A stretch of DNA of 34,738 nucleotides from Thermodesulfovibrionales bacterium. GTDB lineage: Bacteria > Nitrospirota > Thermodesulfovibrionia > Thermodesulfovibrionales > UBA9159. The DNA is taken from contig DASRZP010000064.1 of NCBI GenBank assembly GCA_035686305.1, forward strand, positions 1 through 34,738, in the 5' to 3' direction. A program made the translations under genes and the position numbers. Every line of letters begins with the position of its first letter. Positions within the stretch are counted from its first letter, which is position 1. Below, in pieces: positions 1 through 34,738 of this stretch. The notes beneath the pieces were generated by a model. The model had not been told where the DNA came from. It searched no databases and worked only from the letters and a program-made list of their open reading frames with translations.

Positions 1-111
1 CAAAATGCACGCAGTCAATAACGACAACTATTTCTAAAGGAATTTCCCGGTGCTTAGGTGGGTCTTACATCTTTGATGCAGAATTTATCATAGTTTTCAA
101 CGGGTTGTCGA

Positions 112-690
112 CTAAATCAGGAGAGATCTCCGAAACTCCTGAACAACGGCTTCACGAAACTCGCGAAACTTTGGGCAGCGATATTCTATCTTTGAAATAT
201 CCGATGCTCTCGCTATCTCCTTTGCCACTTTATCTGTATAGGGCACTTCAGCTTCAGAAAGCATTTGTGTAAGATGATTCTTAGGTCGAGCAATCGACCC
301 AAGGTTTTCATTTACCTTGGATACGGTTCTTCCTGAGCGCGCTTGTGTTACTCTCGATATTGCTTCGTCATCAGCAAGAAGCCACGTTTCAAGGGCCTGG
401 ACTATAACTACAAACTTCACTTCGAAAGGATATGTCCGGCCCTCAATTTTGTTTTTCATCCTCTCTAAGAGTTCGGCAACGTTCTTGTTATCAGCATCTC
501 GAATCACGAATACCTTATCGACGTGGCCCCCTTGGTTCGCAAACCGGAATAATTCAAGAAAGCTCGGAAACTTGTTCATCAAACGATCTGTCCCGCCGCT
601 TGTACGGGAGATCATTCGAATATCGCTCGAAAGGCATTTCTTAATAAGCTCCGTAAGAGCCGCCTCATCATAAGTCCCTTCGATTAGTAC
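112..690 (-). CDS. TOPRIM-fold DUF4276-like protein, partner of the OLD-type ATPase; 5' end abnormal
   Basis: Probable nuclease or effector half of an ATPase-TOPRIM pair; such pairs resemble the OLD and RloA-like anti-phage systems (family knowledge), and the actual activity here is inference. The frame carries two TOPRIM hallmarks: LIEGTYDE near the N-terminus (the motif with the catalytic glutamate) and VFVIRDADNKN (the DxD motif). The only ATG in this frame is at 615, which would delete the first motif. Reading upstream, conserved-looking sequence continues to the GTA codon at 690-688 and on to the ATPase stop at 708-706, with no ATG, GTG or TTG start. An ATG at 698-696 lies in another frame and would join this one if a single base were added near 690-692 (giving MTEVLIEG). 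So there is either a one-base deletion or sequencing error, or unusual initiation. The gene lies in the same frame as, and immediately after, the ATPase. Confidence 0.7.
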   Translation of the reverse strand, partial: VLIEGTYDEAALTELIKKCLSSDIRMISRTSGGTDRLMNKFPSFLELFRFANQGGHVDKVFVIRDADNKNVAELLERMKNKIEGRTYPFEVKFVVIVQALETWLLADDEAISRVTQARSGRTVSKVNENLGSIARPKNHLTQMLSEAEVPYTDKVAKEIARASDISKIEYRCPKFREFREAVVQEFRRSLLI

Positions 691-705
691 TCCGTCATGT
701 TGCCA

Positions 706-1863
706 TCAATTGCCGCTAAGCGCGCCTGAATACCATAATTCTCCAAGGCCAAGTTCTTCACGCTCTAACAGTTCCTTTAGATGGCTTTTTGAAGAAGGTC
801 GTGTGCATCTTGTGGCGCCATCGCTTTTCTCAACAACAATAAGATCATCAAGTTCCACCTTGTCAACCAGATACGGCGAATGAGTCGTCACGATGATTTG
901 TGCTGCTTGCGACCCCAATTCCTTTTGTTTTTGGTTTAGAACCTCAACCAGGGTTTCCAATAATTTTGGATGCAGGTGATTTTCTAATTCTTCAATGCAA
1001 AACAAAGGTGCTCCTAACGCCGATGGCGAAAAAATCAAAGAAAGCCATGCCAAAAAGGCAATCTCTCCGTCAGACATATGTCCCAGGGTGATGGGTCTCT
1101 TGAAGTATTTTTCCATAGTAATCACAAAAGTCGTCGCAAACTGTGTGGGAGGTGTCAAAATTTCCTTCAGCGCGGGAAACACATCACAAGCAGTCTGCTT
1201 GACTAAACGGAATTCGTCCGGGTAATTCGTTTGAAGCGTCATAAACCAGCTTGAGAAATTTTCCCCATTTTCTGTTAGAAACTTTTGAGCCACAACTGCA
1301 TTGGGCTGCTTCATCAGCGCAGGCAGCAAGCGATAGAAGCGCCATGTAGCGAGCTCGTTCTTAATTTCCATCCCTTCCCAACCCGGGACACTAAATTCTA
1401 GAGCAGATCGAGTAGGGTCTTCAGTGACGAATGCGATTGCTCCACTTGCATGCATAACTTTACCTTGGCCATGCCGTAAGTCCAGCAATGTCGACGTCTG
1501 TCCGTCCTTTTCAACAGATAAATGTTCCTTCTCGACTGAGATTAGACCGGTGGGAGAACCGTTAATCGCAATTTCATAGTCGTAGCTTTTTTCGGACTCC
1601 TTTTGATCGGCATCATGTTCAATAACCAGTCGAAATGAAATTGGCCCATTGTCTTCGCCTTTCCACACAACTTCCGAAAATCCGCCTCGATTCAAGAAGG
1701 CCGTATTTACACCAGAAATACACATTTGCGTTAGAAACCTGAAACAATCTAAGAGAGTGCTCTTGCCGGCCATATTAGGCCCAACAAGTATGTTGCGCCT
1801 CCTCATTTCCAGGTCTACATTTTTCAAACTTTTGTAATTCTTAACTTCTATCTTCCTTATCAT
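706..1863 (-). CDS. OLD/RloA-like AAA ATPase (SMC/ABC-type, AAA_21)
   Basis: 385-residue ATPase of the overcoming-lysogenization-defect group, predicted to dimerise on ATP and drive the adjacent TOPRIM protein. Visible motifs: N-terminal IEVKNYKSLKNVDL typical of RecF/OLD ATPases; Walker A GPNMAGKST (residues ~29-37); ABC signature-like HMSDGEIAFLAW (~262); Walker B LFCIEELENHLHP (~287); H-loop IIVTTHSPYLVD (~324). The start has a strong ribosome site (GGAGGGATAGG just before the ATG). It lies 88 bases downstream of a broken aroF-type reading frame on the same strand, and may be transcribed from that gene's promoter. Its stop is immediately followed by the TOPRIM reading frame. This gene and its partner look more AT-rich than the genes from 2177 onward, which suggests acquisition. 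A defence role is inferred from the family, not shown. Confidence 0.88.
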   Translation of the reverse strand: MIRKIEVKNYKSLKNVDLEMRRRNILVGPNMAGKSTLLDCFRFLTQMCISGVNTAFLNRGGFSEVVWKGEDNGPISFRLVIEHDADQKESEKSYDYEIAINGSPTGLISVEKEHLSVEKDGQTSTLLDLRHGQGKVMHASGAIAFVTEDPTRSALEFSVPGWEGMEIKNELATWRFYRLLPALMKQPNAVVAQKFLTENGENFSSWFMTLQTNYPDEFRLVKQTACDVFPALKEILTPPTQFATTFVITMEKYFKRPITLGHMSDGEIAFLAWLSLIFSPSALGAPLFCIEELENHLHPKLLETLVEVLNQKQKELGSQAAQIIVTTHSPYLVDKVELDDLIVVEKSDGATRCTRPSSKSHLKELLEREELGLGELWYSGALSGN

Positions 1864-1950
1864 CCTATCCCTCCTCTAAAGAGGTTTTCATAAGAACAAG
1901 AATATCAAAAACAAGTTGATTTTCCAATGGAATTATTATTTCCATGATTT

Positions 1951-2034
1951 TCAGCCTGCCTCAATCATCTCGATGGTCTTTTTTACGCGCTCGATATCCT
2001 TGTCAGTTGCCGAGTGGTGCATGACGATAAGCAT
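1951..2034 (-). pseudogene. 5' fragment of a DAHP synthase (aroF-type) gene
   Basis: A 27-codon frame starting MLIVMHHSATDKDIERVKKT, then IEMIEAG and a TGA. The start matches the ferredoxin-like N-terminal region of DAHP synthases of the MxIVM...AT..xI..V type (family knowledge). The remaining ~310 residues are missing; an unrelated ATPase gene follows. The fragment keeps an excellent ribosome site (AAGGAG, 7 bases from the ATG) and a plausible promoter (2101-2130). Best read as a gene truncated by insertion or deletion of the neighbouring module. It could survive as a translated leader peptide. Confidence 0.6.
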
Positions 2035-2100
2035 GATTCAACTCCTTCTTCGTGCCGGCTGCTCAATAGACGTACAGTGTCCGGTTGGGCAGCACTGCTT

Positions 2101-2130
2101 ATTCTACATAATGGGGAGAAGAATAGGCAA
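2101..2130 (-). promoter_or_regulatory. Sigma-70-type promoter for the aroF fragment and possibly the ATPase-TOPRIM genes
   Basis: On the minus strand, TTGCCT (2130-2125) and TAGAAT (2106-2101) are separated by 18 bases, about 65 bases upstream of the fragment's ATG. No terminator is evident between it and the ATPase start at 1863. Confidence 0.4.
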
Positions 2131-2162
2131 AGGCAGGACAGAGAGATCTGAATATTATGTGA

Positions 2163-2168
2163 TATAAT
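2163..2168 (+). promoter_or_regulatory. Perfect -10 hexamer in front of the fumarase gene
   Basis: TATAAT lies only 8 bases before the ATG at 2177. No good -35 is seen at the right distance, and there is no clear ribosome site between. If used, the mRNA would be leaderless or nearly so. Confidence 0.35.
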
Positions 2169-2176
2169 CTTCTAGG

Positions 2177-3007
2177 ATGCTGAAACTTCGTGACGGAATC
2201 GTGGAACTCTACCGAAAGGCGGCTACCTCCATCCCCCCCGATGTTGAGGACGCGCTGAAAGCCGCCTTTGCCGCTGAAGAAGACCCCGACGTGAAGGAAG
2301 CCCTTTCCAAAATCCTCGGGGATATCCGTATTTCACGAAAGACGGAAGGTCCTGTCTGCCAGGATATCGGTGTACCCGTTTTCTATATGACAGCGCCCCA
2401 CGGCTTGAGTCACACGGAACTCAGGAATACCGTGCGTGAGGCGACGGCCATAGCGACCGAGAATATTCCCCTGGTGCCCAATGCCATCGACGTACTGAGC
2501 GAAAAGAACTCCGGCAACAATACAGGGATCGGATTCCCCATCATCTATATTGAAGAGACCGCTGATGATACCCTGAAGATCGACCTCATGCTGAAAGATG
2601 CGGGCTGCGAGAATGTGGGTCATCTCTACAGACTGCCTGTAAAAGAACTGCAGGCCCATATGGATCTCGAAGGCGTTGGAAAATGCGTGATTGATGCATT
2701 GAGGAGGAACGAGGGAAAAGGGTGCCCACCCTATATCATCGGTGTAGGCGTCGGCGCCACCGATGACCAGGTCGCGGTCCTCGCCAAGAGACAGCTCTTC
2801 AGGAGGATGAGCGATTCCAGTGAATATGAGGCCGTAGCCGGTCTGGAGAAGAGGCTGGTCGATGAGATAAACGGTCTGGGGATCGGTATCGGCAGGACAA
2901 CGGTGATGGGTGTGAAGGTTGGAATAAGCCACCGCCATACCGCTTCTTATTGTGTCTATGTCTTCGTCTCCTGCTGGTCTATCAGGCGCGCAAGGCTCAT
3001 CTGGTGA
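2177..3007 (+). CDS. Class I fumarate hydratase, alpha subunit (or tartrate dehydratase alpha)
   Basis: 276 residues, full length for the separate alpha subunit of the [4Fe-4S] hydro-lyase that interconverts fumarate and malate. Family landmarks: PVCQDIG (Cys61), NSGNNTGIGFP, GCENVG (Cys144; most relatives I know have GSEN), GCPPYIIGVGVGATDDQVAVLAKRQL (Cys183), IGRTTVMGVKVG and the C-terminal SHRHTASY...SCWSIRRARL. Two of these cysteines (CQD and CPP) are the expected cluster ligands; the third comes from elsewhere in the enzyme. The beta subunit, normally the next gene, is absent: an SDR gene follows at once. It must be encoded elsewhere for the enzyme to work. Related L-tartrate dehydratase cannot be excluded from sequence alone. 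ATG at 2177 is the start that matches the family; its ribosome site is weak. Confidence 0.88.
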   Translation: MLKLRDGIVELYRKAATSIPPDVEDALKAAFAAEEDPDVKEALSKILGDIRISRKTEGPVCQDIGVPVFYMTAPHGLSHTELRNTVREATAIATENIPLVPNAIDVLSEKNSGNNTGIGFPIIYIEETADDTLKIDLMLKDAGCENVGHLYRLPVKELQAHMDLEGVGKCVIDALRRNEGKGCPPYIIGVGVGATDDQVAVLAKRQLFRRMSDSSEYEAVAGLEKRLVDEINGLGIGIGRTTVMGVKVGISHRHTASYCVYVFVSCWSIRRARLIW

Positions 3008-3069
3008 CCATGGGAATGCGTAAAAAGGGTTCCTCAGTAAGTCGCAAACAATCAGAGGGTCTCAAGAAG

Positions 3070-3987
3070 ATGATCTTTATCGCCGGCGGCACAGGGTTTA
3101 TCGGTAAGCATCTCATCAGGGCGCTGAAGGAGAAGGGATATGCATCACGGTGTCTCGCGAGGAAACGGGAGAGGGCAGCCCTCTGTGAAGAGACGGGGTT
3201 TGAAGTCGCTGTCGGTGATATAACGGACAGGGAGAGTCTCAGAAGGCGTCTCGACGGTGCTGAGATGGTTGTACACCTTGTCGGCATCATTGAAGAGAGA
3301 AATGGCGTGACCTTCGAGAAGGTCCATGTTGAGGGAACTGCGAATCTCGTGGATGAGGCCAAGGCTGCCGGCGTGAAACATTTCTTCTATCAGTCTGCCC
3401 TGGGGGCATCACCCGAATCTCCGGCGAAATACCACCGGACAAAGGCTGAGGCTGAGGAGATTGTCAAGGGAAGCGGGCTGCCTTTCACCATCTTCAGACC
3501 GTCCCTCGTTATCGGCGAGAAGGATGGTTTCACTGAAAAGTTGAAGGACCTCGTAAGACTGGCGCCTGTTGTGGCAATCCCCGGGAGCGGAAATGCCAGG
3601 TTCCAGCCTATAGACGTGGATGACCTGGTAAAGTGTCTCCTGGCTATAATCGACAATAAGGATGCCTTTGGCAGGACGTACGAACTCGGAGGCCCTGACC
3701 ACCTGACATACAATGAGCTTGTGGCCCAGCTGATGGATGTGATGGGAGTAAAGAAACCCTTGGTGCACCTGCCAATCGTTTTGGCAAAGGCAGGCATCCC
3801 TTTTGTTGGACTTGCGCAGAGCATAGGGAAATTCTTTGGGAAAGAGGTGCCGACGGTAACGGCTGAACAGCTCTCACTCCTGGAACAAGATAACATCTGC
3901 GCCCCTGACGCCGTGGAAAAGTCTTTCAAGTTCAGACCAATCCCCTATAAAGACGCCCTCAGGAAGTTCATACTCTCCTCACGTTGA
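3070..3987 (+). CDS. NDUFA9-like atypical short-chain dehydrogenase (NAD(P)-binding)
   Basis: 305-residue extended/atypical SDR of the NmrA/NDUFA9 type. The Rossmann motif GGTGFIGKHLIRAL sits at the very N-terminus, followed by VGDITD, a VHLVGI strand, VHVEGTANLVDEAKAAGVKHFFYQSALGA, a YHRTKAEAE segment (Y-x3-K) and TIFRPSLVIG. Bacterial members are commonly annotated as complex I NDUFA9-family proteins or sugar epimerases; the substrate is unknown. I chose ATG 3070 because the nucleotide-binding strand (MIFIAGGTG) should open the protein. An in-frame ATG at 3010, three bases after the fumarase stop, would add a 20-residue basic tail. The close spacing suggests co-transcription with the fumarase subunit. 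Confidence 0.85.
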   Translation: MIFIAGGTGFIGKHLIRALKEKGYASRCLARKRERAALCEETGFEVAVGDITDRESLRRRLDGAEMVVHLVGIIEERNGVTFEKVHVEGTANLVDEAKAAGVKHFFYQSALGASPESPAKYHRTKAEAEEIVKGSGLPFTIFRPSLVIGEKDGFTEKLKDLVRLAPVVAIPGSGNARFQPIDVDDLVKCLLAIIDNKDAFGRTYELGGPDHLTYNELVAQLMDVMGVKKPLVHLPIVLAKAGIPFVGLAQSIGKFFGKEVPTVTAEQLSLLEQDNICAPDAVEKSFKFRPIPYKDALRKFILSSR

Positions 3988-4018
3988 CTGTCGCCTTCTT
4001 CCGTGCTACCCTTTAGAC

Positions 4019-4435
4019 ATGGAGGCCTTTGAGACTCTCGATATCTCCGGTGATGCGGGAATAAAGGCATATGGGAAAAACATCGAGGAGGCCTTTGTCA
4101 ACTCGGCAGTCGGAATGTACAGTCTCATTACAAACCTCGAAGGCATCGAAGAGGCAAAGCGTATCACCGTTTCCTGCGATAGCCATTCGCTCGAAGGGCT
4201 CCTCGTATCGTGGTTGAACGAGCTGATCTTTTCCCTTGATGCCTATGGGTTCATCGGGAAGAAGATATCGGTCAAGAGCCTGAATAATAATAGGATTGAG
4301 GCAGAAGTATCAGGCGAGGACTTTGATCCCGTAAGGCATGAGAGGAAATTGCTCATAAAGGCTGCGACCTATCACAGGTTGAGGGTCGAAAGGATTGATG
4401 ATCACTGGGAGGTTGACGTTATTTTCGATATATAA
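4019..4435 (+). CDS. Archease, activator of RtcB RNA ligase
   Basis: 138-residue archease. Known family members help RtcB guanylylate its active-site histidine and allow multiple turnover. Signature features: N-terminal DISGDAGIKAYG (usual form THTADVGI), NSAVGMYSLITNL, the central LEGLLVSWLNELIFSLD, GEDFDPVRH, and the C-terminal IKAATYHRLRVE...WEVDVIFDI with the metal-binding acidic end. It is 31 bases after the SDR gene and one gene before rtcB, as is common. The adjacent archease supports the view that the UGA-interrupted rtcB downstream is a working gene. ATG 4019 has no strong ribosome site. Confidence 0.93.
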   Translation: MEAFETLDISGDAGIKAYGKNIEEAFVNSAVGMYSLITNLEGIEEAKRITVSCDSHSLEGLLVSWLNELIFSLDAYGFIGKKISVKSLNNNRIEAEVSGEDFDPVRHERKLLIKAATYHRLRVERIDDHWEVDVIFDI

Positions 4436-4848
4436 ACCCTGACGTTGCAAACGATGGCAAGGCAGGCATGGATCGAAGCCCTGTACATGCGATGAGATTC
4501 CGGTAACGAGGTACTTCGATGACTTCATCGTAAGTGACCTCCCGCATTGAGCATACAGCGGCGCAGTCGGCAACCATCAAAGGTATCGGGATACAAGGCT
4601 TCTCACCATACCTGCCTTCCCGAACAAGATAGTTTTATGCAACTGGAAGGTAAACTTGAGAACTATTACTCCTGCAGCCAAATACTTTGGAGGCTGTCAT
4701 TCCCGCAAGCGGAGCGCGTCGGGAATCCTTCTGAGAAACCAGAAAAGATTCCGGACAAGCCGGAATGACAAACAGCAATACGTTTCATGTGTTTGACTGC
4801 CGAAGGAATGGGAACAAAAACAGGCAAAGGCTGAGAGGAGGTGATTCT
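4436..4848. other. 413-bp spacer between archease and rtcB
   Basis: Apart from a 76-bp inverted-repeat element at 4695-4770 and the rtcB ribosome site (AGGAGGTG, 4836-4843), I see no gene I can support. A minus-strand frame across 4440-4640 contains cysteine-rich stretches (VADCAAVCS; DPCLPC in another frame) that could be a decayed gene, but no family fits well. Confidence 0.4.
4695..4770. repeat. MITE-like palindromic element
   Basis: 76 bp bounded by perfect 9-bp terminal inverted repeats TGTCATTCC / GGAATGACA, with further inverted similarity inside (CCCGCAAGCGG versus CCGGACAAGCCGG; GGAATC versus GATTCC). Elements with this start and end are widespread as dispersed repeats in bacterial genomes (from memory). 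It ends 78 bases before the rtcB ATG, so it may supply a hairpin to the rtcB leader. Confidence 0.6.
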
Positions 4849-6294
4849 ATGAGTCTCGATAAACTGCGGAGGATTGATGGTACAAAGGTTGAAGTACCTG
4901 TCGATTACAAGGCCGGCATGAAGGTTAGAGGAATCATTTATGTGGACGAGGTCCTCGAGAAGGCCCTGGAGAGCCAGTGCATTGATCAGGTTGCGAATGT
5001 GGCGATGCTCCCGGGTATCGTCGGCGCCTCTCTTGCGATGCCCGATATTCACACGGGGTATGGGTTCAGCATCGGCGGGGTGGCTGCTTTTGATGTGAAG
5101 GACGGGATAATCTCGCCGGGCGGCGTGGGCTATGACATCAATTGAGGAGTCAGGCTCCTCAGGAGCAACCTCAGAAAAGACGAGGTTGTTTCGAGGCTCA
5201 AGGATCTCGTGGGGGTCCTCTCTAGCGAAGTGCCTTCGGGCGTCGGTTCGAAGGGAAAGATCCGTCTCACATCAGAAAGTCACAGACATCTCCTCATAAA
5301 GGGCGCCCGCTGGGCTGTCGAGCAGGGACTCGGTGAGCCGGCCGATCTGGAGAAGACCGAATCCGGAGGCTGCATTGACGGTGCAGATCCTGATCTCATA
5401 AGTCAGAAGGCCTATGAAAGGGGAAGGGCGCAGCAGGGGACCCTCGGCTCGGGCAACCATTTTATCGAAGTGCAGTATGTTGACGAAATCTATGATCAGG
5501 GGGTTGCGAACGCCTTGGGGCTCTTCAGCGGACAGGCCACGGTGATGATCCATACCGGTTCCCGGGGCTTCGGTCATCAGGTCTGCACAGATTTCCTTGA
5601 GGTCATGGAGAGGGCGGTGAGCAAATATCACATCGAGCTTCCTGACAGGGAACTCGCCTGTGCGCCTTTCGCAAGCTCCGAGGCAAAGGATTATCTTGCC
5701 GCGATGAGGGCTGCGGCAAATTATGCCTGGGCAAACAGACAGTGTATTATGCACTGGGCGCGTGAGGCCTTTATGAAGGTCTTTCAGTCAACTCCGGGGC
5801 AACTCGGTATGAGTCTCATCTATGATGTGGCCCATAATATTGCGAAGGTTGAGGACCATATCGTTGATGGGAAGAAGAGAAAGCTCGTTGTCCACAGGAA
5901 GGGCGCGACGAGGGCCTTTGCACCGGGGCATCCTGATCTGCCGCAGGCCTACCGGCCTTTTGGCCAGCCTGTGCTGATACCCGGAGATATGGGAAGGGCA
6001 TCATTTGTGTTGATCGGGACGGAAAAGGCGATGGAGGAGACCTTTGGTTCGACATGCCACGGTGCGGGTCGAGTCATGTCGCGCCACCAGGCGATACGTC
6101 AGGCAAAGGGGCGTTCTATTTGGAGGGAGATGGAGGATAAGGGGATAATCGTGAGGTCGGCAGGCCGTGAGACGCTTGCCGAGGAGATGTCAGAGGCTTA
6201 CAAGGACATAGCAAACGTAGTCGACGTTGTTCACCATGCTGGAATATCAAGGAAGGTCGCCAGGCTCAGGCCCTTGGGAGTAGTGAAAGGGTGA
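4849..6294 (+). CDS. rtcB: RtcB RNA-splicing ligase with in-frame UGA (Sec99) at the metal-binding cysteine
   Basis: RtcB joins 2',3'-cyclic-phosphate or 3'-phosphate RNA ends to 5'-OH ends using GTP and Mn2+. ATG 4849 has a strong ribosome site (AGGAGGTG). The frame reads [11 protein letters not shown] (5143-5145), GVRLLRSNL, and continues open to 6294: 481 residues with the UGA read as one amino acid. All other active-site residues are present at the spacing of the Pyrococcus enzyme: Asp96, His204 (GSGNHFIE), His235 ([10 protein letters not shown]), His329 (AHNIAK), guanylated His404 ([10 protein letters not shown]), and the VVKG C-terminus. The UGA replaces only the invariant cysteine of the GxDINCG motif (Cys98 in Pyrococcus), which binds Mn2+. 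A SECIS-like hairpin follows at 5162-5192. I infer a selenoprotein; a nonsense mutation or base-call error is the alternative. Automated tools would split it into 4849-5145 and 5209-6294. Confidence 0.87.
5162..5192 (+). promoter_or_regulatory. Candidate bacterial SECIS element in rtcB mRNA
   Basis: Directly 3' of the UGA, GGAGCAACCTC (5162-5172) pairs with GAGGTTGTTTC (5182-5192) in an unbroken 11-bp stem (nine Watson-Crick pairs, two G-U pairs) around a 9-nt loop. The core seven pairs CAACCTC/GAGGTTG are perfect. The loop begins 27 nt after the UGA and has G as its second base; both fit the known bacterial SECIS pattern (loop roughly 16-37 nt from the UGA, a G among the first two loop bases). 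SelB binding is inferred. Confidence 0.6.
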
Positions 6295-6312
6295 AGCGAC
6301 TATAGGTTCCGA

Positions 6313-7236
6313 TCACTTATCCCGCGAGATGATTGCGGTAAAGATGTGTGTGATATCTCCGCCATGACCGTCAGAGACGATAACAGAAGCGGGCGCTGCG
6401 CCGACGAATTCCTTCGGCACCTCCCATCGTACAATTCCCCGCGATCCGTCAACGGTCATCCCTGGAGGCCCCGACTTGAGGGAATACGTCAGGGCATCTC
6501 CATCAGGGTCGGCAGCCTTGATCTGATAGATGTAGACCTTCCCATCGAAGCTGACCTTCTTATCATCCATGACTACCGGAGGCATGTTCGCGATCTCTCT
6601 GTTTAACACGACAGTATTGCCGTACTCCTCTCCATCGAAGGCGGTTATCCTGACGGATATCTTATCACCTCTCTTGAGTGGACCGATTATCCGTTTGCCG
6701 TTTCCGGCAGGCTCTCCATTCTTTGTCCATTCATATTGGAGGGTAATATTATCGCCGTCCGCATCCCGCACCGCTGTTTCGACACTCAGAGAACCGCCCT
6801 GACCGGACTCAGGGACGATCTTTGCGTCGGTAATCTGCGGTGGTGCGTTTCTTATCTGCACGATGTCGGACAGGACTTCTCTTCCCCCTATCATCGCCCT
6901 GACCTGGACCTTATCGCCTTTTCTGACGCCTGATGGTTTGAACTGATTCGGTATCGGGCTGGCTACGGTTTTACCATTCACCAGCCACTCGATCTTTGCG
7001 GCAGCTAGATCGAAGCCTTGCGGGCTGAGGACAATCGTCGAATCTGTTGTGGCTTTTTCCGGAGAAATTCTTATGCCATAGAGTGCAGAACTCTCGTTAA
7101 CTGACTGTGAGGCTCCTTGTACCGCCTCTTTTACCGACTCGGAATCTTTCTGTCGGCCCATCTCCCCGCTCTTTTCCGAGGAGCAGGAGAGGGAGAGGAG
7201 AAGCAAGAATGTCATGAGAGAGGCGAGTCCCCGCAT
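6313..7236 (-). CDS. Ig/cadherin-like lipoprotein at the end of the pilin operon
   Basis: 307 residues. A signal peptide with lipobox (SLSC, Cys18) predicts a lipid-anchored periplasmic or outer-membrane protein. The mature part has three or four beta-rich segments: IRISPEKATTDSTIVLSP, then PPQITDAKIVPESGQGGSL...VRDADGDNITLQYEWTKNGEP, then NMPPVVMDDKKVSFDGKVYIYQIKAADPDGDALTYSLKSGPPGM ending VSDGHGG. The D-x-D-G-D and DGHGG motifs are typical of calcium-binding cadherin-like or Ig-like repeats. It starts two bases after the PilX-like gene's stop, so it is likely the last gene of the minor-pilin operon and may assist pilus assembly or adhesion. It converges on rtcB with only 18 bases between; no terminator is visible there. 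Function otherwise unknown. Confidence 0.75.
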   Translation of the reverse strand: MRGLASLMTFLLLLSLSCSSEKSGEMGRQKDSESVKEAVQGASQSVNESSALYGIRISPEKATTDSTIVLSPQGFDLAAAKIEWLVNGKTVASPIPNQFKPSGVRKGDKVQVRAMIGGREVLSDIVQIRNAPPQITDAKIVPESGQGGSLSVETAVRDADGDNITLQYEWTKNGEPAGNGKRIIGPLKRGDKISVRITAFDGEEYGNTVVLNREIANMPPVVMDDKKVSFDGKVYIYQIKAADPDGDALTYSLKSGPPGMTVDGSRGIVRWEVPKEFVGAAPASVIVSDGHGGDITHIFTAIISRDK

Positions 7237-7238
7237 GA

Positions 7239-7952
7239 TCAGTATTGATAGAGGACCGACAACTTCGCCCTTTCAGCCGGATTGGCGAGGTTCTCAGCAT
7301 CGATTTCTATGGTGTAGAGAAAGTGCATACCAACTCCTCCTGTCCCTCCAGAACTCGTGGTTCCTTGGTTTCTCAGACCTGAGTCAGAGCCGATAGGACT
7401 GCCTTCGACGGTGTCCACGATCTTTGCATAAACCCTGTATGTCGGATTGTTTGCCCCCAAGAAGGGGTTGGTCCCGACAAAATCGAACTGAAGGTCATAG
7501 GTACCCGTACTGCCCGGTGTTATCGTCACAGAGGTGTCACAACCGCTGCTCCAATTTTGTGTGCCGTCAGCCTTTTTCGTGCCCGTCTTCAGCTTTGCGG
7601 CCAATCCAGTATACGGGACACTGCCGTTTCCAGGAGAGGACGTGCTCGTGCATGAACCAGGGGTTGTAATGACCGGGCTGAGACCTGCCAGCGACGGGTC
7701 AGAAAGAAAGGTACTTATTGATGAATTTACGGTCGTATTATCACCGCCCGCTGCAGCTCCGATCACCTGATAGATCGTGTCGGTACCACCTTTGCCCGCT
7801 TCGAGTGCTGTATAGTATCTCTTTTGCATCCCTGAAAACTGTGTCTTTGCCGTCACCATGTATATCAGTGCCGCCATAATGCCGAGACAGACCGCAGAAA
7901 GCACCAAGACCGTTGCCAGTGCGATCCCTCTCTCGTTCTTCAAAAACTTCAT
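7239..7952 (-). CDS. pilX: PilX-like minor pilin accessory protein
   Basis: 237 residues. The N-terminus MKFLKNERGIALATVLVLSAVCLGIMAALIYMVT is a PilX_N-type segment: short basic lead, glycine, then a hydrophobic helix, with ATVLVLS in place of the FTLxE of ordinary pilins. An A-rich stretch follows (RYYTALEAGKGG), as in PilX proteins where translation of 'YxALEAG' is conserved. The rest is Ser/Gly/Thr-rich with one probable disulfide pair. PilX members help prime the type IV pilus together with PilV, PilW and FimU. The ATG at 7952 lies 2 bases after the PilW-like stop and has GAGGTGAG as ribosome site; a longer in-frame start at 8000 would only overlap the upstream gene. Confidence 0.75.
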   Translation of the reverse strand: MKFLKNERGIALATVLVLSAVCLGIMAALIYMVTAKTQFSGMQKRYYTALEAGKGGTDTIYQVIGAAAGGDNTTVNSSISTFLSDPSLAGLSPVITTPGSCTSTSSPGNGSVPYTGLAAKLKTGTKKADGTQNWSSGCDTSVTITPGSTGTYDLQFDFVGTNPFLGANNPTYRVYAKIVDTVEGSPIGSDSGLRNQGTTSSGGTGGVGMHFLYTIEIDAENLANPAERAKLSVLYQY

Positions 7953-7954
7953 GC

Positions 7955-9169
7955 TCACCTCAGATTTGTCGGTCTCACGATCAGGGTATATGGCTTCCAC
8001 CGGTAGTTCTGGTAGTTCGTTATCGTCGTCATGTCGATATTTACCGGAAGCATCCCGGTTTCACCAAGGGTTACGGTGCTGTTCGGGTACGTATAATTTG
8101 GGTCTTTCTGTCCTTCCTGCGCCAATATGTAGACCCTGACCTCTTTCAACCATGCCCGTATATCAGCTGCGGTCAAGCCGGAAATATCGTCCGTATAGGT
8201 GTAGGCTCCGTTACCGTAAAGGTCGAGTGTGAAAATTACGCGCATGGCGACAACGCAGTCAAGAATGGGGAGTTCGTTCACAATCGTCCCGTTGCTCTGA
8301 CTGAACGTCCCTTTGTAAAGGACACCTGTGCCGGCGGCACACTGTTTCGGGAGGTTGGCTGCCGGTACCCTGACATAGAAATCGGCCCGGTTAAAGGGCA
8401 TTCTGAGGGATGCCACACCCGTACCAGGGTCGACACCATAGACAATAAATACAATCAGCGTGTTGGAGGCTGAAATTTCAGGGTAATTCATCACGAGGTC
8501 TGCTGCCGCGCCTACCGCCGGGGAAGGGCCGGGCGCGAAGGACGCAGTGTTTGCGTATGTCGTCGACCAATTCGACGCGCCGTTATGGACGAGGAGATGG
8601 GTTGTTCCGCCGGTATAGATGATGGTCACGAGATCGGGGTTCGAAAAGGAATCTCCGGACAGACCGTTTTTTTTCAGGTTCCCCAAAGCCAGCTGGGTCC
8701 ACTTCTGCGACGCGCTGTTCTGGGCCACAACTACGGATTTAACCGAAAGAACATCGGAGTAACCGTTCATTGAGACCTGTTTCATACTCCTGAAGGCAGC
8801 CGGGGGGTTGGATGCGCCGGCGATGTCTTGCGGGTTTGACGAGGGCGGAGGGGGAACCCGCCCGGGATTGCCGGAAGGGCCGTCATTCATGGTGGTATCG
8901 GCCCATGGGGTATTCCCGTCGTCAACCGCTTCCCTGTAGATCGATCCTCCGAGGTTCCAGGGCAGCCCATATCCCGCACCCTCGATGTCCTGCCTCATGA
9001 TCTCGAGGCCGACGATCCCTTCTATTGAGGTCTCGGCGATCTTGGTCTGCTGCTTGAACTGGCTCAAGAGAGCGGTGAAGACTGTTGAAGCGGCTGCCAG
9101 GGAAAAGGCGAGTACAGCCATGGTAATCATGAGCTCTACCAAGGTAAACCCATCTTCGCGTTTCATCAT
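7955..9169 (-). CDS. pilW: PilW-like minor pilin
   Basis: 404 residues. The class III signal sequence MMKREDGFTLVELMITMAVLAFSLAAASTVF has the prepilin peptidase site G|FTLVE with Glu at +5. Next comes QTKIAETSIEGIVGLEIMRQDIEGAGYGLPW, the conserved PilW-type region just after the helix. The long C-terminal part is beta-rich. The start (ATG 9169, or 9166 one codon later) overlaps the TGA of the PilV-like gene as ATGATGA, implying translational coupling. Longer in-frame starts lie inside the previous gene and encode no signal sequence. Role by family: part of the initiating minor-pilin complex at the pilus tip, together with PilY1. Confidence 0.82.
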   Translation of the reverse strand: MMKREDGFTLVELMITMAVLAFSLAAASTVFTALLSQFKQQTKIAETSIEGIVGLEIMRQDIEGAGYGLPWNLGGSIYREAVDDGNTPWADTTMNDGPSGNPGRVPPPPSSNPQDIAGASNPPAAFRSMKQVSMNGYSDVLSVKSVVVAQNSASQKWTQLALGNLKKNGLSGDSFSNPDLVTIIYTGGTTHLLVHNGASNWSTTYANTASFAPGPSPAVGAAADLVMNYPEISASNTLIVFIVYGVDPGTGVASLRMPFNRADFYVRVPAANLPKQCAAGTGVLYKGTFSQSNGTIVNELPILDCVVAMRVIFTLDLYGNGAYTYTDDISGLTAADIRAWLKEVRVYILAQEGQKDPNYTYPNSTVTLGETGMLPVNIDMTTITNYQNYRWKPYTLIVRPTNLR

Positions 9170-9633
9170 AGTTCTCTCATAATGATCGTTGATATGCTGT
9201 GGCTGTAATCCTGACCCCGCCACTGCCATCCCGCCGTGACAGTGACTCTCGCGCTCGTCGGATTGATGGCGCTCGGGATGGGCGTTACTGTCATATTCGT
9301 GCAGAAGCTGAAGTTCGAGATGCTCCTCACATTTCTTTGCACAGCCACGCCTGTCGGAAAGGAAGCACGAAAGGCCGACGAGGGACAATTTGCTGCAGAG
9401 AGTGACGAGACATCCGAAGCTCCTGTCAGCATGTCATTGCTCGCGTGGAAAGGCAAACTCCTTGCGTCGTTCATCCTCTGCTCAGCTACCTTCACCCCTT
9501 CGTCCCTCAGGGCGCTGATCATGTTGGAGTCGATGCTCAACAATGCAGTCTGCATCAGGGCGAGGGAGACGAAGAGAAAGACCACAAGGGCGATCATCAC
9601 TTCGATAAGCGTCAGTCCCTTTTCAGTTCGCAT
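9166..9633 (-). CDS. pilV: PilV-like minor pilin
   Basis: 155 residues. Prepilin leader MRTEKG then LTLIEVMIALVVFLFVSLALMQTALLSI: cleavage after Gly6, Glu at +5. EGVKVAEQRMNDARSLPF follows, typical of PilV/GspI-like pseudopilins. It has a small C-terminal beta domain with two cysteines. The start ATG 9633 overlaps the last 11 bases of the upstream FimT-like gene, and the stop overlaps the PilW-like start. I rejected the longer in-frame start at 9723 because it would put 30 residues before the leader. Confidence 0.78.
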   Translation of the reverse strand: MRTEKGLTLIEVMIALVVFLFVSLALMQTALLSIDSNMISALRDEGVKVAEQRMNDARSLPFHASNDMLTGASDVSSLSAANCPSSAFRASFPTGVAVQRNVRSISNFSFCTNMTVTPIPSAINPTSARVTVTAGWQWRGQDYSHSISTIIMREL

Positions 9634-10117
9634 TGCATGAGCCTCCAGACCATTTCCCGATCTTGATGCGCGTCTGCTCCAGCAACAAGCAGTCATAATC
9701 GGGAGAGGCGTTCGTGCCGTCATTGACCTGAATTGTGGTTCCGGCGGGGCTGAGAGAGACGAGCCCTTTCGTGTCCGTGATGACGGTCCCTGTAGAGGTG
9801 AGCGAATCAGTCAGCTTTACGGCGCTGGCAAAGGCCTTCCACGACGTATCGGTACCAGCGTCATAGAGGCAGTTTCCATTCTTGTCCTGAAAGAGCTGGT
9901 AGGTGGTGGCAGTGAAGACGAGAAACTGGCAGGTGTTCTGCTGCATCGCCTGTAACCTCGCGTTCGTGAGATCGGTGTACATCTGTTTTACTTCGCTCTC
10001 TATCCTGTAACTCTTCATCCAGCCCGTGAACTGAAAGCCCAAGGCTGTCGCGAGTATGGCAACTATGCTTACCACGACGATCAGCTCCACAAGGGTCACT
10101 CCCCGGCAGTCTTTCAT
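9623..10117 (-). CDS. FimT/GspH-family pseudopilin (first of two)
   Basis: 164 residues. Leader MKDCRG followed by VTLVELIVVVSIVAILATALGFQFTGWMKSYRIESEVKQMYTDL: prepilin cleavage after Gly6, Glu at +5, GspH/FimT family. NARLQAMQQNTCQFLVF and a C-terminal SPDYDCLLLEQTRIKIGKW are shared with the gene at 15605-16132 (DPDYDCIEISATRINIGK), so the two are paralogues flanking pilY1. The start overlaps the pilY1 stop by 4 bases (ATGA type). Probably acts in the pilus-initiation complex like FimU. Confidence 0.82.
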   Translation of the reverse strand: MKDCRGVTLVELIVVVSIVAILATALGFQFTGWMKSYRIESEVKQMYTDLTNARLQAMQQNTCQFLVFTATTYQLFQDKNGNCLYDAGTDTSWKAFASAVKLTDSLTSTGTVITDTKGLVSLSPAGTTIQVNDGTNASPDYDCLLLEQTRIKIGKWSGGSCNAN

Positions 10118-13100
10118 CTCTCTCTCACGTGTATCGCCTTTTTTACGGGTTGAGGCAATTCGATTGTAGACGGCGGACGTTCAGAAGAGTAGCCTTCCAC
10201 CGAGCCGGATTTTCTCCCCCCCGCAAGGGTGAAGGCGTTCGAGAGGTTCATCGACGTAATAGCTCCCGTTGACGTCTGGAGCAATGCCGTGCCCTTGAGC
10301 AGGCTGCCAGGGGCGCCTCCGGTATTGTATCTTGTGGCCCAGACGAAGCTCTTGCCCCCGATCGAACATTCATCGCTGTAAGGTTTGTAAGAGGTGAAGA
10401 TCACATTTCCGGTCGTTGATGTGACGGTATCGGTGACAACCCTTTCAGCCCGGAAATTCGCTGCCGGATCAGGAGAGTACGTATATGAGCCGGTGCCGTC
10501 GAGCTTGATGTACCAGCCCTTAAAGCCCGAACTGTTTGCAACCGTTTCTGTAGGCACGTTCCCGATCGAGCTGACATCGGTCAGGCTCGAGAGGCCCACC
10601 GTGGAGGTGCAGCTATTGGTAAGGCCCGTTACATCGGATGTGGTGTTGAAACAGGGGTCCTTCATGCCGATGAGATATCTCTGGCTATCCTGGTCGTCAA
10701 TGGTGGTGCTCTGTTCATAGAAGTACCTGCCTGTGCCGAAGTATAACCAGAGGATCCCTTTTCTTGTGTCGTATATGTTCGCGACGGCTGAAGTCACGGG
10801 TCCGATGCCGTCCATGACGGTTCTCCATGTCCAGTGTGCAGGGTTAGGATCGTGTTTTGTAACAATTGTTCCTATCCCGCCGTCTGTCCATGTCGAGCCT
10901 GACTTCTTCACATACCCTGCATATACCGCATCATCCTGGTAGTCATAATCCGTGTCGACTGAGGCGTTATAGAGGGAGCCCGAAAAGGCGGTCGGAATGC
11001 CGGGATCGATAGTCGCAGCAAGGGCGCCGGTCTTCAGATCAACGACGAAGAACTTCAGGGGCTGGTCCGAGCGGCCAAGGAATTGGAAGTTTGTGGTATC
11101 CATTGGGCCCGTAGGACCTGAGCCGAAGACGGCAAACCACTTGCCGTTGGTAGCCTTGTCCCCGACTCTTACGATCGCAGGGCCTGTCGTAGCAAAACCG
11201 AGATTGTCACTCGAATACTCCCAGAGGAGACTCGGGTTGCTCTGGTCGGTGACATCGAGGGCAAAGTAGGATGAATAGCCGAGGCCCTTTGTTGAGTCCG
11301 AAGGGTCGGTGATCGGTGTATTCACGCAGTTGGGGACACAGGTCTCGCCGCTGGGGCAGTTGGAATTTGTCGTGCAGGATGTCCCCGTCGTTACGGAGCA
11401 TTGTCCTGAATTGCATGCGGTGCCGGTTTTCCTGCATGCCCCGCCCCACCTCATCCCGCCGATGAGGATCGTCCTCCAGTCGCAAGTGCCGGGTGTTGAG
11501 CAGTCGCGGTTGCCGGTGGTTTTGAGACTCGCCGATACATCCCCTGATCCTGGAGCGCCGATACTCGCGTCGAGGATAACAGGGGTGAGGTCGACAGAAT
11601 AAGAATGGCAGTAATTAGGATCGGCGGTATACGGGAGATAGGGGAGAGCGTTCTTCGGAATAAATGCCCACTGTTCATAGCCGATGGGCGTGCTCGTGTC
11701 GGGGTTCACGAGTTTGGCCTTCTGGTACACGCCTTGTCCTGACCAGCTCAGGACGAGCTGGCCGAGCTTGAAGGCATGGAGCAAGCCGTCGTTCGCGCCG
11801 GTAAAGACCAGCCCCCGGTTTGTGTAAGTGGAGGAGCTGGTGAAGTTCTTATAGGACGTATCGTTGTACCTTGTGTCGTAGGAGTTCAGCGAGAGCCAGG
11901 AGGAGATCTTCGGTGTCGAATTGATGATGTCGCCTAATTTCCAAATGTTGGTTGTCTTGCCGACCGTGACGGTCCGCATCCGGTAATCGGGCTCACCGTC
12001 TGCGTTTCTGTCGACAATCTGGAGCGGAGGACTTGGATTGTAATCGAAGCTGAATCCATCCGAGGTAGTTCTGTACCCGTGGACAAAGCGTATGATGTCT
12101 TTGGCTGTCTGAATACCAGCAGCGTCCGTGGTCATCTGGAGGTAGGGTGCGAGTGAAGAGCTGTTGTCTGTGGGGCTCTCCGTGAAGGTCATGAGGTTCT
12201 TGCTCGAGATGCACGAACCGCCGCTCAGGCAAGGAGTATAGATCGTCCTCGGACTCGCTACGGGGTCTCTTCTCCATAACACGCTCCCCGCTTTCCAGAT
12301 GCTTGACAGGTTCTCCAGGGTGACCGTTGATTTGGCGACGAGGGAAGATCCGTCGCCGTTCACATCCTGGAAGCGTTTTGCCATCGCCTGTTGCGCGGTG
12401 GTGTCGAAGTAGAGCTGGACGACGTAATCGTTGACCAGGTCTTGTATCCTGTCAGGTGTTTCGACGAGCGTATCTTCCCTTATGCTGTTCGTGTTGAAGA
12501 AGGGGTCGATATAGTACCAGAGGTTCTGGTTCTCACCTGTCCAGGAGATCACATCGTTTCCGAACTTCCGCCGTGGATAAAAGACCGCCTGAATGAGGTT
12601 AGCCCCGCTGCCCTGGCCAGAGGCCAGAACTGACGCCGCAGTGCCGGACGAAGCCCTTGAGAGCATGGTCGAAAGGGCCATCTGCAGCGAAGCCTCCAGG
12701 GAGTAGCCGTCAGCAGCCTCGTAATAATTGTCGGGGATGCTGTAACCGTTCTCATCGACCTTCCCCAAAGAATTCCACTTGGCCTGTTGATCGGGCTTTC
12801 CCGATCCGTCGAAGTCGTTGAAGCCTCCGTTTATCGCAGCAAACCTCAGGAGCATCGAACCTTTGCCGAAGGCATAGACCGTATAGAGGGTCAGGTTCTG
12901 CGTTTTGCTGATGTCGCTCCTCAGGTCATTCGTGTGCATGTAGAGGGCAACGTCTTCAAGGCCGGCAACACTGCCGGAGCTGCAGCCTGAGATCGCAGCC
13001 GCAGGAAAGGAATAGGTATCGGGAGAAGAGCCGGCAAGGGCGGGACAGCTGGAGTTTTGGCAATTGAATATCGACCTGCCTGCAGCGTAATCTTTCAGGG

Positions 13101-14943
13101 TTGAAGGGAGACTTCCGTCCTGGCAGGGTTCTCCGTCAGTAATGAGGAGAACGTAGCTTTTTGAACAGGACGGCCATCTCGGTGAAGTGCTCGTTCCGTA
13201 ATTCAGAGGGTCGGCGGCATTGCCGATGGTGAAATCGGAGCTGTTCCATCTCGGCCCCGGCCCGCTTAACATCGACGACTGCTGGGCGAAATATCCCACG
13301 ACGGTCCACAATGACTCAGCAAGGGGGGTATTGGCGCTCGGCGGCTGAGTATTAATGTTTGAGATTACGGAACTCATGCTCGTTCCCGAAACATTAACGG
13401 GAACGTTGCCCCCGTCGATGAGGTTATAGACTGCGAGCCCTATCCTTGCCTTGGCGCCGACGACATTCTGTATGACCCCTGCGATAGGAGAAGAGGTGGA
13501 ATTACGGGCCCTGACATCGACATTGAAAGACCCCCTGCTCGTCCATGATGTAGCGGCGCCGGTATATGCTGTGAAGGAGGAGGGGTCAGACCCGCCTGTG
13601 GCGAAGGTGAAACTCGCGTTGGTATTTGCCGTGCAACTCCAGCTGGAACAGTCCATGTACTGTTCCGCATTCTGAACTGCCTTGTATATTCCCCGGCTGC
13701 TGCCATCGGGCTTTACCCCGCGGAGCCTTCCATATCCCGCGCTTTCACTGCCTGCGCATGACCCCCCTGTAACAGTGCAGTCGTTTCCGCCTGTCAATGC
13801 CTTTCGGATGATGTCTCTTCTCCTCATCGTCAGCCAGTTGAGGAAGTTGCCGTCCCATTCTGTTGACGCCTTCGCGCCCGCGCTTTTCAGACGGCTCGTC
13901 AGGAATCTGCTCGATGAGTAGGTGTACCAGTAGCTTCCATTAAAGTAGCCGTAGTATGTCTGGGTTGGATCGAAGCTGTGTTCGGGATAGGGCGTCTGAT
14001 AGTTGTAGCAGGTATAATCGTAGATAGGATCATTCGCTGCGATCGTCACGGCAGGCGTGACCTGGAGCGAGTCCGGCGTCGTCGAGGTATTTTTTGCGGT
14101 GATCGTAGTCGTATACGGTGTTCCTCCGTGCACAACGACGATAACCTCGCCCACGGAGAAATCGGAAACGTCGGAGAAGGCGATATTTCCGCCCGACGTG
14201 CTGTAGTCATAGCAGGAATCCTTTACCGTCACGCCGGAATTATAGGTGAGCGAGGAAGTTACGATAAGGCACTTACCAGAGGTGCAATTGCTGCTGCAAC
14301 TTGTACTGACGCCGTTTGAAGATGCAATAGTCCTTGCAGTTGTTCCGATAAGAATGCTCTCTCCATTTGTAAAACCGGTGACATCGTTTACGCAAACGTA
14401 GGTTGTGGAACTGCTCTTTGTTTGTGATGTCGTCGTAGAGGGGTAGCTCCCGGGATTGTTGCATGTGGCAGTCGTCGATGTTGGACACGCGGAGGATGGC
14501 TGGTCAAAGTAATAGCCGTTGGTGTCTGAGCAGCCTTTGTCCATAACCGTGTCACCCGGCGAAAAGGCCGCCACATTTGCGCCAACGGTAAGGATATTGT
14601 TGGTGCTGTCAATAGACGTGATCCATACCTGTGTAGCGGCACCGGAGTGTATCAACTCTATTGCCTGGCCTGCCTTGAAGCCGGAGACCGATTTAACGGG
14701 TATCGCATTGGTATTTGTCCCCGATGTCGCCACGTAAGTGCTTATGCAGGCGTTGGCCAGGTTCCACATGCTTCCCGAATTGTCGACGAGGAACATGATA
14801 TTGGCAGGAACGTCCTGAATCACATAGGGAGGGACGAGGCAGTAACCGGACATGTCAGCATAGGAGTCTTCAGAAGATAAGCAGCAAAAAAGCATGAACA
14901 TGAGAAGGGCGAAGGGCAATATTCTCTTCATGGTCATCCTCAT
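10114..14943 (-). CDS. pilY1: PilY1-like pilus tip adhesin with von Willebrand A domain
   Basis: 1,609 residues, longer than Pseudomonas PilY1 (~1,160). Signal peptide MKRILPFALLMFMLFCCLSS ends near SYAD. A vWA domain begins at ~48 with MIDAS motif DNSGS (Asp54, Ser56, Ser58). Three similar beta-rich modules (~72-138, ~178-244, ~250-312) are inserted straight after it; vWA sequence resumes around ARIGLAVYNLIDGG, PLAESLW and SYVLLITDGEPC. The C-terminal PilY1 beta-propeller begins near TNRGLVFTGANDGLLHAF (~1060). Asp1330 opens DTDYDYQDD, an EF-hand-like loop matching the calcium site of PilY1. A cysteine-rich insertion lies at ~1165-1200. The protein sits at the pilus tip and takes part in adhesion and extension/retraction control (family knowledge). 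Start ATG 14943 overlaps the preceding stop; in-frame ATGs at 14937 and 14931 are also possible. Confidence 0.9.
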   Translation of the reverse strand: MRMTMKRILPFALLMFMLFCCLSSEDSYADMSGYCLVPPYVIQDVPANIMFLVDNSGSMWNLANACISTYVATSGTNTNAIPVKSVSGFKAGQAIELIHSGAATQVWITSIDSTNNILTVGANVAAFSPGDTVMDKGCSDTNGYYFDQPSSACPTSTTATCNNPGSYPSTTTSQTKSSSTTYVCVNDVTGFTNGESILIGTTARTIASSNGVSTSCSSNCTSGKCLIVTSSLTYNSGVTVKDSCYDYSTSGGNIAFSDVSDFSVGEVIVVVHGGTPYTTTITAKNTSTTPDSLQVTPAVTIAANDPIYDYTCYNYQTPYPEHSFDPTQTYYGYFNGSYWYTYSSSRFLTSRLKSAGAKASTEWDGNFLNWLTMRRRDIIRKALTGGNDCTVTGGSCAGSESAGYGRLRGVKPDGSSRGIYKAVQNAEQYMDCSSWSCTANTNASFTFATGGSDPSSFTAYTGAATSWTSRGSFNVDVRARNSTSSPIAGVIQNVVGAKARIGLAVYNLIDGGNVPVNVSGTSMSSVISNINTQPPSANTPLAESLWTVVGYFAQQSSMLSGPGPRWNSSDFTIGNAADPLNYGTSTSPRWPSCSKSYVLLITDGEPCQDGSLPSTLKDYAAGRSIFNCQNSSCPALAGSSPDTYSFPAAAISGCSSGSVAGLEDVALYMHTNDLRSDISKTQNLTLYTVYAFGKGSMLLRFAAINGGFNDFDGSGKPDQQAKWNSLGKVDENGYSIPDNYYEAADGYSLEASLQMALSTMLSRASSGTAASVLASGQGSGANLIQAVFYPRRKFGNDVISWTGENQNLWYYIDPFFNTNSIREDTLVETPDRIQDLVNDYVVQLYFDTTAQQAMAKRFQDVNGDGSSLVAKSTVTLENLSSIWKAGSVLWRRDPVASPRTIYTPCLSGGSCISSKNLMTFTESPTDNSSSLAPYLQMTTDAAGIQTAKDIIRFVHGYRTTSDGFSFDYNPSPPLQIVDRNADGEPDYRMRTVTVGKTTNIWKLGDIINSTPKISSWLSLNSYDTRYNDTSYKNFTSSSTYTNRGLVFTGANDGLLHAFKLGQLVLSWSGQGVYQKAKLVNPDTSTPIGYEQWAFIPKNALPYLPYTADPNYCHSYSVDLTPVILDASIGAPGSGDVSASLKTTGNRDCSTPGTCDWRTILIGGMRWGGACRKTGTACNSGQCSVTTGTSCTTNSNCPSGETCVPNCVNTPITDPSDSTKGLGYSSYFALDVTDQSNPSLLWEYSSDNLGFATTGPAIVRVGDKATNGKWFAVFGSGPTGPMDTTNFQFLGRSDQPLKFFVVDLKTGALAATIDPGIPTAFSGSLYNASVDTDYDYQDDAVYAGYVKKSGSTWTDGGIGTIVTKHDPNPAHWTWRTVMDGIGPVTSAVANIYDTRKGILWLYFGTGRYFYEQSTTIDDQDSQRYLIGMKDPCFNTTSDVTGLTNSCTSTVGLSSLTDVSSIGNVPTETVANSSGFKGWYIKLDGTGSYTYSPDPAANFRAERVVTDTVTSTTGNVIFTSYKPYSDECSIGGKSFVWATRYNTGGAPGSLLKGTALLQTSTGAITSMNLSNAFTLAGGRKSGSVEGYSSERPPSTIELPQPVKKAIHVRER

Positions 14944-15287
14944 TTTACGACACTCTTTTCATTGTTGTTGATTCGGACCTTTGTCACTGTTCCCTCTTCA
15001 AGAACAATCACGACATGGGAGCCTTTTCGTATGGAACTCGATGTGGCTTTCCCTCCATCGGTCGTCACAATCTTGGCCTGAGAGATATCATAATAGACTC
15101 CCTCAACCTCAATATGGCCTGTCGTAACTTCCTGCACCACACCCGCGACGACCTTAGGAGGTGTCTTCACTATGCCTGCGTAGTCGGATGAGGGGAATGC
15201 AAAAAGAGAGGCTACCAAGACCGATAACAACATACCCCATCTCCGAGAGAGACATGACGCATCGACGACTTTCTTCTTCCATTCCAT
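14940..15287 (-). CDS. Small exported protein preceding PilY1, function unknown
   Basis: 115 residues. A basic N-terminus and hydrophobic segment (GMLLSVLVASLFAFPSSDYAG) predict a signal peptide cleaved near DYA|G. The mature part, about 75 residues, appears as a beta-barrel-like string: VVAGVVQEVTTGHIEVEGVYYDISQAKIVT, then KGSHVVIVLEEGTVTKVRINN. That layout resembles small periplasmic OB-fold or DUF5666-like domains, but I cannot assign a family. Start ATG 15287 has a ribosome site GGAGG 8 bases ahead; the in-frame ATG at 15317 is too far upstream. The stop overlaps the pilY1 start, so it is translationally coupled and is probably a PilY1 partner. Confidence 0.7.
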   Translation of the reverse strand: MEWKKKVVDASCLSRRWGMLLSVLVASLFAFPSSDYAGIVKTPPKVVAGVVQEVTTGHIEVEGVYYDISQAKIVTTDGGKATSSSIRKGSHVVIVLEEGTVTKVRINNNEKSVVK

Positions 15288-15604
15288 CCTAATCCTCCAA
15301 TCGGCCTTTCTCCCCATGGCGGAGAGAAAGCAAAGTCAAAGCTAGACCATGTCTTGAAAATCCACAGGAAAAAAGAAGCAATTTCGATACCCGGACTCAT
15401 AAGGTTAAGAAACCTGTACTATCAAGGTATTACAGAAATCAGCCGGCAAGAATTATGTAAGGGACTCCATATTTTGGGTAATTCGTTACATAAAGCGGCT
15501 GGAGTGCAAAAGGGCGGAGAGCTGAGCATAACATTCGCGTATCTGACCTGTTAACTGTCGCTTTTCCTTTTCATCCAGATATAGACCCAATGAGCACCTC
15601 ACTC
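15288..15604. other. 317-bp gap inside the pilin gene cluster
   Basis: No gene is supported. It holds the leader hairpin at 15306-15330. A plus-strand frame at 15354-15554 has no family resemblance or ribosome site. I found no sigma-54 motif or c-di-GMP riboswitch here, so whether transcription continues from 16132 or restarts is open. Confidence 0.4.
15306..15330 (-). promoter_or_regulatory. Leader hairpin upstream of the PilY1-partner gene
   Basis: CTTTCTCTCC and GGGGAGAAAG form a 10-bp stem (one G-U pair) around a GCCAT loop, ending about 18 bases before the ATG at 15287. There is no T-run on the minus-strand exit side, so it is not a simple terminator. It may shield or expose the adjacent GGAGG ribosome site or stabilise the mRNA. 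Confidence 0.4.
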
Positions 15605-16132
15605 TTACCGGGACTCACAGTTTTCGCTTATGCATCTCCCCCCTTCCGCAGGCTGTTTCAGGATCTTTCCTATATTTATCCTCGTGGCCGAGATCTCGAT
15701 GCAGTCGTAATCGGGGTCCTTGCTCGAGAACATACAGATCGTCTTCTTGTCGTTCGAAAAACCTCTTGCCGTAAGGGTGATCCTCGTGTCTGCAGCACCG
15801 CTCCAGGCTATGGGATAGTGCGCATCGAACTCCTGCAGGAGAATTTGCCTGTCAGCCGACGTTTCGAGGATATTATTGCCTTCGGAGGCCGGATTGGTAT
15901 CATCGAAGACCGCATAATGCGTAGGTGAAAGGGTGACGAAATGGACCCTGTTTACCTGCATTGCCTGTACACGGGCCTTCATAAGATTTGCGTACATCTC
16001 CTTTATCTGGCTCTCGATTCTGTACGTGCTCGCCCATCCCTCAAAAAAGAACCCGATGGCAGCGGATAGTATCCCTATCACCGACATGGCGACAAGGATC
16101 TCGATGAGTGTTAGCCCTTTGTTCGTCTCCAT
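15605..16132 (-). CDS. FimT/GspH-family pseudopilin (second of two), first gene of the pilin cluster
   Basis: 175 residues. Leader METNKG, cleavage before LTLIEILVAMSVIGILSAAIGFFFEGW (Glu at +5), then YRIESQIKEMYANLMKARVQAMQ, closely parallel to the paralogue at 9623-10117. The C-terminal half carries SNDKKTICMFSSKDPDYDCIEISATRINIGK, again matching the paralogue. A ribosome site GAAGGAGG precedes ATG 16132. A sigma-54-like promoter lies 70-85 bases upstream, so this gene probably opens the minor-pilin transcription unit. Duplication of FimT-type genes on both sides of pilY1 may give two alternative initiation subunits. Confidence 0.83.
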   Translation of the reverse strand: METNKGLTLIEILVAMSVIGILSAAIGFFFEGWASTYRIESQIKEMYANLMKARVQAMQVNRVHFVTLSPTHYAVFDDTNPASEGNNILETSADRQILLQEFDAHYPIAWSGAADTRITLTARGFSNDKKTICMFSSKDPDYDCIEISATRINIGKILKQPAEGGRCISENCESR

Positions 16133-16201
16133 GGATATTCCTCCTTCCAGTTCTTCTGTCGGCGTCTGGTGCGCCTGCAGTATGGCCGCCGGGCCTCATA
16201 G

Positions 16202-16217
16202 TTCAAGGGTTGTGCCA
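16202..16217 (-). promoter_or_regulatory. Probable sigma-54 promoter of the pilin operon
   Basis: Minus strand CTGGCAC, five bases, TTGAA: the -24 block TGGCAC (16217-16212) is perfect, spacing to the -12 block is exact, and TTGC is changed only to TTGA. Transcription would start near 16191 and give a leader of about 60 nt. Sigma-54 control through NtrC-type regulators is well known for pilins. Confidence 0.55.
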
Positions 16218-16381
16218 GTCTCTTGTATTGATGATAAAACGCATTTCACCAGGACACCTCTCCGTAGTGGGGCAAAAAAATTATGACAAAGCGAAGGGTT
16301 ATAGAAGACGGTACCTGACGGCACGCGGTGGCCTTCCCTTTTACGGAAACCTCGGCAATTGATCATGTCACAGAGGTGAGC

Positions 16382-16399
16382 TGTCACGGAATCGTGACA
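16382..16399. promoter_or_regulatory. Operator-like dyad TGTCACG-N4-CGTGACA
   Basis: Perfect 7-bp inverted repeat centred ~51 bases before the expected start from the 16430 TATAAT box. A further half site TGTCAC lies at 16366-16371, 16 bases upstream. It resembles binding sites of CRP/FNR- or CooA-like dimers, but the regulator is unknown. Confidence 0.45.
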
Positions 16400-16404
16400 C
16401 AACA

Positions 16405-16435
16405 TGGACCAAATTGTTGAGATTTCAGCTATAAT
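16405..16435 (+). promoter_or_regulatory. Sigma-70-type promoter of the sensory operon
   Basis: Perfect TATAAT at 16430-16435; the best -35 is TGGACC (16405-16410; 4 of 6) at a long 19-base spacing, consistent with a promoter needing an activator at the upstream dyad. The first gene starts at 16483. Confidence 0.45.
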
Positions 16436-16482
16436 GAATAAGGTCCCATACGATAGATGATCATGATACCAGGGGGTGGAGA

Positions 16483-16665
16483 ATGAGGAATCCGGAGATA
16501 TGGATATTCATTTTTATTCTTGGCCTCTTGGGGCTTAACTGGCCCTTCCTTGAAATATTCAATGTCACCGTAGTCTCCTATCTCTTCATTTTCTGGTTTC
16601 TTTTCATTCTCCTCGTGGCTTTTGCAGTTCGCAAGACGAGAGGCGCCAATAACCATGATGTGTAG
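16483..16665 (+). CDS. 60-residue membrane protein, small partner of the symporter-kinase
   Basis: Two predicted membrane helices: IWIFIFILGLLGLNWPF and VVSYLFIFWFLFILLVAFAV, with a basic C-terminal tail RKTRGANNHDV. Strong ribosome site (GGGGGTGGAG) ahead of ATG 16483. It ends 2 bases before the symporter-histidine kinase. Small two-helix proteins often precede sodium:solute symporters (DUF485 before ActP, as happens again at 27071; DUF997 before PanF). By that analogy it may assist folding or transport of the next protein. No family name can be given from the sequence. Confidence 0.75.
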   Translation: MRNPEIWIFIFILGLLGLNWPFLEIFNVTVVSYLFIFWFLFILLVAFAVRKTRGANNHDV

Positions 16666-16667
16666 GA

Positions 16668-19625
16668 ATGTTCGAGGCCTATAATCTTTTCAGTATTGTC
16701 CTGTGCTATCTCTTTCTTCTCTTTGCCTTAGCCTACTATGCGGAGAGAAAGGAAAAGTCGGGAAGGAGCATCGCCAATAACCCTTACATCTATTCCCTAT
16801 CACTAGCGGTCTACTGCACGTCATGGACCTTTTACGGGAGCGTAGGGAAAGCGGCCACGTCAGGACTCTCCTTCCTCACCATCTATCTGGGGCCGACGCT
16901 CATGGCGACCCTCTGGATTGTCATGCTCAGGAAGGTCGTGAGGATTGCCAAGGCAAACAGGATCACGACCCTGTCTGACTTCATCGGATCACGATACGGT
17001 AAATCGCTCTTCCTTTCTTCCCTGGTGACGATTGTTGCCGTAGTCGGTATCACGCCATACCTGGGACTTCAGATCAAGGCGATCATCAGCACCTTTGACA
17101 TCATATCCGGTGAATCATCGGGAAGCGCTGCCATTGGACTCTTTATCACCTTGACCCTTGGAATCTTCGCAATCATCTTCGGCGCTCGCCGCCTTGATTC
17201 GTCAGAGCGTCACGGTGGCCTCGTCTTCGCCATCGCCTTCGAGTCCATCGTGAAGTTGGCTGCCTTTCTCCTCGTCGGTACCTATGTAACCTACGGGCTC
17301 TTTAATGGCTTCGGCGATATCTTTGCCAAGATTAAGGATTCTGAGCACTCTGTGCTCCTCTTTCTCGGGACAGGGACGGGGACGGATTATCCTGAATGGC
17401 TGTCGCTTCTTTTCCTCTCGATGATGGCCATCATGTTCCTGCCCCGCCAGTTCCAGATGGCTGTTGTCGAGAACTATGACGAAAACCATGTGACAAAGGC
17501 TGCATGGCTCTTTCCTCTCTATCTCTTTCTCATGAACATCTTCGTGCTGCCTATCGCCTTTGGCGGGCTTCTCCTCGGGGGTTCGGGGAAGAATGCCGAT
17601 TACTTTGTGCTCACCCTGCCCTGGGAGCACGGCAACAGGTACCTGTCGCTTTTGGCGTTTATCGGCGGCTTTTCAGCGGCTACGGGCATGGTAATCGTCG
17701 AAAGCCTGGCTCTGAGCACCATGGTAATGAACAGTATCATCATGCCGGCGCTGATCAACTTCCATGATGCCCCGAAATTCTCCTCCGTCGTCCTTAACAT
17801 TAAGAGACTCGTAATCCTCTCTGTCGTCTATATGGGCTATGTCTTTGCGACTTCAATCGGAGAATTCTACAGCCTTGTCGAGATCGGACTCAAGTCATTT
17901 GCTGCGGTGAGTCTCTTTGCGCCGGCCTTCTTTCTCGGACTCTACTGGAAGAGGGGGACGAGGGCCGGGGCCACAGCAGGACTCCTTGCAGGCTTTGCTG
18001 TCTGGTTCTACACCCTCATCGTTCCCGCCCTCATAAAGGCGGGGATCGTGAAGAATGTCGGTGTTATCGAGCTCATGACGGGTTCTGAAATGCTCAATCC
18101 GCATAATCTCTTCGGAATCGTTGACCTTGGCAAATGGGGAAACTCGCTCTTCTGGAGCATGCTCATAAACCTCATCTTCTACGTCGGCGTCTCGATCTTC
18201 ACCAGACAGTCAAAGGAGGAGGAGATCCAGTCCCTCATCTTCGTAGATTCCTATGAAAGGGTGAAGGAACTCGCCCACGGAAGTTCTTATACGGCCCATG
18301 ATATCGAAAATATCCTTGCCCAGTATATCGGCAGGGCCGAGGCAGGAGACGTCACCGCGCACTATCTGTCGAAAAAAGGGAAGAGCCATGAGGAACTTAC
18401 GCCAAGGGAACTTTTTGAGTTGCGCGACGAGGCGGAAAAGATCCTCTCAGGCGCGATCGGCTCTTCCATGGCCGCGATTATCTTCGAGGATAAGCTCGTG
18501 CTGACGGAGAGGGAGAGAGGGGAACTTTCTGAATCGATCAAGCATATCACCGAACATCTGAGACTCTCCCGTCAGGAACTGGCGGAAGCGAACCGGGAAC
18601 TCTCGTATCTCAAGGAATTCAGTGAGAATATTATTGAAAGCGCCCCCGTCGGCATCGTGACCGTTGATGCTCTTTTCAATGTCAAATACTGGAACAGGGA
18701 GATGGAGTCCATAAGCGGCATCGGGAGATCAGTTGCCTTTAACAGGTCTCTGCTCCATCTGCTGCCATGGTTGACAAGGGAGGTACTCATACGGACAGAG
18801 GAAAAGGAGATGACCGTCGAGACTCCTTCCCTCCAGTCCTTCAAGATCAATGTGAGCCCGTTCAAAGACCCTTCGGGCGGGCATGTTGTCATCTTCGAAG
18901 AGATCACGGAGAAGAAGAAGATGGAGGAGCAACTCTTGCAGACGTCAAAGCTCGCCAGTATCGGTAAATTGACAGCCGGGATATCCCATGAGATCGGCAA
19001 CCCCCTTGCATCGATATCCTCCCTCGTCCAGGAACTCAGGTCATTGAGCATCGAATCACGGGACGATGTCGAATTTGTAGACGGCTCGCTGAAGACGATC
19101 AACAGCCATATCGATCGGATCGTGAAGATCGTCCGGAGCCTGGGCGATTTCGCGAGGATATCCTCCCCGGAAAAGACGCCTTCCAATATTTCTGAGATCC
19201 TTGACAGAACGATAAACCTTGTCAGGTATGACAAGAGGTTTAAGAATATTCAGCTCATCACTGATATAGACGGGATTCCGTCCCTGAGGGTCAATCCCGA
19301 TAAGATCCAGCAGGTCTTTTTGAACCTCATTATCAACGCCCTCGATGTCATGCCCGACGGCGGCAGACTGAGCATCTCGATGAAAAAGACCGATTCATCC
19401 GTTCAGGTAGTTTTCAGCGATTCGGGCCCGGGGATCGAGGAAGGCCTTGTTGGCAGGATCTTTGATCCCTTCTTTTCGACGAAGGCCCCGGGGCAGGGCA
19501 CGGGCTTAGGTTTGAGCATCTGCTATGGTATAATCAGGGAACATAACGGGACGATAACGGCTAAAAGCAAAAAAGGAGAGGGGACTACATTCGTCATAAC
19601 CCTGCCCGCCGACAAGAATGAATGA
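16668..19625 (+). CDS. Sodium:solute symporter-STAC-PAS-histidine kinase (CrbS/CbrA-like)
   Basis: 985 residues. Residues 1 to ~505 form a 13-helix SLC5/SSS transporter (SNNPYIYSLSLAVYCTSWTFYGSVGKAA, GFSAATGMVIVESLALSTMV). A STAC-like linker follows (~515-620; EAEKILSGAIGSSMAAIIF is the typical end), then a coiled coil (~620-655), a PAS domain (~655-755; ENIIESAPVGIVTVDALFNV), HisKA with phospho-His774 (GKLTAGISHEIGNPLASI) and HATPase_c with N-box NLIINALDVMPDGG, DSGPGIEEG and GTGLGLSICYGI. In CrbS of Vibrio and Pseudomonas this architecture controls acetyl-CoA synthetase and acetate use; CbrA controls carbon/nitrogen balance. The acs-actP genes downstream favour the acetate role. Its last 8 bases overlap the first response-regulator gene. 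Start GGAATG 16668. Confidence 0.9.
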   Translation: MFEAYNLFSIVLCYLFLLFALAYYAERKEKSGRSIANNPYIYSLSLAVYCTSWTFYGSVGKAATSGLSFLTIYLGPTLMATLWIVMLRKVVRIAKANRITTLSDFIGSRYGKSLFLSSLVTIVAVVGITPYLGLQIKAIISTFDIISGESSGSAAIGLFITLTLGIFAIIFGARRLDSSERHGGLVFAIAFESIVKLAAFLLVGTYVTYGLFNGFGDIFAKIKDSEHSVLLFLGTGTGTDYPEWLSLLFLSMMAIMFLPRQFQMAVVENYDENHVTKAAWLFPLYLFLMNIFVLPIAFGGLLLGGSGKNADYFVLTLPWEHGNRYLSLLAFIGGFSAATGMVIVESLALSTMVMNSIIMPALINFHDAPKFSSVVLNIKRLVILSVVYMGYVFATSIGEFYSLVEIGLKSFAAVSLFAPAFFLGLYWKRGTRAGATAGLLAGFAVWFYTLIVPALIKAGIVKNVGVIELMTGSEMLNPHNLFGIVDLGKWGNSLFWSMLINLIFYVGVSIFTRQSKEEEIQSLIFVDSYERVKELAHGSSYTAHDIENILAQYIGRAEAGDVTAHYLSKKGKSHEELTPRELFELRDEAEKILSGAIGSSMAAIIFEDKLVLTERERGELSESIKHITEHLRLSRQELAEANRELSYLKEFSENIIESAPVGIVTVDALFNVKYWNREMESISGIGRSVAFNRSLLHLLPWLTREVLIRTEEKEMTVETPSLQSFKINVSPFKDPSGGHVVIFEEITEKKKMEEQLLQTSKLASIGKLTAGISHEIGNPLASISSLVQELRSLSIESRDDVEFVDGSLKTINSHIDRIVKIVRSLGDFARISSPEKTPSNISEILDRTINLVRYDKRFKNIQLITDIDGIPSLRVNPDKIQQVFLNLIINALDVMPDGGRLSISMKKTDSSVQVVFSDSGPGIEEGLVGRIFDPFFSTKAPGQGTGLGLSICYGIIREHNGTITAKSKKGEGTTFVITLPADKNE

Positions 19626-20793
19626 AAGGCTGCTGATCGTCGAAGACGAGGAGACTCTCTGTGAGTCGCTGAAAAGGGTACTCTCACGAGAAGGCTATAT
19701 TGTCGATATCTCTTACAGCGCCGAGTCAGCCCTCGATCTTTTTGAACAGAGGTTTTACGACCTGATCATAACTGATATCATCCTGCCCGGGAATACGGGG
19801 ATAGAGCTGCTGAAGTCGGTCAAGGAGAAAGTCCCTGAACAGATCGTGATCATAACCACGGCCTATGCATCGCTGGAGACGGCTGTTGAAGCCCTTCGGG
19901 CAGGCGCCTATGATTATGTGGTGAAGCCCGTCATGCACGAAGAGATTAAGCAGATTGTGAAGAATGCTCTCACTCAGGCTGCACTCCAGGAAGAAAACCT
20001 CAGGCTTCGCAGGCATATCGAGAGGCACTATGACCTCAGTATGATTATCGGTGAGAGTGCTGTCATGAGGACCGTCATCGGCGAAGTGAGGAATATCTCG
20101 GGTAGTGGGAAGAACGTTCTCCTGAACGGAGAGATAGGAACAGGCAGGGAGCTTATCGCCAGGGCCATACATCTGAACAGCGGAAGGGACGGTAAGCCCT
20201 TCATCCCGGTAAATCTCTTTACGATTCCCGAAGAGCTTCTTGAGGCAAGGCTCTTTGGTTATGTAAAAGGGGCCTTCAAGGATGCCCTGACTTCCAGGAA
20301 GGGGCTTTTTGAGGAAGCCGATGGCGGGACGCTCTATCTTCGTGACATCGGCTTCCTGAGCGGCTCTCTCCAGGCAAAACTGTTCAGGGCCCTTGAAGAC
20401 CATGAGACCGTTCCCGTTGGCGGCAAACAGGGCATTAAGGTTGACATGCGGATCGTTTCTGCCACAAGCCATGATATCGCCTCTGCGGTGGCGAAAGAGG
20501 AATTCAGGAAGGACCTCTATGGCCTGTTGAACGGTATCTCATTAAGGCTTCCTCCTCTGCGGGAACGAAAAGAAGATATAGAGCCCCTGGCAAGACACTT
20601 TATCAGAAAGTATTCCCAGGATTTGTGCAAGCCCGTCAAGGAACTCGAAGGGGAGGCCCTGGATCTCTTCCTTCGGTACGATTGGCCGGGCAACGTGAGG
20701 GAACTCCAGAATATTATTGAAAGGGCGGTCCTCATATCGGATACTGACATAATAAGGGTGAATCATCTCCCCCAATTCTTCCCGCCGGCGTGA
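19618..20793 (+). CDS. Degenerate NtrC-type response regulator lacking GAFTGA and DNA-binding domain
   Basis: 391 residues: receiver domain intact (LLIVEDEE; phospho-Asp53; Lys103), then a sigma-54 AAA+ domain with damaged motifs. Walker A is GEIGTGRE (171-178; the lysine is Arg), the sigma-54 contact loop GAFTGA is GAFKDA (218-223), Walker B LDEI is LRDI (241-244), sensor I ATN is ATS, and one arginine of RxDLYYRLN is lost (RKDLYGLLN). The C-terminal Fis-type helix-turn-helix is missing; the protein ends just after the AAA+ lid (WPGNVRELQNIIERAVL). It should not open sigma-54 promoters itself. Possible roles: phosphate sink, inhibitor, or mixed oligomer with the intact paralogue at 22801. 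The start overlaps the kinase stop, so it is the kinase's coupled partner. Confidence 0.88.
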   Translation: MNERLLIVEDEETLCESLKRVLSREGYIVDISYSAESALDLFEQRFYDLIITDIILPGNTGIELLKSVKEKVPEQIVIITTAYASLETAVEALRAGAYDYVVKPVMHEEIKQIVKNALTQAALQEENLRLRRHIERHYDLSMIIGESAVMRTVIGEVRNISGSGKNVLLNGEIGTGRELIARAIHLNSGRDGKPFIPVNLFTIPEELLEARLFGYVKGAFKDALTSRKGLFEEADGGTLYLRDIGFLSGSLQAKLFRALEDHETVPVGGKQGIKVDMRIVSATSHDIASAVAKEEFRKDLYGLLNGISLRLPPLRERKEDIEPLARHFIRKYSQDLCKPVKELEGEALDLFLRYDWPGNVRELQNIIERAVLISDTDIIRVNHLPQFFPPA

Positions 20794-20885
20794 GTCTTGG
20801 AGACGAAACAGTCACGAGAGGTCAACGCACATATTGACCCGGACATCCCATCAACCTTAACCGTACGAGATGTCGCCATAACGAG

Positions 20886-22781
20886 ATGATCCTTGAAGAT
20901 GTCATAAGTTTTCTCAAGAAAATCCCCCCCTTCCAGTCTCTCGATGAAAAGACCTTGAAGACCGTTGCCGGCAGTCTGTCCATGGAGTTCTATCCGAAAG
21001 AGACGGTCATTCTGGCGCAGGGAGGCCCGCCAAGCGATTCCCTGCGGATCATAAAAAAAGGCGGGGTGAAGATTGTCATGAGGTCGGAGAATGGAGAGGA
21101 CGTCGTGATGGACTACCGGGGGGAGGGCGATAACTTCGGGTTCCTCTCGATGATCGGTAAAGAACGGGGCAAGACGACGGTCATTGCTATTGACGATACC
21201 ATCTGTTATACCCTGAGACAGGAAAGAGTCCTGAAGCTCATAGAATCGACTCCGGCCTTCACAGAGTATTTCATGTCATACCTTTCGAGGTATATCGACA
21301 GGGCTTACAGCGAAATGCAGACCAAGAGTCGGTCCTCTGTCGGCAGCGACCGTTTTCTGTTTACGACACCCGTGGGGAGGATAGCGACGGAAGCTGTCAT
21401 GGTCAGCGATGACATGACCATTCAGGAGGCCGCCCAGACTATGACAAAGAACAAGATCAGTTCTCTCATCGTCCGTGACAAGAAGAGCCTCCCCTCGGGT
21501 ATCGTTACAGACAGGGACCTCAGGGACAAGGTTGTTGCACGGGGACGCAACGTACGGGAACCGATAAAAAACATCATGTCCATATCCCTCATAAGGGTTG
21601 ACGCTCAGGATTCCTGCTTTGAGGCCGTATTGAAAATGCTGAAATACAATATCCATCACATGCTGGTGATAGAAGACGGGGCGTTGAAAGGCATCATGAC
21701 CAATCATGACCTCATGCTCCTCCAGGGAACGTCCCCCCTCTCCTTTGCCAGTGACATAGAAAACCAGCAGACTGTCGACGGTCTCTTGCCGGTATCCTCA
21801 AAAATAAACAATCTCATCGGTCTCCTCCTCAAGGAGGGTGTGAAGGCGAGCGGGATCACGAAGATCTTAACCGAGATCAATGACAGACTGGTAAAGAAAG
21901 TCATCGAAATTGCAGAGAAGGAATGTGGACAACCGCCGCTTCCCTATTGCTGGATCGTTTTCGGCAGCGAGGGTCGCAAGGAACAGACCTTCAAAACAGA
22001 CCAGGATAATGCTATCATCTTTGTTGACCCCGTAACGAAGGAAATGGAGGAGGCTGCTAAGGCTTATTTTCCCTGCTTTGCAGTTTTTGTCAGAGACAGC
22101 CTTCTGAAGATCGGTTTCCCCCTTTGTCCCGCCGACTATATGGCGAGCAATCCCCAGTGGTGCCAGCCGCTCAAGGTCTGGAAAAAGTACGCGGCGGACT
22201 GGATGAACGAACCGACTCAGGAGGCGGTGTTGAAATCCCTCATCTTTTTCGACGCCAGGCCCCTCTATGGTAAATTCAGCCTCCACGATGAGCTGCGAGG
22301 GTCTTTCCGGCTCCTCTCGGAGGGACAGAATGTCTTCCTCTGTCATATGGCGAACCTGATCATAAAAAATACCCCGCCCATCGGTTTTCTCAAGTCCTTC
22401 GTTGTCGAGAAGGGCGGTGAACATAAGGACGAGTTCAACCTTAAGGTGAAGGGTATTACCCCGCTCGTTGATGCCGTGAGGCTCTTTGCCCTCGAAAAGG
22501 GTGTTCGGGAAACGTCGACCCTCGGAAGAATCGAGGCTCTGAGAGAACGACACGCGATTGTAAAGGAACATGTTGAAGAGCTGAGGCATGCCTTTGAGTT
22601 CATCATGCTTCTCAGGATCCAGCATCAGTTCGAGCAGATCAGTGAAGGCGTGAAACCTGACAACTTTATCAATCCCAACAAGCTGAGCAACCTCGAGAAG
22701 AAGACGATCCGGGAGGCCTTTCATCTCGTGTCGAGCCTGCAGGAGCTGATCTTCGAGAGGTGTAAGGCCTTCATCGTGTAA
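20886..22781 (+). CDS. cNMP-binding / CBS / DUF294 nucleotidyltransferase-like signalling protein (copy 1)
   Basis: 631 residues in four parts: cyclic-nucleotide-binding domain (~10-130: FYPKETVILAQGG, GDNFGFLSM), tandem CBS domains (~165-285: MTIQEAAQTMTKNKISSLIV, SGIVTDRDLRDKVV; GIMTNHDL), DUF294 nucleotidyltransferase-like domain (~310-450) and DUF294 C-terminal helices (~480-625). The nucleotidyltransferase motif GSEGRKEQTFKTDQDNA starts at ~360 and retains the Gly-Ser and the DxD-type acidic pair. The family resembles GlnD-type uridylyltransferases and travels with acs-actP, DnaQ-like exonuclease and CrbS-type kinases; substrate unknown. The second copy at 24411-26312 is very similar throughout. 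The 92 bases ahead of it show no clear promoter; ribosome site weak. Confidence 0.87.
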   Translation: MILEDVISFLKKIPPFQSLDEKTLKTVAGSLSMEFYPKETVILAQGGPPSDSLRIIKKGGVKIVMRSENGEDVVMDYRGEGDNFGFLSMIGKERGKTTVIAIDDTICYTLRQERVLKLIESTPAFTEYFMSYLSRYIDRAYSEMQTKSRSSVGSDRFLFTTPVGRIATEAVMVSDDMTIQEAAQTMTKNKISSLIVRDKKSLPSGIVTDRDLRDKVVARGRNVREPIKNIMSISLIRVDAQDSCFEAVLKMLKYNIHHMLVIEDGALKGIMTNHDLMLLQGTSPLSFASDIENQQTVDGLLPVSSKINNLIGLLLKEGVKASGITKILTEINDRLVKKVIEIAEKECGQPPLPYCWIVFGSEGRKEQTFKTDQDNAIIFVDPVTKEMEEAAKAYFPCFAVFVRDSLLKIGFPLCPADYMASNPQWCQPLKVWKKYAADWMNEPTQEAVLKSLIFFDARPLYGKFSLHDELRGSFRLLSEGQNVFLCHMANLIIKNTPPIGFLKSFVVEKGGEHKDEFNLKVKGITPLVDAVRLFALEKGVRETSTLGRIEALRERHAIVKEHVEELRHAFEFIMLLRIQHQFEQISEGVKPDNFINPNKLSNLEKKTIREAFHLVSSLQELIFERCKAFIV

Positions 22782-22800
22782 AAAAGGAAGGCGTGGCGTA

Positions 22801-24147
22801 GTGAACGAGAGACTGCTGATCGTTGAAGACGAAGAGACCCTCTGCGAGTCTCTGAAGAGGGTACTTGAGAGAGAAGGATATGTGGTTGACGCCTTTACCA
22901 GTGCCGAATCCGTTCTCGGAAAGATTGAAGAGATGGCCTATGACCTGATCATCTCGGACATTACCCTTCCCGGGATCGACGGGATAGAGCTCTTGCGCAG
23001 GATAAAAGAAAAATTGCCGGAACAGATCGTCATCATCATCACTGCCTATGCCTCGATAGAGACCGCAGTCGGTGCCCTCAGGGCCGGAGCGTATGATTAT
23101 GTCATAAAGCCGATCATGCATGAGGAGATAAAGAGAATCGTCAGAAATGCCCTGAAAGAACGGTCCCTGAGGGCAGAAAATGTATTGCTCAGGAGGCAGA
23201 TAGAGGAGAGATACGATTTCGAAAAGATCGTGGGCCAGAGCAGTGAGATCTCCGCAGTGATCGGTGAAGTCAAGAAGATTGCCGATTCAAGGAGCAGTAT
23301 ACTCCTTCTCGGCGAGACCGGTACGGGTAAGGAGCTTGTGGCGAGGGCTATTCACTATAACAGCTTCCGTCAGGACAAGCCCTTTGTCCCAATAAACTGC
23401 AGCGCGATTCCAGAGAATCTCCTTGAATCAGAACTCTTCGGGTATATAAAGGGGGCTTTTACGGGCGCAACGGGTTCGAAGAGGGGTCTCTTCGAGGAGG
23501 CAGACGGCGGGACTATCTTTCTCGATGAAATCGGAGAACTGAGCCAGCACTTACAGGCAAAGCTCCTCCGGGTAATAGATGACCATGAGATAAGACCCCT
23601 CGGCAGTACTCAGTCCCGAAAAGTCGACGTGAGGTTTATTGCGGCCACAAACAAGGACATCCTGAGGGCGGTAAATGAAGGTACCTTCAGGGAAGACCTC
23701 TACTACAGGATCAATGTCGTCACGATCACGTTGCCGCCTTTGAGGGAAAGGAGAGAGGACATTGTTATCCTCGCGAAGCACTTTGTCGAGAAATATGCGA
23801 ACGAGATTGGAAAGTCAGTAAAGTTTATCGATGATTCTGCCCTGAAAATTCTCGTGGACTACCCCTGGCCTGGAAATGTCAGGGAACTGCAGAACATCAT
23901 TGAACGCGCGGTGCTCATAACCGAAAGCAACACGATCTTTCGGGAACATCTTCCCGAAGGCATGAAGGTCCGCGATTCTTTCGTAGCTGCTGCCTTTAAT
24001 ACCGTCCTTTCAATCGAAGACTATACAAAGGAATTCATCCTGAGGTTCCAGTCAGCCTATACCGAACAGAAGCTTGCAGATATGCTCGGCATCACGAGAA
24101 AGTCTTTGTGGGAAAAGAGAAGAAAATGGGGGCTCAAGAGGAAATAG
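22801..24147 (+). CDS. Intact NtrC-family sigma-54 response regulator
   Basis: 448 residues, all three domains. Receiver with phospho-Asp53 and Lys103; AAA+ with Walker A GETGTGKE (171-178), GAFTGA (218-223), Walker B LDEI, ATNKD, FREDLYYRINVV and PPLRERREDI; a C-terminal Fis-type helix-turn-helix, YTEQKLADMLGITRKSLWEKRRKWGL. The first ~30 residues are almost identical to the degenerate paralogue at 19618, showing duplication. Predicted to activate sigma-54 RNA polymerase; candidate targets in the window are the promoters at 24367-24382 and 16202-16217. The start is GTG 22801 (matching MNERLLIVEDEE of the paralogue) with ribosome site GGAAGG about 14 bases ahead. No ATG start fits better. Confidence 0.93.
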   Translation: MNERLLIVEDEETLCESLKRVLEREGYVVDAFTSAESVLGKIEEMAYDLIISDITLPGIDGIELLRRIKEKLPEQIVIIITAYASIETAVGALRAGAYDYVIKPIMHEEIKRIVRNALKERSLRAENVLLRRQIEERYDFEKIVGQSSEISAVIGEVKKIADSRSSILLLGETGTGKELVARAIHYNSFRQDKPFVPINCSAIPENLLESELFGYIKGAFTGATGSKRGLFEEADGGTIFLDEIGELSQHLQAKLLRVIDDHEIRPLGSTQSRKVDVRFIAATNKDILRAVNEGTFREDLYYRINVVTITLPPLRERREDIVILAKHFVEKYANEIGKSVKFIDDSALKILVDYPWPGNVRELQNIIERAVLITESNTIFREHLPEGMKVRDSFVAAAFNTVLSIEDYTKEFILRFQSAYTEQKLADMLGITRKSLWEKRRKWGLKRK

Positions 24148-24366
24148 TTACTATTGTTCACGGTAAGGCCTCATTCTTGTTACAATAAGTTACATAAGGT
24201 AATATCTTAAAATTAAGGATATTTCATTTATCATTTCGTTCCATGTTACCTCTAGTAACTAATTTGTCTGAGCTCTAAAATTGAGACTTTAAGGTCAGTG
24301 ACCGGTTATTTGCAATAATCCTTGTTATACAGTAAGTTATGCTATCTTGACCTACCAAATAATCTT

Positions 24367-24382
24367 GGGCACATTACTTGCG
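24367..24382 (+). promoter_or_regulatory. Probable sigma-54 promoter of the second cNMP/CBS protein
   Basis: GGGCAC (24367-24372; TGGCAC with one change), exactly five bases, then TTGCG (24378-24382): GG-N10-GC spacing is exact. The start would be near 24393, 18 bases before ATG 24411. It follows 230 AT-rich bases with no gene, room for upstream activator sites, immediately after the NtrC-type gene. Confidence 0.6.
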
Positions 24383-24410
24383 TGTTCATAAAAGAGTTAT
24401 GAATGTCACC

Positions 24411-26312
24411 ATGCCTATCGAAGACGTCATCGAGTTCCTTAAAGAGGTCACACCGTTTCACGAGCTTGACGAAGCTACTCTGAGCAGTATCGCGAGTAGT
24501 ATCTCCATTGAATTCTATCCGAAGGGTTCCATGATACTCCGCCAGGAAGGGCCTGCAAGTGAGTACCTGAGGATCATCAGACAGGGTTCGGTGAAGGTAT
24601 TCATAAGGTCTGGCAGGGACGACGAGGTCATGATCGACGTAAGGGGCGAAGGCGATTCCTTCGGCTTTCTCTCCCTTGTGAGCGGCGACAAATCCAGGGC
24701 CAATGTAGTTGCTCTGGATGACACCACCTGCTATCTTATAGGTCGGGAGAAGGTCCTTGAGCTTCTCGAAACCTATCCGGCTTTTACCGAATACTTTCTC
24801 GTTTCCGTCCTGAACAAATATATCGACAAGACTTATAAGGAGATGAGGAAGAAGAGCGTCCTTTACAGTGGAGGAGACAGACTCCTCTTCACCACCCCCA
24901 TCGGCGAGCTTGTTACAAAGGCGATCATAACCGCGTCCCAGGAGATCTCGATACGGCAGGCTGCCGAGATCATGTCGGAAAACAGGATAAGCTCTCTTGT
25001 CCTTGTCGATTCCGAAGGGGTTCCGACAGGTATCGTCACGGACCGGGACCTGAGGGATAAGGTTGTCTCAAAGGAAAGAAATGTCTCGGAAAGCGCGAAG
25101 ACGATTATGAGCGTCTCCCTTATCAAGGCCGACGCCCGTGATTATTGCTTCGAAGCGATTCTCAACATGATACGGTACAACATACACCACCTTTTGGTGA
25201 TCGACAACGGCAAACTCAAGGGGGTGATCACCAACCATGACCTTATGATGCTCCAGGGCACTTCTCCCATCTCTATAGCACGGGAGATAGAAAGTCAGCA
25301 GTCCGTAGAAGGACTGGTCCCTGCGTCGAAGAAGATAAACAAGATCATAGAGCTCCTCCTCAAGGAAGGGGCCAAGGCGAGCAATATCACAAGGATCATT
25401 AGCGAGATCAATGACCGGCTCTTTAGGAAGATCGTCGAGATTACGGAAAAGAAGCTCGGAAGCCCTCCTCTTGATTATTGCTGGATCATTTTCGGCAGCG
25501 AAGGCCGTAAGGAACAGACCTTCAGGACCGATCAGGACAACGCGATCGTCTATGAAGACACAACGTCGCCTGAGAGGGAGGAAGAGGCGAGGACCTATTT
25601 TTCGGCCCTCACGCTCCTCGTCCGCGACGGTCTTCTGAAATGCGGATTTCCGCCCTGTCCTGCCGATTATATGGCGAGCAACCCCCAGTGGTGTCAGCCG
25701 CTGAGGGTGTGGAAAAGGTACTTCTCTCTGTGGGTCAACGAACCGACGGCTGAAGCCCTTTTGAAGTCCCTCATATTCTTCGATTTCAGACCGCTTTATG
25801 GCAATATAAGCCTTTCTGAGGCGCTCAGAGATGCCCTCTCTTCCTTGCTGAAGAGCCAACCGGCCTTTTTCGGCTTTATGGCAAATGCCGTGATTAAGAA
25901 CACCCCTCCCATGGGCTTCCTCAGGTCCTTTGTGGTCGAAAAGAGCGGTGAGCACAAGGATGAATTCGATCTCAAAGTAAAAGGGATTGCCCCCCTTGTT
26001 GATGCCGTCAGACTCTTTGCTCTCGAGAAAGGGATACGGGAGACCTCAACCCTTGAAAGGATTGAGACGCTGAGAGACCGGCATACGATCGTCAAGGAGA
26101 GCGCCGAAGAGCTTGAATATGCCTTTGAGTTCATCATGCTCCTGAGGGTCCAGCATCAATTTGATCAGATCGAGGTGGGCAGGCAGCCTGACAATTTCAT
26201 CAATCCGTACAAATTAAGCAGTCTTGACAAAAAAATCCTGAAGGACAGTTTCTCTCTTATTTCAAGGATACAAGACCTTATCATCGAACGATACAAACAG
26301 TCAATCTTGTAA
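24411..26312 (+). CDS. cNMP-binding / CBS / DUF294 nucleotidyltransferase-like signalling protein (copy 2)
   Basis: 633 residues from ATG 24411, the start that aligns with copy 1 (MPIEDVIEFLKEVTPF versus MILEDVISFLKKIPPF). In-frame starts at 24399 (ATG) and 24378 (TTG, inside the sigma-54 -12 box) are also open. Same order: cNMP domain (FYPKGSMILRQEGPASEYL; GDSFGFLSLV), two CBS domains (ISIRQAAEIMSENRISSLVLV; GIVTDRDLRDKV), nucleotidyltransferase motif GSEGRKEQTFRTDQDNA at ~362, and DUF294 C-terminal region ending LISRIQDLIIERYKQ. It is followed, three bases on, by the DnaQ-like exonuclease, the pairing found in many acetate-use loci. It differs from copy 1 in having its own sigma-54-type promoter, so expression of the two copies may differ. 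Confidence 0.87.
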   Translation: MPIEDVIEFLKEVTPFHELDEATLSSIASSISIEFYPKGSMILRQEGPASEYLRIIRQGSVKVFIRSGRDDEVMIDVRGEGDSFGFLSLVSGDKSRANVVALDDTTCYLIGREKVLELLETYPAFTEYFLVSVLNKYIDKTYKEMRKKSVLYSGGDRLLFTTPIGELVTKAIITASQEISIRQAAEIMSENRISSLVLVDSEGVPTGIVTDRDLRDKVVSKERNVSESAKTIMSVSLIKADARDYCFEAILNMIRYNIHHLLVIDNGKLKGVITNHDLMMLQGTSPISIAREIESQQSVEGLVPASKKINKIIELLLKEGAKASNITRIISEINDRLFRKIVEITEKKLGSPPLDYCWIIFGSEGRKEQTFRTDQDNAIVYEDTTSPEREEEARTYFSALTLLVRDGLLKCGFPPCPADYMASNPQWCQPLRVWKRYFSLWVNEPTAEALLKSLIFFDFRPLYGNISLSEALRDALSSLLKSQPAFFGFMANAVIKNTPPMGFLRSFVVEKSGEHKDEFDLKVKGIAPLVDAVRLFALEKGIRETSTLERIETLRDRHTIVKESAEELEYAFEFIMLLRVQHQFDQIEVGRQPDNFINPYKLSSLDKKILKDSFSLISRIQDLIIERYKQSIL

Positions 26313-26314
26313 GA

Positions 26315-27019
26315 ATGCTGGGCTTGTTGAATTTCAGGAAGAGGAAGGGAACAGTGATCGACGAAACGCTGCCGGTCGGTAAGGTCAGGTATGTCATAAT
26401 CGATACCGAACTCACCGGTCTTGATGAAAAACGAGACTCCATCGTCTCCATGGCTGCCATACGGATGGTAGGCGGAAGGATAGACTTTGGAGATGTCTTT
26501 TATAAGCTTGTAAACCCTGAGACGGAACTGACCGCGAAAAGCATCATTATCCATGGAATTACACCCTCGGATGTTGTCGAGAAGCCTGAGATTGCCACGG
26601 TCCTCTCGGAATTTGTCCAGTTCTGCGGCAACGATGTCGTTGTGGGGCATTGCATATCGGTGGACCTCGCCTTTATCAACAGGGAGATGAAAAGAATTCT
26701 CGGATACGCCTTGAAGAACGAGGTCCTTGACACGTCTGCCATCTATGAATGGATACGGAAAAGGTATTCTTCCCAGAGGACTTTCCCTTCTCGGTTCACG
26801 GACTCAGGATTGTTTGACATCGCAGAGCATTTTGGAGTCTCTGTTACCGGCGCGCATAATGCGGCAATGGACGCATTCATCACGGCGCAGGTCTTTCAGC
26901 GGTTCATCCCTATGCTGACCGGAGGAGGGATAAACAGCATAGGCGACCTGTTAGGTATCGGTAATCCATCAAAGGGAGGTGATAGGACAGGACATGCGAT
27001 TGGGATGTACACTTTTTAG
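26315..27019 (+). CDS. DnaQ-like DEDDh 3'-5' exonuclease
   Basis: 234 residues of the DnaQ/polymerase-epsilon family. Exo I: IIDTELTGLDEKRDSIVSMAA (the Asp and Glu metal ligands); TAKSIIIHGITPSDV; Exo II: GHCISVDLAFINREM (Asp); Exo III: TGAHNAAMDAFITAQVF (His and Asp). No BRCT or polymerase domain is attached, so it is a stand-alone exonuclease, possibly acting on small RNA or nucleotide signals. Exonucleases like this lie next to DUF294/CBS proteins and acs-actP genes in many proteobacteria; their role there is unknown. ATG 26315 follows the stop of the previous gene directly, with an overlapping ribosome site. Confidence 0.88.
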   Translation: MLGLLNFRKRKGTVIDETLPVGKVRYVIIDTELTGLDEKRDSIVSMAAIRMVGGRIDFGDVFYKLVNPETELTAKSIIIHGITPSDVVEKPEIATVLSEFVQFCGNDVVVGHCISVDLAFINREMKRILGYALKNEVLDTSAIYEWIRKRYSSQRTFPSRFTDSGLFDIAEHFGVSVTGAHNAAMDAFITAQVFQRFIPMLTGGGINSIGDLLGIGNPSKGGDRTGHAIGMYTF

Positions 27020-27028
27020 GAAATTCGC

Positions 27029-27043
27029 GCTTGCATTGCAAGC
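27029..27043. promoter_or_regulatory. Inverted repeat before the DUF485-actP genes
   Basis: GCTTGCA-T-TGCAAGC, a perfect 7-bp dyad with one central base, 27 bases before the DUF485 start. It could be an operator or a short hairpin; spacing does not fit a sigma-54 promoter (GG-N12-GC). Confidence 0.35.
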
Positions 27044-27070
27044 TATAACCTGATGGAGGAGGTAAGAGTA

Positions 27071-27388
27071 ATGAGCAGTAAGAAGACCGTGCATGAAATC
27101 CTTGAGGACGAGGATTTCAAATCATTGACGAGTCAGAAGAATACGATCTCCGTAATTCTGACGGTTCTGGAACTGGTTCTCTATTTCGGGTTTATCGCCC
27201 TGATCGCCTTTAACAAACCGTTCCTGGCCCAGAAGCTGAGTGAAGGGTCGGCCACGACGATCGGAATTCCCATTGCTGTCGGCACGATCCTTTTCTCCTG
27301 GGTCTTTACGGGTATTTACATCTTTTGGGCGAACAGCAAGTATGACGTGCTGGTCAAGAAAGTCAAAGAGAAAGTGATAGGAGGATAA
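27071..27388 (+). CDS. DUF485 membrane protein (YjcH-like)
   Basis: 105 residues. N-terminal motif [27 protein letters not shown] and two membrane helices, [15 protein letters not shown] and [25 protein letters not shown], then a basic tail [13 protein letters not shown]: the usual DUF485 layout. Such proteins are encoded just before ActP-type symporters (yjcH-actP in E. coli). ATG 27071 has the best ribosome site (GGAGGAGG, 8 bases ahead); the in-frame ATG at 27053 overlaps that site. It ends 2 bases before actP, so translation is probably coupled. Confidence 0.9.
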
Positions 27389-27390
27389 CG

Positions 27391-29130
27391 ATGCCACAAG
27401 CAACACAAACTATGATAGGTCAGGCGAACCCGACGGCGATAATGTTCTTCGTTTTTTTCGTTGCTAGTACCCTGGGCATTACGTATTGGGCTGCAAAGAG
27501 AACGCGGACCACAAAGGACTTCTACGCCGCGGGCAGGAGCATCACCGGTTTCCAGAACGGCCTCGCCCTTGCCGGTGATTACATGAGTGCAGCGTCCTTT
27601 CTCGGGATCGCGGGAATAGTCTCGACAAAGGGGTATGACGGCCTCATCTATTCAGTGGGATGGCTGGTGGGATGGCCGATCATCATGTTCCTCATATCAG
27701 AACCCCTGAGAAACCTGGGCAAATACACCTTCGCCGATGTTGTCGCGTACCGGCTGAACCAGAGACCGATAAGGGCCGCTGCTGCTGCGGGCTCTCTCGT
27801 GGTCGTTCTCACCTACCTTATTGCCCAGATGGTTGGAGCAGGAACGCTCATAAAGCTGATGTTCGGTATCCCCTTTGAGGTTGCTATCATAGTGACGGGA
27901 ACACTGATGATATCCTATGTGATCTTCGGTGGTATGATCGCGACCACATGGGTCCAGATCATAAAGGCATGCCTGCTCCTCGGCGGAGCGACACTTCTCG
28001 TTATCCTGACCCTCGCCCAGTTCGGTTTCAGCTACGCCGAGCTCTTCGGCCAGGCAGAGAAGATGTACACGAACAAGTTCCTCGAGCCGGGAATACTCGT
28101 TACGGACCCCGTCGATGCCTTCTCCCTCGGACTCGCGCTTATGTTCGGTACGGCAGGACTTCCCCACATCCTCATGAGGTTCTATACGGTCCCTGATGCA
28201 AAGGCTGCAAGGAAGTCGGTCTTCTACGCAACAGGGTTCATCGGATACTTTTACATCCTCACCGTTACCATCGGTTTCGGCGCGGCAGTTCTCGTAACCC
28301 AGAAGGTCATCATGGGTATAGACAAGGGCGGCAACATGGCAGGACCTCTCCTTGCAGAGGCCCTCGGCGGGAACCTCTTCCTCGGGTTCCTTTCGGCCGT
28401 TGCCTTTGCCACCATCCTTGCCGTTGTCTCAGGCTTGACCCTTGCAGGCGCATCCGCCTTCTCCCATGACCTCTTTGTCGGCGTCATCAGGCGCGGCCAG
28501 GCATCAGAAAAGGATGAGGTGAAGGTCGCAAAGATCGCGACCGTCGGCCTTGGCATCACGGCAATGCTCCTCGGGATCCTCTTTAAGGGCCAGAACGTCG
28601 CCTTCCTCGTCGGCCTCACCTTTGCTATCGCTGCGAGCGCCAACTTCCCTGCGCTCCTCATGTCGATCCTCTGGAAGAAGTTCACCACATACGGGGCGGT
28701 GACGAGTATTTACACCGGCCTTATCGTCGCTACAGCGCTCCTGATCCTCAGCCCGACGGTATGGGTCGATATCGTCCACAAGGACGATGTGGCTGCGGTG
28801 AGCAAGCAGGTCAAGACAATCGAAGACGGCGTAAAGGCAAAGGTCGCCGAACTCGAGAAACAGAAAGTCCCGGGAGTCGATCCTGTAATGGCAGCGCAGA
28901 TAGATGCCTCGATTGCAGCAGAGAAGAAGGCGGCAGAACCACAGATTAAAGCGGCAAAGTCCAATATGCCGAAGGCGATTTTCCCTCTTAAGAACCCCGG
29001 TATATACTCTATGGCAGCAGCCTTTATCATCGGCATTCTCGTGTCCCTCATGGCGCCTGACAAGGTCGCCGAAGCGAAGTTTGATGGTGAGAAACTGAGG
29101 GAGTATATCGGCATAGGGGCTGAAGATTAG
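27391..29130 (+). CDS. actP: ActP-like sodium:solute symporter with a coiled-coil loop insertion
   Basis: 579 residues, SSS/SLC5 family, likely carrying acetate or another short carboxylate into the cell with Na+ or H+. N-terminal helix [19 protein letters not shown], then [37 protein letters not shown], the classic ActP segment, and [24 protein letters not shown]. Compared with ActP proteins I know, which run SPTVWVDV...IFPLKNP, this one carries about 65 extra residues at ~463-527 between the last helices: charged, Ala/Lys/Glu-rich, helical, with a probable coiled coil ([28 protein letters not shown]-like repeats). Genes for acetyl-CoA synthetase and DUF485 flank it. Confidence 0.9.
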
Positions 29131-29179
29131 TTAGCAGTTCTTAACCATCGTCGGTCGGCGTTAGGAAAGGCTCTATCCG

Positions 29180-29225
29180 GGGGTCAGAATGAGGGAGAAG
29201 ACCTCTCCGTCTCTATTCTGACTCC
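29180..29225 (+). terminator. Long hairpin between actP and acs
   Basis: GTCAGAAT (29183-29190) pairs with ATTCTGAC (29215-29222), extended outward by G-U and G-C pairs, enclosing a smaller GGAGA/TCTCC hairpin. The downstream side has only a broken T-run, so it may be a partial terminator or an mRNA-processing site that tunes acs against actP. Confidence 0.4.
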
Positions 29226-29264
29226 TGGTGTTTCATGAAAAAATAACTATGACGGAGGACCGGA

Positions 29265-31241
29265 ATGTCAAAAGAGAGCATTAGCGTCTTGATGGCTGAA
29301 AACAGGACATTTCCACCATCAAAGGAGTTTAGCGGAAAGGCCCACATCAAGAGCATTCAGGACTATGAAAAGATCTATAAGAAGTCTGTAGATGACCCCG
29401 AAGGCTTCTGGGGTGAGATGGCAGAAAAGCATCTCACCTGGTACAAGAAGTGGGATAAGGTGCTGGAATATAATTTTGAGAGACCCGAGATCAAGTGGTT
29501 CCAGGGCGGGAGGATCAATGTCTCCTACAACTGTCTTGACAGGCACATAACGACACCCACACGGAACAAGGCTGCCATTATCTGGGAAGCCGATGACGGG
29601 AGTTACAAGACCTACACCTACCAGCAGATGTACTATGAGGTGAACAAGTTTGCGAATGTCCTCAAGAAGCACGGAGTGAAGAAGGGCGACAGGGTCACCA
29701 TATATCTCCCCATGATCCCGGAGTTGGCCATCTCCATGCTCGCCTGTTCCAGGATCGGGGCCATTCATAGCATCGTGTTCGGAGGATTCAGCGCACAGTC
29801 CTTGAGGGACAGGATCCAGGACTGCAAGGCGAGTCTTCTCATCACCTGCGATGAGGGCGCGAGGGCAGGGAAATTCGTGCCCCTCAAGGCCAATGCAGAT
29901 GAGGCGCTCAACGAGTGTCCGACGGTCGGGAAGGTGATCGTCGTTCAGAGGACAAAGAGCGGCGAGATCAATATGGTTAACGGCAGGGACCTGTGGTGGA
30001 ATACGGAGATGTCGGCTGCGGACGTTCAGGGCTACTGTGAACCGGTCCAGATGGACGCTGAAGATCCGTTGTTTATCCTCTATACCTCGGGTTCGACAGG
30101 AAAGCCAAAGGGAGTGCTCCACACGACAGGAGGCTACCTCCTCTTTGTGAACCTCACCTTCAAATGGATCTTCGACTACCAGGAGGAAGACATCCATTTC
30201 TGCACAGCAGACATAGGCTGGGTAACGGGACATAGTTACATTGTGTACGGGCCTCTTTCTGCGGGCGCCACGAGCCTGATGTTCGAGGGTGTACCGACCT
30301 ATCCGAACGCCGGCAGATTCTGGGACATCTGCGACAAGCACCGGGTTAATATCTTTTATACAGCTCCGACTGCCATAAGGGCCTTGATGAGGGAAGGCGA
30401 AGGCTGGGTTACGAAACATGACCTTTCATCCCTGAGATTGCTGGGCACCGTTGGCGAGCCGATCAATCCCGAAGCCTGGATGTGGTATCACACCCACGTC
30501 GGAAAGGGAAAATTACCTATTGTGGATACGTGGTGGCAGACAGAGACAGGAGGGATCCTCATAACGCCCCTTCCCGGAGCCATGACCTTGAAGCCGGGAT
30601 CAGCCACAAGGGCCTTTCCCGGTGTTGTCCCTAGGGTCTTGAAAGAAGACGGTTCTCCTGCAGGGGTAGACGAAGGCGGTTACCTTGTTATCGAGAAACC
30701 CTGGCCGGGCATGCTGAGGGGTACTTTTGGGGACCCGGAAAACAAGAGGGTAAAGGAGGTTTACTTCACGAGGTTCCCCGGCAGGTACTTTACCGGAGAC
30801 GGCGCAAGAGTTGACGGAGACGGTGATTACTGGCTCATGGGGAGAATCGACGATGTCATCAACATCTCCGGCCACCGGCTCGGGACGGCTGAGGTCGAAT
30901 CGGCCCTCGTGAGCCACGAGGCCGTTGCAGAGGCAGCGGTGGTCGGTTATCCCCACGACATTAAGGGAGAGGGCATTTATGTCTATGTGACCCTTAAGGA
31001 AGGTAAGCAGCCGACAGATGAACTGAAGAAGATTCTTGTGGGCCATGTGAGGACGGTCATCGGGCCCATCGCAACACCCGACAAACTCCAGTTTGCACCG
31101 GGTTTGCCGAAGACGAGGAGCGGCAAGATCATGAGAAGGATTCTGAGGAAGATCGCCCACGGACAGATTGATGAACTGGGTGATACCTCGACCCTTGCCG
31201 ATCCATCAGTTGTTGACAACCTGGTAAAGGGAAGACAGTGA
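29265..31241 (+). CDS. acs: Acetyl-CoA synthetase (AMP-forming)
   Basis: 658 residues, full length. Converts acetate, ATP and CoA to acetyl-CoA. AMP-binding landmarks: [20 protein letters not shown] (P-loop), [46 protein letters not shown] (A8 hinge) and the C-terminal [11 protein letters not shown] with Lys621, the residue acetylated to switch the enzyme off in known Acs. N-terminal ACAS region [20 protein letters not shown] present. Strong ribosome site GGAGG 7 bases before ATG 29265. It completes the DUF485-actP-acs series and suggests growth on, or scavenging of, acetate. A long hairpin at 29180-29225 separates it from actP. Confidence 0.96.
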
Positions 31242-31273
31242 GAACAGACGGCAAGCTCTAGGCGCGTGGTTCT

Positions 31274-31301
31274 GCAGGGGCGATTCATGAATCGCCCCTG
31301 C
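31274..31301. repeat. Perfect 28-bp palindrome
   Basis: GCAGGGGCGATTCA and its exact reverse complement, 14 + 14 bp with no central spacer, 32 bases after the acs stop. No T-run follows, so not a standard terminator; resembles dispersed REP-type palindromes carrying a GGGGCGATTCATGAATCGCCCC core (from memory). Confidence 0.65.
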
Positions 31302-31315
31302 CTTTGAGGAGCAGG

Positions 31316-31867
31316 ATGGACAGGTTTTTCCTACGTAAGAATGAAGCAGTCCTCGTCATGGTCGATATTCAGGAGCGCCTCGCTGCTGTTATGGACGAGC
31401 GCCGGAAGGTTGTTTCAAATACTCTCCATCTCATCGAGGCAGCAAAACTCCTCAACATCCCGATCATTCTCACGGAGCAGTATCCAAAGGGTCTCGGCAT
31501 CACAGTCAGCGAGATCAGAGATTCGGTTCCTTCGTATGAACCCATTGAGAAGATGATGTTCGGTTGCTGCGGGGAACCTGCCTTCCTGAACTCCCTTGAT
31601 GCTTCAGGGAGAAGAAAAGTTGTCCTCGCAGGGATGGAGACCCATGTCTGCGTGCTGCAGACATGTATTGGTTTATTAAAAAGGGGATATGCCGTCCATG
31701 TCGTCAAGGACGCAGTCTGCTCTCGCACGCAGGCAAACTTCGAGACAGGCGTAGGATTCATGGGGGACGCAGGGGCCGTGGTGACCTGCACGGAAACCGT
31801 CTTGTTTCAGGTATTGGAAAAAGCCGGAACAGACGAATTCAAAGTGATATCAAAAAGGATAAAATAG
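31316..31867 (+). CDS. Isochorismatase-family cysteine hydrolase
   Basis: 183 residues. Catalytic triad visible: Asp in VMVDIQERL, Lys in EQYPKGLG, nucleophile Cys112 in GMETHVCVLQT. After the nucleophile the usual ...GYAVHVVKDAVCSR segment. The family includes isochorismatases, nicotinamidases and YcaC-like hydrolases; this short single-domain form is the YcaC/hydrolase type with unknown substrate. ATG 31316 has GAGGAG eight bases ahead; the in-frame TTG at 31304 overlaps the ribosome site. It lies just after a perfect palindrome, and before an Rrf2 regulator on the other strand that ends 84 bases away. Confidence 0.87.
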   Translation: MDRFFLRKNEAVLVMVDIQERLAAVMDERRKVVSNTLHLIEAAKLLNIPIILTEQYPKGLGITVSEIRDSVPSYEPIEKMMFGCCGEPAFLNSLDASGRRKVVLAGMETHVCVLQTCIGLLKRGYAVHVVKDAVCSRTQANFETGVGFMGDAGAVVTCTETVLFQVLEKAGTDEFKVISKRIK

Positions 31868-31950
31868 GTTTCACCGTTGTTAAGGCAGGGAAGGGAGGTT
31901 TATGGACACGTTGCGGTCGCAATAAACAGACCGATCCGCTGGTATCTTCT

Positions 31951-32385
31951 CTATGATGTTTCGCTTCTTCTGTTGCGTGTTGTCGTCTCTTCTTTCGAGA
32001 ATCTGCCGAAGGTGTAATGCCTGAGTTTGTTTTCGATGCCCCTCTGGATCTCGACCCAGACCGGGTGGACGGAGCAGAAACTGCTTCTTGAGCAACTGTC
32101 GCTGTCGAGCACACAGATATTCAGGCACAGGGGACCCTGAATAGCCTCGATCACCGTGAGCAGATTCACCTCTGAAGGCTCTCCTCCGAGCCGGAACCCC
32201 CCCTTCACACCACGGCTTGATTTCACGATGCCAGCTTTTACGAGCTTCTGGAGGATCTTTGCAAGAAAACTCTTCGGAATTTCCATCTCCCGCGCTATGT
32301 CCTCCACTACGGTGACGGTCTGGGGATTCATTGAGAGGTAAAGGACGCATCTGACGGCATAGTCTGTTTCACGGGTGATATTCAT
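31951..32385 (-). CDS. Rrf2-family iron-sulfur transcription regulator
   Basis: 144 residues. Winged-helix N-terminus MNITRETDYAVRCVLYL, VVEDIAREMEIPKSFLAKILQKLVKAGIVKSSRGVKGGF, characteristic of Rrf2/IscR. Cysteines 91, 98 and 104 (CVLDSDSC...C) are placed like the Fe-S ligands of IscR/NsrR, with Cys87 nearby, so it probably senses Fe-S status, oxygen or nitric oxide. IscA/IscS are not next door, so it is not obviously the isc regulator. The C-terminal tail is basic and probably disordered. Its promoter (32398-32426) contains direct repeats that may be its own operator. Confidence 0.9.
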   Translation of the reverse strand: MNITRETDYAVRCVLYLSMNPQTVTVVEDIAREMEIPKSFLAKILQKLVKAGIVKSSRGVKGGFRLGGEPSEVNLLTVIEAIQGPLCLNICVLDSDSCSRSSFCSVHPVWVEIQRGIENKLRHYTFGRFSKEETTTRNRRSETS

Positions 32386-32397
32386 AATGTAGATAAA

Positions 32398-32426
32398 AGG
32401 TATCCGATATCCCGATGATTTGTCAA
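32398..32426 (-). promoter_or_regulatory. Promoter and possible operator of the Rrf2 gene
   Basis: Perfect -35 TTGACA (32426-32421) and, 17-18 bases on, a poor -10 (ATACCT/TACCTT), as in regulated promoters. The spacer has direct repeats ATCGG-GAT-ATCGG-AT, plausible for binding of the Rrf2 protein itself. Confidence 0.4.
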
Positions 32427-32446
32427 CCGATGAAAGCTAAGGCAGG

Positions 32447-32569
32447 TCATCTCTTCGGGGACGGCATCCCCTTCTTGGCAAGAGAATAGCCGTCTGTGAT
32501 TGTTCCGACCACATAATCCTCTAATAACAGCCTGTCCTGAAGAGGCGTTTGCGGTCCGCAAAACTCCAT
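32447..32569 (-). CDS. Possible 40-residue ORF, unknown
   Basis: ATG 32569 opens MEFCGPQTPLQDRLLLEDYV and runs to VGTITDGYSLAKKGMPSPKR, TGA at 32447. The composition looks protein-like and the frame is uninterrupted, but no strong ribosome site precedes it. It could be a small gene or the end of a lost one. It lies between divergent Rrf2 and lipoprotein genes. Confidence 0.25.
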   Translation of the reverse strand: MEFCGPQTPLQDRLLLEDYVVGTITDGYSLAKKGMPSPKR

Positions 32570-32680
32570 GAAAAATCCGCTGTGAATGTGGTTAAATAGT
32601 AACTACCCATAGAACTTGTGATCATTGCCTGAACGTGCAGGTGATGAGTCTTTCTGCAGCGAGAGGAGAGAGGAGGATGT

Positions 32681-32911
32681 ATGAAAAAGGCGGTTCTTGT
32701 CTTCATGGCCCTCTGTCTCTTTTGCGTTTCAGCGTGCACCCGCAACAAGTCTGCCGAACTGTTAGAGACAGCACAATTTGAAGAAGTGCAGAAGAACCGG
32801 GAGCATGCCCGAGAACTGTACGAAGAAATCCTCAAGAAATATCCTGAAAGTGAAGAGGCAAAGAGGGCCAGGGAACGGCTGTCCGCACTGAAAGAGGGCG
32901 GAGGACGTTGA
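32681..32911 (+). CDS. Small TPR-like lipoprotein
   Basis: 76 residues. Signal peptide MKKAVLVFMALCLFCVSAC with lipobox VSAC (Cys19), so probably lipid-anchored. The rest is one helix-turn-helix pair, ETAQFEEVQKNREHARELYEEILKKYPES-EEAKRARERLSAL, with the A-x-x-x-Y-x-x-x-L-x-x-Y-P pattern of a single TPR/Bam D-like repeat. Strong ribosome site GAGGAGGAT before ATG 32681. Its TGA overlaps a TTG start of the next gene (TTGA), implying translational coupling. Function unknown; single-repeat lipoproteins may act as assembly adaptors. Confidence 0.75.
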   Translation: MKKAVLVFMALCLFCVSACTRNKSAELLETAQFEEVQKNREHARELYEEILKKYPESEEAKRARERLSALKEGGGR

Positions 32912-33195
32912 CCTGTTCGTGCAAGTCTTGCAAGTATGGCTATGAAACGACCCCCGACGGCCACAGACCTCCTGGGGGCACCGTGTGGTGCAGCAAGAGG
33001 AAGATACCGATGGGCCAAAGCAGGAGCATGTCGTGCTTCTTGCCGTCGGTATCGGAAAAGAGCAAAAGGTGTCAGGACTGTAAATGGGCAAAGATGCTGA
33101 CGCCTTCGGGGGAGGCCCCGATGATCGGAAAGATATGGTGTGAGCGGAGACATTGCGAGATAAATAGACTCCGCACGATGGAATGTTTCGATTAA
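32908..33195 (+). CDS. Cysteine-rich protein of two 50-residue repeats, unknown
   Basis: 95 residues, start codon TTG 32908 overlapping the previous stop, with GGAGG 5 bases ahead. Two halves repeat with an exact 50-residue period: Cys5/55, Cys8/58 (C-x2-C-K-[YW]), Cys28/78 in VWC or IWC, and Cys43/93 in SMSCF or MECF. Between them is a TP-x-G...G turn. The CxxC...C...C pattern suggests two small zinc- or iron-binding ribbons, perhaps linked to the lipoprotein. I do not recognise the family. Confidence 0.7.
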   Translation: MTCSCKSCKYGYETTPDGHRPPGGTVWCSKRKIPMGQSRSMSCFLPSVSEKSKRCQDCKWAKMLTPSGEAPMIGKIWCERRHCEINRLRTMECFD

Positions 33196-33306
33196 CGGAA
33201 CTCTCCGGCGGCAACGTTTAGGCTGCAAAAGTTCGGACTGCAGGTTGTTCCCTGTCCAGCGTAACGATCGAGAAGAGAGCTTTCCAGTATTGAGGTGTCC
33301 GGGATA

Positions 33307-34128
33307 ATGGAAAAGATCAGCGGTTCTCTCTGGAGCGTCAGGATGAGGGCGTCCAGAAAAGGGAAGAAGAGGCGTCTATCCGGAGGAAAGAGCGGCGAAG
33401 AGAAGGCGATCCATGTTTCAGGCGCCGAGGGACTCTATGCCTCTTGCGAGATACCTCGCATTGTCGATGGCTACCTCAAGAGGGCAATAAACCACCCACG
33501 GGGACTGCCGGATACCATAACCCTCACCATCGAGAAGGTGAACGAGGAGCCTCTCGCCATACCTCTTCTGCCGGTTTCGACCATTGTCTGTCAATCACCT
33601 CATGAAGCCAGGAGAGTTATCTGCTCATTATTGTCGGAGGCAGGGCTGTCGAGAGAGGTCATCGAGCGGGGTATCAGGATTGCGGCCGGAAATGAAGTTA
33701 TGCGCGGCGCATCACTCATACGTTCGGTGTCGGGCATCCGGGCTGAGCCGGACACGTTGAGGGGGGTGCGGGTATCGAGACTCGGGATCGAAAGATCCTC
33801 TGAGAGGAGATTGTCGCGGGGCCTTGCGAGAGGCGGTATAAATACGTCTACGGTGAAGGAGGCGGTTGTCCTTGCATCCAAGGTGGCCTCGTGCGGCGGT
33901 GTGGTTGCCGAACTCTGTATATCCGATGATCCTCATTATACGACAGGGTATGTCGCGTCGGCAGGTCTCGGCTACGTCCGTGTAACGAAGATCAAAGATC
34001 CAGGGAGCATGAGCGGAGGGAGGATATTCTTCGTCGAAGAGAAGGCAGACGTAAGCCCCATCATAGATTATCTTGAAAAGATACCGGTTATCGCGACTCT
34101 CCCGCCAAGGGATCGCGTCTCTCGATGA
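33307..34128 (+). CDS. bioW: 6-carboxyhexanoate-CoA ligase (pimeloyl-CoA synthetase) BioW
   Basis: 273 residues. Activates pimelate with ATP and CoA to pimeloyl-CoA for biotin. Matches the Bacillus BioW pattern: WSVRMRAS (YSVRMRAS), HVSGAEGLY, RGASLI, RGVRVSRLGIE, HSxVP replaced by RGGIN then KEAVVLASKVA (EALALASKV), VAELCISDDPHYTTGYVASAGLGYVRVT (AELCWSDDPDYITGYVA), RVFF-like GGRIFFVEE. A basic stretch (SRKGKKRRLSGGKSGEEK) between the first two blocks is an extra loop. ATG 33307 with GAGGTG nine bases ahead; GTG 33295 in the same frame is less likely. No other bio genes are in the window. Stop overlaps the next ATG (ATGA). Confidence 0.9.
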   Translation: MEKISGSLWSVRMRASRKGKKRRLSGGKSGEEKAIHVSGAEGLYASCEIPRIVDGYLKRAINHPRGLPDTITLTIEKVNEEPLAIPLLPVSTIVCQSPHEARRVICSLLSEAGLSREVIERGIRIAAGNEVMRGASLIRSVSGIRAEPDTLRGVRVSRLGIERSSERRLSRGLARGGINTSTVKEAVVLASKVASCGGVVAELCISDDPHYTTGYVASAGLGYVRVTKIKDPGSMSGGRIFFVEEKADVSPIIDYLEKIPVIATLPPRDRVSR

Positions 34129-34738
34129 AGTCACCGATTCTCCTCATTGCCAACCCCGCTGCGAGGCATGCCTCTGAAAAGGGCATCGAAAGGGCCGCGA
34201 ATCTGCTGCGTTCAGGAGGTTGGGACGTCCGGGTCTTATTCACATGCAAAAAGGGAGACGCTGAGGCCTTTGCCCGACATGCACAGGCTGAAGGTATCTC
34301 CCTTATCATGGCCGCAGGTGGTGACGGCACGTTGAACGAAGTGATAAACGGTATCGTCCATACCGATGTCTCCATGGCGATTCTGCCAATGGGGACGACC
34401 AACGTCCTGGCCAAGGAACTCGGCATTCCCGAAGATATTGAGGGCGCCGTGAACAGGGCTCTCAAGGGGAGGCCACGGGCCGTCTCCCTTGGAAGGATCA
34501 CCGTCGGCCAGCTTCCGTCGCCTCTTACGCGATACTTCTGCCTTATGGCGGGAATAGGGTTCGATGGAGACGCGGTGTATAGATTCAGCACTTCTCTCAA
34601 GAGATTTTCCGGCAAGGCAGCGTACATCCTCAGCGGTATGAAAACGCTCCTGCACTATTCTCCCGAACCACTGACATTCTCTATGGACGGAAAATCATGC
34701 AGGGGATATTCGGCAATCATATGCAAGGCCGCGCGGTA
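34125..34738 (+). CDS. Diacylglycerol-kinase-family (YegS/BmrU-like) lipid kinase, cut by the window end
   Basis: First 204 residues of a gene that continues past the window. Motifs of the DagK catalytic domain: LLIANPAARHAS near the N-terminus, the nucleotide-binding GGDGTLNEVINGI at ~60, and LPMGTTNVLAKELGIP after it. Proteins of this type phosphorylate diacylglycerol or related lipids at the membrane. ATG 34125 overlaps the BioW stop (ATGA), suggesting co-transcription, although no functional link with biotin is obvious. Confidence 0.88.
   Translation, partial: MKSPILLIANPAARHASEKGIERAANLLRSGGWDVRVLFTCKKGDAEAFARHAQAEGISLIMAAGGDGTLNEVINGIVHTDVSMAILPMGTTNVLAKELGIPEDIEGAVNRALKGRPRAVSLGRITVGQLPSPLTRYFCLMAGIGFDGDAVYRFSTSLKRFSGKAAYILSGMKTLLHYSPEPLTFSMDGKSCRGYSAIICKAAR

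Follow-up and report, generated by a model that had tools for sequence, protein, structure and literature searches.

Closest described systems

In CrbS/CrbR and CbrA/CbrB, as these systems have been described, a kinase fused to an SLC5 symporter domain acts on one cognate response regulator, which in CbrB is of the sigma-54 type; the targets of CrbS/R include actP, acs and a gene with cAMP-binding, CBS and nucleotidyltransferase domains (PMC5715377). Helicobacter pylori FlgR, an NtrC-type regulator that has no DNA-binding domain, requires no enhancer to activate sigma-54 RNA polymerase (PMC9696931). The NtrC proteins of Caulobacter and Rhodobacter capsulatus have lost the L1 contact loop but still regulate transcription, at sigma-70-type promoters; the Caulobacter protein depends on its Walker A and Walker B residues (PMC10274813). 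Receivers without a working output include NmpT of Myxococcus, which has been proposed to serve as a phosphate sink next to an NtrC-like regulator (PMC6211767), and Osp of Rhodobacter, a single-domain receiver that inhibits the kinase CckA (PMC9430884).

The locus described here lies in a window of 34,738 nucleotides (the whole stretch of DNA that was analysed) and has the SLC5-fused kinase, but a second and apparently output-less regulator, RR1, is interposed before the intact one, RR2. RR1 shares the receiver-linker-AAA+-lid order and fold of NtrC1, AtoC and ZraR, yet it has neither HTH nor GAFTGA, and its Walker B and RxDxxxR motifs are dead, so the known activator mechanism should be impossible. 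It resembles FlgR in lacking a DNA-binding domain and the Caulobacter and R. capsulatus proteins in lacking a functional contact loop; unlike the latter, it combines this with the absence of a working Walker B and HTH. Enhancer-independent activation of the FlgR type was considered for RR1 and rejected, since the ATPase and contact-loop motifs are dead. As in NmpT and Osp, an intact receiver is found without a working output, and four RR1 orthologues are exactly receiver-only, but the window protein still carries an AAA+ fold, and surviving intermediates reveal its descent from an NtrC-type regulator. We found no description of this configuration in the open-access literature.

Organisation of the locus

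16668..19625, + strand: SLC5 (SSF)-PAS-HisKA-HATPase histidine kinase, CbrA/CrbS-like architecture (Pfam SSF, PAS, HisKA, HATPase_c)
19618..20793, + strand: RR1, HTH-less NtrC-type response regulator with dead AAA+ domain (sequence comparison, Pfam)
19618..19977, + strand: RR1 receiver domain, aa 1-120 (Pfam, alignment)
20041..20775, + strand: RR1 AAA+ core and lid, aa 142-386 (alignment; AF2 model confident here)
20886..22781, + strand: DUF294a, protein with cNMP-binding, two CBS and nucleotidyltransferase DUF294 domains (Pfam)
22801..24147, + strand: RR2, intact NtrC-type sigma-54 response regulator with HTH (Pfam, motifs)
24179..24203, + strand: two overlapping GTTAC-N5-GTWAY dyads, candidate RR2 enhancer sites
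24245..24259, + strand: perfect dyad GTTACCTCTAGTAAC, candidate RR2 enhancer site
24368..24381, + strand: candidate sigma-54 -24/-12 promoter GGCACATTACTTGC
24420..26312, + strand: DUF294b (Pfam; ORF listed from TTG 24378)
26315..27019, + strand: DnaQ-like exonuclease (Pfam RNase_T)
27071..27388, + strand: small membrane protein before ActP (translation), DUF485-like by position alone
27391..29130, + strand: putative ActP-like sodium/acetate symporter, named from sequence resemblance
29265..31241, + strand: putative Acs-like acetyl-CoA synthetase, named from sequence resemblance

The kinase shows, by Pfam, the fusion of an SLC5 symporter to PAS and kinase domains that characterises the SLC5/STAC class; the same scan gave no match to a STAC domain, and the nearest NCBIfam families, AtoS and ZraS, score below cut-off. 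RR2 is followed by the dyads, the sigma-54-like promoter and then the DUF294-exonuclease-actP-acs block. DUF294b probably starts at the in-frame ATG near 24420, which aligns with the start of DUF294a. Dyads occur in 52 of 58 junctions after a full-length regulator and in none of 19 after RR1 or receiver-only genes, a pattern restricted to the RR2 side. A scan of the window with a generic sigma-54 consensus returned 41 sites against 39 expected, not above chance, so the candidate promoter is argued from its position, the strict site and its recurrence in relatives only. The best reading of the locus is an acetate-type two-component system with a second partner that would lack an output.

RR1 has lost the motifs of an activator

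RR1 is a 391-residue ORF, open throughout, whose start overlaps the kinase stop by 8 bp, and the receiver residues for phosphorylation (E9, D10, D53, T81 and K103) are all intact. An intact receiver, a fully open frame and coupling to the kinase, each claimed in the original prediction, are therefore borne out; the overlap also recurs in relatives (L070, L071, L072, L105 and L106). Pfam gives RR1 94.4 bits for Response_reg, 96.5 for AAA_lid and 181.5 for Sigma54_activat, compared with 240.2 for the last in RR2, and no match to HTH_8. The protein ends in HLPQFFPPA, right after the AAA+ lid. No credible HTH remnant was found in the gap 3' of RR1 at any RR1 locus, nor any credible AAA+ or HTH remnant 3' of RR1 or the receiver-only genes. 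The AF2 model has a mean pLDDT of 86.7 and the best PDB match is NtrC1 (1ny5, 42% identity); with Pfam, it indicates that an AAA+ fold is present and that the window RR1 is thus not a single-domain response regulator.

Comparison with RR2 upholds the earlier claims of a changed Walker A (GEIGTGREL, Lys to Arg; GETGTGKEL in RR2), L1 (GAFKDA; GAFTGA in RR2) and Walker B (LRDI, D-E to R-D; LDEI in RR2), together with the missing HTH, and sensor I has Ser for Asn. The claimed loss of an arginine finger stands only in part. RxDxxxR has become RxDxxxL (FRKDLYGL; FREDLYYR in RR2), and the missing arginine corresponds to PspF R168, the final residue of this motif, but the genuine finger in PspF is R162 (PMC3419264), and its equivalent is still present in the window RR1.

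Are these changes peculiar to one genome? We surveyed 230 genomes of the window's Nitrospirota class, with a single genome from the window's own genus; 86 of the 230 have the kinase. Counting the window, 13 of the loci that were read have an RR1 orthologue in the kinase-proximal slot; by their motifs, nine have a catalytically dead AAA+ domain, and four consist of a receiver only. Among the nine, the Walker B Asp is lost and RxDxxxR is broken in every case, GAFTGA is altered in five and deleted with the L1 region in four, and the R162 equivalent is gone in six. On whether the damage is conserved in relatives, the answer is thus yes for these three motifs and no for Walker A, where the Arg is private to the window genome and the other eight keep Lys. 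The losses in RR1 exceed chance: in 68 of 68 full-length relatives the Lys of Walker A, both acidic residues of Walker B (Asp and Glu), the Asn of sensor I and RxDxxxR are present, and GAFTGA shows no more than a few conservative exceptions. A sequencing or assembly artefact was rejected as their source, as syntenic orthologues elsewhere show the same kinds of loss.

Judged by sequence, the window RR1 retains none of the features of a sigma-54 enhancer-binding activator that we tested, namely GAFTGA, the ATP-hydrolysis motifs and the HTH. With Walker B, RxDxxxR, the loop that contacts sigma-54 and the HTH all gone, in its orthologues too, RR1 is almost certainly not a transcription activator, in line with the prediction. 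Some proteins annotated as NtrC-family may, by the same token, be unable to activate transcription.

The receiver is conserved and the AAA+ domain is repeatedly lost

The catalytic receiver residues (acidic pair, phospho-Asp, Thr and Lys) are intact in 13 of 13 RR1 orthologues. Among the five 391-aa forms, mean receiver identity is 81%, against 71% for RR2, whereas mean AAA+ core identity is 51%, against 78%. Pairwise dN/dS is unusable among the distant 391-aa forms because dS is saturated; in the four closest genomes the RR1 AAA+ domain has a dN/dS of 0.157 (95% bootstrap 0.110-0.212), more than three times the 0.046 of RR2, and the RR1 receiver has 0.061. The RR1 AAA+ domain is consequently under purifying selection though diverging far faster than that of RR2, and in these four genomes it must do something, or at least must fold, where it is kept. 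Decay with stops in relatives, the outcome that the original prediction named as refuting it, is not what we see: all nine AAA+-bearing frames are open, and the receiver stays where the AAA+ domain is gone. The receiver is very probably the selected part of RR1.

The receiver-only orthologues (L070, L071, L104 and L110) group with RR1 in the receiver clade (support 99/92), and three of the four adjoin a DUF294a of the RR1-linked clade (support 100). The 12 RR1-adjacent DUF294a proteins form one clade (SH-aLRT 100), so that DUF294a orthologues mark the RR1 slot. On sequence grounds the AAA+ domain has been lost at least two separate times among RR1 orthologues. An AAA+ tree, made quickly and with long branches, serves as support only. 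A second receiver-only set, rec2, branches apart from RR1; since a tree that unites the two is still acceptable (p-AU 0.273), we do not count this set as independent proof.

Many genomes have one response regulator only, and at such loci, for example L053, a full-length regulator occupies the kinase-overlapping position. RR1 is absent from the majority of genomes with the kinase, so it is not needed for the system to work. RR1 carriers are scattered on the kinase tree (7 changes), with the result that gain, loss and transfer of the module cannot be told apart.

What does RR1 do?

Our preferred reading, to which we give a probability of about one half, is that RR1 is a maintained, dead NtrC-type regulator whose receiver does the work, by competing for phosphoryl groups. 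The SLC5-type kinase would phosphorylate both RR1 and RR2, whose kinase-facing helix-alpha1 segments are 64-93% identical within a genome, which supports this indirectly. RR2 would bind the GTTAC-N5-GTAAC sites and activate the sigma-54 promoter of DUF294b-exonuclease-actP-acs. RR1, made beside the kinase through the translational overlap, would compete for the phosphoryl group and then shed it, and as a sink or buffer might raise the threshold of the presumed acetate regulon or shorten its response. Acetate-sensing SLC5 kinases may thereby possess a second arm. This reading draws support from the dead motifs, the conserved receiver, the repeated AAA+ loss, the dyads that follow full-length regulators only, the NmpT precedent and G219, where kinase and receiver-only gene have remained adjacent; in G166, an RR1-type receiver is fused to an RR2-type AAA+ domain and HTH, which suggests that the RR1 receiver still works as a switch. 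Purifying selection on the AAA+ domain and the lack of RR1 in most genomes with the kinase count against the reading. Sequence cannot separate a sink from a kinase-inhibiting or adaptor receiver, and whether RR1 is a sink rather than some other receiver-based device is an even call.

Alternatively, phospho-RR1 could bind a partner and alter its activity, the partner being either the kinase or the neighbouring nucleotidyltransferase, DUF294a. Osp sets a precedent for direct kinase inhibition, and another single-domain receiver is reported to act on a biosynthetic enzyme (PMC12802240); RR1 and DUF294a orthologues, moreover, mostly occur as a pair. That pairing may, however, simply reflect how the module arose. 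In G219 the receiver-only gene adjoins the kinase with neither DUF294a nor RR2 alongside (RR2 is on another contig), and in G032, of the separate rec2 lineage, a receiver-only gene is followed directly by a full-length regulator. We regard a role as adaptor or kinase regulator as rather doubtful.

Another possibility is that RR1, through its receiver, linker and dead AAA+ domain, joins RR2 in heterodimers or heterohexamers and so poisons the ATPase ring. The predicted fold and the AAA+ dN/dS, well under 1, are compatible with this, as is the coiled-coil-like linker kept in receiver-only L070 and L071, and substitutions at PspF R162, D164 and R168 give constitutive hexamers, defective subunits interacting when mixed (PMC3419264). 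But the AAA+ domain is the fastest diverging part of RR1, with L1 deleted in four forms, and has gone entirely from four orthologues, along with most of the linker in L104 and L110. Repeated reduction to a receiver implies that the AAA+ domain is dispensable, which argues against ring poisoning as a general role, and we think it unlikely.

That RR1 is a pseudogene on its way out, held only by lying between needed genes, is very improbable: the fast AAA+ divergence, the many single-regulator genomes and a linker similarity running about a dozen codons past the L104 stop would fit, but not the open frames or a receiver conserved as much as that of RR2 or more.

The origin of stand-alone receivers has usually been guessed from end products. 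Here, a single slot beside one kinase holds full-length, HTH-less dead AAA+, loop-deleted AAA+ and receiver-only forms, making the route and its order testable. Beyond the competing-acceptor reading, and tentatively, with the odds against it, the locus may preserve a stepwise change from sigma-54 activator to free-standing receiver via a long-lived, still selected pseudo-ATPase stage, the kinase driving an activator and a disarmed relative as a built-in damper, and the dead AAA+ domain in some lineages acting on the active ring, with RR1 as a dominant-negative co-regulator.

Structure and lost motifs of RR1

Three features of the window are central here, two of them paralogous NtrC-type response regulators (RRs):

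19618-20793 (+): RR1, 391 aa, with an intact receiver, a defective AAA+ domain and no helix-turn-helix (HTH)
20886-22781: DUF294a, the gene between the two regulators
22801-24147 (+): RR2, the intact paralogue, with HTH

Direct reading and a domain search bear out the original prediction of a receiver-intact sigma-54 regulator with a disabled AAA+ domain in an open frame at 19618-20793. The RR1 frame shares 8 bp with the kinase gene and stops at the point where RR2 runs on into its HTH. The receiver is intact and the AAA+ lid is present, though the Sigma54_activat score is weakened (181.5 bits, against 240.2 bits in RR2). An AlphaFold2 model (mean pLDDT 86.7, pTM 0.62), for which NtrC1 1ny5 is the nearest solved structure, predicts that receiver, linker helix and AAA+ fold are all kept, though such a prediction says nothing about nucleotide binding. 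The supposed loss of an arginine finger needs amendment: one arginine is indeed gone, the equivalent of PspF R168, but that of the genuine finger, R162, is retained. PspF loses all or nearly all of its ATPase activity on substitution R168A, D107A (Walker B Asp) or K42A (Walker A Lys) (PMC3419264), and a working ATPase in RR1 is therefore very unlikely.

Distribution and phylogeny

Of 230 genomes of the Nitrospirota class, 86 contain the kinase, and we read the regions downstream of it. In the most frequent layout the kinase is followed by a single full RR, a single DUF294 and the exonuclease; an RR1 orthologue occurs at 13 loci, window counted, nine of them bearing an AAA+ domain without HTH. 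The shorter of these are missing the L1 segment in full, together with a second short stretch beyond it.

Forms of RR1 orthologues, by genome
About 391 aa (n=5): G000, G001, G002, G156, G168
About 355 aa (n=4): G225, G226, G228, G229
Receiver-only (n=4): G003, G004, G219, G222

In a carefully built receiver tree, one clade (support 99/92) unites the 13 RR1 proteins and one fused gene (G166). The 12 DUF294a proteins adjoining RR1 also make up a clade (support 100). A quick tree, with long branches, places the nine HTH-less AAA+ domains on one side of a branch (SH-aLRT 96). The receiver-only proteins of G219 and G222 are each other's sisters and lie next to the 355-aa forms of their own family; the G003 and G004 ones group with the window's family. 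The trees therefore indicate that AAA+ was lost at least twice.

The G166 regulator (locus L137, at 4807 on the kinase strand) is full-length, its receiver grouping with the RR1 clade and its AAA+ with RR2; it is probably a fusion that took out the intervening module. At L088 (G156) an extra 129-aa receiver-only gene lies between DUF294a and RR2, besides RR1 (about 6610-7000, kinase strand). A second group of receiver-only genes occupies the same slot at L076-L079, L082, L095, L096 and L151; most of them adjoin DUF294 genes of a different clade, and this arrangement may have arisen separately. At L091, L092, L098, L101-L103, L137 and L139 (several genomes, one family), membrane-protein genes, judged by eye to be antiporter-like or CBS plus permease-like, stand between kinase and RR.

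Motif conservation and selective constraint

All 68 full-length RRs keep the Walker A Lys, Walker B Asp and Glu, sensor I Asn and RxDxxxR, and nearly all keep GAFTGA. Of the nine AAA+-bearing RR1 proteins, five have Arg and four have Asn in place of the Walker B Asp; GAFTGA is altered in five and missing in four, and the final Arg of RxDxxxR is gone from all nine. Sensor II Arg is retained in nine. The Asp to Arg change common to five genomes fits a single ancestral inactivation. No RR1 or receiver-only protein has lost a catalytic residue of the receiver. The loss pattern is real and conserved.

A second tandem NtrC-type pair exists in G000, the window's own genome (C69:4219-6724; L020, L023). 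Its downstream member keeps HTH and receiver, has TSASGA for GAFTGA and VDAV for Walker B, and lacks the R162-type arginine (FMEDLYFR); its neighbour is intact.

Mean identity among the five 391-aa RR1 forms is 0.81 in the receiver and 0.51 in the AAA+ core; the RR2 proteins of those genomes give 0.71 and 0.78, respectively. The dN/dS comparison in relatives, proposed earlier to see whether the damaged motifs are conserved, was made for the closest set (G225, G226, G228, G229). Rough estimates by a counting method, based on four and three sequences, are 0.061 (receiver) and 0.157 (AAA+; 0.110-0.212) for RR1, against 0.027 and 0.046 for RR2, and the RR1 AAA+ is therefore relaxed, yet not neutral.

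Possible roles of RR1

Because the orthologues share a receiver, a place beside the kinase and an absent output, a receiver-only function is favoured, the simplest being that RR1 would act as a competing phosphoryl acceptor, for which NmpT is a proposed precedent (PMC6211767). The same pattern would be expected of a receiver that inhibits a kinase directly, as Osp does (PMC9430884), or of one that binds a partner. Where AAA+ is kept, a mixed-oligomer brake may be added to the receiver role, as the residual purifying selection on that domain permits. A functionless, decaying gene would be difficult to reconcile with the conservation of the receiver. RR1 is a sigma-54 response regulator without output, probably kept as a receiver, and makes an informative variation on a type already known.

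Candidate sites after RR2

Downstream of RR2 lie:

24179-24259: three dyads, the only ones in the window, candidate enhancer sites
24368-24381: GGCACATTACTTGC, candidate sigma-54-like site

Where a full RR is followed by DUF294, dyads of the GTTAC-N5-GTAAC type occur in 52 of 58 junctions (shuffles expect 0.66); behind RR1 or receiver-only genes they occur in 0 of 19. The contrast is still large given that the window and its relatives themselves supplied the pattern and that related genomes are not independent. Sigma-54-like sites show 26/58 against 0/19; post-RR1 junctions are often short, which lowers their chance of containing either element.

Locus setting

The source genome is of 3.2 Mb, its closest named relatives being Nitrospirota MAGs. 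The gene order is SLC5-PAS-kinase, RR1, DUF294a, RR2, DUF294b, DnaQ-like exonuclease, small membrane protein, ActP-like symporter and Acs-like synthetase. CrbS/R, which likewise has an SLC5-type kinase, regulates acs and actP along with a cAMP-binding/CBS/nucleotidyltransferase gene (PMC5715377), so that by analogy the locus probably has an acetate role. An ORF of 60 codons at 16483-16665 encodes a small hydrophobic protein; it stops 2 bp short of the kinase start and is positioned as cbrX is before cbrA in Pseudomonas putida. Also upstream of the kinase, at about 16382-16399, is an inverted repeat, TGTCACG-GAAT-CGTGACA, possibly a regulator site.

Follow-up and report, generated by a model that had tools for sequence, protein, structure and literature searches.

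The site at 24367-24382, consisting of GGGCAC and TTGCG separated by ATTAC, is very probably a real sigma-54 promoter. The best explanation of the data, to which a probability of about 0.86 can be assigned, is that it is the genuine promoter of a switch formed by a sensor kinase and an NtrC-type activator, which would drive the genes for a DUF294 protein, an exonuclease, a DUF485 protein, ActP and Acs, and the activator of which, in relatives, would also work in trans on acyl-CoA ligase genes located elsewhere.

The features of the window (the whole stretch of 34,738 nt that was analysed) are collected in Table 1. The Pfam search found no receiver domain in the kinase and no match for STAC, which was judged by eye, and it gave no HTH match in the degenerate NtrC-type regulator, while the HTH of the intact activator is a weak HTH_8 match below the cut-off. 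The top NCBIfam matches of the symporter are ActP models, under their cut-offs, and models of CbrB, CrbR or CrbS were not among the best 25 NCBIfam rows for the kinase and the two regulators, which were below cut-off. Truncated NtrC-type proteins similar to the degenerate regulator are also found near the activator in several relatives; perhaps this protein is a phosphate sink or a partner of the intact activator.

Table 1. Predicted features of the window around the sigma-54 site
Feature	Position	Strand	Basis
Sensor kinase: SSF (SLC5) transporter domain, PAS, HisKA, HATPase; CbrA-like layout	16668..19625	+	Pfam
Degenerate NtrC-type regulator: GAFKDA replaces GAFTGA	19618..20793	+	Pfam, translation
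First cNMP-binding/CBS/DUF294 protein	20886..22781	+	Pfam
Intact NtrC-type activator: receiver, AAA+ with GAFTGA, C-terminal HTH	22801..24147	+	Pfam, translation
GTTAC-N5-GTTAC half-site pair, overlaps upstream dyad	24179..24193	+	pattern search
Upstream predicted activator dyad GTTACATAAGGTAAT, 1 mismatch	24189..24203	+	pattern search
Promoter-proximal predicted activator dyad GTTACCTCTAGTAAC, perfect GTTAC-N5-GTAAC	24245..24259	+	pattern search
Sigma-54 -24/-12 promoter GGGCACATTACTTGCG (very probable)	24367..24382	+	consensus match and conservation
Predicted transcription start	24393	+	12 nt after the C of the -12 GC; general rule
Second cNMP-binding/CBS/DUF294 protein	24399..26312	+	ATG 24399 or ATG 24411
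RNase_T-type exonuclease	26315..27019	+	Pfam
DUF485 protein	27053..27388	+	Pfam
ActP-like cation/acetate symporter	27391..29130	+	Pfam SSF over cut-off; NCBIfam
Strong hairpin between actP and acs	29177..29229	+	fold, -33.4 kcal/mol for 29161-29245
Acs, acetate--CoA ligase	29265..31241	+	NCBIfam, over cut-off

In the proposed mechanism, the SLC5-type kinase would sense a substrate (acetate or a related carbon signal is the probable candidate) and would phosphorylate the intact activator. The activator would bind to GTTAC-N5-GTAAC dyads upstream of the promoter, loop to the RpoN-RNA polymerase and open the promoter, as is the mechanism of its class. The transcript, predicted to start at about 24393, would be a message for the second DUF294 protein, the exonuclease, the DUF485 protein, ActP and Acs, and would have to run past the hairpin to reach acs.

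The first-pass annotation had proposed the site on the basis of GGGCAC-N5-TTGCG with exact GG-N10-GC spacing, 220 nt behind the activator gene; these letters are indeed present, 219 nt past the activator stop codon (24147) and just before the second DUF294 gene. The site deviates from TGGCAC-N5-TTGCW at two positions, the first and the last base, and it is the top scorer between the activator and the DUF294 gene, with 15 of 17 in a weighted consensus, a score that was matched by none of 40 dinucleotide shuffles of this gap. The bare GG-N10-GC motif was discarded as promoter evidence, because its frequency in the window is at chance level (285 observed versus 288.5 expected), and the same is true for TGGCAC-N5-TTGCW at up to three mismatches (124 versus 118). 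Thus the argument from the motif is weak by itself, and the conservation of the site was therefore examined. The genome (3.23 Mb, 147 contigs) contains rpoN, on which the first-pass proposal depends, in one copy (one Sigma54_DBD match, 3.1e-60). An IHF-type site with at most one mismatch to the consensus was not found between the activator stop codon and the promoter. As a general rule, sigma-54 promoters are expected to start transcription about 12 nt beyond the C of the GC in the -12 element.

With the C-terminal 50 residues of the activator as query, a match was obtained in 73 of 295 genomes of the phylum. In total 76 regions were examined, i.e. the window and 75 downstream stretches from the 72 other matching genomes and from G001, G002 and G003, which stem from another activator search (the region of L039 is shortened by a contig end). 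A site was counted when it scored at least 14 of 17, and expectations were derived from dinucleotide shuffles. A DUF294 gene starts within 700 nt after the activator orthologue in 36 of the 76 regions, and a site is present in 31 of these 36, the window included, compared to 2.4 expected; as the genomes are related, these tallies are counts and not probabilities or independent events. One of the five regions counted as lacking a site, L100 (G029), has a site of 16/17 and was counted in this way because the start of the DUF294 gene is misplaced. Among the 40 regions without a close DUF294 gene, 10 contain a site (6.4 expected), and six of these 10 score 17/17. It is this evolutionary conservation in 31 of 36 orthologous regions that provides the decisive support for the promoter.

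The gene neighbourhood is conserved as well: the activator has a DUF294 gene behind it in the same orientation in 21 of 28 named loci, some of which are shared with the 36-region set, and the order DUF294-exonuclease-DUF485-actP-acs recurs contiguously in named relatives, the nearest of which are mostly Nitrospirae, Nitrospiraceae or Thermodesulfovibrio MAGs. In G009, the activator is followed by a weaker site (score 14) and then by a SatP/YaaH-like and an Acs-like gene, as judged by eye.

Other genes, assigned by eye, follow the activator in some genomes. L094 and L096 (G042, G072) have a 17/17 site after the activator, dyads upstream, and genes for NiFe-hydrogenase-like subunits next, so that hydrogen use seems to have replaced acetate use as the target. 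At L053, L071 and L099 (G017, G111, G028), a formate-dehydrogenase-like gene lies almost directly after the activator, and no site scoring 14 or more is present within 450 nt behind it.

Two predicted activator dyads occur between 24150 and 24330, the segment in which the first-pass annotation had placed them; the half-site pair, the upstream dyad and the proximal dyad begin 188, 178 and 122 nt upstream of the promoter, respectively. Dyads were analysed in 38 promoter regions, after exclusion of three of 41 with a score of at least 14 (L045 and L087, which lack the GG, and L058, which has CTGCC at -12). Between the activator stop codon and the promoter, these regions contain 102 copies of GTTAC/GTAAC, versus 16 in shuffles. 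For the arrangement GTTAC-N5-GTAAC, 14 exact copies were counted where 0.0 were expected, and 49 copies where 0.7 were expected once up to one mismatch was allowed; among all spacings from 0 to 15, 5 is the only one with exact pairs in the 38 regions. Spacings of 10, 11, 12 and 15 yielded three to five one-mismatch pairs each (0.1-0.4 expected), which is partly due to rows of half-sites like that at 24179-24203. When two mismatches are allowed, 37 of the 38 regions have at least one dyad and 32 at least two, and the distances between dyads cluster at 65-67 and 29-34 nt.

It should be noted that the dyad alone does not define the regulon: in the genome of the window, dyads with no more than one mismatch show no enrichment (27, versus 83 for the reversed pattern). 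The promoter-proximal dyad is one of two perfect copies in this genome. The second (C88:658-672, L032) lies about 50 nt before an operon that is NuoE/NuoF-like by eye; the GG-N10-GC behind it, at C88:698, scores only 10/17, and the dyad may thus be there by chance.

A joint search for a near-perfect dyad and a -24/-12 site 75-105 nt apart in the 295 genomes identified seven places in six genomes, while the reversed pattern, used as a control, matched at two places within a single genome. The number of places is small because near-perfect dyads were demanded, and the arrangement in the window was missed because its gap between dyad and promoter core is 108 nt and only 105 were allowed. Six of the seven places precede genes for DUF294 proteins, acs or propionate/acetate-CoA ligase genes: DUF294 genes in G007 and G271, beside the activator, and in G154, on another contig; acetate--CoA ligase genes in G010 and in G226, here about 0.9 kb behind its activator; and, at a second place in G010, a gene whose best score is for propionate--CoA ligase. 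The ligase genes of G010 and G226 run off the locus ends. Of the two places in G010, one is about 66 kb from the activator and the other is further away. Nothing was recognised after the place in G025, which resembles coding sequence by eye. That the activator drives the gene next to it, as proposed, is thereby supported from two sides, namely by the co-conservation of activator, dyad and promoter across the phylum and by the presence of the same dyad and promoter before acetate/propionate ligase genes in genomes that encode the activator.

How far the message extends is less certain. Read-through from the DUF294 gene into the exonuclease, DUF485, actP and acs genes, which had been suggested as a possibility, is plausible in view of the short gaps between them (2, 33, 2 and 134 nt, in this order) and of the recurring gene order; the part concerning acs is weakened by the strong hairpin in front of it, and acs may thus be read less. 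The hairpin has arms like GGGTCAGAAT and ATTCTGACTCC, no T-run follows the full stem, and the terminator scan detected two small terminator-like stems inside it, so it is possibly a site of attenuation or processing. Alternatively, the promoter might serve only the DUF294 and exonuclease genes, or transcription might end before acs, which would then have its own promoter. The 134-nt gap with the hairpin would fit this alternative, as would G226, which has a separate dyad and promoter directly before acs; nevertheless, it is the less probable reading, because the contiguous gene order is conserved and the actP-acs gap of the window does not contain any GG-N10-GC on the + strand. It is far less probable that the promoter is real and driven by another NtrC-type activator, with the dyads belonging to a different DNA-binding protein. 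The activator search gave 54 matches in the genome (the number scored of 90 candidates), showing that many paralogues exist, but dyad, promoter and this HTH subtype adjoin each other throughout the phylum, and the half-site is that of CbrB, which, according to the accessible text of the papers cited below, is paired with the same type of kinase. Least probable of all is a chance GG-N10-GC, with the downstream genes transcribed from a sigma-70 promoter or through run-on from the operon of kinase and activator: despite the lack of enrichment of the bare motif, and despite sigma-70-like sites identified as consensus matches (19 in the scanned stretch versus 11.0 in shuffles, sd 3.0, including 24157-24186 and 24207-24234 in the activator-DUF294 gap), the site and the dyads are strongly conserved.

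The predicted kinase/activator switch resembles two known systems in different respects. CbrA/CbrB of Pseudomonas, as far as described in the accessible parts of two papers (PMC6296734, PMC8871633), likewise consists of an SLC5 and PAS kinase and an NtrC-type activator with a sigma-54 target, and the CbrB half-site, (T)GTTAC/GTAAC(A), equals that of the Nitrospirota; the likeness is one of half-site and protein types. However, the consensus for CbrB in the available text of PMC8871633, which calls CbrAB unique to Pseudomonadaceae, is TGTTAC-N12-14-GTAACA-N15-19-GTAACA, and the subsites are described as non-palindromic in the excerpted text of PMC6296734, whereas the half-sites of the Nitrospirota form a tight palindrome with a 5-nt spacer, mostly as two dyads at the two distances given above. 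In addition, the target in Nitrospirota is an operon of protein genes for acetate use, and the phylum differs. A test of the CbrB pattern with spacers of 12-14 gave no exact match and four with at most one mismatch, versus 0.8 expected. Thus, the predicted Nitrospirota system would work like CbrB, yet it is not filed as CbrAB.

The second system is CrbS/CrbR (MxtR/ErdR), an acetate switch of gammaproteobacteria, the regulon of which comprises, in the available text of PMC5715377, acs, actP and pflu5625, which encodes a protein with cAMP-binding, CBS and nucleotidyltransferase domains. Here, too, an SLC5 kinase goes together with acs, actP and a DUF294-type gene, in the Nitrospirota by position and motif. 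According to the same partial source, CrbS is a hybrid kinase and CrbR, which controls the regulon, belongs to the LuxR family and acts through the ACTU repeat, the acs promoter being of the RpoD type; in contrast, the Nitrospirota kinase has no receiver, and the regulator is of the NtrC type with a sigma-54 promoter. Taken together, the shared targets, half-sites and protein types suggest that the Nitrospirota system would do the job of CrbS/CrbR with the half-site and protein types of CbrA/CbrB and with a tight dyad of its own, and it is best read as a predicted sigma-54 counterpart of the gammaproteobacterial CrbS/CrbR with CbrB-like half-sites. An acetate switch with NtrC-type regulator and sigma-54 outside Pseudomonas was not found in the accessible parts of the literature searched.

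The position of the promoter has a consequence that the first-pass annotation did not foresee, namely a very short predicted leader. Two start codons follow the predicted transcription start, ATG 24399 after 6 nt and ATG 24411 after 18 nt; the leader counts are based on ATG 24411, which lines up with the starts of the relatives. Among the 31 orthologous DUF294 promoters, 18 have a predicted leader of 1-9 nt. In these 18, pairing with the anti-Shine-Dalgarno sequence is weak (mean -0.5 kcal/mol, none at the -6 kcal/mol or better that defines a strong Shine-Dalgarno motif here), whereas the 13 promoters with longer leaders have a mean of -4.8 and six cases at -6 or better (Mann-Whitney p 4e-4).

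A wider survey of TGGCAY-N5-TTGCW with context in eight genomes led to a similar picture. Of 90 sites (L230-L319, selected by the search program from the 116 matches listed), 58 are intergenic with a downstream ORF. Leaders of at most 8 nt were predicted for 13 sites, none with a strong Shine-Dalgarno motif, and leaders of 18-60 nt for 34 sites, 29 of which have one (Fisher p 6e-8); leaders of 9-17 nt were restricted to two sites, both without a strong motif and apparently mis-assigned, and nine further sites have longer leaders. The start codon was taken as the first at or after the predicted transcription start in the longest ORF; this rule excludes start codons ahead of the promoter and thus favours short leaders. 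Of the 130 sites L230-L359, 33 were set aside because they are covered by a long ORF, and 10 have no ORF. By eye, the assigned start is too early for L350, L272 and L250, and L267 is doubtful.

Because of this bias, genes whose N-terminus is conserved make the best cases. The leader predicted for lpxC is 3-8 nt behind a consensus sigma-54 site in nine Nitrospirota genomes (L194, L242, L264, L317, L325, L340, L348, L357, L358), and Pfam confirmed LpxC for both loci tested (L194, L242). That this lipid A enzyme should be under sigma-54 control is unexpected. A FlgF/G-like rod gene has a predicted leader of 2-5 nt in three genomes, and a small receiver-like protein one of 5 nt in the genome of the window (L224) and of 1-5 nt in three more, with one additional case that has a GTG start. 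Pfam detected flagellar rod domains in L240 and a FliK domain in the short-leader gene of L246, a receiver match below the cut-off in L224, and no receiver match in L254. Exceptions were noted by eye: the FlgF/G-like gene of G014, G026 and G051 has a longer leader with AGGAGG/GGAGG, and the leader of lpxC in G067 is about 27 nt long.

Leaderless mRNAs are defined in the available text of PMC4842269 and PMC5243855 by a distance of 0-10 nt between 5' end and start codon, and the leaders predicted here are alike in this distance. For C. jejuni and B. japonicum, the accessible portions of the sources report sigma-70 motifs of the -10 type at leaderless genes; the promoter discussed here differs in being of the -24/-12 type. 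For S. meliloti as well as B. japonicum, the available text of the maps mentions leaderless starts and also RpoN-type promoters, and no description of a sigma-54 class of leaderless mRNAs was found in the accessible parts of the literature searched.

The short predicted leaders suggest that sigma-54 leaderless mRNAs exist. We consider it somewhat more probable than not that the Nitrospirota have a conserved class of sigma-54 promoters from which transcription begins on the start codon or a few nucleotides ahead of it, which would result in leaderless or nearly leaderless translation free of Shine-Dalgarno motifs. This proposed class would include many of the DUF294-actP-acs switches, lpxC, the FlgF/G-like rod gene and the small receiver-like protein.

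In summary, an acetate switch with an SLC5 kinase and acs, actP and DUF294 genes is indicated in Nitrospirota with an NtrC-type regulator and sigma-54, and the GTTAC-N5-GTAAC dyad offers a ready motif for acetate regulons in a phylum represented here almost exclusively by metagenome assemblies. Should the short-leader class be real, control by sigma-54 would in this phylum go hand in hand with a distinct way of initiating translation, and the enhancer-dependent sigma factor would be linked to leaderless translation, which would be an unexpected coupling.
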